From Planctomycetota bacterium (GTDB lineage: Bacteria; Planctomycetota; UBA1135; GCA-002686595), in contig JAPLOF010000057.1 in NCBI GenBank assembly GCA_026692665.1, positions 36,045 through 100,044 on the forward strand: DNA of 64,000 nucleotides, read 5' to 3'. The notes beneath the pieces were generated by a model that was given only the letters and a program-made list of their open reading frames with translations, did no database searches and was not told where the DNA came from. Below are positions 1-64,000 of this stretch, in pieces; within the stretch, counting starts at the first letter, position 1; each line of letters starts with the position of its first letter. Made by a program: the position numbers and the translations under genes.

Positions 1-7
1 CCCGCCC

Positions 8-3000
8 ATGCGCTGGACCACCTGGACGCTCTTCTTCGCCGCCGTCGCCGTCCTCCTGGGCGTCGGCGCGATGGTGTCACGCCAATCGCGCGTGACGCCC
101 GAGGAGTTCCTGGCGGCGGTCGAGAAGCGCATCGCGGATGGACGCTACGACCGCGAGCAGACCCTGCTGAACCTCGACCAGGTGCTCGAGCGCGCGCGCG
201 AAGCCAGCGACGCGGACCTGGAGTCGCGCGTGCTCCTGCGGCGCGGCCGCATCCTGATGGAGCTCGGAGCCTGGGATCGGGCGCGCACGGACCTCCTGGC
301 CGTCGCCGAGCGCCGGCCGGCGGACCCCGAGGTCGAGTCCGACCTCATCGAGCTCGAGACGCAGGTCGGCGACTTCGCCGCCGCGGAAGCGCGCGTGCGG
401 CGCGGACTGGAACGCGCCCCCGATTCGCCCGACTCCTGGACGCGGCTCGGCCGCCTGCACCGACTGGCCGCCGAGAAGAGCGAGAGCGCCGCGATCGAAC
501 TGCTCGCGCGCGTCCTGCCGCCCGACGATCTCGCCGAGGCGCGCACGAGCCTCGGGCGCTCGATCGCGCTGGACCCCGCGGACGTCTCGCGCCCGGCTTT
601 CGCCCAGCGGTTGCGCGCCGTCCTGCGCGACTCCGACGAGGAGGTGCTCCAGCAGGTGCTGCGCTTCACCGACCGTGCCACCGAAGAGTCGTGGCAGGCG
701 CGCGACGCCTTCGCGCGGGCCCTGGAGCGCGGGGTGACCCCCGAGCCCCTGGCCGGACTGCTCGAGCTCTTCGCGCAGGCGGGGCGCCCCGATCTGGCGG
801 CGGACCTGGCTTCCGCGACCTTGCGTTTCGACGTCCTGCGCACGGATCCGGCCGTCGCGCAGGCCCTGCTCGCCGCGCTCGAGGATCTCGGCCGCTTCCG
901 CTACGCGAGCGAACTCGCGCGCCAGTGGGCGCAGCGCCGCGCTCCGCTGGACGCCACGTTCCTGTCCCTCCTGGCGCGCATCGGTCTGCGCGCCGACAAG
1001 TGGGAACTCATGTTCGAGGCCGGCGGCGAGCTGCGCGGCGTCGGCACGTCGGACGACGAAGCCGCGGCGCGCTTCTACCAGGGCCTCGGGCTCGTGCGCG
1101 GCAACCAGGACCAGCCCGGACGGACCTTCCTGCGCTCGTTCGTGGCCTCGACGTCGCCCGATCCGGTCCCCGGGGGCCGGGCGATGGCCTGGCGCGCGAT
1201 CGCGAAGGCCTCGCGGGTCATGGGCGAGCCGGAGTTCGAGCGCGAGGCGCTGCAAGGCGCGCTGGAGCTCGAGCCGGACTTCGACGGCACGCTCCAGCTC
1301 CGCATGGCGGAGCTCCTGATGGCCGCTCCCCACGGCGGCTACCGCATCCCCGAGACGCGCTTCGCGAAGGGCATGAGCCTCCTGCCGCAGCGCACGCAGG
1401 AGCTGCTCCCGCGCTGGCACGAGATCGGCAAGCGCGAACTCGCGTCGATCGGGTTCGACCCCGAGGCCGTGCGAGCGGAACTGCTCCGGAACAGGATCTG
1501 GACACCGGCCTCGGACGCGAGCCCCTACGAGCTCTTCCGCCTGGCCGAACTGCACCACGCCGCGGGCGACGAAGCGCGCGCGCAGGCGCACCTGGACCGT
1601 CTCCTCGTGATCGTGCCCGGCTTCGTCCCCGCCCTCGACCTCGCGCTCGACGTCGCGCGCAAGCAGACGAGCCAGAAGCGCCTGCTCGCGGCCGTGTCCG
1701 CGCGCATCGCGGCGGGTGGACGCACGCCGGAGACCGCGGCCGTGCTGCGAGAGATCCCGCTCGAGGATCTCGAGCCGCGCGACGTCCACGACCTGATGCG
1801 CGCCGATCCCGAGTACTTCGGACGCATCGCCGCCGCGGAGACCCTGGCGCGGGAGGGCCGGCCGCGCTCCGCCCTGGCCCTGCTCGAGACGATCGAGGGC
1901 GAGAAACTGGGCGACGAGGCGCGCGTCCTGGCGGCGCGACTCCACCTCGACGCCGGACAACCCGAGCGCGCGTGGGCGCTCCTGCAGCCCATGGGACGCT
2001 CGCTGACCGCGGTGCCCCAGGCGATCGATCTGGCGGTGCGCGCGGCGTGCTCGAGCGGCGCGACCGCGGAGGCACGCGCGCTGCTCGGCCTCGCCGCCGT
2101 GGACCGGAAGCTCGCGCGGGGCCGACGCATGAACCTCGCCAGTCTGGCGCTGCGCGCGGGCGAGATCGCCGGAGCACGACAACTCCTGTCGGCGATCGAC
2201 ACGATCCCCGCCGCGCGCGGCGGAGACCTGTGCCTGCAGCTCGCCGTCGCCGCGACGCTCGCGGGCGACGCGGCCGGGTCGAAGCGTGCCCTCGCGCGCG
2301 CCGAGGCTTTCGACACGCGCGGCGGACTCGAGCGCGTGCTCCTCGCGATCGCGATCCAGGAAGGGCGCGCCGACGAGTGGAAGGCGCTCGCGGAGCGCGT
2401 GGCCTCGAAGAGCCAGGGCCCCGTCGACCCGCTGCTCGATGCGGCCCTGCTCGTCCTGCGCGGACGAGACGCCGACGCGCGCACGCAAGTCGCGAAGGGC
2501 TTCGGGGCCGGGACGACGCTCGACGCGCGCTGGGCGATCGTCGCCCGGTCGATGCCCGCGCAGCCCGACGAAGTCGCCCCGGTGAGCCCGCGCCTCGGCG
2601 TCGCCGCCGCGCGCACGCTCGACGCTTTCGTGGACAGTCTCTCCCCCATCCGCGACCGACGCGCCGGCGCGGCCTGGGTCGTGCAGAGCGCGATGGCCGA
2701 GTCCGTGCCGATGGCGATCGCCGCCATGCGCGCACAGGTCGCGCAGGCCCAGGGCGAGGCGCGACTCTGGCCGACGTGGCTCCTGTCGTTCTTGAGCCAG
2801 CGCATCGGCGATGCGAAGACCGCGCGCGAGGGCGCGGACGCGGTGCTGACCCTGGCCCCCGACATGGAGCCGGCGTGGGACCTGCGCGAGACGTTGGAGC
2901 CCGAGTTGCACCTCGACCGCGCGGCCTACGGGCTGTTCCGCGGCGAAAGGCTGCAGGCGCTGGGCCGTTCCGAGGGGTCGAGCAGCGCGGATCGCGAGGA

Positions 3001-4060
3001 TCGCGCCCGCTGGCTCGCCGCCCGCGGCGAGCACGCGGCCGCCGTGGAGCTGGCGGACCGGAAGACCTCCGACGCACCGCCGACGGCCGAGCTGACCGCG
3101 ATCGCCGGGCGATCGCTCCTCGAGCTGGGACGCCCGCGAGAAGCCGTCGAACGCCTGGCTCGAGCCCTGGCGTCGGTTCCGAAGCCGATCGACGTGCACG
3201 GCTGCATCGCCGACCTCCTCGCGGCCGTGGACGCGGCCGAGGCGTCCACTGACCCGCTGCCGCTGGCGGACGCCGTGACGATGCTGACCCGCCTGGCGTC
3301 GATCCACGCGAACGACCCGCGCCTCGTACTGGCGTTGGCGCGCATCGACCTGGAAGTGGACGCGCGCAATCCGGCCCTGGGAGTCCAGCGCGCGATCTCC
3401 CGCCTCGAACGCTACCGTTCGACCCACCGCGACCAGGGCCTCGACGCGGCCGAGCACGGCGCGGCCGCGGCGTGGATCGAGTTCCTCGCGCGACTCGATC
3501 CGGATCGCGCCCTGCGCCTCGCCGACGAGGAGCTCGACCTCGACCCGGGCTCCATGACGACGTGGCTCGCCGCCGCGCGCGTGCACGAGACGCGCGGAGA
3601 CCGGACGCGCGCCGTCGCCGAGTTGCGACTCGCCGCGCGGATCACCGACCGGGGCGAGGTCTCGCGCGAGATCCTGCGCATCCGCGCTCAGTCGGACATG
3701 GAGCCGACCGAAGTCGTGAACAACGTCGCCGCGATCCAGGCGCTGGAGGGACGCGCGGAGCCCGACCCGGCGCTCCACCTGCTCGCCGCACGCAGCTACC
3801 TGAACCTGGGGCCGCGGCTCAGCGCACAGGCGCTGGAGTCGGCCCGCGCCGCGCGCGCGCACCCGCTGGCGACGCCGTCGCAGCGTCGCGCCGCCGCCCT
3901 GCTGACCGCGATCGCGATCCTGGCGCGCGGTCGCGAATCGGAGCTCGGTGAAGCGGTGGCGCTCCTCGCGGACCTCGCCCCCGAGCGGCCGTCGCGCCTC
4001 GAGGACGACTTCCTGCGCGCGCTGCGCGGGCTCGCCCGGCCGGTCGCGAAGCCCGAGTAG
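8..4060 (+). CDS. Large TPR-repeat protein with N-terminal membrane anchor/signal
   Basis: 1350-aa ORF; N-terminal hydrophobic segment (WTLFFAAVAVLLGVGAMV) then many TPR-like helical pairs (e.g. LLRRGRILMELGAWDRARTDLLAVAERRPADPEVE). Confidence 0.85.
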   Translation: MRWTTWTLFFAAVAVLLGVGAMVSRQSRVTPEEFLAAVEKRIADGRYDREQTLLNLDQVLERAREASDADLESRVLLRRGRILMELGAWDRARTDLLAVAERRPADPEVESDLIELETQVGDFAAAEARVRRGLERAPDSPDSWTRLGRLHRLAAEKSESAAIELLARVLPPDDLAEARTSLGRSIALDPADVSRPAFAQRLRAVLRDSDEEVLQQVLRFTDRATEESWQARDAFARALERGVTPEPLAGLLELFAQAGRPDLAADLASATLRFDVLRTDPAVAQALLAALEDLGRFRYASELARQWAQRRAPLDATFLSLLARIGLRADKWELMFEAGGELRGVGTSDDEAAARFYQGLGLVRGNQDQPGRTFLRSFVASTSPDPVPGGRAMAWRAIAKASRVMGEPEFEREALQGALELEPDFDGTLQLRMAELLMAAPHGGYRIPETRFAKGMSLLPQRTQELLPRWHEIGKRELASIGFDPEAVRAELLRNRIWTPASDASPYELFRLAELHHAAGDEARAQAHLDRLLVIVPGFVPALDLALDVARKQTSQKRLLAAVSARIAAGGRTPETAAVLREIPLEDLEPRDVHDLMRADPEYFGRIAAAETLAREGRPRSALALLETIEGEKLGDEARVLAARLHLDAGQPERAWALLQPMGRSLTAVPQAIDLAVRAACSSGATAEARALLGLAAVDRKLARGRRMNLASLALRAGEIAGARQLLSAIDTIPAARGGDLCLQLAVAATLAGDAAGSKRALARAEAFDTRGGLERVLLAIAIQEGRADEWKALAERVASKSQGPVDPLLDAALLVLRGRDADARTQVAKGFGAGTTLDARWAIVARSMPAQPDEVAPVSPRLGVAAARTLDAFVDSLSPIRDRRAGAAWVVQSAMAESVPMAIAAMRAQVAQAQGEARLWPTWLLSFLSQRIGDAKTAREGADAVLTLAPDMEPAWDLRETLEPELHLDRAAYGLFRGERLQALGRSEGSSSADREDRARWLAARGEHAAAVELADRKTSDAPPTAELTAIAGRSLLELGRPREAVERLARALASVPKPIDVHGCIADLLAAVDAAEASTDPLPLADAVTMLTRLASIHANDPRLVLALARIDLEVDARNPALGVQRAISRLERYRSTHRDQGLDAAEHGAAAAWIEFLARLDPDRALRLADEELDLDPGSMTTWLAAARVHETRGDRTRAVAELRLAARITDRGEVSREILRIRAQSDMEPTEVVNNVAAIQALEGRAEPDPALHLLAARSYLNLGPRLSAQALESARAARAHPLATPSQRRAAALLTAIAILARGRESELGEAVALLADLAPERPSRLEDDFLRALRGLARPVAKPE

Positions 4061-4081
4061 GCGAGAGCGCTCCCGCAGAGC

Positions 4082-4945
4082 TCAGACTTCGAACCCGCGC
4101 GCGCGCAGGGACTCGGCCATCGTGCCGAAGCGGAACCGCTCCAGGAGGGCTTCCAGACGCGGCAACGTGCGATCGAGGTTCAGGTAGTGACGGAACCGCG
4201 CGCTGAGCGGCGCGTCGACGCGCGGCTGCTCGGGGTCCAGCTCCCAGGGGTGCAGGTACAGGGCGGCCGGCCGGCCGTCGCTCTCGAGGCTCGCCAGCGC
4301 GCGACGCGTCGCCCACAGCGGCAGCAACCGGAAGTACCCCCCACCGCCGACCGGCCAATTGCGGCCCAGCGCGCGCCACGTCGCGACGGGGAACTCGAGG
4401 ATGCTGCCGCCGGCGGCTCCGACGCGCGAGATGCCGGGATCGAAGTCCGGGACGCCGTAGGTCGGGTGCGAAACCGGGTGCACGCTCGAGTCGTAGCGGT
4501 ATCCGCGTTCGACCAGCACGTCGAAGGCCCACCAGGTCGAACGCGAGAGCGAGAACGTCGAAGCACGGAATCCGATGGGCCGCGGAGCACCGGCCGCGAC
4601 GAGCGCCGCCTCGGTCCGCGCGAGGTCCTCCACGAATCGATCGCGACCGAGGTCCTGCAGGAAGAGGTGCTCGTAACCGTGGCTGGCGATCTCGTGGCCG
4701 GCGTCGACGCAGCGACGCACGAGCGCCGGATGGCGCTCCGCGACCCAACCGAGCCAGAAGAAGGTGGCGCGAGCCTTCCGTCGGTCGAGCAGCGCGAGGA
4801 TGCGGTCCATCCCGACGTCGAGCCGCGAAGGGACTCCGTCCCAGTCGTCGCGGCCGAAGGCTCCGCGGAAGTTCGCGACCTGGAAGTACTCCTCGACGTC
4901 GAAGGAGAGCGCGTGCAGGACTTCGGTGCGTGCGACGGTCGTCAT
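4082..4945 (-). CDS. Polysaccharide deacetylase, XrtA/PEP-CTERM-locus type (DUF3473)
   Basis: ORF restarted at MTTVARTEVLHALSFDVEEYFQV; DVEEYF, HEIASHGYEHL and YLHPWELDPEQPR motifs of the exosortase-associated deacetylase family. Confidence 0.88.
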   Translation of the reverse strand: MTTVARTEVLHALSFDVEEYFQVANFRGAFGRDDWDGVPSRLDVGMDRILALLDRRKARATFFWLGWVAERHPALVRRCVDAGHEIASHGYEHLFLQDLGRDRFVEDLARTEAALVAAGAPRPIGFRASTFSLSRSTWWAFDVLVERGYRYDSSVHPVSHPTYGVPDFDPGISRVGAAGGSILEFPVATWRALGRNWPVGGGGYFRLLPLWATRRALASLESDGRPAALYLHPWELDPEQPRVDAPLSARFRHYLNLDRTLPRLEALLERFRFGTMAESLRARGFEV

Positions 4946-4952
4946 GGCCGGA

Positions 4953-6854
4953 TCAGGAAAGATCATCGGACACGGAGTGGCGTCGGCGCCAGTGTTCCAG
5001 GACGAGCAGGCTCCAGAGGCAGTTGGACCGGTCGTGCGCCCCGCTCTGGTGTTCCTCGAAACGGCGGCGCAGCGCGGCGCGGTCGAACCAGCGCGCGGGC
5101 AGCGACTCAACGGCTTCGGCCACGGCCGGCGCGAGCGGCCCGCGGAGCCAGGCGCGGAGCGGGACGTCGAAGCCCATCTTGCGGCCGTCGAGGATCTCGG
5201 CCGGGATGCGTGCGCGCAGCGCTTCGCGCAGGGCGTGCTTGCCGCGACCGGCCCGCACCTTCTCGCGCGTGGGCAGGTTCACGAACCTCTCGACGAAGCG
5301 GTGGTCCAGGAAGGGCGGGCGCACCTCGAGCGAAGCCGCCATGGACGCGCGGTCGCCCTTGACCAGGATCTGGTCGGGCAGGAAGTGGAAGATGTCCGCG
5401 TACTGCGCGCGGTAGAGGGGTTCCGCGCCGCGCGGCCGCGCATAGAGCTCGCCGAACGCGTCGAACGGATCGTGGCCGACGAGCGCCGCGCGCAACTCGG
5501 GAGCCAGCAGCAGGACGGCGTCTTCCCTCGAAGACTGGGTCAGGCTGGCCCAGTAGGCACGGGCCGGATCGCGGCCGAGGTTCACGAGCGTGCTCTTCGC
5601 GCGGACGCCGCGCGGCGCCCAGTCGAGCTTCGGATAGTGGCGACCGACGAAGGCCGCGGCGCGGCGCCCGGGAGCGCCGAGCAGGGAACGCGCGCGGTTC
5701 TCGGCCACGTCGAACACGTGGCGCCGATAGCCCGCGAACACCTCGTCGCCTCCGTCGCCGCTCAGCGCGACCGTGACGTGCTCGCGCGCCATCTTGGAGA
5801 CGAGGTACGTCGGGACCGTCGACGGATCCGCGAGCGGCTCGTCGAAGAACCAGGGCAGTTCGTCGATCGCGAGGCGCGGGTCGGGCTCCAGGATCCGCGT
5901 GTGGTGCACCGCGCCCAGGCGCGTGGCCGTGGACCGCGCGCGGTCGAGCTCGTCGAACTCCTTCTCGCGGAAACCGACCGAGCACAGGACGAGTTCCTTG
6001 GCGCCGCCGCTCCCGCGTTGTCGCGCCATCGCGTCGGCGACCGCGGTGCTGTCGATGCCGCCCGAGAGGAACGCGCCGAGCGGGACGTCCGAGACCAGAT
6101 GATCGCGCACGACGCGATCGACCCACTCCAGGATCTCCTCGGCGTCGGCCGGCGATCGGGGTCCATCCAGCGGCAGATCCCAGTAGCGCGCGATCCGCGG
6201 CTCCGTACCGGGCGTCCACGTGAGGGTGGACGCCTGCGGCAGGCGCTGGATCCCGTCCCACGCCGCGTCCGGCCCCGACACGTAGCCCTGAACCAGGTAG
6301 TCGAGGAGCTTCGTGGCGCGCAGCCGGCGGGGCAGGAGTCCGCTCGCGAGCAGCGCCTTGCACTCGCTGCCGAAGACGAGGCCCTTCGAGGTCGCCGCCC
6401 AGTAGAGCGGCTTGATGCCCAGTCGATCGCGCCCCAGCACGAGCTTGGGACGCAGCGGGTCCCGCAAGTCGGCGATCGCGAACGCGAACATGCCGACCAG
6501 GTGCTCGGCCACGCGTTCGCCGTGCTCCTCGTAGAGGTGGACGATGGTCTCGACGTCGGAGCCCGTCCGGAACCGGTGACCGCGCTCGAGCAGGCCGGCG
6601 CGCAGCTCGGCGAAGTTGTAGATCTCGCCGTTGCACATGACCGCGATGCGCTCGGTCTCGTCGAGGATCGGCTGATGCCCCCCCGCGAGGTCGATGATCG
6701 AGAGTCGGCGGAAACCCAGGCCGATCCCGTTCCGCGCGAAGATCCCCTCGTCGTCCGGACCGCGGTGCGCCAGCGTGCGCGCCATGCGCGTCAGCAGCTC
6801 GACGTCGACCGCCTGGCGCGGGTCGGCGAGGGCCATGCCGGTGAAGCCGCACAT
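4953..6854 (-). CDS. asnB: Asparagine synthetase (glutamine-hydrolysing), XrtA-type amidotransferase
   Basis: MCGFTG N-terminal Cys nucleophile, GPDDEGIF, CNGEIYNF, FLSGGIDSTAVA PP-loop. Confidence 0.9.
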   Translation of the reverse strand: MCGFTGMALADPRQAVDVELLTRMARTLAHRGPDDEGIFARNGIGLGFRRLSIIDLAGGHQPILDETERIAVMCNGEIYNFAELRAGLLERGHRFRTGSDVETIVHLYEEHGERVAEHLVGMFAFAIADLRDPLRPKLVLGRDRLGIKPLYWAATSKGLVFGSECKALLASGLLPRRLRATKLLDYLVQGYVSGPDAAWDGIQRLPQASTLTWTPGTEPRIARYWDLPLDGPRSPADAEEILEWVDRVVRDHLVSDVPLGAFLSGGIDSTAVADAMARQRGSGGAKELVLCSVGFREKEFDELDRARSTATRLGAVHHTRILEPDPRLAIDELPWFFDEPLADPSTVPTYLVSKMAREHVTVALSGDGGDEVFAGYRRHVFDVAENRARSLLGAPGRRAAAFVGRHYPKLDWAPRGVRAKSTLVNLGRDPARAYWASLTQSSREDAVLLLAPELRAALVGHDPFDAFGELYARPRGAEPLYRAQYADIFHFLPDQILVKGDRASMAASLEVRPPFLDHRFVERFVNLPTREKVRAGRGKHALREALRARIPAEILDGRKMGFDVPLRAWLRGPLAPAVAEAVESLPARWFDRAALRRRFEEHQSGAHDRSNCLWSLLVLEHWRRRHSVSDDLS

Positions 6855-6860
6855 CGGAGT

Positions 6861-8282
6861 TCAGGCCGTCCCCGGGGCCGGACGCCGGTCGAAACCGCCA
6901 GCCGGACGGTCGCGGTCGAAGCCCGAGGGCGGCGGGGTCGCGCCGAATCCGCGCGGCTTCTCGAGCACGAGCTGTCCGCGCTGCTCTCCGCCGCTCGAAC
7001 GCAGCGGTTCGGTGGCCATGGAGTCGCGCGCCACCTTGCCGAACACGACCACGATCGCGACGTAGTGGTAGAAGAGGTCGAACTGGGCGCGGTTCAGGAA
7101 CATGGCACCCACGACGAACGCCACCATGCCGGCTTCGAACATGTTCGCGTAGGAGAGGATCCAACTCGAATGGTAGCGCCGTTCGGCCTCTCGCCGCACC
7201 AGAGCGAGGTCGCGGAACGTCAGGGCGATCAGGAGCAGGTACAAGAGGAACGCCGGCGTCCCGCACTCGGCCCAGATCTGCAGGTAGCTGTTGTGCGCGA
7301 CGCGGGTGCCCTCGGCCTTGGGGTTGCCGTCCGACTCGACGCCGCGGTTCGGATCGTAGCCCACGTACTCCTGCTGGAACTTGTTGTAGCCGACCCCCAG
7401 CAGCGGGCGGGCGGCGATCATGTTCCCGGCGACCTTCCAGGCCTCGATGCGGCCGCGGGCCGAGCCCTCGGTCTGGTATTCGGAGATCGTCGAGATGCGC
7501 TCCTTGTATGACGCCGGAGCGGCCATCCAAGCCGCGCCCGCGCAGACCAGCAGCAGTGCGAAACCCGTGACCCGGTTCTTCGAGCGCCACACGATCGCCA
7601 TCGACATCGCCGCCATCGCGAGGAACGCGCCGCGCGAGTGGCAGGAAATGACGGTCAGCGCGGTCAACGGGATGGTCAGGAGGAGGACGCGCCTGAGGAT
7701 CTGCCGCTTCTCCGACAGGCCCAGGTGCAGGAGGAGCGGCATCCCCATGCAGAGAGCCAGGCTGAAGTCGTTGCGGTCGGTCAGCATCCCGCCCGGCCCC
7801 TGGATGATCTCCATGCGGAACCCGGAGAGGATGAAGGCGAGCCCGTTCTTCACCCCGAAGAAGCCGAAGCTCAGCGCGACGACGTAGACGAGGATCCGGA
7901 GGTACTCGCGGTTGCGGACGACGCCGGTCGTGAACAACGCGACGCCGATGATCTTGCAGTACTCGACGTAGCCCGAGAGATCGCCCGCCACGAAGAACCG
8001 GGACGAGACGAGGCTCACCCCGACGATGCCCACCAGAGCCACCATGATCCAGCAGCGCAGGTCGGGCAGCATGAACTTGCGCTCGCCCGAGCCGACGAGG
8101 AAGCCGGCGATCGTCACGATGGCGACGTAGAAGGACCAGCGTTCGTAGCGCGCCCAGCCCCAGGTCAGGTCCTGGAGGCGCATGTACGCCAGCAACGTGA
8201 ACACCAGGAGGCCGATGAACGGCCGCCGGAAGCACGTGGGCAGGGTCGCGACGATGAACCCGGCGACGATCAGGTCGCGCAT
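6861..8282 (-). CDS. O-antigen/O-glycosylation ligase family membrane protein (exosortase A-associated type)
   Basis: Multi-TM protein; RPLLGVGYNKFQQEY and AHNSYLQIWAECGTPAFLLYL ligase-type motifs; context between amidotransferase and chain-length genes. Confidence 0.82.
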   Translation of the reverse strand: MRDLIVAGFIVATLPTCFRRPFIGLLVFTLLAYMRLQDLTWGWARYERWSFYVAIVTIAGFLVGSGERKFMLPDLRCWIMVALVGIVGVSLVSSRFFVAGDLSGYVEYCKIIGVALFTTGVVRNREYLRILVYVVALSFGFFGVKNGLAFILSGFRMEIIQGPGGMLTDRNDFSLALCMGMPLLLHLGLSEKRQILRRVLLLTIPLTALTVISCHSRGAFLAMAAMSMAIVWRSKNRVTGFALLLVCAGAAWMAAPASYKERISTISEYQTEGSARGRIEAWKVAGNMIAARPLLGVGYNKFQQEYVGYDPNRGVESDGNPKAEGTRVAHNSYLQIWAECGTPAFLLYLLLIALTFRDLALVRREAERRYHSSWILSYANMFEAGMVAFVVGAMFLNRAQFDLFYHYVAIVVVFGKVARDSMATEPLRSSGGEQRGQLVLEKPRGFGATPPPSGFDRDRPAGGFDRRPAPGTA

Positions 8283-8292
8283 GGCCCGGCCC

Positions 8293-9903
8293 CTACTTCA
8301 GGCGGGCGCGCAAGCCCTCGATCGCGTCCCGCACGTCTTGGGAGAGGTACTTGGCGTCGTTGGCCCAGGCCCAGGTCACGAACAGGACCGCTCCGACGAA
8401 GACGATGCTGGCCGCGGCGACGGCGATGCGCCGCACCGCGCCCAGGCGCACCTCGCGTCGGGTGACGATGCGGTCCACGCTGCCCAGCACGGGGATCGCC
8501 ATGACGCGGCCGATGTCCGCCACGGTGCGGAAGCAGTTCTTCGAGTACTCGAGGACAACCGCCAGGCCGAGCCCGATCGCGAGCCCCGCGACCAGCCCGA
8601 AGCTGACGATGAGCCAGGGATTCGGCTCGGTCGGCTTGCTCGGAGGCGCGACCTCCTGCGTGATCTCGAACGGGTTCGCCAGCGGCGAGGACATCAGCTC
8701 GACCTCGCGCGACTTCACTTGGTAGGAAGCCTCCGCCGCGGCCAGGTCGGCCGAAAGCCGCGCGATCGTGTCCTTGCGCACCCGCACGTCGCGGTAGACG
8801 TTCTGGAGCTCAGCCACGCGGCGTTGATCGTCCTCGATCTCCTTGACGAGGCGCACGCGGCGGGCTTCCGCGACGCGCAGGTCCGTCCCGAGGGTCTCGA
8901 GCCGGGCGCGTATGGGCTCGATCTCGGGGTTCGCCTTCGAGCGCTGCTGGAGTTCGCCCTTCGAGACCATCCGGTTCAGCTGATCCCGGCGCGTCTCCAG
9001 CGCGCGGATCTTCTCCTGGGTCTCCTTGAAGCGCGAGTGCGGCGGCCGGATCCCGGCCAGGAGCCTCTGGGCGTCCAGGATGTCCACCTCGACCTTGGCC
9101 AGTTCCTCCGCGTTGCTGAAACCGCCCACGACGGTCTCCTCGAGGTCGAGACGCAGGGGCATCTCGTCGACGCGTCGCTGGAGCTCGCTGCGGAGGACCT
9201 TGTTCTCCTCGATGCTGGCGTTGGTCTTCTCGAGATCGGCCTCGTTGCGGCGCAAGCGCTCGAACACCGGGTCCTCGGTGCGCGTGGCGTCGGCACCGGG
9301 CACCGGCTGCGTTGCGGACAGGCCGTTGGCGCGCAGGACCTCGGTGAGCTCCTGCTCCTCGCGCTGGTACTGCTTCTCGATCCGGCGCCGGGATTCGTTG
9401 TAGCGCTTGGCCTCGTCCTCGACCTTGCGCCGGTCGCGCTCGATGACGTCGGAGATCCAGTCGTTGCGCAGCGCGCGCAGGAAGTCCGCGGCCCACTCGA
9501 CGTTCACGTCCGAGTACTCGATGTTGACGAAGCTCGTCGCCTGGTTCGTCGATTGGACGGTCGTGACCTTCAGGGCCTTCTGCGCGGCCTCGAGCCAGTC
9601 CTCCTGCTCGGTCGGCGACATCGCGAGGTACTCGCGGTTCTGGAGGGCCTGCGTGACCTTCTTGATGCGCTCGCGGCTCTTGATCTGGTACTGGGCGTTG
9701 GCCGCTTCCTTGGGGCTGACCGAGACGCCCACGGGTCGCAGCTCGACCTGCGTCTTCACGACGAACTTCTTCGGGATCACCACCGCCACGAAGATGCCCA
9801 GGGAGAGAACGACTCCGAGCGGCAGCAGGACCTGCCACTTGCGGCGTGCGAGGAGCCCCAGGAATTCCTGGAGCTGCCCTTGGGTCTCGACTTGGACGGC
9901 CAC
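8293..9903 (-). CDS. Polysaccharide chain-length determinant (Wzz/XrtA-type)
   Basis: N- and C-terminal TM segments flanking a long coiled coil; late PNPW/LIVSFGLVAGLAIGLGLAVVLEY segment typical of Wzz/GNVR proteins. Confidence 0.85.
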   Translation of the reverse strand: MAVQVETQGQLQEFLGLLARRKWQVLLPLGVVLSLGIFVAVVIPKKFVVKTQVELRPVGVSVSPKEAANAQYQIKSRERIKKVTQALQNREYLAMSPTEQEDWLEAAQKALKVTTVQSTNQATSFVNIEYSDVNVEWAADFLRALRNDWISDVIERDRRKVEDEAKRYNESRRRIEKQYQREEQELTEVLRANGLSATQPVPGADATRTEDPVFERLRRNEADLEKTNASIEENKVLRSELQRRVDEMPLRLDLEETVVGGFSNAEELAKVEVDILDAQRLLAGIRPPHSRFKETQEKIRALETRRDQLNRMVSKGELQQRSKANPEIEPIRARLETLGTDLRVAEARRVRLVKEIEDDQRRVAELQNVYRDVRVRKDTIARLSADLAAAEASYQVKSREVELMSSPLANPFEITQEVAPPSKPTEPNPWLIVSFGLVAGLAIGLGLAVVLEYSKNCFRTVADIGRVMAIPVLGSVDRIVTRREVRLGAVRRIAVAAASIVFVGAVLFVTWAWANDAKYLSQDVRDAIEGLRARLK

Positions 9904-9917
9904 GGCGTGCTGTTTCC

Positions 9918-10706
9918 CTAGAAGATCCCGTTGTTGTTCTTCTGGCCGCCGTAGTACGCGCCGTTCGCCAGCGCGTTGTACGAGAAGATCGCGGACGACA
10001 GGCTCTCGAGCACGTACTTGACGGGGAACAGGAGCGCGTCGATGAAGTAGCCGACCTCGGCCAGCATCGTGGGCGGGACGTAGATGATGTCGCGCTCGCG
10101 CACGTGGACGTTGAACGTCGAGTCGCCGCGCGTGAACAGGTCCGAAACGTCGAAGTACTGGATGAACGGATCGCGCGGGTCGGCGCGGATCAGCCGCACC
10201 CGCCCGAGGTTGCCCGAGTCCGACTTCGGAGTCGCCTGCATGATCGCCTGGAAGAGCGTGAGGTCGCCCGGGAAGTCCTTCTCGCCCGGCGCCTCGACTT
10301 CACCGAAGATGAAGTACTTCTTCCCCTGGGTGTAGATGCGCACCTTGATGTCGAGGAGGTCGAAGTACGGGCTGTACTTCTCCATCAAGAGCGCCTCGAT
10401 CTGCGTGCGGGTGAGTCCGGCGACGACGACGGCCCCGAGCTCGGGCAGCACCACGGTCCCGTCGATGTCCACGGGCGTGCGCTCGATCTTCAGCTCGTTC
10501 TGGTAGGCGTCCTCGATGCCGATGTTGTCGCCGATCGCGACCCAGTTCTCCTCCTCGGCGTTGCCCGAGTAGCGGTTCCCGAACCCGTCCGTGTTCAGGT
10601 ACTGGAGGACGCGCTTGTCCGGCGTGGCGTTGCACCCCGAGAGCCACAGCCCGAGGAGGCCCAGGACTGCGAGGAGGGCGCGATGCGCGGGGCTGGCGGG
10701 GGTCAT
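9918..10706 (-). CDS. Polysaccharide export lipoprotein (Wza/SLBB-like)
   Basis: Lipobox LGLWLSGC; DNIGIEDAYQNELKIERTPVDIDGTVVLPELGAVVVAGLT poly_export signature; RERDIIYVPP near C-terminus. Confidence 0.85.
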   Translation of the reverse strand: MTPASPAHRALLAVLGLLGLWLSGCNATPDKRVLQYLNTDGFGNRYSGNAEEENWVAIGDNIGIEDAYQNELKIERTPVDIDGTVVLPELGAVVVAGLTRTQIEALLMEKYSPYFDLLDIKVRIYTQGKKYFIFGEVEAPGEKDFPGDLTLFQAIMQATPKSDSGNLGRVRLIRADPRDPFIQYFDVSDLFTRGDSTFNVHVRERDIIYVPPTMLAEVGYFIDALLFPVKYVLESLSSAIFSYNALANGAYYGGQKNNNGIF

Positions 10707-10800
10707 CGGGGGGAGGAAGTCGGTCGCGGTCCGAAGAGGATCGGGCCCGTCCGACCCTGATCGGCAGAAAGGGCTTCCGGGTTGAACCGCCAGGGGAACC

Positions 10801-11829
10801 TCACGAGGCGCCGTACTGGCGGGCGTAGTACTCACGGTACGCACCGCTCCGAACCCGTTGCAACCACCCGGAATGGGTCGCGTACCAGCGGATGGTCAGG
10901 GGCAGGGCCTCGGCGAAGGTGAACCGGGGGCTCCAGCCCAGTTCCCGGCGGATCTTCGTGGCGTCGATCGCATAGCGCCGGTCGTGGCCGGGGCGGTCCT
11001 TGACGTACGTGATCAGGCTTTCCGGCTTCCCGAGTTCCCGCAGCACGTGGCGCACGAGCACCAGGTTCGCGAGTTCGTTGTTGCCGCCGATGTTGTAGGC
11101 CTCGCCGACCTGGCCCTTCTCGAGCACGGCCAGGATCGCCTCGCAGTGGTCCCGGACGTAGAGCCAGTCGCGGACGTACATCCCGTCGCCGTAGACCGGG
11201 ATGGATTTGCCCTCGGTCGCGTTGGCGATCATGAGCGGCAGGAACTTCTCCGGGAACTGGTACGGCCCGTAGTTGTTCGAGCAACGCGTGATGCAGGCCG
11301 GGAACCCGTGGGTGTGGACGGCCGCGCGGACCAGGAGGTCGCTGCCGGCCTTGCTGGCCGAGTAGGGCGAGTTCGGGGCCAGCGGAGTCTCTTCCGTGAA
11401 GAGGCCCGTGTCCCCCAGCGACCCGTAGACCTCGTCGGTCGAGACGTGGACGAACTTCTCGACGCCGTGCCGGCGCGAGGCGTCGAGCAGGATCTGCGTC
11501 CCGACCACGTTCGTCGTGACGAACGGGGTCCCCGAGACGATCGAGCGGTCGACGTGGCTCTCCGCGGCGAAGTGCACCACGAACAGCTGGCCTCCGAGCC
11601 CCTTGGCCTCCTGGAAGGCCTTCTCCACGTCTTCCGGCTTCGTGATGTCGCCGTGCACGAAGCGGTGCCGCGCGTTCTTCGCGACGGGCTCGAGGTTCTC
11701 CAGGTTGCCCGCGTAGGTCAGGGCGTCCAGGTTCACGACCCGCGCCTCGGGCCGGATCTCGGCCAGCATGTGGACGAAGTTCGAGCCGATGAAGCCGGCG
11801 CCGCCGGTGACGAGGATCGTGTGGTGCAT
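10801..11829 (-). CDS. rfbB: dTDP-glucose 4,6-dehydratase
   Basis: GGAGFIGSNFVH, HFAAESHVDRSI, HVSTDEVYGSLG, YSASKAGSDLLVRA, RCSNNYGPYQFPEK. Confidence 0.95.
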   Translation of the reverse strand: MHHTILVTGGAGFIGSNFVHMLAEIRPEARVVNLDALTYAGNLENLEPVAKNARHRFVHGDITKPEDVEKAFQEAKGLGGQLFVVHFAAESHVDRSIVSGTPFVTTNVVGTQILLDASRRHGVEKFVHVSTDEVYGSLGDTGLFTEETPLAPNSPYSASKAGSDLLVRAAVHTHGFPACITRCSNNYGPYQFPEKFLPLMIANATEGKSIPVYGDGMYVRDWLYVRDHCEAILAVLEKGQVGEAYNIGGNNELANLVLVRHVLRELGKPESLITYVKDRPGHDRRYAIDATKIRRELGWSPRFTFAEALPLTIRWYATHSGWLQRVRSGAYREYYARQYGAS

Positions 11830-11836
11830 GGGAGGT

Positions 11837-12706
11837 CTAGAGCGCGAGGAATCGTTGCAGTGCGACGCGCCAGGGCGCGAGCGGCGCGCCGCGCAGCGCG
11901 GTGAGGCGCGAGCAGTCGAGGACGGAGTAGCGCGGGCGCGCCGCGGGACGCGGGAACTCGCTGGTCGTGCACGGCACGACCTTCACGTGCCGCACGCCGG
12001 AGAGCTCGAGCGTGGCGACGGCGAGGTCGAACCACGAAGCCTGACCGTCGCACGCCGCGTGGTAGATGCCAGGCTCTCCGCGCGCGAGCACGTCCCACAG
12101 GGCGGGCGCGAGTTCCAGCGTCGAGGTCGGCGACCCGATCTGATCGTGCACGACCTTGAGCTCGCTGCGGTCCTTCGCGAGCCCGAGGATCGTGCCCGGA
12201 AAGTGCTTGCCGCGCGGGCCGTACAGCCACTGCGTGCGCACGATCCGGGCGCCAGCCGGATGCGCTTCGCGAGCGGCGACCTCGCCCGCGAGCTTCGTGC
12301 GGCCGTAGACCGAGAGCGGGTTCGTCGCGTCGTCGACGTGGTAGGGCCGCTGCCCGGAGCCGTCGAACACGAAGTCCGTGCTGACCACGACGAGCGGAGC
12401 TCCGACCGCGGCCGCGGCGCGCGCGAGCTCGCGCGTCGCGTCCACGTTGGCCCGCGCCGCGTCGGCCGCGCGCTCCTCGGCCAGGTCGACCGCCGTCCAG
12501 GCCGCCGCGTGGATCACCCCGTCGAACGGGCCGTGCAGCCGGAAGAGCTCGTCGACGCGCGCCCGGTCCGCGAGGTCGAAGCCCACCGCCGCGACGCCGG
12601 TCCCCTCGCGCAGGTCGGAACCGATCGCCGTCACGCCACGCGGCACCGACAGGAGCAGTTCGCTCCCGAGCATGCCGGAAGCGCCGGTGACGAGGACGCG
12701 TCGCAT
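11837..12706 (-). CDS. rfbD: dTDP-4-dehydrorhamnose reductase
   Basis: TGASGMLGSEL, STDFVFDG, YGRTKLAGE, RTQWLYGPRGKHF. Confidence 0.93.
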   Translation of the reverse strand: MRRVLVTGASGMLGSELLLSVPRGVTAIGSDLREGTGVAAVGFDLADRARVDELFRLHGPFDGVIHAAAWTAVDLAEERAADAARANVDATRELARAAAAVGAPLVVVSTDFVFDGSGQRPYHVDDATNPLSVYGRTKLAGEVAAREAHPAGARIVRTQWLYGPRGKHFPGTILGLAKDRSELKVVHDQIGSPTSTLELAPALWDVLARGEPGIYHAACDGQASWFDLAVATLELSGVRHVKVVPCTTSEFPRPAARPRYSVLDCSRLTALRGAPLAPWRVALQRFLAL

Positions 12707-12716
12707 CGCGCGTCCG

Positions 12717-13445
12717 TCAGCCCTTGTTCGCGCCGCCGGCGGCGACGAGCGACGCCGCGGAGTGCAGCGACTGGAACGTGCCGGCGTCCGTCCACCAGCC
12801 GTCGAGGACCTCGAAGGTCATCGAGCCGTCCTGGATGTACCAGTTGTTGACGTCCGTGATCTCGAGCTCGCCGCGGTCGCTGGGCTTCAGCGTCTTGATG
12901 ATGTCCCAGACGCGGCCGTCGTACATGTAGATGCCGATCACGGCCAGGTTCGACTGCGGGTTCTTCGGCTTCTCGACGATGCGCGAGACCTTGCCGTTCT
13001 GCACGGTCGCGACGCCGAAGCGCTCGGGGTCGGGCACTTCCTTGAGCAGGATCTTGGCGCCCTTGCCTTGCTTGCGGAAGTCCGCCGCGGCCTTGGCGAT
13101 GTTCTTCTCGATGATGTTGTCGCCCAGGATCACGCACACGGGCGAACCGGCGGCCCAGTGTTCTGCGAGGCCCAGAGCCTCGGCGATTCCGCCCTCGCCT
13201 TCCTGATACGTGTAGTTCAGGTGCTTGAGCCCGAAGTCCTTGCCGTTGCCGAGCAGCGACAGGAAGTCGCCCGACTTGCGGCCGCCGGTCACGATCATGA
13301 TGTCCGTGATGCCGGCCTTCACCATGGCCTCGATCGGGTAGTAGATCATCGGCCGGTCGTAGACCGGCAGCAGGTGCTTGTTCGTGATCTTCGTGAGCGG
13401 GAACAGCCGCGTGCCGAGGCCGCCGGCCAGGATGACGCCTTTCAT
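12717..13445 (-). CDS. rfbA: Glucose-1-phosphate thymidylyltransferase (short RmlA type)
   Basis: MKGVILAGGLGTRLFPLTKITNKHLLPVYDRPMIYYP signature; 242 aa. Confidence 0.93.
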   Translation of the reverse strand: MKGVILAGGLGTRLFPLTKITNKHLLPVYDRPMIYYPIEAMVKAGITDIMIVTGGRKSGDFLSLLGNGKDFGLKHLNYTYQEGEGGIAEALGLAEHWAAGSPVCVILGDNIIEKNIAKAAADFRKQGKGAKILLKEVPDPERFGVATVQNGKVSRIVEKPKNPQSNLAVIGIYMYDGRVWDIIKTLKPSDRGELEITDVNNWYIQDGSMTFEVLDGWWTDAGTFQSLHSAASLVAAGGANKG

Positions 13446-13747
13446 GGGACGTGGTTCGTACGCCTCGGGGGCGTCGTGGGTTCGGGGTCTTCGGGGGGTC
13501 GGGGCGCGAGGCCGGCGCGAGAGAATAGCCGTGCGGCGGAGGGGCCGCCAACGGGATCGCCCGTGGGAGCGCGGCGGACCACCGGGATCGGACGCCGGGT
13601 CCGTTCCGCTGGAGCGGCTCCCGGTGGATCCGCGCGTGAAGCACCGGCCAAGATCGCCCTGGAACGTCTTTCCGAAGGCCCGCAGGAATCGGGTCGATCC
13701 CTGCCCGGCCGCGGCCTACACCGGCACGCGCTTTCGGAGGTAGAACC

Positions 13748-14644
13748 ATGGATCGCATGACGTCGACGGTCACGAGCACGCCAGGCCCCGGAGCGCGAAC
13801 GGCGGAGCGGGACGACCTCCCGGCCGTGGCCCGCGCGCTCCGGTACGCGGCCGTGCACGCGGTCGCGCAGCCGGCCGTCGCCGACCTGGCGCGCGCCGCG
13901 GGGCTCTCCGAGACGCGCTTCTCGCGCGCCTGCCGGGAACACGCCGGGATCACGCCCAAGGGCTACGTCCAGGCGCTGACGATCGCCGCGGCGCGCGAAC
14001 GGCTGGCGCGCTCGCGCCCGGTGCTCGAGACGAGCTTCCGCACGGGGCTCTCGGGGGGCTCGCGCCTCCACGACCTGTTCGTCGGGATCGAGCGCATGAC
14101 GCCCGGCGAGTACGCGCGCGGCGGCGCGGGGCTCGCCATCGCGTGGGACGAGGTCGCGACGCCCTTTGGTCCGGCGCTCGTTTGCGCCGCGCCGCGCGGC
14201 GTGTGCGCGCTCGCCTTCACCGAGGGTCGCGGCCTCGACGCTGAGCTCGCGCACACACGGGCCCGCTGGCCGCGCGCCGCATTCGCGCGCGACGAGCGCG
14301 CGATCGCGCCGGCGGCGGGAGTGCTGCGCGACCGTCTCGCCGGCCGCGCGCTGGAGTCCGGCCGGTCGATCACGCTGCTCCTGAAGGGCACCGACTTCGA
14401 GCTGCGCGTGTGGGAGGCGCTGCTCGCGATCCCCGAGGGCAGCATCGCGAGCTACGGCGGGCTCGCGCGCGCGCTCGACGTCCCGCGCGCCGCGCGCGCC
14501 GTCGGACGCGCGATCGGCGCGAACCCGGTCGGCGTGCTGATCCCCTGCCACCGCGTGCTGCGCGAGACCGGCGCGCTCGGCGGCTACCGCTGGGGCGAGA
14601 CGACGAAGCGCGCGCTGCTCGCCGCCGAGGCTTCGCGCGCGTGA
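13748..14644 (+). CDS. Ada-like protein: AraC-type HTH plus O6-alkylguanine-DNA alkyltransferase
   Basis: AraC helix region (VADLARAAGLSETRFSRACREHAGITPKGYVQ) and IPCHRVL active site; Ada Zn-binding N-terminal domain not present. Confidence 0.9.
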   Translation: MDRMTSTVTSTPGPGARTAERDDLPAVARALRYAAVHAVAQPAVADLARAAGLSETRFSRACREHAGITPKGYVQALTIAAARERLARSRPVLETSFRTGLSGGSRLHDLFVGIERMTPGEYARGGAGLAIAWDEVATPFGPALVCAAPRGVCALAFTEGRGLDAELAHTRARWPRAAFARDERAIAPAAGVLRDRLAGRALESGRSITLLLKGTDFELRVWEALLAIPEGSIASYGGLARALDVPRAARAVGRAIGANPVGVLIPCHRVLRETGALGGYRWGETTKRALLAAEASRA

Positions 14645-15531
14645 ACCGCGGCTACGTCTACACGAGCGAGGTGCGGCCGGCGGAGTCCGGCCTGGACGTG
14701 CTCGCGTACCACGTGCTCCGCTTCCAGAAGCGCACGGCCGACGACTGGCGCGCGTCGATCGGCGCCGGAGACGTGCGCGTGAACGGCGAGGTCGCCGATC
14801 TCGCGCATGTGCTGTCGCCGGGCGACACGGTCACGTACCACCGCGCTCCGTGGCGCGAACCCGACGCACCGACGATGTTCGGCGTCGCGTGGGAGGACGA
14901 GCACGTGCTCGTCGCCGAGAAGCCGGCGGGATTGCAGGTGCTCCCGGCCGGACCGTACTTCGAGAAGACGCTGTTCCACCTCGTGCGCGTCAGCGCGCCG
15001 GACCGCGCGCAGGCGTCCCCCATCCACCGGCTGGGTCGCGGCACGTCGGGGCTGATCCTCGTGGGCAAGACCGAGATCGCGCGAGTCTCGCTGGCGCGCC
15101 AGTTCCGCGAGCGCACGCCCACGAAGACGTATTTCGCGCTCGTCGAAGGATGCGCGCTGCCCGACTCGTGCCACGCGCGCCACCCGATCGGCGACGTCGC
15201 GCACGGCCCGATGCGCCTGCACGTCGCGCGCGCGGGCGGCAAGCCGTCGCTGACGCGCGTGCGCGTGCTGCGTCGCGACCGCGAGCTGGATCGCACGCTC
15301 GTCGCCGCGCAGCCGATCACGGGCCGCCCCGACCAGATCCGGATCCACCTCGCCGCGCTCGGCGCGCCGATCGTGGGCGACCCGCTGTTCGGTCCGGGCG
15401 GGACCGCGAAGAGCGACGTCCCTCCGGGTACCGGCGGCTATCACCTGCATGCGGCCGGGATCGGATTCGTGCATCCGGCGACGGGCGCGCGGATCAAGCT
15501 GAGGTCGCTGCCGGCGTGGATGCCGGGATGA
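14641..15531 (+). CDS. RluA-family pseudouridine synthase
   Basis: GTG start overlapping previous stop (GTGA); HRLGRGTSGLILVGKT catalytic motif; ITGRPDQIRIHLAALGAPIVGDPLFG. Confidence 0.9.
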   Translation: MNRGYVYTSEVRPAESGLDVLAYHVLRFQKRTADDWRASIGAGDVRVNGEVADLAHVLSPGDTVTYHRAPWREPDAPTMFGVAWEDEHVLVAEKPAGLQVLPAGPYFEKTLFHLVRVSAPDRAQASPIHRLGRGTSGLILVGKTEIARVSLARQFRERTPTKTYFALVEGCALPDSCHARHPIGDVAHGPMRLHVARAGGKPSLTRVRVLRRDRELDRTLVAAQPITGRPDQIRIHLAALGAPIVGDPLFGPGGTAKSDVPPGTGGYHLHAAGIGFVHPATGARIKLRSLPAWMPG

Positions 15532-15602
15532 ACCGCGCGCGGTGACGCGTGCGCGAGGTCCGCACGAGTCGGACCGAGGCGTCGATCCGGAGGCGATCGC
15601 GC

Positions 15603-16547
15603 TCAGGCGCGGTCGCGGTACCACTTCACGAACCGCTCGACGCCCTCGCGCACGCTCGTGTGCGGGTCGTAGCCGAGCTTGTCGCGCGACTTCGTGATGT
15701 CCGCGTAGGTCACGAGCACGTCGCCGGCCTGCATCGGCTGCCGGTCGAGGATCGGAGTCTTCCCGCACGCCTCGCCGATGATGCCGACCAGCTCCTGAAG
15801 CGAAGTCGTGGCCGATTCGCCCAGGTTGTAGATCTCGTAGCCGGCGCAGCGGTCGAGCGCGCGCACCACGCCGTCGACGATGTCGCTCACGTACGTGTAG
15901 TCGCGCCGCGTCGAGCCGTCGCCGTAGAACGGGATCGGCTTCCCCTCGAGCGTCGCCTTCACGAACTTGTGGATCGCCATCTCGGGCCGCTGGCGCGGAC
16001 CGTAGACGGTGAAGAAGCGCAGGCAGCTCGTCGGGATCCCGTACAGGTGGTGGTACGTCCAGCAGTGCAGCTCGCCCGCGCGCTTCGTCGCGGCGTACGG
16101 CGAGACCGGATGGTGGATGTCGTCGGTCTCGCGGAACGGCGTGTTGGCGCGGTCGCCGTAGACGCTCGAACTCGACGCGAACACGAAACGCGTCTTGGGT
16201 CGTTTCTTCAATTCCTCGAGGAAATGCAGCGTGCCGCGCACGTTCACGTCCTCGTAGTGCAGCGGGTCGAGGATCGAAGGGCGCACGCCGGCCATCGCGG
16301 CCAGGTGGATCACGGCGTCGAAGCGGCCGTCGGCGAAGAGGCGCGACACGAGCGCCTTGTCGCGGATGTCCCCCGTCACCACCGTCGTGCCGGGCAGTGA
16401 GGCGAGGTTCGCGCGCTTGATCGCCGGATCGTAGTAGTCGTTGAAGTTGTCGAGGACGGTCACGCGATCGCCGCGCGCGAGCAGCGCCTCGCCCACGTGG
16501 CTGCCGATGAAACCCGCGCCGCCGGTAATCAGGACGTTCTGCGGCAT
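15603..16547 (-). CDS. NAD-dependent SDR epimerase (UDP-glucuronate/UDP-glucose 4-epimerase-like)
   Basis: GGAGFIGSHVGEALLARGD, SSSSVYGD, YAATKRAGE, TVYGPRQRPEMAIHKF. Confidence 0.88.
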   Translation of the reverse strand: MPQNVLITGGAGFIGSHVGEALLARGDRVTVLDNFNDYYDPAIKRANLASLPGTTVVTGDIRDKALVSRLFADGRFDAVIHLAAMAGVRPSILDPLHYEDVNVRGTLHFLEELKKRPKTRFVFASSSSVYGDRANTPFRETDDIHHPVSPYAATKRAGELHCWTYHHLYGIPTSCLRFFTVYGPRQRPEMAIHKFVKATLEGKPIPFYGDGSTRRDYTYVSDIVDGVVRALDRCAGYEIYNLGESATTSLQELVGIIGEACGKTPILDRQPMQAGDVLVTYADITKSRDKLGYDPHTSVREGVERFVKWYRDRA

Positions 16548-16551
16548 CGCG

Positions 16552-18399
16552 TCACTCCACCGTCACCGACTTGGCCAGGTTGCGCGGCTTGTCGATGTCG
16601 AGGCCCTTCAGGTCGGCCATGTGGTACGCCACGAGCTGCAGCGGGATCACGTTGAGGATCGGCGACAGCCACTCGGAGCACTCGGGCACGAGCACGTGCT
16701 CGTCCGACTGTGCGATGCTCTCCCTGTCGGAACCGATCGCGATCACGTGGCCGCCGCGCGCGCGCACCTGCTCCAGGTTGGAGCGCACCTTCTCGGCCAG
16801 CGGGCCGGCGCTGTTCACGACCAGGATCGACATCTCCGGGTCGATCAAGGCGATCGGGCCGTGCTTCATCTCGCCGGCGGGGTAGCCCTCGGCGTGCACG
16901 TAGCTGATCTCCTTGAGCTTCAGCGCGCCCTCGAGCGCGATCGGGTAGTTGATCCCGCGGCCGAGGAAGAGGAAGCCGCGTTGCGAGCGGTTCTTCTGGG
17001 CGATGTCGCGGACCTCGGAGACGGCGCGCTCGCCGAGAAGGCTCTCCATCTTCGGACGCAGCAGGCGCAGCTCGGAGACGAGCTCCTTCCCCTGCGCCAG
17101 CGACAGGACGCCGCGAGCGCGGCCGAGCCGCACGGCGAAGAGGAACGCTGCGACGACCTGTGCCACGAAGGCCTTCGTGCTGGCGACGCCGATCTCGGGC
17201 CCGGCGTGGGTCAGGATCGTGGCCTGCGACTCGCGGACCAGCGTGCTGCCCACCACGTTGCAGATCGCGGCCGTGCGCGCGCCGAGCGTCTTCGCGAGCC
17301 GCAGCGCGGCCAGCGTGTCGGCCGTCTCGCCCGACTGCGAGATCGCGAGCGCCAGGGTGTTGTGCGCCAACACCGGATCGCGGTAGCGGAACTCGGACGC
17401 GTAGTCGACGTCGACCGGGATGCGCGCGAGCCCCTCGATCAGGTAGCGCGCGATCCAGCCGGCGTGCAGCGCCGTGCCGCACGCGACGACCTGGATGCGG
17501 TCGATCGCGCGCAGCTCGTGGTCGCCGAAGCCGGGCACGCCGAAGTCCACGTCGCCCTTGTCGAGCCGCAGGCGGTCGAACGCCGTGCGCGCCAGGACGT
17601 CGGGCTGCTCGTGGATCTCCTTGAGCATGTAGTGCGGGAAGGAGCCCTTGCCGGCGGACTCCGGATCCCACTCGACGCGCCGCGTCGGCCGGTCGACGAC
17701 CGTGCCGTCGATGCGCGTCACGCGCAGCGGGCGTCCGAGCTCGAGCTCGCACACGTCGCCGTCCTCCAGGAACACGACGTCGCGTGTGTGCGCGATGAGC
17801 GCCAGCACGTCGGAAGCGAGGTACACGCCGTCGGGGCCGGCGGCCACGGCCAGTGGCGGGCCCGAGCGCGCGCAGACGATGCGCGGGCCGCGCTCGCCCT
17901 GCGCCAACGCGGCGATCGCGTAATAGCCGCGGACGCGCGCCAGGCTCGCCCGCACGGCGTCGGGGAGCTCCCGGCCGCGCGCGACCTCGCGACCCACGAG
18001 GTGCGCGAGGACCTCGGTGTCCGTGTCCGAGGCGAAGCGCACGCCCGCGGCCTCGAGTTCCGCGCGCAATTCGGCCCAGTTCTCGATGACTCCGTTGTGG
18101 ACCAGGGCGACGCGCCCTTCCGCGTCGGTGTGCGGGTGCGCATTCTCGTCCGACGGCGGACCGTGCGTGGCCCAGCGCGTGTGGCCGATGCCGGCGCGCG
18201 CTCCGGACAGGGTCCCGTCGGACAGGGAGTGCTCCAGGCGCTCCAGGCGACCGGCCTTGCGCCGGATGGAGATCGCCCCGGCCTCGAGCACCGCGACGCC
18301 CGCCGAGTCGTACCCGCGGTATTCGAGGAGTCGCAGGCCTTGGAGCAGGGTCTCGACGACTCCACCGCCGCGCTGGATCGCACCGACGACGCCGCACAC
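16552..18399 (-). CDS. glmS: Glutamine--fructose-6-phosphate aminotransferase (isomerising)
   Basis: GTG start giving (M)CGVVGAIQ; GIGHTRWATHG; two SIS domains; C-terminal DKPRNLAKSVTVE. Confidence 0.97.
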   Translation of the reverse strand: MCGVVGAIQRGGGVVETLLQGLRLLEYRGYDSAGVAVLEAGAISIRRKAGRLERLEHSLSDGTLSGARAGIGHTRWATHGPPSDENAHPHTDAEGRVALVHNGVIENWAELRAELEAAGVRFASDTDTEVLAHLVGREVARGRELPDAVRASLARVRGYYAIAALAQGERGPRIVCARSGPPLAVAAGPDGVYLASDVLALIAHTRDVVFLEDGDVCELELGRPLRVTRIDGTVVDRPTRRVEWDPESAGKGSFPHYMLKEIHEQPDVLARTAFDRLRLDKGDVDFGVPGFGDHELRAIDRIQVVACGTALHAGWIARYLIEGLARIPVDVDYASEFRYRDPVLAHNTLALAISQSGETADTLAALRLAKTLGARTAAICNVVGSTLVRESQATILTHAGPEIGVASTKAFVAQVVAAFLFAVRLGRARGVLSLAQGKELVSELRLLRPKMESLLGERAVSEVRDIAQKNRSQRGFLFLGRGINYPIALEGALKLKEISYVHAEGYPAGEMKHGPIALIDPEMSILVVNSAGPLAEKVRSNLEQVRARGGHVIAIGSDRESIAQSDEHVLVPECSEWLSPILNVIPLQLVAYHMADLKGLDIDKPRNLAKSVTVE

Positions 18400-18401
18400 G
18401 G

Positions 18402-19379
18402 TCAGCGCACTCCCTGGGCCCGGGTCGGCTCCGGCCCCAGCGCGACGCGCGCGCGGAAGTGATCGAGGGTGCGCCCGAGGCCGTCCTTCAGGGCCACCTT
18501 GGGTTCCCAGCCGAGGAGCCGGCGGGCTTTCGAGATGTCGGGCTGGCGCACCTTGGGATCGTCGACCGGGAGCGGGCGGAACTCGATCCCCGACTTGGAA
18601 CCGGTGGCCTCGATGACCGCCTGCGCGAACTGCAGGATCGTCATCTCGGTCGGATTGCCGATGTTCACGGGCAGGTGCTCCTTCGAGTTCAGCAGCCGCC
18701 AGATCCCTTCGACGAGGTCGTCCACGTAGCAGAACGAGCGCGTCTGGGATCCGTCTCCGAAGACGGTGAGAGCCTCGCCGCGGAGCGCCTGACTCATGAA
18801 GGCCGGCAGCGCGCGCCCGTCGCGCAAGCGCATCCGCGGACCGTACGTGTTGAAGATCCGGACGATGCGCGTGTCGAGGCCGTGGAACCGGTGGTAGGCC
18901 ATCGTCATCGCCTCGGCGAAGCGCTTGGCCTCGTCGTAGACGCCGCGCGGACCGACCGGGTTCACGTTGCCCCAATAGTCCTCGGACTGCGGGTGGACGA
19001 GCGGATCGCCGTAGCACTCGCTGGTGGAGGCGAGGAGGAAGCGCGCCTTCTTCGCGTGCGCGAGACCGAGCGCCTTGTGCGTGCCGAGCGAGCCGACCTT
19101 GAGGGTCTGGATCGGCAACTCGAGGTAGTCGATCGGCGAGGCCGGCGACGCGAAGTGCAGGACCGCGTCCACGGGCCCGGGCACGTGGATGTGCTCGGTC
19201 ACGTCGCGCTTCTCGAAGTGGAACGACGCGTCGCGGAACAGCTGCTCCACGTTGCGCATGTCGCCGGTGATGAGGTTGTCCATGCAGACGACCTCGAACC
19301 CCTCGGCCAGGAATCGCTCGCACAGGTGGCTGCCGAGGAAGCCGGCACCGCCGGTGATCAGGACGCGCGGACGTGCCAT
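18402..19379 (-). CDS. UDP-glucuronate decarboxylase-like SDR
   Basis: [67 protein letters not shown] signature of UXS family. Confidence 0.9.
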
Positions 19380-19395
19380 GGATGCCTCTTCGGAC

Positions 19396-20280
19396 TCAAC
19401 GCGGCCCGAGCCCTCGGAAGTCGGCTTCTTCGCCCCGTTCGAGGCGCAGCCGCTGCCCCAAGCCCTGGATCTCGTGCTCGCCGACGGCCTGCACGCGGAC
19501 GCGCGCCGCGTCGGCGTCGGTCTCGACCGCGCCGCTCGACCGCACGGTGAACCCGGGGCCCGTCACGAGTTGTGCGCTCGTCGCGCTGCGCGTCGGACGG
19601 CCGCCGGCCGAGAGCAGCGGGAGGTCGACGGCCTGGCCCGGATCGAGCTCGATCACGTCCTCGCGGAACGCGATGCGGCTCGATGTCTTGGACTGGTTCT
19701 TCACGCGGACGATGTCGGCGCGCACGCGCTCGAGCACGATCGGCCCGGAGGAAGCCGAGAGCCGCGCGCCCCCCACGAGGTCGATCTGCTCCTCGCCGGC
19801 GAGGTCGATCCAGGCGCTCGCGACGTCCAGGAACGTGAAGAGGCTCTCGCCGCGCGACGGGGATCCGACGAGTCCGAACCCGCGGTCGGACATCAGGATC
19901 GAGGTGCCGTCGCTCCACAGGATCTCGACGCGGCCGCCGGGCGCGACGGACACCGAGGAGCCGGAGTGGACGCGCGTGTTCTTCTCGTAGAACGAGAGCG
20001 GAAAGCCCCCGGTCCGGCCCGCGGGCCGGACCTTGACCGGATCCGCGTGGCGGATGACGAGCACTTCCTCGGGCCCCTCGGGGTAGAGGAGCTGCGCGCC
20101 AGGCGGAAGCGGTTCCTCGGCCTCGGTCATGGGCCCAGGGTGCTGCTGGGTGCTCCAGAAGGGCCAGCGGCTGTAGGCCGTGCAGGAGGCGCAGCCGATC
20201 GCGAGCGCGAGCGGCGCCACGAGCGAGCCGAGGCCGGACAGGCGGCCAGCTCCGGCGGACTTCCGCGCCGCGCGGATCAT
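19396..20280 (-). CDS. Hypothetical signal-peptide/lipoprotein, FecR-like beta protein
   Basis: Signal peptide with [30 protein letters not shown] and later FecR-like repeats. Confidence 0.6.
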
Positions 20281-21656
20281 CGCGCTTCCCCCCGCGCGAC
20301 CGGGATCGCGGGGTGATGGCCGTAGTAGCGCTCGACGAACCCGGTGTCGTGGTCGCCGGCGCGGAAATCGGGGTGCGAGAGCACGTTCCGCTGCAGCGGA
20401 ATGGTCGTCTTCGGCCCCTCGATCACGAACTCGTCGAGCGCGCGGAGCATCGTGCGGATGGCCAGGTCGCGTCGCGGCCGGTGGACGAGGAGCTTCCCGA
20501 TCATCGAATCGTAGTTCGGCGGGATCCGGTAGCCGCTGTAGCAGTGGCTGTCGAGGCGCACGCCGGGGCCGCCAGGGGGCACGAAGAGGTCGATCTTTCC
20601 AGGCGAGGGCTGGAAGTCCTTGTCCGGGTCCTCGGCGTTGATGCGGCACTCGATCGCGTGGCCGCGGAACTGGATGTCCTTCTGCTCGAACGCGAGCTTC
20701 TCGCCGGAGGCCACCAGGAGCTGCTGCTGGATCAGGTCGATCCCGGTGACGAGCTCCGTGACGGGGTGCTCGACCTGGATGCGGGCGTTGACCTCGATGA
20801 AGTAGTAGTTGCCGTCGCGTCCGAGCAGGAACTCGACCGTGCCGGCGTTCGTGTAGTTGGCCTGTCGGGCGACCTTGACCGCGGACTCGCAGATCCGGGC
20901 GCGCATCTCGGGCGTCAACGAGGGCGAAGGCGATTCCTCGATGAGCTTCTGGTGGCGCCGCTGGATGGAACAGTCGCGTTCGCCGAGGTGCACGATGTTG
21001 CCGTGCTTGTCGGCCAGGATCTGCACCTCGATGTGCCGCGGGTTCTCGACGAACTTCTCGAGGTAGACCGTGCCGTCGCCGAACGCCGCCTGCGCCTCGC
21101 TGCGCGCGGCATGGAAGCCCGTGACGAGACTCGGCTCGTTGCGCGCGATGCGCATGCCGCGACCGCCGCCGCCCGCGGCCGCCTTGATCATGATCGGATA
21201 GCCGAGCTTCTGAGCCACGAGCGTGGCCTTGGCCTCGTCCTCGACCGGGCCGTCCGATCCAGGCACGATCGGCACGCCCGCGGCGCGCGCCAACTCGCGC
21301 GCTGCGACCTTGTCGCCGAGCTTCGCGATGGTCTCCGGCTCGGGACCGATGAACGAGATCTTGCAGGAGCGGCACACCTCGGCGAAGTGCTCGTTCTCCG
21401 AGAGGAATCCGTACCCCGGGTGGATGGCGTCGGCGTCGGCGACCTCGGCCGCCGCGATGATCGCCGGGATGGACAGGTAGCTCTTGGCGCTCGGGCCCGG
21501 ACCGATGCAGATGGTCTCGTCGGCCTGGCGCAGGTAGACGGCGTCGGCGTCGGCGGTGGAGTACACCGCGACGGTCTCGACGCCCAGCTCGCGGCAGGCG
21601 CGGATGATGCGCTGCGCGATCTCGCCGCGGTTCGCGATCAGGACGCGGCGGAACAT
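20277..21656 (-). CDS. accC: Acetyl-CoA carboxylase, biotin carboxylase subunit
   Basis: [49 protein letters not shown]; 1-nt overlap with accB start. Confidence 0.97.
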
Positions 21657-22147
21657 CAGGGCTTGATGAGGAAGAGGGGCTGACCGAACTCGACCGGCTC
21701 GCCGTTCTCGACGAGGACGGCGACGACCTCGCCCGAGGTCTCGGCCTTGATCTCGTTCATGACCTTCATCGCCTCGATGATGCAGACCGTCGTTTCCGGT
21801 CCGACGCGCGTGCCCACGCTGGCGAAGGGCTCGGCGTCCGGGCCGCCGGCGCGGTAGAAGGTCCCGACCATCGGACTCTGGAAGGGAGTGCCCTGCTGGG
21901 CAGGCTTCGCGGGTTCCGCTGCGACCGGGGCCGGGGCGGAACCCGGCGCGGGGGCGTAGCCGCCGTGGACCGGCGCGGGGCCGCCGCCGCCCTGGAGGAC
22001 GTGGACGACGGGCGCCGAGGAGGTGCCCGGCGCGCCTTCGCGCACGACACGCACCTTGAGCCCCGTGGCGGGGTCCTCGACGTCGAGTTCGGCGACGCCG
22101 GCGCGCTTCATCATCGCGATCAGGCGTTGGATCAGCTTCAGGTCCAT
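21656..22147 (-). CDS. accB: Acetyl-CoA carboxylase biotin carboxyl carrier protein
   Basis: Pro/Ala linker then [21 protein letters not shown] biotinylation motif. Confidence 0.96.
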
Positions 22148-22255
22148 GGCGGCAGGGGGGCGGCGGGAGTCGGGATCGCGGCGCGCGGGTCGGAGTGGAA
22201 CGGTCCTCCTGCGAGCCGGCCGGAGGATACCGATCGGCGGGAGGAGAATCGCGGG

Positions 22256-23290
22256 TCAGCGCGCCGCGAAGAGCGCCGCGGCCACCTGGACGGCATTCAG
22301 GGCGGCGCCCTTGCGCAGTTGGTCCCCCACCGCGAAGAAGGCCAGCGAGGTGGGGCCCCGCGCTCCGGCCCGGACGCGTCCGACGAAGACCTCGTCGCGT
22401 CCGGCCGACTCGCGCGGGCGCGGCCCGTGCGGGTCGGCGACCCAGGCGATGCCGGGAGCCGCGCGCAGCGCCGCGACGAGCGCCTCGGGGGCGAGCGGCG
22501 TCCGGGTGCGGAGGTGGACGGCGACGGAATGGCAGCGCTCGACGGGCACGCGCACCGTGGTCGATTCGACGAGCAGCCCGGAGAGCCCCAGGATCTTGCG
22601 CGTCTCGAAGGCGATCTTGCGCTCCTCGCCGCTCGTTCCGTCCTCGCCCACGGTCGAGATCGCGGGGATGACGTTCAGGGCGATCGGCGCCGGGAAGGGC
22701 GTCGGCCGGCCGTGGCCGCGCGGGAGTCCGAGGGACTCGCGCAGTTCGCCGTGAAGGGTCTCGAGCCCGGCGGCCCCGGCGCCGGACGCGGCCTGGTAGC
22801 TCGCGATCACGACCTCCTCGAGACCGGCCAGGCGTTCGACGACCGCGAGCGGCAGACACGCGATGGCCGTCGTGCAGTTCGGGTTGGCCACGAGGCGCGG
22901 ATCGCCAGCCAGCACTCGTCCGTTGATCTCGGGGACGACCAGCGGCACGGCCGGATCCTCGCGGAACGCGCTCGAGAGGTCGACCACCCGGGCACCGAGT
23001 TCGGCGAGGCGCGGCGCCAGCGCCTGCGAGACCTCCGTCGGCGTGCACAGGAAGACGACGTCGTAGGCCGCCAGCGAGCGCGGATCCGACGGCATCTGCG
23101 CGACCGGCAACCGTCGCCCGTGCACGTTCAACGCGCCGTCCGTCCGCGCATAGCACGCGATGCGCTCGGGCGGATGCCCGGCGTCGAGCAGGATCGCCGC
23201 CAGTTCCACGCCCGTGACGCCCGTCGCCCCCACGATCGCGGTGCTGCGTGCGTGATGCCGCGCGCCCCACGTCCAGTCCTCGACCTTCAT
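22256..23290 (-). CDS. asd: Aspartate-semialdehyde dehydrogenase
   Basis: [30 protein letters not shown] catalytic Cys, [21 protein letters not shown]. Confidence 0.9.
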
Positions 23291-23865
23291 CGCTGGCTGT
23301 CCTCCGCGCGCCACGTCCCGGAGCGCCCACCGGTCTTCTCGAGCAGCTCGATGCGCTCGATCCGGATGCCGTGATCGACCGCCTTGGACATGTCGTACAC
23401 GGTGAGCGCCGCGACGCTGGCGCCCACGAGCGCCTCCATCTCGACGCCGGTGCGGCCCGTGCAGCTCGCGCGCACGCGGATCTCGAGCTCGTCCGCGCCG
23501 CGCGTCGCGAACGCGACGGTCACGGCGTCGAGCGGAATGGAATGGCACAGCGGCACGAGTTGGTCGGTGCGTTTCGCGGCGAGCACCGCCGCGGTGCGCG
23601 CGACCTCGAGAACGGGTCCCTTGGGCCCCAGCCCCGCCAGGACGACGCGCCGCGCGCCGCGCGGGAAGACGACGATCGCCCGCGCCTCCGCCTCGCGCCG
23701 GGTCGCGGCCTTGGCGCCGACGTCGACCATGCGCGACTCGGGGCCGTGCGGTCCCGGGGCGACGTGGGACGGACGGCGCGAGGTTGCTCCGGATGCGCGG
23801 GCCCGGCCCGCGCCGCTCCCCACCGAGACCCTCCGCACCGGTTCCCGCTTGCGCCGCGTCGCCAT
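23287..23865 (-). CDS. moaC: Cyclic pyranopterin monophosphate synthase
   Basis: [52 protein letters not shown]-terminal start uncertain. Confidence 0.92.
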
Positions 23866-24095
23866 CCGGGCAGGGTAGCGGTTCGAAAGACCCGAGGTGA
23901 AGCGCGGATCCGCGCACATGCGCCCTTGGAAGGCCCGGCAGGGCGCACGACGATCTCGGGGAGCGGGTTTCGCGCGGCGGGTTTCTTTTGCGTTCATGCC
24001 CCCGCAGCCCGCGCTCCGAATCGTAGAGTGCCCGTCCGTGCCGACCGGGAGGTGGAAACGCCTTCCCAGACAAGACCCGCCGCGAAGCGCCCAAC

Positions 24096-26585
24096 ATGCT
24101 GATCCCGATCGCCCTGGCGTTGCCCCTCGTGTTCGCCCCCGCGTCCCCCCAGACCGACCTCGACGGCCTGGTGCGCGATCAGGCGGCGGCCGCCGCCGCG
24201 GCCGAGTCGATCGACGAGGTCTGGGGAGCGCTCGACGCGCTCTCCGCGGCCGCCGGCGACGACCGGCGCGCCCTGGATCAGGCGATCGACCGGCAACTCG
24301 CGGCCAGCGTCGGGCTTTCCCCGCGCGGGCAGCTCCTCCTGGTGGCGGCGCGCCTGCGCGGCGACGAGCCGGACGTCGGCGCGCTCGAGAAGCGCCTCCA
24401 GGCCCTGCTCGACGATCCGTCGGCCGAGATCGTGCGGTCCGCCGCCGGCCTCCTCGCCGATCCGGCGTTCCGCGCGCTGAAGGACACCGAGCTCGAGGCG
24501 GCTTGCGCCGCCCTGGCGAAGGTCGCGAAGAACGGCGACCGCGAACCCGAGGTGCGCATCGAGAGCGCGGTCGCGCTGCACACCTTGGGCCGGGCGGCGT
24601 CGCAGCGCGAGGCGCGCACCGAGCTCGTCGCGTTCCTCTCGTCGTCGGACGCGCGGCTGCGCGGGCTGGGCGCGATCGCCCTGGCGCGCGTCGGCGACAT
24701 CGAGACCGGCCGAGCGGAACTCGAACGCCTCTCCTCGACGCCGGGGACCGAAGGCCGCCTCGCGCAGTCGTACCTGAAGCAGGAGGAGCTGCGCCGCTTC
24801 TACGACCGCCGCCAGAAGAACCTGCTCGACTACGCCAAGGAGAAGTCCGAGGGCGCCGAGCTCAAGGGCAGCCACGAGTCGCGCCTGCTCGAGCAGACGA
24901 TGCGCCTGATCGAGACCTCGTCCCTCGAGGGCGAGAAGCAGACGCGCGAGAAGCTCGTCGACGCCGCGCTCGACGGCATGCTGCGCAGCCTCGACGAGCA
25001 CTCGAGCTTCCTGACGTCGAAGTCGTTCCAGGACAACTTCGCCGAGGACCTGCTCGACCCCGAGTACGGCGGCATCGGCGCCTACGTCGGCGAGGACCCG
25101 GAAGACGGGCTCTTCACCATCCGCCAGCCGATCTACTCGGGCCCGGCCTACAAGAAGGGTCTGCACTCCGAGGACAAGGTCGTCCGCATCGACGACTGGC
25201 CGACCTACACGGCGCAAGGCTCGAAGCCGCTCGACGACATCATCAAGCGCCTGAAGGGCAAGCCCGGCACCACCGTGAAGCTCTACATCTGGCGCCGCGG
25301 CATGGACTCGGGGCTGATCGACCGTCCGACCGAGGACATGGCGGTCGAGATCACGCGCGAGAAGGTCACCATCCCGCCGATGAAGACCGACCTCCTGCCG
25401 GGCGACGTCGGGCTCGTGCAACTCGACACGTTCAGCCAGGTCGCGGCCGAGGAGGTCGGCAAGGCGATCCAGGACATGAAGGCGCGCGGGATGAAGGCCT
25501 TCATCCTCGACCTGCGCCAGAACACGGGCGGCCTCCTCACGCAGGCGCGCGACGTCTCGAACCTCTTCCTGCCCAAGAAGAAGCTCGTCGTCTCGACCGA
25601 GAGCCGCGCCGGCGAGCCGCGCAAGCTCTTCACCACGAACGACCCGCTGATCCCCGAGGACATGCCCGTCGTCGTGCTGATCAGCCGATTCAGCGCCTCG
25701 GCCTCCGAGATCGTGGCCGGCGCCCTGCAGGACCACCAGCGCGCCGTGATCGTCGGCCAGCGCTCGTACGGCAAGGGCTCGGTGCAGGAACTGCTGCCGA
25801 TCCCGGGCGAACGCGACGACGAATTCGAGGACGACAACAACAACGGTCGCCACGACTCGTGGGAGAAGCTCACGAAGGACTACAACGGCAACGGCGAGTT
25901 CGACTTCGCGCCCCGCGCGCGCCTGACGGTCGCGCGCTACCGCCTGCCCTCGGGCCGCTCGATCCACCGCGAACGCGGCGAGGACGGGCGCATCCTGTCG
26001 GAAGGCGGCGTCGAGCCGCAGGTGAAGGCCGATCCGCAGCGCCTCGAGCCGGCCGTGATCACGGAGATGCGGCGCGTGCTGGGCACGAAGAAGATCCGCG
26101 ACTGGCTCGACAAGGCCTGGGCCAAGGACAGCGCGGAGCTGACGCGCCTCGCGGTGTGCGACTTCGACGATCCCGCGCGCTATCCGGGCTTCGACGCGCT
26201 CTACAGCTCGCTCGAGACGACGCTCACGCCGCAGGACGTGCGCGAGCTCGTGCGCCGCGAGGTGCGCGGCCGCGCGCAGGACGTGCGCAGCGCGGCCTTC
26301 CCGGACGGCGACTTCCAGGACGACCCGATGCTCCAGGCGGCGATCGAGACCGCGCTGGAGAAGATGAAGTTGACGCCGAAGGACGTGCCGGAGTACGCGG
26401 CGACGTTCAAGGAGCGCGCGAAGCCCGAGGAGCGTCCGCTGCTGGCGGCGAACCTGACCGACACGCAGCGCACGGATCTGCGGCATGCGCTGACGCTGCT
26501 GGGTGAGGCGCAGAGCGGGTCGAACCTGTCGGCGGACCGGCTGGCGGAGATCGAGCGGGCGCTCAAGGCTGTGCTGGACAAGTGA
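24096..26585 (+). CDS. S41-family (C-terminal processing-like) peptidase with N-terminal HEAT-like region and PDZ
   Basis: LDEHSSFLTSKSFQDNF, PDZ segment, FILDLRQNTGGLL, FSASASEIVAGALQDHQRAVIVGQRSYGKGSVQE Ser/Lys catalytic motifs. Confidence 0.92.
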   Translation: MLIPIALALPLVFAPASPQTDLDGLVRDQAAAAAAAESIDEVWGALDALSAAAGDDRRALDQAIDRQLAASVGLSPRGQLLLVAARLRGDEPDVGALEKRLQALLDDPSAEIVRSAAGLLADPAFRALKDTELEAACAALAKVAKNGDREPEVRIESAVALHTLGRAASQREARTELVAFLSSSDARLRGLGAIALARVGDIETGRAELERLSSTPGTEGRLAQSYLKQEELRRFYDRRQKNLLDYAKEKSEGAELKGSHESRLLEQTMRLIETSSLEGEKQTREKLVDAALDGMLRSLDEHSSFLTSKSFQDNFAEDLLDPEYGGIGAYVGEDPEDGLFTIRQPIYSGPAYKKGLHSEDKVVRIDDWPTYTAQGSKPLDDIIKRLKGKPGTTVKLYIWRRGMDSGLIDRPTEDMAVEITREKVTIPPMKTDLLPGDVGLVQLDTFSQVAAEEVGKAIQDMKARGMKAFILDLRQNTGGLLTQARDVSNLFLPKKKLVVSTESRAGEPRKLFTTNDPLIPEDMPVVVLISRFSASASEIVAGALQDHQRAVIVGQRSYGKGSVQELLPIPGERDDEFEDDNNNGRHDSWEKLTKDYNGNGEFDFAPRARLTVARYRLPSGRSIHRERGEDGRILSEGGVEPQVKADPQRLEPAVITEMRRVLGTKKIRDWLDKAWAKDSAELTRLAVCDFDDPARYPGFDALYSSLETTLTPQDVRELVRREVRGRAQDVRSAAFPDGDFQDDPMLQAAIETALEKMKLTPKDVPEYAATFKERAKPEERPLLAANLTDTQRTDLRHALTLLGEAQSGSNLSADRLAEIERALKAVLDK

Positions 26586-26728
26586 GCACGTGAGCACGTG
26601 AGCAGCGCTTGCGCTGCGAACCACGGGTAACGAGAGGACAGCCCGAGATCCCAGCTGGGAACCGCGGGCTGTCCTCTCGTTGCTACTGGTTCGCAGCGCA
26701 AGCGCTGCTCACGTGCTCACGTACTCAC
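26582..26728. repeat. 147-bp imperfect inverted repeat between convergent genes
   Basis: Left arm gtgagcacgtgagcacgtgagcagcgcttgcgctgcgaacca...acgagaggacagcccg...cccag matches the reverse complement of the right arm with few differences; symmetric centre ccag|ctgg at 26651-26658. Confidence 0.95.
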
Positions 26729-27924
26729 ACCTTCGGCCTGTCCGGCCTTCCATCCTGGTCGGCGAGCTGCGCCAGCACCGGCAGGACGAACTCGCGCGCC
26801 AAGATGACGATCGTCGCCGTCAACGGCAGCGCGATGAGCAGCCCGAACATCCCCATCGAGGCCGCGCCGGCCATCAACGAGAACAGCACCACGATGGGGT
26901 GCAGCCCCAGGCTGTTCCCGAGGATCTTCGGCAGCAGCACGTAGTTCTCGAGCGCCTCGCCCGCCATGAACACGATCCCGACGCGCACGAGGCTCGACAC
27001 GACGCTGTGCTCGATCATCGACACCGCCAGGGCCAGCGCGAACCCGACGACCGACCCGACGAACGGGATCAGCGTCAGGAATCCCGTGCCCATCCCGATC
27101 AACAGGGCGTAGTCGACCTGCGCCGCGAAGAGCCCGACGGTGAGGAAGATCCCCTTCACGAAGCACACGAGCAGCCGGCCGCGGAAGAAGTTCGCCAGCA
27201 CCTCGCCGATCTGTCCGCCGATCCGCGTCAGCCGCTCGCGGTCGCGGTTCGGCATGTAGCGCTGCACGAAGCGGTGGATGCGCTCGAGCTCGAACAGCAG
27301 GAAGTACGTGTAGATCGGCAGCAGGACGACCAGTCCCAGGAACGCGAACACCGAACCGAAGACGTTCTTCACCACGAGCAGCGATCCGCCGACCGCGCGC
27401 CAGCCGAGGCTCGTCGCCTGCGACTGCTGTTCTTCCGTGAGCCACGAGGCCCACCACTCGCGCACCAGGCCCATCACGCGATCGACGGTCAGGTCGTTGG
27501 CCGCGCCCGGTTCGAGCGGCTGCGCGCCGGGCTGTCCGTTCTGCGCGCCGGGCAGGAACTGCAGCAGCCAGTCGATCTCCTGCCGGTGATCGTGCAGCGC
27601 CTGCTCGAGGCGCACGCGCACCTTCGCGCCGAGCCCGTCGTCGCTGACGAGTTCGAGCGCGAGGCCGTGCCCCTGCCACCACACGACGAGCGCGAGCAGC
27701 GTGAACGCGACGGCCGCGCCGAAGAAGATGACGTTCACCGCGCGCGACCGCTTCCATCCGCGCTTCTCGAGCGACAGGACGAGCGGGTGCAGCACGAAGG
27801 CCAGCAGGTATCCGAGGATCAGCGGGTTCAGGACCGCGCGCACGGACCACAGGAACCAACCCACCAGGACGACGAGCACCGCCAGCGCGGCATTGCGCGC
27901 TGCGGGCGACAAGCGGTCGATCAT
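26725..27924 (-). CDS. AI-2E family (PerM-like) transporter
   Basis: Multi-TM; LNPLILGYLLAFVLHPLV, LIPFVGSVVGFALAL, ENYVLLPKILGNSLGLHPIVV family motifs. Confidence 0.9.
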   Translation of the reverse strand: MIDRLSPAARNAALAVLVVLVGWFLWSVRAVLNPLILGYLLAFVLHPLVLSLEKRGWKRSRAVNVIFFGAAVAFTLLALVVWWQGHGLALELVSDDGLGAKVRVRLEQALHDHRQEIDWLLQFLPGAQNGQPGAQPLEPGAANDLTVDRVMGLVREWWASWLTEEQQSQATSLGWRAVGGSLLVVKNVFGSVFAFLGLVVLLPIYTYFLLFELERIHRFVQRYMPNRDRERLTRIGGQIGEVLANFFRGRLLVCFVKGIFLTVGLFAAQVDYALLIGMGTGFLTLIPFVGSVVGFALALAVSMIEHSVVSSLVRVGIVFMAGEALENYVLLPKILGNSLGLHPIVVLFSLMAGAASMGMFGLLIALPLTATIVILAREFVLPVLAQLADQDGRPDRPKV

Positions 27925-28337
27925 CGCTCGCCCTCGGCGCCCGCGGGCCCGAACAGGTCGGGCGCGAGGACCGGCCGGTAGCCGCCCTGGAACGCCGCGT
28001 CGAAGTCGAAGCCGTCGCGGAAGTCCTCCAGCGAATCGGTCTCCTGTCGGTTCAACAGTCCTTCCTCGACGAGCAGGAACACGATGCGGCCCCAGTCGAG
28101 CGTCTCGCGGACGCCCCAGGCTCGCCACACGTGCCCGGCCAGCGGGCCGAAGACCTCGAGCGCGTGCGCGCGCATCCCGGCCAGGAGCTCTTGTCCGGTC
28201 ACGTGCCGCTCGGGTCCCTCGGCCGCCTCCCGGCCCGCCAGCTTCACGGCCTCGTCGAGGGACTCGTAGAGGAACTGGAACGCCTCGGGGGCGTAGCGCC
28301 CGTCCTTGAGGGCCAGCTTGCGGAGGGGATCGCTCAC
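27921..28337 (-). CDS. Conserved hypothetical protein (Minf_1886-like)
   Basis: GTG start; SDPLRKLALKDGRYAPEAFQFLYESLDEAVKL...HVTGQELLAGMRAHALEVFGPLA resembles this small conserved family. Confidence 0.75.
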   Translation of the reverse strand: MSDPLRKLALKDGRYAPEAFQFLYESLDEAVKLAGREAAEGPERHVTGQELLAGMRAHALEVFGPLAGHVWRAWGVRETLDWGRIVFLLVEEGLLNRQETDSLEDFRDGFDFDAAFQGGYRPVLAPDLFGPAGAEGER

Positions 28338-29413
28338 GATGTGCGCACGGTGCGCCGCGCGGTCGAGGCCGCAGGAGGCGGGGCGAGCGCGAGGAGCACC
28401 CGCTCGACCGCCAACGCGGGATCGAGGTTCGCGTCGACATCCTGCCGCGCCTCGAGCGCCCGTTCCAGGCCCGCTTCGAGGCGTGCCTCCGGAACCGCCG
28501 CGGAGAGGGCCGCCAGCGCGGGGTGCGCCACACGCTCCGCGGACGCCCCGGCGCGCGCGCGCAAGATGTCCCCCACGGCCTCGATCGCGAGGTCGAGCAC
28601 GGCGCGCGCACGCGCGCGCGCCTTGGCCGAGGGCGTGCGGCCGGGGAACTCGCCCTCGATCTCCGCCAGAGCCGCGGCGGCTTCGAGCGGGTCGAGATCT
28701 CCCGCGAGGACGCGCCCGACCGCGTTCCAGATCACCCCCGCCGACTGGCTCGCGAGCGCCAGGGCGCGTCCCGGAGCGCCACGGCTCCAGCGCGCGAGCT
28801 CCTCGAGATCGCCCGGATCGACGCCTTCCCGCCTCAGGATCGACACGACGGACGCACGGTCCAGCGGCGCGAAGCGGGCCGGCACGAGGCGACTGCGCAC
28901 GGTCGAGAGGAGGCGTTCGGGGCGCGAGCTCTCGAGCACGAGGAGCACGTCCGAGCCGGGTTCCTCGAGCGTCTTGAGCAGCGCGTTCTGCGCCTCGGTC
29001 CCCATGCGGTCCGCCTCGCGCACCAGCACCGCGCGCCACCCGCCCTCGAGCGGACGCAGCGCGAGGAACTCCTCGAGCGCGACGCCGCCGGGCGGACGCT
29101 TCTCCTTGTCGGGCTCGTCGCGCGGCGTGATCCACGACATGTAGATCTCCTCGACTTCCTGCGTCACCGGATCGAGGACCAGCACGTCGGGGTGCGTGCC
29201 GGCGAGCGCGCGCTTGCACGCGCCGCAGACGAGACAGGGCACGCCCGGTCCGCTCGCGCACACGAGCCCGAGGACGAGCCGCTCGGCCGCCAGGAACTTG
29301 CCCACGCCCGGCGGCCCGAAGAAACCGAAGGCGTGCGCCAGACGCTGCGCGCGCGCGGCGTTCCACATCCCGGCGAGCAGCGCGCCGTGGCCGACCGGTT
29401 CAGCGGAGCGCAC
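28334..29413 (-). CDS. holB: DNA polymerase III delta-prime subunit
   Basis: RLAHAFGFFGPPGVGKFLAA, CLVCGACKRALAGTHPD, ADRMGTEAQNALLKTLEEP; start approximate (GTG overlapping tmk stop). Confidence 0.9.
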   Translation of the reverse strand: MRSAEPVGHGALLAGMWNAARAQRLAHAFGFFGPPGVGKFLAAERLVLGLVCASGPGVPCLVCGACKRALAGTHPDVLVLDPVTQEVEEIYMSWITPRDEPDKEKRPPGGVALEEFLALRPLEGGWRAVLVREADRMGTEAQNALLKTLEEPGSDVLLVLESSRPERLLSTVRSRLVPARFAPLDRASVVSILRREGVDPGDLEELARWSRGAPGRALALASQSAGVIWNAVGRVLAGDLDPLEAAAALAEIEGEFPGRTPSAKARARARAVLDLAIEAVGDILRARAGASAERVAHPALAALSAAVPEARLEAGLERALEARQDVDANLDPALAVERVLLALAPPPAASTARRTVRTS

Positions 29414-30023
29414 GCGCCACCTCCCACCACACGTCCTCGGCGACCACGTCCGTGTCGCGCGCGGCGTCGATGCGCGCGACGCCGGGGACGAGGTCCGCAT
29501 AGCGCGCGTAGCCACGCGCCACCTCGCGCTGGAAAGCGAGTCCGCGGTCCTCGATGCGGTCGGTCGCGCCGCCGCGCCGCGCCGCCGCGGCCTCGGCGGA
29601 AAGCTCGAGCAGCACGACATGGGTCGGACGCGGATCGCCGGCCCAGCGCTGGAGCAGGGCCAGCACGTCCGCCTCGGGCAGCCCTCCCGCGACGGCCTGG
29701 TACGCGAACGTGGACGGGTGGAAGCGCTCGCACACGACGTGCTCGCCACGCCCGAGCGCCGGTTGCACGAGCTCGGCGAGCATCTGCGCGCGCGCCGCCG
29801 CGAAGAGCAGCGTCTCGACGCTGGCCGTCGGCGCGTACTCGCGACCGAGCAGGACTCCGCGCAGCGCTTCGCCGAGCCGCGTGCTCCCGGGCTCGCGCAG
29901 GTGGTGCACCCGGCGCCCGGTCTCGTGTCCCAACCGGGCCGCGAGGCGCGCGGCCTGCGTGCTCTTGCCGCAGCCGTCGATCCCGTCGAGGACGACGAAG
30001 AGCGGACGCGAAGACGTCGACAT
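29400..30023 (-). CDS. tmk: Thymidylate kinase
   Basis: LFVVLDGIDGCGKSTQAARLAARLG P-loop; REPGSTRLGEALR. Confidence 0.93.
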   Translation of the reverse strand: MSTSSRPLFVVLDGIDGCGKSTQAARLAARLGHETGRRVHHLREPGSTRLGEALRGVLLGREYAPTASVETLLFAAARAQMLAELVQPALGRGEHVVCERFHPSTFAYQAVAGGLPEADVLALLQRWAGDPRPTHVVLLELSAEAAAARRGGATDRIEDRGLAFQREVARGYARYADLVPGVARIDAARDTDVVAEDVWWEVARALR

Positions 30024-30027
30024 CGCC

Positions 30028-32985
30028 CTATTGGATCCGATCGACCACTTCCCGCGCGAGCTTCGCGTCGGGATCGAGGGCCAGCGCCGCCCGCGCCTGC
30101 GCGAGCGCCTCGGGCTTCCTGTCCAGCGCTTCCAGGCACGCCGCCTGGAGTCCGAGGATCTCGGCCTGCGCCTCGCCGCCCCATGTCGAGGGATCCTCGG
30201 CGTCGAGCTCGGCGGGAACGGCGAGGACCATGCGGTACTCGCGCAGCGCTTCCGCGTGCCGCCCGGCGGCGCGCAGCGCGTCGCCCCACTCGCGGTGGAG
30301 GCCGCGCAGGAAGGGATCGACCTCGTTGGCCTCCGCCAAGAGCTTCAGGGCCGGCTCGAGACGGCCCTTGCCGACGTGCCAGGCCGCGACCTGACGACGG
30401 CGCCCCGCGTCGCCCGCGTTCCACTCGAGCCAGCGCGCGCGCGCCGCCATCGCGTCGTCGAGGCGATCGTGCGCGGTGTAGAAATCGGCCAGCGCGAGCT
30501 CGGCGGAGAGCTGCACGTCGTCCCAGCCGGGGAAGGCCGCCTCCGCCGCCAGGAGCTCGCGCTCGGTGGCCTCGTCGTCGCCGGCGGAACGCGCGATCGA
30601 CGCCAACGCCATCCGCGCCCGATAGTCCTCGCGTCCCCCGGCGATCGCCGCGCGGTAGAACTCCGCCGCGGCCGCGGTGTCGCCGTCGGCCAGCGCCATC
30701 TCGGCCTGCAGGAGAGCTGCGCGCGGGCTCTTCAGGGAGTGCTCGCGCGACACGCGCAGAGACTCCTGGGCATCCACCTTGCGGCGCTCCTGCCAGGCTC
30801 CGAACGCCTGGGTGACCCAGCGGTCCTGCCACGCGTCGCGCGCGGCGGGGTCCTTCGGGAGCTTGCGCGCCAGTCCGATGGCCGCGCGGCGCACGAATTC
30901 CGGGGACCAACGGGGCTCGACGTGCAGGTTCGCCACGTGGGCCCGCGCCCAACTCAGGAAGTCGCGGTCGAGCTGCTCCGGCGTCGTCGCGAACGTCTCC
31001 TTGAGCGCCGCGTCGAGGTCGAGCCCGCGGTCGAACGCCTCGAGCAGCCGCACCATGGAGGGGAAACCGTGACGCTCGATGAGCAGCGTGCACATGAGAC
31101 CGGCCTGGTAGTAGCCGAACAGGATCCGCTGTCCGCGGAACGCGCGGTTCATCTCGCGCGTCCGGATCACGTCGTCGGCCGCGATCGCGTCGATGAGCTC
31201 GCGGCGCATGTTCCGCGTCCACGACGGATTGCGGTTCACTTCCTCCCACGTCGCCAGGCCTTCGGTGATCCAGCGCGGGCACCGGTTGTGCGAGAGGCCC
31301 AGGTGGATGACGTGCGTGAACTCGTGGAACGACGTGCGCGCCCAGGACTGGCTGCCACGCATCTCCGCCAGCGGCGAAACCGCGGTCACGACCGGTCCGA
31401 AGCAGACGCCCAGCGCGGGGAAACCCTCGAACCCGGTGGACCTGACGCTGAAGTCGCGATGCCGGCGGAAGACCTGGATCGCAGTCGGCGTCGGCGTGAA
31501 GCCGTAGCGGCGCGCGAGCTCGACGCGCGAGTCGGAGTAGAAGGGAATCAGGTACTCGGCGAGCACCTCGTCGCCCTGCGATTCCCACGAGAAGGTGAGG
31601 TCGCCCTGCTTGCGCTCGCCGTGTCGCTCCGCGGTCCGCAGCAACACGAGGCGCATGTTGTCGCGCCACGCGTCCTGGCGGCCGGCGGCCGCTTCGTTCG
31701 CGCGCTCGAGCGCTTCGCGCGCCGCCTTCTCGTCGCCGGTGTTGGCCAGCGCGCGCCCGAGCTGAGTCAGCGCCTCCCAGTCGCGCGGGTCGCGAGCAGC
31801 GGCGCGGCGCAGGAACGGCAGCCCCTCCGCGAACCGGTACAGCTCGAGGAGGTGGCGGCCGACCTCCCGCTCCGGGGTCGCGTCGCGCGGGTCCTCGTCG
31901 GCGAGGGCCTTCAACAGGCGCTCGCCGTTCTCGGCGTCGCGGTCCACGAACGCCATGGAGGCGTGCAGCGTGCGCACGGCGCGCCGCTTGGGCGCGATCT
32001 CGTCCAGGACGGAGAGTCGCTCGCGCGCGGACTTGGCCAGGCCGTCGTCGATGTCCGCGGAGGTGGCCGCGAGCAGCGTGTCGATCGACCGCGGTCGCGC
32101 GGCGAGCAGCGCCTCGAGGAACTGGCCGGCCGAACGCCGCTGCCGCTGCCAGTTCGTGCGGTGCAGTTCGAAGAGGCCGAGCAGGGCGCCCTCGTGGGTG
32201 GAATGGAGGGCGAGCGCCGCGTCGTAGAGCTGCGCGGCCGAACGGCGCTTGGCGCGCTCGACCTCCTTGTCCGCCTCGAAGTAGAGGTCCCCGAGGGCCG
32301 ACAGAGCGTCCGGTTCCTCGCCGTCGACGGCGGCCGAGGCCTGCAACGCGGCGAGCAGGCTCTGGGACGCCGCCTCGAGGCGGCCGAGACGTCGTTGGCA
32401 CGCGGCGCGCGCCACGAGCGCGTCCCACGGCTGGTCGGTCCCGGTTCCGGCCCCGAGTTCCAGCGTGGCGATCGCGGCCTCGCGCTGGCCGGCCTCCCAC
32501 TGCGCCGCGCCCAGGGCCCAGGCGTCGCGCGCGTCGCGGGCGGGAGCCAGCACCTCGCGCTCGGCCGTCAGCTCGGCGACCGCGGCCGCGGCCTCGCCGC
32601 GCCGGGTTTCGCCCTCGGCCAGCGCGCGCAGTGCCGCGGCGCGCGTGCTCGCATCGCGTCCGGGAACCGCCAGGGCCAGCCGTGCGTCCGCGACCGCGAC
32701 AGCCGGATCCCCCAGGTCGAGCCGGGCCCGCGCGCGGATCACCAGAGCAGCCGCGTCCGAGGGATCCTCGGACAGGAGCTCGTCGAGGCGCCGGATGGCG
32801 CTCTCGGCCTGGCCGCGCCGCACCAGGAGGTCGCAGGCGAGGCGCTCCTCGGCCAGCGCCTGCCGGTCTTCGGCCGTGGTGGGATCCTGCCGCGGGAGCG
32901 CACTCCAGGCTCCGGCCGGCGCCGGAACCAGCGCCAGGAGGCCGAGGGTCGTGAGGCAGGTGAGGAGCGCAGGTTGGAGGAACAC
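30028..32985 (-). CDS. Secreted TPR-repeat gluzincin metallopeptidase (peptidase MA-like)
   Basis: Signal-like N-terminus; TPR repeats; TSFHEFTHVIHLGLSHNRCPRWITEGLATWEE (HExxH + downstream Glu); start codon uncertain (GTG 32985 or upstream ATG 33054). Confidence 0.8.
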   Translation of the reverse strand: MFLQPALLTCLTTLGLLALVPAPAGAWSALPRQDPTTAEDRQALAEERLACDLLVRRGQAESAIRRLDELLSEDPSDAAALVIRARARLDLGDPAVAVADARLALAVPGRDASTRAAALRALAEGETRRGEAAAAVAELTAEREVLAPARDARDAWALGAAQWEAGQREAAIATLELGAGTGTDQPWDALVARAACQRRLGRLEAASQSLLAALQASAAVDGEEPDALSALGDLYFEADKEVERAKRRSAAQLYDAALALHSTHEGALLGLFELHRTNWQRQRRSAGQFLEALLAARPRSIDTLLAATSADIDDGLAKSARERLSVLDEIAPKRRAVRTLHASMAFVDRDAENGERLLKALADEDPRDATPEREVGRHLLELYRFAEGLPFLRRAAARDPRDWEALTQLGRALANTGDEKAAREALERANEAAAGRQDAWRDNMRLVLLRTAERHGERKQGDLTFSWESQGDEVLAEYLIPFYSDSRVELARRYGFTPTPTAIQVFRRHRDFSVRSTGFEGFPALGVCFGPVVTAVSPLAEMRGSQSWARTSFHEFTHVIHLGLSHNRCPRWITEGLATWEEVNRNPSWTRNMRRELIDAIAADDVIRTREMNRAFRGQRILFGYYQAGLMCTLLIERHGFPSMVRLLEAFDRGLDLDAALKETFATTPEQLDRDFLSWARAHVANLHVEPRWSPEFVRRAAIGLARKLPKDPAARDAWQDRWVTQAFGAWQERRKVDAQESLRVSREHSLKSPRAALLQAEMALADGDTAAAAEFYRAAIAGGREDYRARMALASIARSAGDDEATERELLAAEAAFPGWDDVQLSAELALADFYTAHDRLDDAMAARARWLEWNAGDAGRRRQVAAWHVGKGRLEPALKLLAEANEVDPFLRGLHREWGDALRAAGRHAEALREYRMVLAVPAELDAEDPSTWGGEAQAEILGLQAACLEALDRKPEALAQARAALALDPDAKLAREVVDRIQ

Positions 32986-33119
32986 GGCGGTGGGGTACTC
33001 GGGCGGGACCCAGGGACGGAGAGGCAGTCGAACACGGCGCCGACCTCGAGCCAAGTGGGCCGCACGGGACTTCGGGCGCTTCTTGCTTCGCTCGAACGCC
33101 TTCTGTATGCCCGTATCCC

Positions 33120-34238
33120 ATGCCTTTCAGCCACGGTTCTGGTTCCAACGCGGTCGCCGTCGGGGGGCGGTCGAGCGCGCTCGGGACGGCGATCGCCGGC
33201 CTCCTCGTCCTCCTCTTCGTCACCGGCTGCCGCAGCACGCCGAAGCCCCCCACCGACGAAGCCGCGCGAGCTCCCGCACCCTACGCGCGGCCCCAGGACG
33301 ATGCCGTGCCCGCGTGGCTCGGCGAGCCGCTTTCCTGGGAGAAGCTGGCGCGCGTCGAAGCCTGGCTCGGAAATGAGGGCCGGTCGGCGACGCCGCAGTG
33401 GCGCAACGAGGCGGAGCTCGTCCTGAACTCCGGCCGGCTCGAGTTCGCGCGCCGCGAGCTCGAACGCAGTACGGAGCGGGACGCGGACAAGGAGGCGGCC
33501 CGCGTGGCCGCGGTCGCGCCGCGCCTGCGCACGGCGAAGGGCGGGTTCGACCGCCTCGTCCTGCGCGACGACCTGAACGCCGGGCAGCGCAAGCGCGCGG
33601 AGGACGGCGCCGCGCGCGCCGAACGCCTGCTGGCCCGCACCCCCGTGGCGAAGAAGGCCACCAGCATGCCGCTCGTCGCCCGCGCGGATTGGGGCGCCAT
33701 GAAGGCCAAGCCGGGGTTGATGGACCGCACGGTCGGCGCGTACTCGCGGATCACGGTGCACCACTCCGCGGACAACGACCCGGTCGTCCTCGACGGCAGC
33801 GCGGCACGCACGTACGAGGCGATGCGCGACATCCAGCGCGCGCACATGAACGGCAAGGAGACGCACTACGGCGACATCGGCTACCACTTCGTGATCGACC
33901 CGTACGGTCGCGTGCTCGAAGGTCGCGAGCTCGCCTACCAGGGCGCCCACGCGAAGGGCGACAACAACGTGCGCAACATCGGGATCTGCCTCATCGGAAA
34001 CTTCGACGAGGAGAAGCCGACGGACGCGGCGCTCACGGCGTTGCGGCGACTGATCGACGACCTGCGCACCAGGTACTCGATCGCGCGCAACATGGTCTAC
34101 GGCCACCGCGACCTGCGCAGCACGCGCTGTCCGGGCGAGAACCTCGCGCGCTGGGTGATCAGCTACCGCGGCGGCCCGCCGGGCGCCGTCACGGCGCAGG
34201 CGGCTGCGCCGCGCCGTCCGGCGCGAACCGGCCGATGA
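33120..34238 (+). CDS. N-acetylmuramoyl-L-alanine amidase / PGRP domain lipoprotein
   Basis: Lipobox LLFVTGC; ITVHHSADND, GDIGYHFVIDPYGRVLEGREL, GICLIGNFD, VYGHRDLRSTRCPGENL. Confidence 0.92.
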   Translation: MPFSHGSGSNAVAVGGRSSALGTAIAGLLVLLFVTGCRSTPKPPTDEAARAPAPYARPQDDAVPAWLGEPLSWEKLARVEAWLGNEGRSATPQWRNEAELVLNSGRLEFARRELERSTERDADKEAARVAAVAPRLRTAKGGFDRLVLRDDLNAGQRKRAEDGAARAERLLARTPVAKKATSMPLVARADWGAMKAKPGLMDRTVGAYSRITVHHSADNDPVVLDGSAARTYEAMRDIQRAHMNGKETHYGDIGYHFVIDPYGRVLEGRELAYQGAHAKGDNNVRNIGICLIGNFDEEKPTDAALTALRRLIDDLRTRYSIARNMVYGHRDLRSTRCPGENLARWVISYRGGPPGAVTAQAAAPRRPARTGR

Positions 34239-36342
34239 CCTCGGCCAGGCCCTCCGAGCGGACGGGCTTGGTCAGGTACTCGTCCATCCCGGCGCCGAGG
34301 CACCGTTCGCGGTCGCCCTCCATCGCGTTGGCGGTCAACGCCACGATCGGCACGCGCTCGCCCGTGCGAGCCTCGCGCTGACGGATCAAGCGCGTCGCCT
34401 CGAGACCGTCCATGACGGGCATGGAGAGGTCCATGAGCACGAGCGCGTAGCGGCCGCTGTCGTAGCGCTGGAGCGCGACCGCGCCGTTCTCGGCCAGGTC
34501 GACGTTGCAGCCGAGCTTGCCGAGCATCTTGGCCGCGACCTTCTGGTTGACCGGGTTGTCCTCGACGAGGAGGACGCGAACGCCGGGCCCCGGGGGGCTC
34601 TTGGAATGCGCGGCGGCGGTCCAGACGCCGGCGCCTGCGGTTGTCGCGGGCAGCGGCGGCGCGGGCTCGAGAGGAGCGTCCTTGGATGCGCTGGCGCCCG
34701 GCGTCCCTGGAAATGCCGGGGCCCCGATCGCCGAGCCGGGAGTCGTCGGAGCGTCCGCTCCGAGCGCGGAAGTCCCCTCGGCGGAAGCAGGTCCAGCGAT
34801 CTTCGCGGCCCCGTCGTTCGGCGCGCGGTCGAGCACCACCGTGAACCAGAACACGCTGCCGCGGCCGAGTTCGCTCTCGAAGCCGATGCTGCCGTTCATC
34901 ATCTCGGCCAGGCGGCGAGCGATGACGAGTCCGAGGCCGGTGCCGCCGAAATTGCGCGTGATCGTGCCATCGGCCTGGGAGAACGGCTGGAAGATGCGAG
35001 CACGGCTGGCGTCCGAGATGCCCACGCCCGTGTCCGTCACGGAGAAGCGCAGCTCGATGCGGCCGGTCTGATGGCCCTGCACGCCGACCTGAACGTCCAC
35101 GCTCCCCTCGTTGGTGAACTTCAGGGCGTTCCCAACGAGGTTCACGAGGATCTGGCGCAGGCGTGTCGGATCGGCCATCACGCGCGCGGGCACGGACGGC
35201 TCGACGTGTTGCGTGAGAGCGAGTCCCTTCTGCGCGGCCGTGTGGCGGAAGAGCTTCAAGACCTCCCCGACCAGCGCGCGCGTATCGAGCGACGTGGGCA
35301 CGAGGTCCATCTTGCCGGCATTCAGCTTCGAGAAGTCGAGCACGTCGTTGACGATGACGAGCAGCGCCTCGGCCGATCCACGGACGGTCTCGGCCGCATC
35401 GCGCTGTTCCTCGTCGAGCGGCGTCTGCATCAGGAGATGCGTCATCCCGATGATGCCGTTCATCGGCGTGCGCAGCTCGTGGCTGACCGTGGCGAGGAAC
35501 TCGTCCTTGGCCTTGTTCGCCGCGTTGGCGGCGCGGAGGGCCTTGGCGAGGTCCTCCAGGGCCTTGTCCTTGATGACGCCCAGGCGCTCGAGCTCCGTGT
35601 TGTTGGCGCGGATCTCCGAGTAGGAAGCGCGCAGGTTCTCGCGCATCCCGTCCAAGGTGTGCGCGAGCCGCCCGATCTCGTTGTTGGCGCTGGCCTCGAG
35701 GGGCGTCTCGAGGTCGCCGCGACCGAGCGCGGATGCATGTCGGTCCAGCAGCTCGAGCGGGTACGCCACCTTGCGGCGCAGGAGGTACGAGAGCACGAGC
35801 CCGATCACGACGAACGAGACGCCTGCCTCGAGCGCGAGGATGCGCGTCCGTTGCGCCTTGAGCTCCGTGAGGCTCTGCACGGAGAGCCCGAGGTGGATCC
35901 TCCCGACGTGGATCGGCTCCATCGGGTCCTCGCCGGGCGCGGTCTCGAAGATGGCGAACGACTCGGCGACGTACTGCCGTGAAGTCTCCACGCCCGTACT
36001 GGCGTCCCCCGGTTTCTGGAAGACCTCGAAGATCTTCGTCCCGTCGAGCTTCTCCGCGCGTGCGTAGACCACGTCGGGATCCCGTTGCGGGAGCGCCCGG
36101 ATGATCGTGTTGATGCGTGGGTAATCCGTGCCCAGGATCAGCTCGCCGCATGAGACGGCGCCGAGTTCCGCCAGCGCCTTCCCCCGCGCATCGAGCTGCT
36201 CGGAGAGGAGCTGCTCCTCGCTCCGCAGGGTGTGGACACTCGTGAGGACGAGACCCAGCGACAGGACGAGCAGCGTCGCCCCGATGAGCTGGACGCCGAG
36301 CCGCCCGTAGCGGCGTGACTCCGGTCGCTTGGTCTCGTTCAC
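34189..36342 (-). CDS. Hybrid sensor histidine kinase with C-terminal receiver
   Basis: TM-periplasmic-TM-HAMP; FLATVSHELRTPMNGIIGMTHLL; HATPase FGGTGLGLVIARRL; receiver VLLVEDNPVNQKV...LVLMDLSMPVMDG. Confidence 0.95.
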   Translation of the reverse strand: MNETKRPESRRYGRLGVQLIGATLLVLSLGLVLTSVHTLRSEEQLLSEQLDARGKALAELGAVSCGELILGTDYPRINTIIRALPQRDPDVVYARAEKLDGTKIFEVFQKPGDASTGVETSRQYVAESFAIFETAPGEDPMEPIHVGRIHLGLSVQSLTELKAQRTRILALEAGVSFVVIGLVLSYLLRRKVAYPLELLDRHASALGRGDLETPLEASANNEIGRLAHTLDGMRENLRASYSEIRANNTELERLGVIKDKALEDLAKALRAANAANKAKDEFLATVSHELRTPMNGIIGMTHLLMQTPLDEEQRDAAETVRGSAEALLVIVNDVLDFSKLNAGKMDLVPTSLDTRALVGEVLKLFRHTAAQKGLALTQHVEPSVPARVMADPTRLRQILVNLVGNALKFTNEGSVDVQVGVQGHQTGRIELRFSVTDTGVGISDASRARIFQPFSQADGTITRNFGGTGLGLVIARRLAEMMNGSIGFESELGRGSVFWFTVVLDRAPNDGAAKIAGPASAEGTSALGADAPTTPGSAIGAPAFPGTPGASASKDAPLEPAPPLPATTAGAGVWTAAAHSKSPPGPGVRVLLVEDNPVNQKVAAKMLGKLGCNVDLAENGAVALQRYDSGRYALVLMDLSMPVMDGLEATRLIRQREARTGERVPIVALTANAMEGDRERCLGAGMDEYLTKPVRSEGLAEVIGRFAPDGAAQPPAP

Positions 36343-36351
36343 CTGGTGGGC

Positions 36352-37227
36352 TCAGTTGCCGACCACCGACTCGAAGACCGCCGCCTTCTTCATGCCTTCA
36401 CGGACGAAGTCGTACTCGGCATCGGAGGTCGGCATGAAGCCCGAGATCTTCAGCTCCTTCAGGGCGGCCTCGTCCTTCAGGCCGTAGAAGGACGTCTGCA
36501 CCGCCGTGAAGAAGGCGGGGTCGAATCCGGCGCGCGCCACGATCGGCTTCGTCACGTTGTCGAACTCGGCCAGCTTCCGCAGCGTGCCCTTGTCGGCGTA
36601 TTTCTTGAACGTGCTGGCCTTGACCGACCCGGCTTCGAAGTCGCCGAGCTCGACGGCGCCCGCGACCTGGTCGTGGCGCTCCATGTACTTGAACGACGCG
36701 AGGTCCTTGGCGTGGATGCCGTGGTCGACGAGCTGCGCCTGGACGAGGTAGCGGCCGATCGTGGAGTTCTTGTCGCCGAACGCGAAGCGCTTGCCGCGCA
36801 GGTCCTCGATCGTCTGGATCGGGCTGTCCTTCTGCACCACGATCACGCCCTTGAAGCGCTTCTCGCCCTTCTCGTGCTCCATCGCGACGAGCTGGATGTT
36901 CGGGTTCTTCTCCTTCGCCGTGACGTAGGACGCGGGCCCGAAGTGGACGAGGTCGACCTGTCCGTCCACGAGCGCGCGGATGCCGTCGTCGTAGCTCTTG
37001 AAGATCGTGAGCTGGATGTCGACCGGCCGACCGAGCTGATGGCTCATGTCGTCCTGGATCGCTTCCAGGACCGGCGTGAACATCTTGTACATGACCGTCG
37101 CCTTGTCGGTCTGGTAGACACCGAAGGTCAGCGACAGCGTTTCCGCGCTCTTGTCCTTGGCCTGGGCGAAGGTCGGGGCACCGAGACAGCCGAGCGCGAG
37201 GGCGCCGAGAGCGGCGAGGCGGATCAT
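36352..37227 (-). CDS. PhnD-like phosphate/phosphonate periplasmic substrate-binding protein
   Basis: Signal peptide; FGVYQTDKATVMYKMFTPVLEAIQDDM, GQVDLVHFGPASYVTA, FAFGDKNSTIGRYL. Confidence 0.88.
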   Translation of the reverse strand: MIRLAALGALALGCLGAPTFAQAKDKSAETLSLTFGVYQTDKATVMYKMFTPVLEAIQDDMSHQLGRPVDIQLTIFKSYDDGIRALVDGQVDLVHFGPASYVTAKEKNPNIQLVAMEHEKGEKRFKGVIVVQKDSPIQTIEDLRGKRFAFGDKNSTIGRYLVQAQLVDHGIHAKDLASFKYMERHDQVAGAVELGDFEAGSVKASTFKKYADKGTLRKLAEFDNVTKPIVARAGFDPAFFTAVQTSFYGLKDEAALKELKISGFMPTSDAEYDFVREGMKKAAVFESVVGN

Positions 37228-37552
37228 GGGGAGGTTCCTGGGGACGATGCGGAGGGTCGGAGATCGGGACAGACCCGATCCGGTCCCCGGGTCATCGGCC
37301 GGAACCCCGCCGGGGCTTGACCCGCCGGGTCCACTCCCTCCCGTTCCCAGTCCGGAGGCGCCGCGGCCCGGGGACTGCGGGGGCGGAACCTCCCCCATCA
37401 AGAAAGAGTGAAAAGGCTGCCACGCCCCATGGAGGACTTCCGGAAGCGGGATGCCTGCTCTCTGCCCGGAGGGCCTGCCCGCTCGCTCGGCGATTGCGAG
37501 TCCCAACGTGACCACACCCTCGATCCCGTCCCAGCCCGGTTGCCTGCCCAGT

Positions 37553-40500
37553 ATGGTCGATCGGATGCTGGGGTCCGCAATCGGCCTCTGCAGCCTCTCG
37601 TGCCTCGCCTGGGCGATCCCCTCGCCCGACGTCATGGTCAACCTGTTCGCCAGTTCGGCCCAGGTGCTGGGACTCGTGAGCGTGGTGCTCGGCCGGTGGC
37701 TGTGGGTGCGCAAGAAGCGCGGGTCCACGGCAGCCAACGGCCGCGGCTACCGCGCGGCCTTCGCCGTCGCCCTGGCGCTGTGCGCCGTGAGCAGCATCGG
37801 CTGGGGCCTCTACGCGGCCAAGGTCGCGGACGATCGGAACACCCGGCTCCAGGTCAACCTGACCCGCAACTCCAGCGAGGAAGGGAAGAAGATCGTCGAC
37901 GTCTCCCTGCGCGAGCTGTCCTTCAGCAAGCAGCTCGACCGCAAGGACGGCCTCCCGACCGACGAGCTCCTGCGGCGCATCGAGGCCGGGCAGTTGGGCC
38001 AGGTCATCGACGTGCGCGAGGACGAGGAGTTCGAGGTCGGCGCGATCGAGGGCGTGGCGCACGCGCGATTCCCGGACGTGCTGGCCGACGCCGACCGCTT
38101 CATCGATCGGGCGATGCCCGTCACCCTCCTGTGCTTCAACGGGAACCGCAGCTCGGAGCTGGCGGAGGAACTGCGCAAGCGCGGCTTCTCGACGTCCTTC
38201 CTGATCGGCGGCTACGAGAAGTGGATCGCCGAGAATCGCCCGATCGCCTTCAACCTCGATCGCGAGCGCCGCGACCTGCGCGAGATCCCGGACTACCCGA
38301 ACAAGGACATCCTCCTCGACACGCCCGACGTGCAGCAGCTCATGGCGGAACGCGAGATCGTGTTCCTGGACGTGCGCTATCCCGGGGACTTCGAGACGCT
38401 GGGCCACCTGCCGGGCGCGATCAACATCCCGTTCCGCAAGCTCACGACGCCGGAGCTGGACGCCGCTCTCGCGGCGTTGCCGAAGAAGCCGGTCGTGGTG
38501 CCGTGCTACGACAAGCGCAGTTCCTTCTTCGGTCTCGTGGTCGGCCTGCGCCTCTCGCGCATGGGCCACGAGTTCCTCGGACGCTACACGGTCCCCGAGG
38601 GCTTCGCGGTCGCCGGGAACGAGAAGGCCCACGTGGCGGCGTGGAAGGCCGCGCAGGAGAAGCAGACGATCCTGTCCATCGTCGCTCAGCCCCTCGCCGG
38701 CGCCCTCACGTGGAGTCAGTCCCACGCGGGATCGTTGGCCGCGGCGATCCTCCTCCTGGTTCTCCTCGTCCGGCTCGTGATCCTGCCCCTCACGGCCCGC
38801 GCCGAGCGGGATCGCCGTGCCGAGCTGGCGCTCCGGCCCGAGATCGACGCGCTCAAGGCGCGCTTCCGCGACGATCCGGCGTCGCGCTCCAGGGCGACGA
38901 TGGCACTCCTCGCCCGCCACGGCGTGAAACCGGCCTGGAACCTCGCCAGCGCCGTCGTGCAACTGGGGCTCTTCACGGTGTTCTTCAGCGTCGTGAGCGA
39001 AGCGAGCCGCGGATCGAGCGAGTCCTTCCTGTGGGTGCCGGAGATCGCAGCTCCCGATCCGACCTGGCTCCTGCCCCTCCTCGGCGCGGTCGCGACGGGC
39101 CTGCTCGTGTGGCTGCCCGCCGCGCACAAGACCTGGAAGCGCGCACTCGGATCGGTGGCTGCTGCAGCGGCGCTCCTGGCCCTCGTCGCCCAGCTCTCGG
39201 CCGGCGCCCAGCTCTACCTGGCCGCCAACTTGTCGATCCTCCACCTCCACAACGCGCTCGTCGGTGCGTGGCTCGGTTGGCGCGCGCGGGCTCCCGAGCG
39301 TCGGCGCCTGACGATCGAATCGCGCTACCGGCACGCGGCCGTGGTCCCCCTGCGCCATGCTCACCTCATCGAGGGCTGCGGCGCGAAGGCCGCGCGCCTC
39401 GGGCGTCTCATGGAAGCCGGCCTGCCCGTCCCCGACGGGTTCGTGGTGCGCGCCAGCGCGATCACGGAATCCCGGCTCGAGAGCACCGTCCGCGCAGCCG
39501 TGCTCGAGTCCCATGCGCGGCTGGGCGCGACACGTGTCGCGGTGCGCAGCTCGGGCGTGAACGAGGACGGGGCCGACAAGAGCTACGCGGGGGTCTTCGA
39601 GTCGATCCTCGACGTCGAGCTCTCGGGCCTGGAGAAGGCGATCGAGGACGTGGCTCGCTCCTGGCAGGGAGCGCGCGCGGGTGCGTACTCGCAGGGAGCC
39701 CCCGAGAGCGGCGGCATCGTCGTGCAGGCGATGGTTCCCGCGGCCTGGGCGGGCGTGCTCTTCACCGAGCACCCGGGCGAGTCGGGAACGTGCGCGATCG
39801 AGATGGTCGAAGGATTGGGCGACGAACTCGTCTCCGGGCGCCGTCAACCGCACGGGTTCCGCCTCGGCCGCACCAGCGGACGTCCGCTCGAGGGCGAGCG
39901 CCCGCCGATCGACCTGGCACCGCTCTTCGCGCTCGGCCGCCGGGTGGAGAAGCTGTTCGGGAAGCCCCAAGACGTCGAATGGGCCTACGCGGACGGGCGT
40001 TTCCTCCTGTTGCAGGCCCGCGACGTCACGCGCTTCTCGCGTCTCGGTTCGGACGAGCGCGCGCTGCGGGAACGCGAGCGGCACCGCCTCCTCGAAATCC
40101 TGGACGGCGCTCCGGCCGACGACGCGGTGCTCGTCCAGAACGAGCTGTCCGAGCTCCTGCCCGAGCCGACCCCGCTCTCGCTCTCGCTCATGGAGGCGCT
40201 CTGGAACCACGACGGTGCCGCGCACCGCGCGTGCAGCGCGGTGGGGATCCCCTACGAGGTCACGCCGGACTCCGCGCCACTGCTCGTGACGGCGTTCGGG
40301 AAGCTGTACGTGGACGAGCGCGAATCCCGCCGGCGCGTCTCGCGCGGACCGTCCGCTCTGGCCGCGTTCCAGCTGGCGCGGTCCGCCGACCGCATGGAGC
40401 AGTCGTGGCGCGAGGAGCACCTTCCCCGCGCCCTCTGCGCCGCGCGTCTGGACGCGGCACTCGACCTGGATCGCCTCGATCTGGCCGAGCTCGTCGCTCT

Positions 40501-41800
40501 GTTCCGTGAACGCACGCGCCGCTTCGTCGAGGAGGACTACGCGCGCGCCGAGGAGATCAACGTCGCGGCCGACGTCTACCTGAAGACCGCGATTCGCGGC
40601 CTCGAGCGCGTGGGAGCCGACGCGGCGGAACAACTGACTCACGTCCCCACGACCGTCGTGCAGGAGGCGGCACAGATCCTGGGCCGCCTCGGGCGTCACG
40701 AGGTCCCCGCCTCCGAGTTCCTGGCCCACTCGGGCCACCGTGCGCCGCACGATTGGGAACTCGCCTCCGCGCGCTACGCCGAGGACGAGGACCTCGTCGC
40801 GACGATGGCCGAGCGCAGTGTCGGCACGCTGCCGCGCTCCGCACCGGCACGCAGTCCCTTCGGGCGGCGCATCCTCGACCTCGCGGTGGAGCGGGCGCTG
40901 CACTGGCAGGCGCTGAAGGAGGAGGCGAAGCACCTCGCACTGCGCGAAATCGGTTTCCTGCGCCGCGTCCTGGTCGCGATCGGCGAGCGGGTCGGCATCG
41001 ACGATCGCATCTTCCTGCTCCGCGTGGACGAGGTCTCCCGACTCGATGACGACGCCTGGCGCGGCGGGCGCGCTCTCGAGATCCTCGAAGCGCGGGCTGA
41101 CGAGCGGGACGCGCTCGACTGCGTGCGCCTGCCGTCCTGCCTGAGCGCGACGTCGCTCGAGCAGCTCGACCTGCAGGCTCCCGGAGCGGTGCCCCGCCCG
41201 GTGCCCCTCGGCGCGATGCGCGGCACGCGCGTCTCGGGCACGTCCGGCGTGATCGGCCGTGCGCGCGTGTTGCGCCACGCGGACGAGATCGACTCGTTCC
41301 AGGACGGCGAGATCCTCGTGGCGCGCTTCACGGATCCGACCTGGATGCCGCTCTTCCCGCGCGCCCGCGCGATCGTGACCGAGGTGGGCGGCTGGTTGTC
41401 GCACGCCGCCATCCAAGCGCGCGAGTACGGGCTGCCCGCGGTCGTCGGCGTGCGCGGCGCGCTCGATTCGATCCAGACGGGCCAGGTCGTGCGGCTCGCG
41501 CCGGACGGCACGGTTGAAGTCCTGGGTGAGCGTCGGCGCGAAACGCGGGTCCCGACCTCCATCGCGGTCGTCGTCCGGCGATCCCGTGGCGAGATCCAGG
41601 GCACCATCGGCAATGTCTCGTCGAACGGAGCCCTGCTGCGCATCTCGGGCGGCAAGCTCGAGCTCGGCGAGGAGCTCTCCATCGAGATCTCCGCGGGCCT
41701 GGCGCATCCGGCCACGGTGGTCCGCAACGGCGTCCCCGGCATCTACGGGCTCCATCTGGCGCAGCCGACGCTGCGGGATTCGCTCGCTCGCGCGGGCTGA
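37553..41800 (+). CDS. Multidomain membrane protein: rhodanese-rhodanese-YidC/Oxa1-like-PEP/pyruvate-binding dikinase-phosphohistidine-PilZ
   Basis: One uninterrupted frame (ORF 37451-41800). Rhodanese 1 VIDVREDEEF..LLCFNGNRSS; rhodanese 2 FLDVRYPGDF..VPCYDKRSS; YidC-like RLVILPLTARAERDRRAELALRPEIDALKARFRDD; ATP-grasp GCGAKAARLGRLMEAGLPVPDGFVV, VAVRSSGVNEDGADKSYAGVFESIL, PQDVEWAYADGRFLLLQAR; His domain EVGGWLSHAAIQAREYGLPAVVGV; PilZ RRETR..GNVSSNGALLRI. Start 37553 or 37565. Confidence 0.88.
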   Translation: MVDRMLGSAIGLCSLSCLAWAIPSPDVMVNLFASSAQVLGLVSVVLGRWLWVRKKRGSTAANGRGYRAAFAVALALCAVSSIGWGLYAAKVADDRNTRLQVNLTRNSSEEGKKIVDVSLRELSFSKQLDRKDGLPTDELLRRIEAGQLGQVIDVREDEEFEVGAIEGVAHARFPDVLADADRFIDRAMPVTLLCFNGNRSSELAEELRKRGFSTSFLIGGYEKWIAENRPIAFNLDRERRDLREIPDYPNKDILLDTPDVQQLMAEREIVFLDVRYPGDFETLGHLPGAINIPFRKLTTPELDAALAALPKKPVVVPCYDKRSSFFGLVVGLRLSRMGHEFLGRYTVPEGFAVAGNEKAHVAAWKAAQEKQTILSIVAQPLAGALTWSQSHAGSLAAAILLLVLLVRLVILPLTARAERDRRAELALRPEIDALKARFRDDPASRSRATMALLARHGVKPAWNLASAVVQLGLFTVFFSVVSEASRGSSESFLWVPEIAAPDPTWLLPLLGAVATGLLVWLPAAHKTWKRALGSVAAAAALLALVAQLSAGAQLYLAANLSILHLHNALVGAWLGWRARAPERRRLTIESRYRHAAVVPLRHAHLIEGCGAKAARLGRLMEAGLPVPDGFVVRASAITESRLESTVRAAVLESHARLGATRVAVRSSGVNEDGADKSYAGVFESILDVELSGLEKAIEDVARSWQGARAGAYSQGAPESGGIVVQAMVPAAWAGVLFTEHPGESGTCAIEMVEGLGDELVSGRRQPHGFRLGRTSGRPLEGERPPIDLAPLFALGRRVEKLFGKPQDVEWAYADGRFLLLQARDVTRFSRLGSDERALRERERHRLLEILDGAPADDAVLVQNELSELLPEPTPLSLSLMEALWNHDGAAHRACSAVGIPYEVTPDSAPLLVTAFGKLYVDERESRRRVSRGPSALAAFQLARSADRMEQSWREEHLPRALCAARLDAALDLDRLDLAELVALFRERTRRFVEEDYARAEEINVAADVYLKTAIRGLERVGADAAEQLTHVPTTVVQEAAQILGRLGRHEVPASEFLAHSGHRAPHDWELASARYAEDEDLVATMAERSVGTLPRSAPARSPFGRRILDLAVERALHWQALKEEAKHLALREIGFLRRVLVAIGERVGIDDRIFLLRVDEVSRLDDDAWRGGRALEILEARADERDALDCVRLPSCLSATSLEQLDLQAPGAVPRPVPLGAMRGTRVSGTSGVIGRARVLRHADEIDSFQDGEILVARFTDPTWMPLFPRARAIVTEVGGWLSHAAIQAREYGLPAVVGVRGALDSIQTGQVVRLAPDGTVEVLGERRRETRVPTSIAVVVRRSRGEIQGTIGNVSSNGALLRISGGKLELGEELSIEISAGLAHPATVVRNGVPGIYGLHLAQPTLRDSLARAG

Positions 41801-41811
41801 CAAGCCCTTTC

Positions 41812-41844
41812 CCTCGGCCCGGCCCGACGACGGTCGGGCCGAGG
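41812..41844. terminator. Strong GC hairpin, probable transcription terminator between convergent genes
   Basis: GGCCCGAC-GACG-GTCGGGCC perfect 8-bp stem (41821-41840) with outer CCTC/GAGG pairing; just after the 41800 stop; no clear U tract. Confidence 0.6.
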
Positions 41845-41913
41845 AGCACGCGCCGCGCCCTGGGCCGGAGCGTGAGGCCATCGAGAGCGGACGGTGCCCG
41901 CCGCGAACCCCGA

Positions 41914-43023
41914 TCAGTTCGCGCGCGCGCCGAGACGCTGCCGCAGCAGGCTCGCCCGCAGCCGATCGCGCTCGCTGGCCTCGACGAGGGTGGTCCCGAT
42001 CTCCTCCTGCAGGAGGGCCTGCACGTGCCCCTTCTGCACCTGCACGCCGAGCTGGTTCAGGAGCGCGAGCTTGGGCTCGGTGATGAGCTCGAGCTCGAGT
42101 CCCAGCCGCAACGTCGAGAGATGCGCCAGGGCCTGGTCCGTCTGCAGCGCACGAGCCGTGCGCAGGAGCCCCTGGCTGCGCTGGATCCGGTCCTGCAGCG
42201 CAGACTTCCGCTCGTTCGCGAGGATCTGCCGCAGGTCGCGCTCGAAGCGCACGATCGCCGGGACGAGGGCCTGCAGGTCGGCGACCAGTTGCTCCTCGCT
42301 GCGGCCCAGGGTGATCTGGTTCGAGATCTGGTAGAAGTCCCCCGCCGCGCGGCTGCCTTCTCCGTACATGCCGCGCACCGCGAGCCCGGTGCGCTGCGCC
42401 GCGGCGAAGACCTTCTCGAGCTCGCTGCGCACCAGCGACAGCGCCGGGAGGTGCATCATCACGGACGCGCGCAGTCCCGTTCCGACGTTCGTCGGACAGC
42501 CGGTCAGGTAGCCCAGCATGCGCGTGTGAGCGAACGGGATGCGCGCTTCGAGCATCCGGTCGAGGTCCTGCGCCTTGCGCCAGGCCCGGCTGAGATCGAA
42601 CCCGCTCGCCAGCGCCTGCAGGCGCAGGTGGTCCTCCTCGTTGACCATCGCCGCGATCGTCTCGGACGCGCCGAAAGCGACCGCACGCCCCGGCAGCGCG
42701 GCCTGGCCGTCCTCGGAGGGCGCGAGGTCCCGGCTGACGAGGTGGCGCTCGCGCAGCACCACGCGCAGGAGGGGGCTGGCTTCGGCCATCGACACCCACT
42801 GGGTCTCGCCGTCGAGGCGCGCGGCGACGAGTTCCTCGCGCAGGCGGGCGCACAGGTCCGTCGCCTGCCGGGGGTCCATCCGCGCGACGAACGGCAGGCC
42901 GTCGACGTTGCGCGCGAGGCGCACCCGGCACGAGACCACGACATCGGACTCCGGTCCTGTGGAGGCGAGCCAGGAGCCGACGCGTTCGGCGAAGCGGCGG
43001 AGGTCGATCGGGGGAGGCGTCAT
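41914..43023 (-). CDS. mcsB: McsB-type protein arginine kinase (ATP:guanido phosphotransferase)
   Basis: VVVSCRVRLARNVDGLPF, NEEDHLRLQ, YLTGCPTNVGTGLRASVMMHLPAL; C-terminal RDRLRA matches RDxxRA. Confidence 0.92.
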   Translation of the reverse strand: MTPPPIDLRRFAERVGSWLASTGPESDVVVSCRVRLARNVDGLPFVARMDPRQATDLCARLREELVAARLDGETQWVSMAEASPLLRVVLRERHLVSRDLAPSEDGQAALPGRAVAFGASETIAAMVNEEDHLRLQALASGFDLSRAWRKAQDLDRMLEARIPFAHTRMLGYLTGCPTNVGTGLRASVMMHLPALSLVRSELEKVFAAAQRTGLAVRGMYGEGSRAAGDFYQISNQITLGRSEEQLVADLQALVPAIVRFERDLRQILANERKSALQDRIQRSQGLLRTARALQTDQALAHLSTLRLGLELELITEPKLALLNQLGVQVQKGHVQALLQEEIGTTLVEASERDRLRASLLRQRLGARAN

Positions 43024-43081
43024 CGGTGCGGCTCGCCGTTTCTAGCACGGCTGCGGGCCCCGCAGAAGCACCTCGGGAGTC

Positions 43082-44866
43082 TCAGGGGAGCGGCGGCTTC
43101 GGTCCGAGCGCGCGCCGCAGCGACTTGGCGCGGCTCCGCAGATCCGTGCGCAAGGCCATGATCGTGCGGTCCTGGTCCTGGAGGATCCGCGCGACGCGCG
43201 CCAACTCGGCATGCGCGCCCTCGAGTCGCTGTTGTTCCACGTTGCGCTCGTGCAGCGCCGTGGCGAGCTCCCCGCGCAGACTCGCGGCTTCCGCGCGGGT
43301 GTCGCGCAGCGCTCCGCGGTGGCCTTCGAGATCCTGCGAGAGGTCGCGCCCGACCGCGCGGTGCTCCGCCAGCTCCCTGTCGCGTGCGGCGAGCTCCTTG
43401 TCGCGCGCGGCCAACTCGCGCTCGAGTGCGGCCACGCGTTGCTGCGCCGACGCGAGCCGGACCTCGCTGGCCGCGAGGAGTTCGCGAGTCCTATCCGCCA
43501 GGTCTCTCGTCGCCCGCACCGCCTCGCGTTCCAGGGCCAGCTCCGTGCGGCACTCGGCCAGCGCCGCGCGGTGACCGACCAGGTCGGCGCGTTCCGACTC
43601 GAGGACCTTGCGTGTCGCCGCCAGCTCGCCCCGTTCCTCGGCGAGCGTAGCCCGGTGTCCGTCGAGATCGGCCCGCAGCGCCGCGGCCTCGGCGGCCATG
43701 CGATCGACTTCGTTCTCGAGTCGGCCACGCACCTCGCGTTCGGCGTCGCGCGCGCGCTCGGCGGACGCCGCCGCGGCGCGCGCCAGCTCGAGTTCGCCGT
43801 CGAGTTCGGCCCGCATGCGCTCGGCGTCCGCGCGCGTGCGATGGACGTGCGCGCGCGTGAGCGCCAGCTCGTCGCGCAGCTGCGCCACGGAATCCCGGTG
43901 GCCGCCCAGGTCCTTCTCCAACGTCCGCGCGACCTCGCCGATGGCCGCGCGCTCGGCGCGCTCGACACGCAGCGATTCGCGGTGCCCGGCCAGGTCCTGC
44001 TCGAGCGTCCGGGCCATCTCCCACAGGCGCTCCCGCTCGATCGCCCACGCGGAGCGCGCGCGATCGAAGCCGGCGAGCTCGCCGATCACATCGTCGAAGC
44101 GCCCGAGCACTCCGGCCGGCGCGCGCGGCGCCGCCAGGCCCGGGACGGACGTCGGCAGCGGAGCGCCGCCCAGGGCTCCGATCAACGCGTGGCGATAGAC
44201 AGGCTGAGCATGATCGGACGCGTAGAGCTCGCCGTTGTAGAAGCGGAAGATGGACTTCGCGAGAGTGCGCAGTTCGGGCTCGTGGTCGAGATAGAGCGAC
44301 AGACACATGAGCGGCAGCCAGCGCTCCAGGTTGCCGTGTCCGATCGCGGAAGTCCGGGCACCGGCCTTCTCCAGGGCCGCGGCCGAAGCGGCCAGGTCCG
44401 GGAGTCCGTTGTGTCGATGCTCGTCCAGGTAGCGGTGCTCGACGCCGAGCTTGTCGCGCAGGAAACGCTGCAGCAGGCGCTCGGATTCGTCGACGGACGG
44501 CGATTGGTAGGGCCCGGCCAGCACGACCCACTTCTTCGAGACGCGGGCACACTCGGCCACGAAGGCCTCGCGGAAACGCGGCGGGACGTGCTCGAGGGTG
44601 TCGAAGGCCGCGACGACGTCGAAGGATCGATCGCGGTACGGCAGGCGCGCGCCGTCTCCGAGCACGAGCCCAGGCTCCTCGGAGGGGTCGACGTCCACGA
44701 GGAACACGCGGTCGGCGGGCAGGAACGCGCGCAGGTTCGCCGTGCGTCCCCCGACGTCGAGGATGGAGAGCGGCTTCGATCCCTCCCGCACGATCGCGAG
44801 CAGGTCGACGACGATGCGGTAGCGCTGGTACTGGTCGAACGGCAGTTCGAGCGGGTCGCGGATCAC
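43082..44866 (-). CDS. SAM-dependent methyltransferase with ~300-aa coiled coil (WbdD-like candidate)
   Basis: ILDVGGRTANLRAFLP..VDVDPSEEPGLVLGDGARLPYRDRSFDVVAAFDTLEHVPP methyltransferase; then continuous heptad-like region with five DLxGHRxxL/V motifs; start overlaps wzt stop. Confidence 0.85.
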   Translation of the reverse strand: MIRDPLELPFDQYQRYRIVVDLLAIVREGSKPLSILDVGGRTANLRAFLPADRVFLVDVDPSEEPGLVLGDGARLPYRDRSFDVVAAFDTLEHVPPRFREAFVAECARVSKKWVVLAGPYQSPSVDESERLLQRFLRDKLGVEHRYLDEHRHNGLPDLAASAAALEKAGARTSAIGHGNLERWLPLMCLSLYLDHEPELRTLAKSIFRFYNGELYASDHAQPVYRHALIGALGGAPLPTSVPGLAAPRAPAGVLGRFDDVIGELAGFDRARSAWAIERERLWEMARTLEQDLAGHRESLRVERAERAAIGEVARTLEKDLGGHRDSVAQLRDELALTRAHVHRTRADAERMRAELDGELELARAAAASAERARDAEREVRGRLENEVDRMAAEAAALRADLDGHRATLAEERGELAATRKVLESERADLVGHRAALAECRTELALEREAVRATRDLADRTRELLAASEVRLASAQQRVAALERELAARDKELAARDRELAEHRAVGRDLSQDLEGHRGALRDTRAEAASLRGELATALHERNVEQQRLEGAHAELARVARILQDQDRTIMALRTDLRSRAKSLRRALGPKPPLP

Positions 44867-46176
44867 GCGTCGGACTCCAGAGTCGAGACGCCCATGCCGG
44901 GCTGGTCGCGCACGACGCTCCAGCGCGAAGGCAGGAAGAGCATTCCGTGCTGCAGTCGCCGGACGTCGACGACGTCGAACGAGAGCACGTGTTCGCGGTG
45001 ATCGATCGCGGTCGGCGCCGCCTTGCCGTGGTCGTAGAGGAACGTGGTCAGGTAGAACGACCCCGAGAGCAAGGGGAGCGCGTCGAAGCGCATCTCGACC
45101 ACGCCCGTCTCGCCCGGGACGCAGTCCGCGATCTCGATCGGGCGCTCGCGCCAGTGGTGGTTCGCTCCGTTCACGTAGGTGCCGTCGCTGCGGTAGATCC
45201 CCAGGCCGAACACGGGGTTCGCCACGTGGCCGTGGACCTTGTAGCGGATCCGCACGCGGAACGGCTCGCCCGGCGTGAACACGAGCGACGGTTGTCCCGC
45301 GGGATCGAGCATCTCGACTTCGGTCGTCTCGATCTCGCCCGTCCCCCAGCGCGGGTACACGCTCGTGCCGCGGTCGTACGAGGACAGGCGCTCATTTCCG
45401 CGGGCTTTGGCGCGTTTCAGGTACTCGTCGGCGACCTTGGCGGCGCTGCCCTGCTCGAGCACTTCGCCGCGGTCGAGCAGGACGACGTGCTGACACATCG
45501 ACTTGATCGAGCCCATGTCGTGGCTGACGAAGATCGTGGTCTTGCCCTGCTCGCGGAACTCGTTGAGCCGGTTGACGCACTTGCCCTTGAAGTGCTCGTC
45601 CCCGACCGAGAGGGCTTCGTCGATCATCAGGATGTCCGGATCGACCGACGACGCGACCGCGAAGCCCAGGCGCACGTACATCCCTGAGCTGTACGTCTTG
45701 ACCGGCCGCTCGATGAAGTCGCCGAGCTCGCTGAAATCGACGATCTTCGGGAAGCGCTCGGCGATCTCCTCCTCGGACATGCCGAGGATCGAGCAAGCCA
45801 GGTGGATGTTGTCGCGGCCGGAGAACTCGGGGTGGAAGCCCGCTCCGAGCTCGAGCAGCGAGGAGACCCGTCCCTGTACGGCGACCTCGCCCGCGGTCGG
45901 AAGGGTGATACCCGTGAGCAGCTTCAGTAGCGTCGACTTGCCCGCGCCGTTCTCGCCGATGATGCCGACCGTCGAGCCGTGCGGGATGTCGAGGTAGACG
46001 TTGCGCAGCGCCCAGAACTCGCGGTGGAACTTCTTCCCCGGCAGGAGGAGTTCCCAGAGCCGGTGGATGGGCTTGTCGTAGAGCCGATAGGCCTTCCCCG
46101 CGCCGCGACACAGGATCGCGGAGCCGGAACTCCCCGACGCGAGCTGCGTCGGCTTCGTCGTCGCTACGGTGCTCAC
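44863..46176 (-). CDS. wzt: Polysaccharide ABC transporter ATP-binding protein with C-terminal Wzt carbohydrate-binding domain
   Basis: IIGENGAGKSTLLKLLTGI Walker A, YSSGMYVRLGFAVA signature, LMIDEALSVGD; C-terminal domain GTGEIETTEVEMLDPAGQPSLVFTPGEPFRVRIRY. Confidence 0.93.
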   Translation of the reverse strand: MSTVATTKPTQLASGSSGSAILCRGAGKAYRLYDKPIHRLWELLLPGKKFHREFWALRNVYLDIPHGSTVGIIGENGAGKSTLLKLLTGITLPTAGEVAVQGRVSSLLELGAGFHPEFSGRDNIHLACSILGMSEEEIAERFPKIVDFSELGDFIERPVKTYSSGMYVRLGFAVASSVDPDILMIDEALSVGDEHFKGKCVNRLNEFREQGKTTIFVSHDMGSIKSMCQHVVLLDRGEVLEQGSAAKVADEYLKRAKARGNERLSSYDRGTSVYPRWGTGEIETTEVEMLDPAGQPSLVFTPGEPFRVRIRYKVHGHVANPVFGLGIYRSDGTYVNGANHHWRERPIEIADCVPGETGVVEMRFDALPLLSGSFYLTTFLYDHGKAAPTAIDHREHVLSFDVVDVRRLQHGMLFLPSRWSVVRDQPGMGVSTLESDA

Positions 46177-47021
46177 AGGAGATCCGGAAAGCGCGGCTTT
46201 TGCCGCAGGAAGAAGACCGCACCGAGCGCGAACACGACGATCGCCACGCCCGCGAACGCCGCGACGACGGGCGGTTGCGGCCACAGACCGTAGATGAGCA
46301 CGCGGCGGTAGCTGTCGATCAGCCAGTACATCGGGTTGATCTTGAGGACCCACCCGAGCCCGGCCTTCTGGACCAAGTAAGCGGGGTAGAAGATCGGCGT
46401 CATGAACATGCCGACCATGAGCGCGACGCCCATGACGTGGTAGACGTCGCGCAGGAACAGGTTGAGCGCGCTGAAGAAGAATCCCAGCCCGATCGTGAAC
46501 ACGAGCTGGATCGCGAACAAGAGCGGCAACGCGACCAGCGTGTACGAGAACCCGAGTGCACGCTGGGGCGCCGGCGCGCCGGCCTCGGGCACGATCGGCG
46601 AGATCCAGGCGTAGAACGCGACGCCAATGAGCGCGATGGCGACGCCGATCAGCATGTTGACGAGCGCAGACACCCCCAGGTAGACGGGCAGGACTTCGGA
46701 TGGGAACACGACCTTCTGGATGAGGTTTTGGTTCTCGACCAGGGTGTTCGTCGAGCGCGACACGGTTTCCGCGAACGCCTGCCACACGAGGATTCCGGCC
46801 AGCATCAGAAGCGCGACTTCCTGATTGCTCTGCCCTTCGTCCCAACGTGACTTCATCACGAAGGTGAAGACGAACATGTAGATGACGAGGTTCAGCAGCG
46901 GGAAGATCACCGACCAGAAGAACCCCATGCTCGATCCGACATAACGCGCGCGCAGGTCGCGCCGCACCATGTCCTGGAGCAGTCGGCGGTTCTTCCGCAG
47001 GGATCGGATCAGGACCAGCAC
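46173..47021 (-). CDS. wzm: Polysaccharide ABC transporter permease
   Basis: VRRDLRARYVGSSMGFFWSVIFPLLNLVIYMFVFTFVM; NPMYWLIDSYRRVLIYG ABC-2 motifs; GTGA overlap with wzt. Confidence 0.92.
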   Translation of the reverse strand: MLVLIRSLRKNRRLLQDMVRRDLRARYVGSSMGFFWSVIFPLLNLVIYMFVFTFVMKSRWDEGQSNQEVALLMLAGILVWQAFAETVSRSTNTLVENQNLIQKVVFPSEVLPVYLGVSALVNMLIGVAIALIGVAFYAWISPIVPEAGAPAPQRALGFSYTLVALPLLFAIQLVFTIGLGFFFSALNLFLRDVYHVMGVALMVGMFMTPIFYPAYLVQKAGLGWVLKINPMYWLIDSYRRVLIYGLWPQPPVVAAFAGVAIVVFALGAVFFLRQKPRFPDLL

Positions 47022-47029
47022 CGCGGGGC

Positions 47030-47944
47030 CTAGACGATGGCCTTCCCGAGCGCGGACAGCACCAGGTCGACCGCGACGCGCGCGGTGGCGTTGTGGTTGT
47101 CGAGGATCGGGTTGATCTCGGTGACCTCGAGCCCCAGGAGCTTCCCGCTCTCCGCGGCGTGCTCCATGATCAGGTGGCTCTCGCGCAGCGTCGTGCCGCC
47201 GAACGCCGGGGTGCCGACGCCGGGCGCCACCGAGGGATCCATGCCGTCCACGTCGAACGACAAGTGGAAGCCCGCGGTGCCCGCGCAGGCGATCTCGATC
47301 GCCATCTTCATGACCTTGTGGACCCCGTGCATGTCGAGGTCCTTCACGGTGAAGACGTGGATGCCGGACGCCTTGATCTCCTGGCGCTCGCGCGGGTCGA
47401 TCGTGCGCACGCCGATCAGCACGGCTTTCTCGACGTCCACCATCGGCACGCGCTCGCCCAGGCGCACGAGTTCCGGCGCACCACGACCGATGCAGGCCGC
47501 GAGCGGCATGCCGTGGACGTTGCCCGACTCCGTGCTCTCGGGCGTGTTCATGTCACCGTGCGCGTCGAACCAGATCAGGCCGATCTTCTTCTTCTGCCGG
47601 TGATAGTGGCTCGAGAGACCGGCGATGGTCCCGCAGGCGATCGAGTGGTCGCCGCCGATGACCACCGGGAACGCGCCGTCGGCGAGGGCCTTCTCGACGC
47701 GGATGCGGAGCTCGGCGCAGGCCGCGGCGATCTCCTCCAGGAAGCGCGCCTTCGGGTTCCGCGGGACGCGCGATGCCGGCTCGGGCACGGGCACGTTGCC
47801 GCGATCCTCGAAGTTCAGCCCGAGGGAGCGGATGCCCTCCTCGATCCCCGCGATGCGCACGGCGTTGGGCCCCATGTCGACGCCGCGACGTCCGCCGCCC
47901 AGGTCCATGGGCACGCCCAGAAAAGCAATGGTCCGTTCCATCAT
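47030..47944 (-). CDS. rocF: Arginase
   Basis: GGDHSIACGT, WFDAHGDMNTPESTESGNVHGMPLA, SFDVDGMDPSVAPGVGTPAFGGTT. Confidence 0.94.
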   Translation of the reverse strand: MMERTIAFLGVPMDLGGGRRGVDMGPNAVRIAGIEEGIRSLGLNFEDRGNVPVPEPASRVPRNPKARFLEEIAAACAELRIRVEKALADGAFPVVIGGDHSIACGTIAGLSSHYHRQKKKIGLIWFDAHGDMNTPESTESGNVHGMPLAACIGRGAPELVRLGERVPMVDVEKAVLIGVRTIDPRERQEIKASGIHVFTVKDLDMHGVHKVMKMAIEIACAGTAGFHLSFDVDGMDPSVAPGVGTPAFGGTTLRESHLIMEHAAESGKLLGLEVTEINPILDNHNATARVAVDLVLSALGKAIV

Positions 47945-48762
47945 ATGATCCTCCGCAGGTTCACCCGATCGCCGCGCACGAGGCCGAGGCGTTGGGCGGC
48001 GTTGCCGTCGCGCACCGCGATCTCGAGCGAACCGTACGAATCTACCAAGGCCAGCGCCTCGCCCGGAGCGACATCCGCGTAGGTGCCGCGCACGCGCAGG
48101 ATCAGGCCGTGCGTTTCGACGATCCACGAAGTCGGATCATCTCCGAGATCCTCGGACCGGGCCGCGAGCACGAGGTTCCCGTAGCGATCCGCGAAGAGGA
48201 CCTCGGCCTCTCCCCGATCGCCGTCGAGGCGGGCGCGGGGAAGCGCGGAGCGCTCCAGAGGGAGATCGGGGCCGACGCCCGCGGCGAGCGGGTCGAGCCC
48301 GCCGGCGATCGCGGCAGCCGCGGGCGCGAGCACGTCGCGGCCGTGGAACGTGCGACTCTGCCGCGGCAGCGCGAAACGGGCCGTGTCGAGCGCGCGGACG
48401 CGCGCGTCGACGGAGAGCACGGGCGCCAGCAGGCCATTGTCGGGCGCGAGGAAGGCCTGCCCCCGATCGAGCGCCACGACGAGCCGGCGCGACGAACCCA
48501 CGCCCGGATCGACGACGGCGACGTGCACGGTCCCGGGCGGGAAGTACCCGCGCGCGTGGGCCAGGAAGAAGGATGCGCGGGCCACGTCCTGCGGCGGGAT
48601 CTCGTGGCACAAGTCCACGACACGCGCTCCCGGCGCGCGCGAGAGGATCACTCCGTGCACGATCCCGACGTACGGATCCACGAGCCCGAAGTCGGTCGTC
48701 AGCGTCACGATGCCGGAAGAGGTGAAGGCCCGCTCCTCGATCGGATCCGCGCTGGTTCGCAC
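47941..48762 (-). CDS. SAM hydroxide adenosyltransferase / SAM hydrolase (DUF62)
   Basis: VTLTTDFGLVDPYVGIVHGVILSRAPGARVVDLCHEIPPQDV, VVDPGVGSSRR, APDNGLL, FADRYGNLVL. Confidence 0.92.
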   Translation of the reverse strand: MRTSADPIEERAFTSSGIVTLTTDFGLVDPYVGIVHGVILSRAPGARVVDLCHEIPPQDVARASFFLAHARGYFPPGTVHVAVVDPGVGSSRRLVVALDRGQAFLAPDNGLLAPVLSVDARVRALDTARFALPRQSRTFHGRDVLAPAAAAIAGGLDPLAAGVGPDLPLERSALPRARLDGDRGEAEVLFADRYGNLVLAARSEDLGDDPTSWIVETHGLILRVRGTYADVAPGEALALVDSYGSLEIAVRDGNAAQRLGLVRGDRVNLRRII

Positions 48763-48773
48763 GGGAGGACCTC

Positions 48774-50684
48774 TCAACGCGTGCGCGACGCGAGCGCGCC
48801 GAGCCACGCGCCTTGGACCGCCGGGTGCGCGCTCGTGGCGCGCAACTCGCGCAGGAGGCGCTCGTACTCCGCGGGCCCGCCCCACTGGCCGACCGCGAAG
48901 CCCACGCGGCGCAGGTCGCTGGAAGCCGCGCTGATGGGCGGGTCCTGCAGCTCGCGCAGCAGCGCGAACGGGCCCCCATGGTCGAACAAGAGGCCCACGG
49001 CGAGCACGCTGACGTCGAACTCGGAGTTCCAGATCGCCGAGCGCAGGAGCGGTTCGACGGCGCTGTCGCCGATCTCGGCCAGCGCGCGCGCGAGCTCGAC
49101 GTCCAGCTCGCGATCGTCCGGCCTCGGGAACAGCGCGCGGAACACCTCGACGTCCTCCGAGGAACCGTTGCGCGCGAGGGCGCGTACGAGTTCGACGGCG
49201 TCCGCACCGCGCGGAGGCGGGTCCGACGAGAGCGCCTCGCGCACGGTCGCGCGCCCCGCGAGGCGTCCGACGCCGCACAGCCCCGTCGCGATGGCGACCT
49301 TCTCCTCACCCGAGCTCTCGCCGAACCGCGACTCGAGGACGACGCCGGCGCGCGGATCGCGCGCCACGCGCAGGAGCGCCCGGATGGTCGGCCGGTGCTC
49401 GGGATGATCGGGATCGGTCGCGCGCTCCTCGACTTCGGCGGTCGGCTTGCGCTGGTCGTGGCGCAGCGCCGCAACGCGGAAAGCCGCGCGCACGGCGGGA
49501 TCGGGATCCTGAGCCAGCGTCGCGAAGCGCGTCAGCCACGAGGCGTCCGGCACGGCCCCCAGTGCGACCGCCAGCTGCTCACGGCCCTGGGCATCGAGCT
49601 GCGACGGATCCACGGCGAGCAGCGGGCCGCTCGATTCCTCTCCCGCGAGGCCGGCCAGCTCGACGGCGCGCCAGCGCACCTCGGGGACTTCGATCGCGGC
49701 GCGCACGAGGTCCACGGCGAGCCGCTCCACGCGCCGGCGGTCGATCTCGTCGAGGATCGCGCGCCATTCGGCGACGTCCGCGGGCCGCCACAGGTCGTTC
49801 GCGACGAGGTCGGACAGCTCGCGCGGGATGACGGCGACGGCCGCACGCAGGCGCGCGGTGCCTCGCCCATGGAGGACCTGATTCAGCAGATGGTCGGCGA
49901 CGCCCGGCCGACGCAGGCCGGGCAGCGCGCCCATCACCACCTCGGCCAACAGGTCCGGAGCGGCGCTGAGTTCGCGGATCGCGAGCACCTTCCAGGCCTG
50001 CCCTTCGACGAGCCCGAACTCGCGCGCCGCTTCCCAGCGCAGACGCAGGAGAACGCTGCCCGCGGCGGTCGGCCGCGAAGCGGCGGGATCGAAGGCCTGC
50101 ACGAGCAGGTCGCGCGCTCCGAGCGCCGCGGGATGACTGGGATCCGCGGCGATCTCCTCGACGCGCCGCCGACCGGCGTTGCGGCCGTCGCGCAGGAGCG
50201 CCAGGAGCGCCGCGTCGCGCAGCAGCCCGGTCTCGGTGCCCGCGATGTCGAGCAGCAGGGCCGTGGCGCCCGCGTTCATCTCTCCGAGCGCCAGGATCGA
50301 GGCGACGCGCTCGATGCCCTGGCCCGTGCGCGCGAGCGTCTCTAGCCGACCGCGCTCGCCTTCCGCGGACGCGCATCCCAGGGCCATCAGGGCCGCGGCG
50401 CGGCGCTGGGCCGAGATGCCCTCCGCGCCCAGGACCGCGCGGGCTTCGGAGGGTGTGCGGGCCGTGAACTGGACGGTCTTGTCGCGCTGGAGCAGCCCGC
50501 GCCAGGCTTCCGGCGTCGGCGGAACGGCCACATCCGGCAGGACTTCCTGCGCTTCCGGGACGGGTACGGCCGCCGGAGTTCCGAGGGCCTGGGCCGAGGG
50601 CCCGGTCCAGGGCAGGCTCGCGCCAGGCCCGGGGAGGCTCGCCCCGGCGAGGGCGAGCGCGAACAGTACGGGGAACGGAACCAT
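48774..50684 (-). CDS. Secreted HEAT-repeat protein
   Basis: Signal peptide (MVPFPVLFALALAGASL); repeated HEAT-like helices. Confidence 0.75.
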   Translation of the reverse strand: MVPFPVLFALALAGASLPGPGASLPWTGPSAQALGTPAAVPVPEAQEVLPDVAVPPTPEAWRGLLQRDKTVQFTARTPSEARAVLGAEGISAQRRAAALMALGCASAEGERGRLETLARTGQGIERVASILALGEMNAGATALLLDIAGTETGLLRDAALLALLRDGRNAGRRRVEEIAADPSHPAALGARDLLVQAFDPAASRPTAAGSVLLRLRWEAAREFGLVEGQAWKVLAIRELSAAPDLLAEVVMGALPGLRRPGVADHLLNQVLHGRGTARLRAAVAVIPRELSDLVANDLWRPADVAEWRAILDEIDRRRVERLAVDLVRAAIEVPEVRWRAVELAGLAGEESSGPLLAVDPSQLDAQGREQLAVALGAVPDASWLTRFATLAQDPDPAVRAAFRVAALRHDQRKPTAEVEERATDPDHPEHRPTIRALLRVARDPRAGVVLESRFGESSGEEKVAIATGLCGVGRLAGRATVREALSSDPPPRGADAVELVRALARNGSSEDVEVFRALFPRPDDRELDVELARALAEIGDSAVEPLLRSAIWNSEFDVSVLAVGLLFDHGGPFALLRELQDPPISAASSDLRRVGFAVGQWGGPAEYERLLRELRATSAHPAVQGAWLGALASRTR

Positions 50685-50925
50685 GGGCGGTCGGGGACGC
50701 CTCCTCATCGGCAGAGCCGCGGCCCGAGGCGAGGGCCGCATGCTGCCACGCGGCCCCCCTCGCAGGCCACAGCCGAGATCCACCCCGGGACCCGGGACGG
50801 AAAGCGCCCTAGATCGCTGGGCGGCAAGGGGTTCGGAGTCGGCTCGACTCCGGTCCGCCAGCCGGGGTGCGGCCCTCGGAAGATCCTTCCGCCCGCTCGT
50901 GGGAGGTCGAATCCGCCGGCCGGAT

Positions 50926-51267
50926 TCACCGGCCGACGTGCAACACGACCTCGAGGCGCCCAGGCAGGAGCCGGCGCAGGGTCACCTGCCCCGACCGTCC
51001 GTCGTCGGTCCGCGCGGCGAGCTCTCCCGCGAGCCCCAGCGCCAGGTCCGTCGCGAGGAAGCGGCCTTGTGCGTCCGTGCGCATCTCGCGGCCGTCGGGG
51101 AACACGACGCGAGCCCCCTCGATCGGGCTGCCCGTGGTGCGGTCGAGGACGGTCCCGGCGACTTCCGCGCGCGACGAGGCCGTCGCGGCGCTCGCGGCCT
51201 GACGATCGGTGCACGAGCACGCGCCGGTTCCGAGCCACAGGATCGCGAGAACGGCGAAGTGCTTCAT
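50926..51267 (-). CDS. Small lipoprotein with carboxypeptidase-regulatory-like domain
   Basis: MKHFAVLAILWLGTGACSC lipobox; AEVAGTVLDRTTGSPIEGARVVFPDGREMRTDAQGRFL. Confidence 0.75.
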   Translation of the reverse strand: MKHFAVLAILWLGTGACSCTDRQAASAATASSRAEVAGTVLDRTTGSPIEGARVVFPDGREMRTDAQGRFLATDLALGLAGELAARTDDGRSGQVTLRRLLPGRLEVVLHVGR

Positions 51268-52616
51268 GCTTCCGGTTCTCCGAGCAGCGCGACGATCTCC
51301 GCGCGCCGGCGATCGCGTTGGGCGGCCGTGGCGGCCTCGAGGTTCAGGCGCAAGAGCGGCTCCGTATTGCTCGGCCGCACGTTGAACCACCACCAGTCAC
51401 GGTCGCCGAGATCGCCGTACTCGACCGTGATGCCATCCAGTTCGTCCTGACGCCCATCGGCGTAGCGCCGCTTCAGCTCCGCGATCGCAGCGGCCTTGTC
51501 GGCGACGTGGAAGTTGATCTCGCCGGTCGACTGGTACCGGCGCAGGTCCTGCACGAGCGTGCTGAACGGCGCCTTCGAGCGCGACAGGAGGTTGAGCGCC
51601 GAAACCATGGCCAGCACGCCGGAGTCGCAGACGAAGTTCTCGCCGAAGTAGAAGTGCCCGGACAGTTCTCCGCCGAAAGGTGCGCCACGGCTGCGCATCG
51701 TCGCCTTGATGAACGAGTGGCCGACGCGGTCGCGCACGGGAACGCCGCCAGCGCGCCGGATCTCCTCCTTGACGACCCACGAGGAGCGCAGGTCGTAGAC
51801 GATCGGGGCTCCCGGGAACTTCTTCAGGTATTCGCGCGCCAGGAGGGCCGTCATCAGGTCGTTGCCGACCGTACGGCCCGTCTCGTCGACGAAGCAGCAG
51901 CGGTCCGCGTCCCCGTCGAAGCTGACACCGATCTCCGAGCCGGCCGAGCGCACGAGCGCGCGCACGGGATCCAGGTTCTCTTCCTTCAGCGGATTGGCCT
52001 CGTGATTCGGGAACGTGCCGTCGAGCTCGGTGAAGATCGCGGTCGCGCGCGCGCGCGGAATGCGCTCGAGGATCGGACCCAGCGTATGCCCCTCCATGCC
52101 GTTGGCGCAGTCCACGGCGATCGAGACGTCCCGCTCGAGCCGAGCGAAGCGCGCGACGTGATCGGCGTAGGCCGCGAGGAGATCGCGACGCTCCAGGCCA
52201 CCCCTCCGCGCTGCGGGAGCGGTCGCCGGTCCCGTCGCCAGGCGCTCCACGTCGCGGATGCCGTTGGCCGCCGAGATCGGCGTGGCACCGCGGCCCGACA
52301 ACTTCATGCCGTTGTACTCGCCCGTGTTGTGACTCGCGGTCACGTTCAGGCCACCATCGCAATCGACGGATCCGATCGCGAAGTACGCCATCGGCGTGCT
52401 CGCGAGCCCGATGTCGACGACGTCCGTGCCCGCATCGCGCATGCCCTCGATCACGGCCGCGGCGATGGCGGGCGAGTGCGTGCGCATGTCGCGGCCGACC
52501 ACGAGCCGCTTCGCTCCGAGGAAGCGCGCGAACGCGTCGCCGATCCTCCGGGCCAGCCCGGGGTCCAGTTCCGTGGGGACGACGCCCCGGATGTCGTACG
52601 CCTTGAAGATGCCCAT
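51264..52616 (-). CDS. Phosphomannomutase/phosphoglucomutase
   Basis: FKAYDIRGVVPTELDP, VGRDMRTHSP, LNVTASHNTGEYNGMKLSG, GVSFDGDADRCCFVDE, GGELSGHFYF. Confidence 0.94.
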   Translation of the reverse strand: MGIFKAYDIRGVVPTELDPGLARRIGDAFARFLGAKRLVVGRDMRTHSPAIAAAVIEGMRDAGTDVVDIGLASTPMAYFAIGSVDCDGGLNVTASHNTGEYNGMKLSGRGATPISAANGIRDVERLATGPATAPAARRGGLERRDLLAAYADHVARFARLERDVSIAVDCANGMEGHTLGPILERIPRARATAIFTELDGTFPNHEANPLKEENLDPVRALVRSAGSEIGVSFDGDADRCCFVDETGRTVGNDLMTALLAREYLKKFPGAPIVYDLRSSWVVKEEIRRAGGVPVRDRVGHSFIKATMRSRGAPFGGELSGHFYFGENFVCDSGVLAMVSALNLLSRSKAPFSTLVQDLRRYQSTGEINFHVADKAAAIAELKRRYADGRQDELDGITVEYGDLGDRDWWWFNVRPSNTEPLLRLNLEAATAAQRDRRRAEIVALLGEPEA

Positions 52617-52929
52617 GCTGGAGGGGTCGTGTGGTTCCGAGGTCGGTTCGCGAACGAGCGCGAGAAGATAGCGCTCGGTGCGCCCGGGCGTCTGCTCAGG
52701 GCCCAGACGGCCGGGCTGCGCGAGCACGGCGGCGGAGACTGCGCCCCCCCAGGGGACCGGCGCCGCCCCGCGTCAGGACCGCCTGCGGGTACGACCCGTG
52801 CCGAATTGCGCGGTCCGTGCGGTCTCCTTGCAATGTCCGGGGTGTTCGAGCGTACGATGGAGGGGTCGGGCAGCCGTGAGGCCCGGGAGGGCCGCCGTCC
52901 GACCGAATTTCCGTTTCGGGGGACTCGCC

Positions 52930-53391
52930 ATGCAATCGGTCAACGTGCACCTCGTGGGCGCTTCGAAGGAAGAAGTCGCCGCGCAGTTGTCCGCCATCGC
53001 CCAGAAGGGCTTGGGCGAACACTGGTACCACCCGGATCGTCAGCACACGCGTCTGACCATCCGCTTCCATCCCGGCTCGCACCAGCCGAAGCCGGTCAAC
53101 ACCGACGACGAGTTCCTGGGCACTCTCGGCGCCAGGCCGGACATCACCTTGTACGTGGACACGGGCAGCCGCCTGAACCCCGACGAGATCGGCAAGCAGA
53201 TCGAGGCGCGCGAACTCCACCACGTCGTCGAGATCCTCCTCGCACGCTTCCGGGGCGTCGCACGCGACGACCTGACGAATCACCTCTGGACGCTGGACGA
53301 GATCCGCTCGGGCAAGGCGATCCAGGGCGCGCCGTTCGGCGACCACGAGGCGTGGCGCCGCTCGCACAAGCGGGCTTCGCAAGAGCACTAA
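52930..53391 (+). CDS. Hypothetical protein, 153 aa
   Basis: Isolated plus-strand ORF in a minus-strand neighbourhood; MQSVNVHLVGASKEEVAAQLSAIAQKGLGEHWYHPDRQ; no family recognised. Confidence 0.65.
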   Translation: MQSVNVHLVGASKEEVAAQLSAIAQKGLGEHWYHPDRQHTRLTIRFHPGSHQPKPVNTDDEFLGTLGARPDITLYVDTGSRLNPDEIGKQIEARELHHVVEILLARFRGVARDDLTNHLWTLDEIRSGKAIQGAPFGDHEAWRRSHKRASQEH

Positions 53392-53500
53392 GGCGCGGCC
53401 GTTGCGCCCACCAAGCCTTCACGAGCGGCCTCGGCCATCACAGGCTCTCCCGCTGCGTGCACGCGTCCAACGGCCCGACCACGTTCCCCCACCGATCGAT

Positions 53501-53533
53501 GCGCGGCCCTCACGTCTGGCGTGGGGGCCGCGC
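53501..53533. terminator. GC-rich hairpin, possible terminator
   Basis: GCGCGGCCCTCACG-TCTGG-CGTGGGGGCCGCGC stem-loop downstream of 52930-53391. Confidence 0.5.
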
Positions 53534-53566
53534 TCGTTCGTGCTGTCCCCTCGTTCGTGCTGTCCC
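53533..53566. repeat. Perfect 17-bp tandem duplication
   Basis: ctcgttcgtgctgtccc occurs twice back to back. Confidence 0.9.
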
Positions 53567-53668
53567 ATCGCAGGACTGAGCGAGATCGCGCATCGCGCGC
53601 GCGGCGAACGGAGTCACCTCGCAGTCGAGGACTGCGAGCGCACGGGCGATCGACTTCGACGGGCGCTC

Positions 53669-54862
53669 TCAGCGCGCTGCCGGCGCCTGGGACATGAGTT
53701 CGCGCACGCGCTGGCAGGCGAGCTGGATCGTCTCCTCGCTGCTCGCGTAGCTGAAGCGCAGGAAGCCCTCCCCCATCGCGCCGAAGCTCGTCCCCGACAG
53801 GCACGAAACGCGCGCTTCCTGCAGCAGACGCCGCTCCAGTTCGCGCGACGGGATCTTCGTCGCCGACGTGTTGGCGAAGGCGTAGAAGGCGCCCTTCGGC
53901 ATCCCGCAGCGGAATCCCGGGATCGTGTTCAGCTCGCGCACGATCACCTTGCGCCGCGCATCGAACGCCGCGTGCATGCGGTCGACGCAGTCTTGGGGCC
54001 CGCGCAGCGCTTCCATGCCGGCCATCTGCGCCGCGGCGTTCGTGCACGAGTTGCAGTTGATCTGCAGACGCTCGGCCTGGTCCACGAGGCTCTTCGGCCA
54101 CACACCGAAGCCCATGCGCCAGCCGGTCATCGCGTAGGTCTTGCTCCAGCCGTCGAGCAGGATCGCGCGGTCGGCGATCTCGGGGTACGAGAGGATGCTG
54201 ACGTGCTTCTCGCCGTCGTAGAGCAGGCGCGAGTAGATCTCGTCCGAGAGCACGGCGACGTGCGGCTGGTTCACGAGGCCGCGGACGAGCTTGTCCATCT
54301 CGACCTTCGACGCCACGCCACCCGTCGGGTTGGCGGGCGAGTTCAGGATGATGAGCCGCGTGCGCGGCGTGATCTTCGCGAGCAGCTCGTCGGCGCTGAA
54401 CGCGAAGCCGTTCGCCTCGCGCAGCTCGAGCGGCACGGGCGTCGCGCCGGTCCAGCGGATGGCGGATTCGTAGATCGGGAAGCCCGGGTTCGGGTACACG
54501 ATCTCCGCCCCCGGCTCGCCGAACAGGAGCACGGCGTAGAACAACGTCGGCTTCCCGCCCGGGACGATGATCACCTGGTCGGGGTGCACCTTGCCGCCGT
54601 GGAAGCGCGTGCAGTATTCGGCCACGGACTCGCGCACCGGCAGCAGCCCTTTCGCCGGCGTGTAGCCGTGGAAGCCGTCGGCCAGCGCCTTGCGACCGGC
54701 CTCGACGATGTGCTCCGGCGTGCGGAAGTCGGGCGCCCCGATGTGGAGCTTCAGGACCTTCTGGCCCTGGGCTTCCAGGGCGCCGACACGGTTCACGACC
54801 TCGAACGCGGTCTCGGTGCCCAGGCGCGAAACGGCCGAGGCGAGTTGAAGACGGGCTTCCAA
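53669..54862 (-). CDS. Class I/II PLP-dependent aminotransferase
   Basis: LKLHIGAPDFRTPEHIVEAG, NSPANPTGG, DEIYSRLLYDG, LDGWSKTYAMTGWRMGF; likely TTG start. Confidence 0.92.
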   Translation of the reverse strand: MEARLQLASAVSRLGTETAFEVVNRVGALEAQGQKVLKLHIGAPDFRTPEHIVEAGRKALADGFHGYTPAKGLLPVRESVAEYCTRFHGGKVHPDQVIIVPGGKPTLFYAVLLFGEPGAEIVYPNPGFPIYESAIRWTGATPVPLELREANGFAFSADELLAKITPRTRLIILNSPANPTGGVASKVEMDKLVRGLVNQPHVAVLSDEIYSRLLYDGEKHVSILSYPEIADRAILLDGWSKTYAMTGWRMGFGVWPKSLVDQAERLQINCNSCTNAAAQMAGMEALRGPQDCVDRMHAAFDARRKVIVRELNTIPGFRCGMPKGAFYAFANTSATKIPSRELERRLLQEARVSCLSGTSFGAMGEGFLRFSYASSEETIQLACQRVRELMSQAPAAR

Positions 54863-54962
54863 GCGGGGGGCTCCTTCGTAGGCGGACCGCCGCAGATTGA
54901 AGGGGTCGGCCAGTGTGCGCAAGCACAGGTCCCGAGGAATTCCGGCGCGACCCTCCGCGGGC

Positions 54963-56213
54963 TCAACCCTTGGGCTTCGGAGTGACCCGCCACACGACCC
55001 CACCCGAGCCCGCGTGGTAGCTGTAGGCGTCGCCGGAGGTGATGTAGACGCGGCCTGCGGCATCGACGAGCAGGTTCTCGCTCTTCATCTTGGGGTTCCC
55101 CGTCCACGCCGCGAGATCGATGTAGGCCGGCTCCTTGCCGTCGCGCGCGTCGTAGATCCGCTTCGGGTCCGGCAGGAAGCGGTAGCAGCGCGAGGGCTTG
55201 GCCGAGATCAGATGCAGATGGCCCTCCGGCCCGAACGACATGTCGGTCACGTTCGCGGATCGCTTCGTCTGCGGGTCGTACGCGTCGAACCGCGCGACGA
55301 GCTCGACCCGGCGCGGCTCGGCCGGCCGCTGATCCACGCCGAGCTTCAGGCGCACGACGTGGCCGGTCGTGCGGGTGCCAACGTACAGCCAGCCGTCGTG
55401 GACGGCGAGCGCGCTGTGCCCCTGCATCTGGATGCGACCGGCATTCCTCGTCTCGACCGACTCCTCGAACACCGGTTCGCTGGGCGGCGCCCCGGCCTCG
55501 GGGTCCTTCTCGAGGGCCCGCAGGTCGTAGAGCACGAGCCGGCTGTTCTCCTTGGAGACGGCGTACAACCAGGAACCGACCGCCAGACAGTTGTCCGGTC
55601 CGTTCAACCAGCCGTGCGGCGGCTTCTGCAGCGCGGGGTCGTGGTGCGGATAGAGCCCGCCCTTGTCGATGTCGTGGCGCTCGACCTCGTACCACTTCGA
55701 GGTGCGCAGGTCGTAGCGCAGGATCGCGTCGGACAGGTTCTTGCTGAACGACTTGCCCGTGTTCTCGTCACGGTCGATCCCGGAGAAGGCGCAGATGTAG
55801 AAGCTCCGCGTCGTCGGGTGCCAGGTGAGGCCGCAGTAGGGACGATCCGTCTCGCGGTCCTTCCAGGGCGGGCTGGCCTGGCGATCCCACAGGCGGAACG
55901 GCGGACTCGTCGGAGCCGCGAGGACGACGCCGTTCTCGCGCACGGCCGGACCCGGTTCGCCGCCCGCGTACTCCTCCGCGATCTCGGGGTCGATCACGTA
56001 GAGAGTCCCCGCCTGATCGTCGACCTCGGCGCTGACCCCGCCGTAGTCGCGCACACGGCCGCGGCACACCACATGGAGCCGTCCGTCGACGAGTTGCAGC
56101 CCGCGCGGGAAGGACGCCTTGGTCGAGATGCGCTCGACGAGGAAGTCGGTCGTCGGTTGCGCCTGGACGGCAGACAGGCCCGAGGCGGCGGCGAGAGCGA
56201 GAGCGTTCAGCAT
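54963..56213 (-). CDS. Secreted protein, probable beta-propeller-like
   Basis: Signal peptide MLNALALAAASGLSAVQA; repeated LYVI/LYAV/LYVGT-type strand motifs; no specific family recognised. Confidence 0.6.
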   Translation of the reverse strand: MLNALALAAASGLSAVQAQPTTDFLVERISTKASFPRGLQLVDGRLHVVCRGRVRDYGGVSAEVDDQAGTLYVIDPEIAEEYAGGEPGPAVRENGVVLAAPTSPPFRLWDRQASPPWKDRETDRPYCGLTWHPTTRSFYICAFSGIDRDENTGKSFSKNLSDAILRYDLRTSKWYEVERHDIDKGGLYPHHDPALQKPPHGWLNGPDNCLAVGSWLYAVSKENSRLVLYDLRALEKDPEAGAPPSEPVFEESVETRNAGRIQMQGHSALAVHDGWLYVGTRTTGHVVRLKLGVDQRPAEPRRVELVARFDAYDPQTKRSANVTDMSFGPEGHLHLISAKPSRCYRFLPDPKRIYDARDGKEPAYIDLAAWTGNPKMKSENLLVDAAGRVYITSGDAYSYHAGSGGVVWRVTPKPKG

Positions 56214-56428
56214 GGGTGGATCGGCGCTTGCAGGTGAGCTGTCGGACCGGGCGCGTTCCGAGGCAAGCTCTGTGCCGCGAACTCCGAGGTGTCGACGAGC
56301 GTGGTCCCTCGCGAACTCGTTACGCTCCAGGAACCCTCGTCGTTTCCAGACCGTGACGGTTCACGGCGCCTGTGTCCGCGGTCGCCGAAGCCGCTAGATT
56401 CCGACCCCGCGCGTATCAGCCCCCCCTC

Positions 56429-57442
56429 ATGCGCCTCCTCCTGTCGCCCAGCCTCCTCGTCCTGCTCGGGCTCGCCGGCTGCGCCCGCAATCCCGACCTG
56501 GTCATCTACTGCTCGCTCGACCAGGAGTTCTCCGAGGAGCTGATCCTGCGCTTCGCGCGCGAGAGCGGCCTCGAAGTCCGCGCCGAGTACGACATCGAGG
56601 CCAACAAGAACGTCGGCCTCGCCACGCGGATCCGCGAGGAGGCCGGTTCGCGCCCGCGCTGCGACGTCTTCTGGAGCAACGAGTGCGCTCAGGTCGTCGC
56701 TCTGGGCGAGGAAGGGCTCCTCCAGACCTACGACTCCCCTTCCGCGCGCGACATCCCGGCCGACTTCCGCGATCCCGAACATCGTTGGACCGGCTTCGCC
56801 GCGCGCGCGCGCGTGCTCATCGTCAACACGCAGCTCGTCCCTCCGGACCAGATCGTCTCCATGTGGGACCTCTTCGACCCGCGCTGGAAGGGCCAGGTCG
56901 CCATGGCGCGGCCGCTCGCCGGTACGACGAACACGCACATGACGGCGCTCTACCTCGCCCTGGGCGAGAAGGAGGCGCTGCGCTACGTCGAGACCGCCGC
57001 TCGGCTCGCGCAGGACGGATCCCTCAACCTGGTCACGGGGAACGCCCACGTCATGCGCCTGGTCCGGGACGGGCAGGCGGCTTTCGGGTGGACGGACTCG
57101 GACGACTTCAACGTGGCACGCGAGGCGGGTTTCCCGGTCGCGGCCGTGTACCCCGATCGCGATGGCGTCGGGACCCTGTTGATCCCGAACACCGTCTGCA
57201 TCCTGGCGAGCGCGCCGCGCGCGGAGGCCGCGCGGAGGTTCGTCGACTGGATCCTGCGTCCGGAGATCGAGGCCGAACTCGCCCGGTCGCGCTCGGCCCA
57301 GATCCCCGTCCGCGCGAACGTGCCTCGCCCCGCGCACGTCGTCGGCCCCGACGCATTCCGCGCGATGAAGGTCGACGGGCGCGAGGTCGGACGGACGGTG
57401 CGTCAGCGCACGGCGGAACTGCAGGAGCTCTTCCTGAAGTGA
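56429..57442 (+). CDS. Fe(III)-type ABC transporter substrate-binding lipoprotein
   Basis: Lipobox LLGLAGC; LVIYCSLDQEFSEELILRFARESGLEV; AfuA-like C-terminal region. Confidence 0.88.
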   Translation: MRLLLSPSLLVLLGLAGCARNPDLVIYCSLDQEFSEELILRFARESGLEVRAEYDIEANKNVGLATRIREEAGSRPRCDVFWSNECAQVVALGEEGLLQTYDSPSARDIPADFRDPEHRWTGFAARARVLIVNTQLVPPDQIVSMWDLFDPRWKGQVAMARPLAGTTNTHMTALYLALGEKEALRYVETAARLAQDGSLNLVTGNAHVMRLVRDGQAAFGWTDSDDFNVAREAGFPVAAVYPDRDGVGTLLIPNTVCILASAPRAEAARRFVDWILRPEIEAELARSRSAQIPVRANVPRPAHVVGPDAFRAMKVDGREVGRTVRQRTAELQELFLK

Positions 57443-58977
57443 GCCGACCGCTCCTCCTCGCGGCCGTCGTCGCGTTCGCGCTCCTCGGCCTGGCACCCGT
57501 GGTCGTGATGGTCGCGCGCGTGGACGGGGCCGACCTCCACGCGATCCTGGCAGCTCGCTCGGCGGCGCTTCTGGGACGCACCGCTCTGCTGGGCGCCGGC
57601 GCGGCGCTGATCGCTCTCGTGGTCGGGATCCCGTTCGGTTTCCTCGTGGCCCGCACGGACGTGCCGGGCGCGCCCCTGTGGCGCATCGCGGGCGTGCTGC
57701 CGATCCTGTTGCCGCCGCTGGTCGTGGCCATGAGCTGGGCGGGCATGACCACGCTGCGCGGCGGGCTCGCGACGACGCTCGTCCTCGGGCTGTGCACGTT
57801 CCCTCTCGTGGCCCTCTACTCCGCGCGCGCCTTCGAGCGCGTCGACGGCCGCCAGGAGGAGGCCGCCCTGCTGGCGGGCGGACTGCGAGCGGCCCTGCGC
57901 GCGGAACTGCCGCTGGTCCTGCCCAGCGCGCTCTTCGCGGCCTGCTTCGCGTTCGTCCTGGCGATCAACGACTTCGCGGTGCCGGACTACGTCTCGTCGA
58001 TCGGGCCGAAGTGGAACGTGTACGCGGACGAGATCTTCGCTTCGTGGCGGTCATCGCGGGACACGGGCTCCGCCGTCGCGTCCGCGCTGCCGCTCGTCCT
58101 GCTCACCGCGCTGGCACTCTGGCCGGCGCTCGAGATGCGGCGTCGGAGTCTCCTGACCTCGTTCTCCGGCGACTTCCGCGCGCCGGGGACGTTGCGCCTC
58201 GGATTCTGGCGCTGGCCGGCGCTCGCCTTCGTGCTCGCGGTGCTCGGCGTCGCGGCGTTCACCCCGCTCGGGCGGCTCGTGTGGGAGTCGGGCGGCGGCG
58301 CGCGCGGATTCTCGGCCGCGAACATGCAGGCCTCGTTCGCGCGAGCGCTCGAGCTCGGCCGCGCGAACCTGGCCTCCAGCCTCACCTTCGCCCTCGGCGC
58401 GGCCGTGATCGCGGTCCCTTTGGGCCTCGTGCTCGGTCACGCGCTGGAGCGCAGCGGGACCCTGGGGCGCCGCCTCGCGCCGCTCGTCCTGATCCCGATC
58501 GCGGTGCCGGCCATCCTGTTCGGGATCGGGGGCATCGCGCTGTGGAACCACGCGGCGACAGGGGCGATCTACGACTCGGGCTGGATGGCGGTGTTGCTCT
58601 TCGCCGGGCGATTCCTGCCGTTCGCCGTCCTTTCCTGCGCGGCGGCGACGGCCATGCTCGACCGGCGCGTCGAGGATTCCGCGCGCCTCGCCGGCGCCGG
58701 ACCCGCGCGACGCCTCGTGCGGATCGTCGGACCCGCACTCGCGCCGGCCGTCTTCGGCAGCGGGCTCGTCGTGTTCGTGCTGTCCATGCGCGAACTCGAC
58801 GCCGCGATCCTGGTTCCCGCCGCGAACTCGACCGTCCTGTTCCGTCTCTACAACGCGGTCCACTTCGGGCGCGACGACTTCGTGGCCGCCTTGGCGCTGC
58901 TCGTCGTGTTCTTCGTCGTCGCGCCCGGCCTCTTGTGGACCCTCTTCGCGCGGCGCCGACTGGAGATCCTGCCGTGA
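57439..58977 (+). CDS. ABC transporter permease (Fe(III)/FbpB-like, two-domain)
   Basis: GTG start overlapping previous stop; two repeated permease halves with EEAALLAG / EDSARLAGAG EAA loops. Confidence 0.9.
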   Translation: MSRPLLLAAVVAFALLGLAPVVVMVARVDGADLHAILAARSAALLGRTALLGAGAALIALVVGIPFGFLVARTDVPGAPLWRIAGVLPILLPPLVVAMSWAGMTTLRGGLATTLVLGLCTFPLVALYSARAFERVDGRQEEAALLAGGLRAALRAELPLVLPSALFAACFAFVLAINDFAVPDYVSSIGPKWNVYADEIFASWRSSRDTGSAVASALPLVLLTALALWPALEMRRRSLLTSFSGDFRAPGTLRLGFWRWPALAFVLAVLGVAAFTPLGRLVWESGGGARGFSAANMQASFARALELGRANLASSLTFALGAAVIAVPLGLVLGHALERSGTLGRRLAPLVLIPIAVPAILFGIGGIALWNHAATGAIYDSGWMAVLLFAGRFLPFAVLSCAAATAMLDRRVEDSARLAGAGPARRLVRIVGPALAPAVFGSGLVVFVLSMRELDAAILVPAANSTVLFRLYNAVHFGRDDFVAALALLVVFFVVAPGLLWTLFARRRLEILP

Positions 58978-59651
58978 ACGCCGTCGTGCTCGAGAACCTC
59001 CGCGTCGAACTCGGCGGCCGCTGCGTCCTCGGACCGCTCGACCTGGAGCCGGTCCGCGGCACGTGGACGCTCGTCGTCGGTCCGTCGGGGTCCGGGAAGA
59101 CGACCCTCCTGCGTGCGATCTCCGGTCTCCTGGCACCAGCCTCGGGCCGGATCCTGCTGGCGGGATCCGTGGCGAGCGACGGCCAGCGGCTCGTGATTCC
59201 GCCCGAGCGCCGCCGGATCGGATTCGTGTTCCAGGGCGGTGGGGCGGGCCTCTGGCCGCACCTGTCCGCCCGCGCGACGATCGAGTTCGTGCTCGCGGCG
59301 CACCACGTGCCGCGCGCGGACCGCGCGCGCCGGATCACGGAGCTCCTGGAGCTCGTGGAGTTGCGCGGACTGGAAGCGCGCCGCCCGGGCGAGCTGTCGG
59401 GAGGCGAGGCGCAGCGCCTCGCGCTGGCGCGCGCCCTGGCTCACGATCCCGAGTTGCTGCTCCTCGACGAACCGCTGGGGCCCTTGGATGCGCGGCTCCG
59501 GATGGAACTCGCCGCCCGCATTCGCGAGGTCCACGTCCGCCGTGGACTGACGACCTTGCACGTCACCCACGATCCAGAGGAGGTGCGCCACCTCGCCGAT
59601 CGATCCGTCCGCCTCGAAGGCGGCCACATCGTGTCCCAGAACTCCAACTGA
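58974..59651 (+). CDS. ABC transporter ATP-binding protein
   Basis: VVGPSGSGKTTLLRAISGL, LSGGEAQRLALARAL, LLLDEPLGPLDARLR. Confidence 0.95.
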   Translation: MNAVVLENLRVELGGRCVLGPLDLEPVRGTWTLVVGPSGSGKTTLLRAISGLLAPASGRILLAGSVASDGQRLVIPPERRRIGFVFQGGGAGLWPHLSARATIEFVLAAHHVPRADRARRITELLELVELRGLEARRPGELSGGEAQRLALARALAHDPELLLLDEPLGPLDARLRMELAARIREVHVRRGLTTLHVTHDPEEVRHLADRSVRLEGGHIVSQNSN

Positions 59652-59652
59652 C

Positions 59653-60639
59653 ATGCTGTCCACCCGCATCGTCCTCGGAATCGTCGTGCTGGGCGCCACG
59701 GTCCTGGGTCTCTCTCTCGTCTTCCAGCGCCCTCCGCCGCCCGCGGAAGCCTCGGTGTTCACGAGCTCGAACCAGTGCCAGGCCTGCCACGCCACCGTGC
59801 ACGCGGAATGGGCCGACTCGCAGCACGCGCAGTCCTGGATCAACCCCGCGGTCCGCGCGCTCTCGAACGACTTCGCGAACACCGACTGCATCGACTGCCA
59901 CGCGCCGCGCCCCGTGCTCGAGACCGGTCTCGCGAACCGGGTCCTCCCGCGCGAGAGCCGTCGCTCGGAGGGCGTCGATTGCATCGCGTGCCACCAGTTG
60001 CCGGACGGGCGCATGGCGGGCACGTTGGACCGCGCGGACGTCGCCTGCCGTCCGGTCGCGACACGCGACCTCGCGCGGGTCGAGTACTGCGCGCCGTGCC
60101 ACGATCAGCACAAGACGGTGACGCAGTGGCGGGAAACCGAGTACGCCCGGAATGGAATCGGTTGCGTGGACTGCCACATGCCGTTCCGCAACGGAGATCC
60201 GAATCAGGGCCGCGACCACGCGATGCACGGGGGACACTCGATCGACGTGGTGCGGAAGGCCGTCACGCTGGGCGCCGATCGAGTCGGCGACAAGGTGCTC
60301 GCGCGCGTCGAGAACGTCGGAGCCGGGCACCACTTCCCCACGGACGAACGCTCGCGCGCGGCGGACGTCTTCTGGCGCACGCTTCCGAAGGACGGCTCCG
60401 CCGGCGGACCGTGGCGCTGGGCCTACCGGTTCCGGAGCCCCTATCGTCACGAGGTCGAGCTCGTGGACACGCTCCTGCCGGCGCACCAGACCCGCGAGGT
60501 CGAGATCGCGGATCCCGACGCTCGCGGCCGCATCGAAGTCGCGCTCTTCTACAAGCTCTCGCCCTACTGGAAGGATCCGGCGAACCCGGATCCCGAAGGC
60601 GAAGCGCGCCTCGTGCACCGCGTCGTGGTCGAGCCATGA
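59653..60639 (+). CDS. Multiheme c-type cytochrome, five CXXCH motifs
   Basis: CQACH, CIDCH, CIACH, CAPCH, CVDCH; N-terminal TM/signal; VGAGHHFPTDERSR motif. Confidence 0.9.
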   Translation: MLSTRIVLGIVVLGATVLGLSLVFQRPPPPAEASVFTSSNQCQACHATVHAEWADSQHAQSWINPAVRALSNDFANTDCIDCHAPRPVLETGLANRVLPRESRRSEGVDCIACHQLPDGRMAGTLDRADVACRPVATRDLARVEYCAPCHDQHKTVTQWRETEYARNGIGCVDCHMPFRNGDPNQGRDHAMHGGHSIDVVRKAVTLGADRVGDKVLARVENVGAGHHFPTDERSRAADVFWRTLPKDGSAGGPWRWAYRFRSPYRHEVELVDTLLPAHQTREVEIADPDARGRIEVALFYKLSPYWKDPANPDPEGEARLVHRVVVEP

Positions 60640-62099
60640 GACACGCACAGCTCCTCGGCCTGATGCTCGTGTCGGCCTGCTCCTCGGATGCGACTCCGGC
60701 GGCCGGCAAGCCCAGGTTCGAGCTGCGCGCGGTGGTGAAGCCCGCGCTGGCGGAAGCCGCGGCGCGGGCTCCGCTCGCAGCGATCGCGGGAGCGGCGGCC
60801 GACCCCGAAGCCGTGGATGCGGTGCTCGGGACGCTCGGGAGTCCGGACGCACGCCTGCACGGGCTCGCGCTCGAGGATGCCAAGGCCCTCGGAGACAGCG
60901 CGCTCCCGGCGCTCGTGGCCGTGCTCGCCGATCCGGCGGCCGCCCCGGCACGCCGGAACGCCTCCGCGCAGGCCCTGGGCGCCATCGCGACGCTGGCAGC
61001 CGTCGATGGGCTCCTCACGCGGCTCGAAGCGGACCGCGAACCCTGGCTGCGCGCGCAGTGCGCCTGGCAGATCCGGATGGCGGGCCGTGACGAGGCCGTC
61101 CCGCGACTCGTCCTGCGGCTGAAGTACGAGGCCGACAGTGCGACGGTGATCTGGATCGCCGACGCGCTCGCGAGCTTCGGCAACCTGTCCGGCCTGGAGG
61201 GTCTGCGCGTCCTGCGCGACACCGCGGCGGACGGGGCCGTCCGCGCCGCGGCGGCCGAACGCCTGGCGGCGCTCGCCGGCGAGCGTGGTTTCGCGGACGG
61301 AGATGCGCTCTACGGCGCGTGGTGGCGCGGCGAGCCGCTGGCCGGGCCCGCGGCGCGGGAGCCGAGCCCGGAGCTCCTGCGCGAGGCGTGGGACCGCATC
61401 GGCCGCCTCGCCGAGTGGGACCTGCGTCGCGTGGACGATGCGCGTTTCGTGCTCGTGCGCCTCGACGCGTGGGTCGTGCCGATGCTCACCGCGGCCTTGC
61501 GCGACGCGGACGTCTACACGCGGGTCCACGCCGCCCAGTGCCTCGAGCGCCGCGGCCCCCGTGCGCGCGCAGCGGTTCCGGAACTCGTCGCGGGACTCGC
61601 GGAGCCGCGGCTCGCACCGGGAGCCGCGGCCGCACTGGCTGCGATCGGCGAGCGCGGTGCGGCCGCTCCGCTCGAGGAATTGCTGCGGACCACGCACGAC
61701 GTCGAACTGCGCATCGCCGCGGCTCGTGCGCTGGGTGCGATCGGCGGGGCCAGTACGCTCGACCTCTTGCGCGGAGCCTGGAAACCCGACCAGCCCATCG
61801 ACCTCCGCCAGGCCGCCGCGGGATCGCTGGTCGCTCTGGGCGAAGGCGATGCCGTCGCGCCGTTCCTCCTCGAGTGCCTCGGCTCGCCGCAGGCCGACGC
61901 CAGTTCCGCCGAACACGCGTTGGGGGCGTGGATCCAAGGCCGGGCCGAGCGCGGCGCAGGAACCTGGCGGGAATTCTCGACGCGCTGGATCGCGCTCGAA
62001 CCGGCTCCGGGCACCGTCCCCGATGCCGCCGAGGTGGCACGGCGCAGGGCGCAGCGCACGGAGATCGCGCGCGCCGCGATCCAGGAACTGGGTTCCTGA
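60636..62099 (+). CDS. HEAT-repeat lipoprotein
   Basis: MRHAQLLGLMLVSACSS lipobox; multiple HEAT repeats; ATGA overlap with cytochrome stop. Confidence 0.82.
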   Translation: MRHAQLLGLMLVSACSSDATPAAGKPRFELRAVVKPALAEAAARAPLAAIAGAAADPEAVDAVLGTLGSPDARLHGLALEDAKALGDSALPALVAVLADPAAAPARRNASAQALGAIATLAAVDGLLTRLEADREPWLRAQCAWQIRMAGRDEAVPRLVLRLKYEADSATVIWIADALASFGNLSGLEGLRVLRDTAADGAVRAAAAERLAALAGERGFADGDALYGAWWRGEPLAGPAAREPSPELLREAWDRIGRLAEWDLRRVDDARFVLVRLDAWVVPMLTAALRDADVYTRVHAAQCLERRGPRARAAVPELVAGLAEPRLAPGAAAALAAIGERGAAAPLEELLRTTHDVELRIAAARALGAIGGASTLDLLRGAWKPDQPIDLRQAAAGSLVALGEGDAVAPFLLECLGSPQADASSAEHALGAWIQGRAERGAGTWREFSTRWIALEPAPGTVPDAAEVARRRAQRTEIARAAIQELGS

Positions 62100-62176
62100 T
62101 CGCCGCCCGGCCTGGAGCCCAGGAGCGACGCAGGAGGCGCCGAGGAGAGCGAGGCTTCCGAATCCGGTCCGCGCGC

Positions 62177-63088
62177 TCAGCCGGCCCGGGAAGCGACCCA
62201 GGCCACCGTCGCGATCCAGCCGGCCGTGTTGATCGCGAAGAGGACGTCGCCGCCGAGCAGGATCTTCGTCGGGCTGCCCCCGCCCTTCTGCGTGTGGACC
62301 AGGAAGAGGTAGCGGCCGAGACCGAACACGACGAACGGCACGGTCCACACCAGCCGATCGCCGTCGAACTTGACGACCGTCTCCTCGGCCACCGTGTACA
62401 TCGTGTACGTCACGATGGTGCACGCCGCGAGCACCGTCGTCATCTGGTCCAGGAAGGCGGCGTTGTACTCGCGCAGGATCGCGCGGTGCTCACCCCGACC
62501 GTCGCCCAGGAGGTCCATCTCCGCCTTGCGCTTGCACAGCGCCAGGAACAGAGCCAGGAACATGGTGCACAAGAGCAGCCAGTGCGAGATGACGACGCCG
62601 GCGGCGAGCGCGCCCGCGATCACGCGCAGCAGGAAGCCGGCCGCGATGCAGAAGGCGTCGACGAGCACGACGTGCTTGAGGCGCACGCTGTAGGCCCAGT
62701 TCATCGCCATGTAGCCGACGACGACGGGCCACACCGCGACGGGCGAGCCCTCGGCCTGGAGCGCGCACAGGATGGCTCCCGCGCCGCAGGCCACCGACAT
62801 CGCCATGGCGGTCGAAGCACCGACCCGCCCCGATGCGATCGGACGCTTCGACTTGGTCGGGTGGCGCCGGTCGGATTCGCGGTCGACGATGTCGTTGATC
62901 AGGTAGATCGCGCTCGCGCCCAGGCAGAACGCGGCGAACGCCCACAGCGTCCGGCGCACGTCGTCCATGCGCCCCTGAAAGAGACCGCCCTGCGAACCGC
63001 GCGCGAACACCAGCGCCGCGAAGACGAAGACGTTCTTGACCCACTGGTGCGGGCGCAGGGCGAGGATCAGGGCCTTCGGGTCCATCAT
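62177..63088 (-). CDS. UbiA-family prenyltransferase, decaprenyl-phosphate phosphoribosyltransferase-like
   Basis: LRPHQWVKNVFVFAALVFARG, YLINDIVDRESDRRHPTKSKRPIASG. Confidence 0.9.
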   Translation of the reverse strand: MMDPKALILALRPHQWVKNVFVFAALVFARGSQGGLFQGRMDDVRRTLWAFAAFCLGASAIYLINDIVDRESDRRHPTKSKRPIASGRVGASTAMAMSVACGAGAILCALQAEGSPVAVWPVVVGYMAMNWAYSVRLKHVVLVDAFCIAAGFLLRVIAGALAAGVVISHWLLLCTMFLALFLALCKRKAEMDLLGDGRGEHRAILREYNAAFLDQMTTVLAACTIVTYTMYTVAEETVVKFDGDRLVWTVPFVVFGLGRYLFLVHTQKGGGSPTKILLGGDVLFAINTAGWIATVAWVASRAG

Positions 63089-63191
63089 CGGGAGGCGCAG
63101 GTCGTGCGCCCGGAATCCGAGAGGATCGGCCCGGGCGGGCGCGGGGCTGACGGGAAACCCGCGGATTCTCGGGGGCGGCTGCCGGGGCCGT

Positions 63192-63863
63192 TCAATCCAG
63201 GCTGAGCTTGCGCAGCTCTTCGATCGGCGAGTCCGGACCGACGACGAGGTGTTCGTCGTCCGGGCCGATGATGCCCTTCTCGCGCAGTTCGCCCAGCTCG
63301 TACGTCGACACCACGGCGCTGTCGAGCAGCGCGCAGGTCGTCGTGCGGTGGTTCATCTCGGGGTCGTTGTCGTCCGCGACGAGCACTTCCTTGCCCGAGC
63401 CGTCGGGAAAGCGGCGCAACGGGTAGCGCTTCACGTCGCGACCCGCGTAGGCGGTGTACGTGCCGTCGACGCCGTCGAGATGCTTGAACCAATCGGTCGG
63501 ATCCTCGGCGCTGAGGCCGGTGAGCGCGCTCTTCTTGATCGCCGGGCAGGAGAGGCTCTCGGCGCGGTCCTTCGTGTTGTTCCAGACGCCGCTCGAGATC
63601 AGCGCGCCTAGGAACTTCGCGCCGCCCTCCTTGGGGAGGTCCTTGTGCTTCGTCTCGTACATCACGAAACCGCCGTAGATCTCCTGCAGGTTCTTCTTGC
63701 AGGCGGTCACGCGCGCCTGGTCGATCGCCTCGGGGATCTTGGGCAGGAGGAAGACCATCAGGATCGAGATGATCAGGATGACCGCCAGGAGCTCGATCAG
63801 CGTGAAGCCGGCGCGCAGGATCGAACCGGCACGGAGGGGAGAACGTCGGGCTTGGGTACGCAT
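63192..63863 (-). CDS. Type IV pilin/type II secretion pseudopilin-like protein
   Basis: Prepilin cleavage motif G/FTLIELLAVILIISILMVFLLP. Confidence 0.9.
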   Translation of the reverse strand: MRTQARRSPLRAGSILRAGFTLIELLAVILIISILMVFLLPKIPEAIDQARVTACKKNLQEIYGGFVMYETKHKDLPKEGGAKFLGALISSGVWNNTKDRAESLSCPAIKKSALTGLSAEDPTDWFKHLDGVDGTYTAYAGRDVKRYPLRRFPDGSGKEVLVADDNDPEMNHRTTTCALLDSAVVSTYELGELREKGIIGPDDEHLVVGPDSPIEELRKLSLD

Positions 63864-64000
63864 CGCGGACGGTTGTACCCCGTGAAGCGCCCAGGGTCAC
63901 CCGAAACGGGGGGGCGGCATGGTAGGGCGGTAGCGCCGGTCGGGTACGGCGTCGGCACGTCGTCGGTACGGAGCCAGGCTCGACTCCGCCGTTTTCGATT

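Follow-up and report, generated by a model that had tools for sequence, protein, structure and literature searches.

What does the open reading frame at positions 37553-41800 of the window (the whole analysed stretch of 64,000 nucleotides) encode, and is so odd a mix of domains a genuine protein? On the forward strand, the frame is open without an internal stop over 37451..41800, and the ATG at 37553 is favoured as the start because of the starts of homologues and the conserved AxA-IPSPD N-terminus. The intact product of 1415 aa has the order rhodanese-rhodanese-YidC core-RPH-type dikinase-PilZ. The initial annotation had read these parts from a single frame, and Pfam confirmed them above the gathering cut-offs (two Rhodanese stretches, 80 bits; 60KD_IMP, 64.6 bits against a cut-off of 35; PPDK_N, 115 bits; PEP-utilizers, 76 bits; PilZ, 37 bits against 22.5). 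AlphaFold models compared by Foldseek gave the same layout (YidC plus rhodanese; RPH; PilZ), including the YidC and PilZ segments. Modelling was done in parts, the N-terminal part and the C-terminal half, and the N-terminal model reached a pTM of 0.53 with an uncertain arrangement of domains.

The frameshift or assembly join that had been considered is excluded, since independent genomes carry full-length colinear homologues (57, 53, 43 and 41% identity). Within the host's phylum (Planctomycetota), colinear homologues are present in further genera and families; they are also found in Nitrospiria, in Gammaproteobacteria and on plasmids of Phaeobacter and Leisingera, and the family extends over at least three bacterial phyla. 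This wide spread was not part of the initial annotation. The dikinase matches L064-L069 in the phylum were left out of the family, since only their dikinase part matched and their reading frames begin there. An assembly chimera or a decayed fusion, which has nothing but the odd domain mix in its favour, is ruled out for practical purposes: homologues with the same domain order come from three or more phyla, and their catalytic residues hardly vary. In Phaeobacter and Leisingera the homologues carry no more specific annotation than 'PEP/pyruvate-binding domain-containing protein'; no paper on the fusion architecture was found in the open-licence literature, and no viral relatives were confirmed. 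The fusion appears to be a genuine envelope enzyme that still awaits characterisation.

The topology was computed from hydrophobic segments and positive-inside loops. By hydropathy and charge, the N-terminus (37553..37828, +) consists of a signal-like or TM segment with the sequence AWA-IPSPD, whose IPSPD motif is conserved across the family, followed by two TM helices with a K/R-rich, predicted cytoplasmic loop between them. About 308 aa, including both rhodaneses, lie between TM3 and the YidC core, in the place where E. coli YidC carries its periplasmic domain. The rhodaneses are therefore predicted to reside in the periplasm, a location absent from the initial annotation, and the dikinase in the cytoplasm. 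Rhodanese 1 (37961..38230, +; Pfam) has a CFNGNRSS loop with its Cys codon at 38132-38134, and this Cys is kept within a CX4R loop in 30/30 fusion homologues. Rhodanese 2 (38318..38605, +; second Pfam stretch and model, with limits taken from the initial annotation) has a short CYDKRSS loop with its Cys codon at 38504-38506; the Cys is present in 27/30 homologues and lost in 3/30. Each loop does carry a Cys, as first noted, with the refinement that loop 2 of the window protein is CX3R, one residue short of the canonical CX4R.

The established role of YidC/Oxa1 cores is protein insertion, to which lipid scrambling has lately been added. The core in the fusion (38741..39232, +) comprises five TM helices, with the groove Arg codon at 38771-38773, and matched the profiles of YidC (104.6 bits) and OXA1L (55.9 bits) and, by Foldseek, the structures 6al2/3wo6; its score of 67.8 bits lies below the NCBIfam yidC_oxa1_cterm cut-off of 84.3. 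The groove Arg is conserved in 30/30 homologues, and a groove Gln is conserved as well. The fusion shares with YidC/Oxa1/SpoIIIJ insertases the five-TM core, the groove Arg and a basic loop on the cytosolic side that follows the first core helix; it differs from them in that two rhodaneses replace the periplasmic P1 domain and the C-terminus is joined to a dikinase, in a host that has its own YidC besides. YidC/Oxa1 grooves are able to carry lipids (PMC10491306).

The dikinase half was resolved by Pfam, alignment and fold comparison into an ATP-grasp domain (PPDK_N; 39335..40040, +, limits approximate; Lys612, Arg665 and E809...Q.R), an acceptor or middle domain that resembles RPH's RIF-binding domain (40041..41290, +, limits approximate; RPH comparison and Foldseek) and a swivelling phosphohistidine domain (41297..41497, +), whose catalytic His1284 is encoded at 41402-41404, the codon already assigned. 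The ATP-grasp Lys and Arg are kept in 29/29 homologues and the swivel His in 27/27; the E-Q-R residues are near-completely conserved, as are the Cys, Arg, Lys, Arg and His residues (27-30 homologues), in line with the view that the dikinase motifs are intact. Among solved structures, rifampin phosphotransferase has the fold nearest to that of the C-terminal half (Foldseek, E 5e-32). Like the Listeria enzyme (5fbs/5hv1), the fusion has the order ATP-grasp, acceptor domain, C-terminal His domain and no TIM barrel, and it possesses equivalents of Lys22, Arg117, E-Q-R and His825 as well as an acid at the acceptor site (PMC4844700). However, the Listeria protein is soluble and has no rhodanese, YidC or PilZ domain, identity is about 20%, and its R666-E667 pair (PMC4844700) corresponds to K1122-E1123, a Lys-Glu pair found in 25/25 homologues. 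This substitution, together with a score of 170.5 bits against the NCBIfam RPH equivalog cut-off of 999, sets the fusion apart from a rifamycin-inactivating RPH proper. The PEP/pyruvate TIM barrel of the PEP synthase/PPDK type is absent from the fusion by Pfam and fold comparison, which rejects membership of PpsA/PpdK. The layout had been placed nearer to RPH or glucan-water dikinase than to PpsA/PpdK; the RPH likeness and the missing barrel held, whereas glucan-water dikinase was absent among the matches and is not the closest relative.

The C-terminal PilZ domain (41528..41737, +; Pfam, with a Foldseek match to BcsA-type PilZ) contains both c-di-GMP-type motifs, RxxxR and NxSxxG ([DN]xSxxG), in the window protein, and is missing or degenerate in many fusion relatives. 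Of the proposed membrane-anchored, c-di-GMP-controlled dikinase, the anchoring and the dikinase were retained and the c-di-GMP control was not: judged from this distribution, such control is probably not a core feature and would be optional at most.

Two sensor genes, which the initial annotation did not associate with the fusion, lie divergently upstream of it: a PhnD/PtxB/AioX-like periplasmic binding protein of 291 aa with an STIGR motif (36352..37227, -; Pfam; PDB matches PtxB/ArrX/AioX) and a membrane hybrid histidine kinase with an N-terminal sensor region, conserved in the cassette, followed by HAMP, HisKA, HATPase and REC (34189..36342, -; Pfam). The binding protein adjoins the fusion in 22/30 loci, which show four or more gene orders, and unlinked copies were present in 6/8 of the remaining genomes, 4 of them beside a related kinase. 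Counted without regard to kinship and with some genomes congeneric, it occurs in 13/14 fusion genomes of the class vs 3/140 without the fusion, and in 12/12 fusion genomes of the phylum sample vs 3/380 without it, again ignoring kinship and including congeneric genomes. A GGDEF-EAL protein stands in the kinase's stead in some Gammaproteobacteria. Beyond the sensor pair, no neighbour is conserved between lineages; PolA, ZnuABC, TRAP, porin, HupE and carbonic anhydrase were discarded as context, each being confined to single lineages. For a sulfur-oxidation link, SoxZ gave 0 matches in 154 genomes, where the control gave no signal either.

The pair resembles AioX-AioS, ArrX-ArrS and PtxB in combining a PhnD-fold binding protein with a sensor kinase partner in a cassette without a permease or ABC transporter, and it keeps Tyr55, Ser130, Thr131 and His160 of Te_PtxB (PMC5700983, PMC5908839). 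In contrast to AioX, with its pocket Cys106, the mature binding protein is Cys-free, its sole Cys lying in the signal peptide, so an AioX-type arsenite ligand is not supported; relative to PtxB, the capping Tyr208 is Lys and STS is STI, and with these differing pocket residues a phosphite-specific ligand is not supported either. Unlike in AioX/ArrX systems, no molybdoenzyme target lies near the cassette.

We tentatively propose, at chances a little short of even, that the fusion is a membrane-spanning ATP-driven phosphotransferase forming one system with the PtxB/AioX-like sensor and kinase. The cytosolic ATP-grasp would phosphorylate His1284 with release of AMP and Pi, and the His domain would then swivel to the RPH-like acceptor domain, where an acceptor at the Lys1122-Glu1123 site would receive the phosphoryl group. 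We infer that the YidC-type groove may deliver this acceptor from the membrane or hold it there, which would agree with the earlier suggestion of a membrane or envelope substrate. The tandem rhodaneses could link the enzyme to sulfur, persulfide or oxyanion chemistry at the outer face. The sensor and kinase, or the GGDEF-EAL protein, would sense an anionic ligand and set expression or activity, and the PilZ tail may add a c-di-GMP input in some lineages.

It is very unlikely that the YidC core acts as a functional insertase of proteins to which the other domains are accessory. The conserved groove Arg and Gln in a canonical five-TM core would suit that role, but the host genome encodes a separate and stronger canonical YidC (147.7 bits vs 70 for the fusion), a dikinase takes the place of the C-terminal tail, and an insertase role would not account for the anion sensor that accompanies the fusion. 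The association with the sensor would be accommodated by a regulatory phosphorelay: redox or sulfur state would be sensed by the periplasmic rhodaneses and relayed through the YidC-like bundle, and the phosphohistidine domain would modify a protein, possibly the receiver of the hybrid kinase. A sensory unit accompanies the fusion in almost every case, and no partner response regulator is conserved beside the hybrid kinases. Moreover, the degenerate relative L104 has lost its rhodaneses, YidC core and catalytic residues and still adjoins the kinase, which suits a regulatory role. A precedent is M. tuberculosis VadK, a dikinase turned regulatory kinase; it is PPDK-derived, and membrane or periplasmic domains are not described in the portion of the source drawn on here (PMC13400623). 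However, the family keeps the middle domain with its Lys-Glu site in the way RPH does, and RPH works on a small molecule; it is not obvious why a pure relay should retain such an acceptor domain, or a pair of rhodanese loops of the catalytic type. We regard this reading as unlikely.

Less probable still is group translocation, in which an outside anion or thiol would be bound by the rhodaneses, pass through the YidC-like core and be phosphorylated on arrival, as in an ATP-driven PTS. The covalent tethering of outside domain, membrane core and inside dikinase, the relationship of the phosphohistidine domain to PTS Enzyme I and the oxyanion-type binding protein all fit this scheme. The YidC groove, however, opens to lipid and cytosol and is not a solute channel, and the partner of the binding protein is a kinase, not a permease.

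The family might even represent a new class of envelope machine, although we regard this as doubtful: within one polypeptide, a repurposed YidC groove would connect persulfide or oxyanion chemistry in the periplasm with the ATP-dependent phosphorylation, on the cytosolic side, of a membrane-delivered substrate, with a dedicated anion sensor in command. One sensor protein accompanies the fusion almost without exception, which offers a concrete handle on the signal, and the presence of the family under a generic name in culturable Phaeobacter and Leisingera makes its function directly testable. A conserved YidC/Oxa1-dikinase fusion would be a new use of the YidC fold.

The frame at 37451-41800 (+) of the window contains no stop codon, and the fusion protein most likely starts at 37553, since the conserved N-terminus fits there. 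Pfam placed two rhodaneses, 60KD_IMP (YidC), PPDK_N, PEP-utilizers and PilZ on it, each above the curated cut-off; none of the NCBIfam models attained its own cut-off. Full-length, colinear relatives from the same family share 57, 53 and 41% identity with the fusion, and those from the same taxonomic order 43 and 38%; others were found elsewhere in the phylum and in a Nitrospiria MAG. These results bear out the architecture proposed in the initial annotation and establish the fusion as real and conserved; no description of this architecture was found in the literature searched. The window's own genome also encodes, on a different contig, a distinct canonical YidC, which scored 147.7 bits compared to 70 bits for the YidC domain of the fusion, so that, judged by these scores, the latter is an additional, diverged copy. 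PSD1 is present in five copies in this genome and in none of 14 control genomes, which suggests that the host is planctomycete-like.

Topology was predicted from hydropathy and the positive-inside rule. The predicted N-terminus comprises a signal-like segment up to AWA-IPSPD and two helices joined by a Lys/Arg-rich loop; both rhodaneses follow within about 308 residues, ahead of the YidC helices, whose basic first loop lies on the cytosolic side, and the dikinase comes next. E. coli YidC has a periplasmic P1 domain, and the rhodaneses are thus predicted to occupy its place. The AlphaFold2 model of the N-terminal half (pLDDT 81.8, pTM 0.53) matched rhodaneses and YidC, and that of the C-terminal half (pLDDT 88.8, pTM 0.82) matched rifampin phosphotransferase (RPH; E 5e-32); the last part of this half matched the PilZ domains of cellulose synthases. 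Whole-half TM-scores were modest (0.2-0.5), as would be expected from a different domain placement.

Among 30 fusion homologues, the rhodanese-1 Cys and the YidC groove Arg were retained in all 30 and the rhodanese-2 Cys in 27, the rhodanese-2 loop CYD(K/R)R being the canonical loop minus one residue. The ATP-grasp Lys, Arg and E..Q.R (29/29) and the swivel His (27/27) were conserved wherever readable. Lys1122-Glu1123, invariant in 25 of 25 aligned members, aligned with R666-E667 of the Listeria enzyme RPH-Lm, which are essential for transfer to rifampin (PMC4844700). The emphasis initially put on c-di-GMP does not apply in general: the PilZ of the window protein has both motifs intact, but the domain was missing at loci L004, L038, L039, L083-L085, L087 and L088, while further members had a degenerate PilZ or none that could be detected.

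The main omission of the initial annotation was the sensor partner. In the window, a PhnD-type binding protein (36352-37227 (-)) and a hybrid histidine kinase (34189-36342 (-)) are divergent from the fusion. At 22 of the 30 loci the binding protein adjoins the fusion, in divergent, fusion-binding protein-kinase, binding protein-kinase-fusion or convergent order. In six of the eight remaining genomes, a close copy (48-55%) lies away from the fusion, in four cases beside a related kinase. Locus L102 holds a kinase and a LuxR-type regulator. After the binding protein, L101 and G505 have a HAMP-PAS-GGDEF-EAL protein rather than a histidine kinase; this replacement, at L101 (6603-9128 (-)) and L125 (4970-7417 (-)), was noted in two gammaproteobacterial genomes that carry the fusion. 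A single type of sensor is paired with two kinds of output, histidine kinase or GGDEF-EAL. Just downstream of the fusion and convergent with it lies an McsB-like ATP:guanido phosphotransferase gene (41914-43023 (-)), which is not conserved at other fusion loci; a Wzt/Wzm-like polysaccharide ABC exporter pair occupies 44863-47021 (-).

The closest solved relatives of the binding protein were PtxB (phosphite), followed by ArrX and AioX, arsenic-oxyanion sensors signalling to kinases (PMC5908839). Phosphite contacts in Te_PtxB include Tyr55, Tyr100, Ser130, Thr131, Ser132, His160 and the capping Tyr208 (PMC5700983). In our reading of the alignments, the binding protein retains Tyr55, Ser130, Thr131 and His160, whereas Ser132, Tyr100 and Tyr208 are replaced by Ile, Phe and Lys, respectively. 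Unlike AioX, it lacks Cys106, its sole cysteine sitting in the signal peptide. The ligand is likely anionic.

In the class sample (presence at E <= 1e-20), the binding protein occurred in 13 of 14 fusion genomes compared to 3 of 140 others (Fisher p 2.9e-15), and in the phylum sample in 12 of 12 compared to a close copy (45-52%) in 3 of 380 (p 2e-20), five more non-fusion genomes with distant PhnD relatives (28-34%) being left out of the count; both p-values overstate the case, because relatedness is uncorrected, the samples share at least G000, G007, G022 and G051, and several genomes belong to the same genus. Clearly, the fusion rarely occurs without the sensor, and the sensor can occur without the fusion. 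Genomes G080, G015, G051, G215 and G235 had a close binding protein and no detected fusion, with a related kinase after it in G080 and G015; they possibly use a different effector or are incomplete assemblies.

The fusion is patchily distributed: of the 154 genomes searched in the class, 14 carry it, and the same search found none in G001, of the same genus as the window's genome. A Methylothermaceae MAG carried a relative truncated by a contig end. Full-length, colinear relatives were also present in other genomes of its class and in 81 plasmid records, those listed being from Leisingera, Phaeobacter, Parasedimentitalea and Tritonibacter; the plasmid proteins are named in PLSDB only as 'PEP/pyruvate-binding domain-containing protein'. 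The fully supported grouping of the Nitrospiria protein with one gammaproteobacterial protein in the family tree and the plasmid location of the Roseobacter copies each fit horizontal spread.

The main rival explanation for the fusion is a regulatory phosphorelay role, for which VadK provides a precedent (PMC13400623). It is also favoured by a degenerate, dikinase-only relative of 853 aa at L104 (7689-10250 (-), genome G764), which looks like a pseudo-dikinase or remnant. This relative has Asp in place of Lys, RSL in place of RSS, Lys in place of Gln and Arg in place of the catalytic His; its gene nevertheless immediately follows that of a sensor kinase of the type that partners the fusion, and a close binding protein is absent from G764. 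The reading of the fusion as a membrane-embedded phosphotransferase draws on established chemistry: in RPH-type enzymes, ATP phosphorylates the swivel His with release of AMP and Pi, and the phosphate passes to a small molecule (PMC4844700), and the hydrophilic groove of YidC/Oxa1 cores handles polypeptides and also scrambles lipids (PMC10491306). By this analogy, we infer a membrane-embedded phosphotransferase in which the acceptor would reach the dikinase from the membrane, sulfur or oxyanion chemistry may take place at the periplasmic face, and the fusion and the anion sensor would form a single system.
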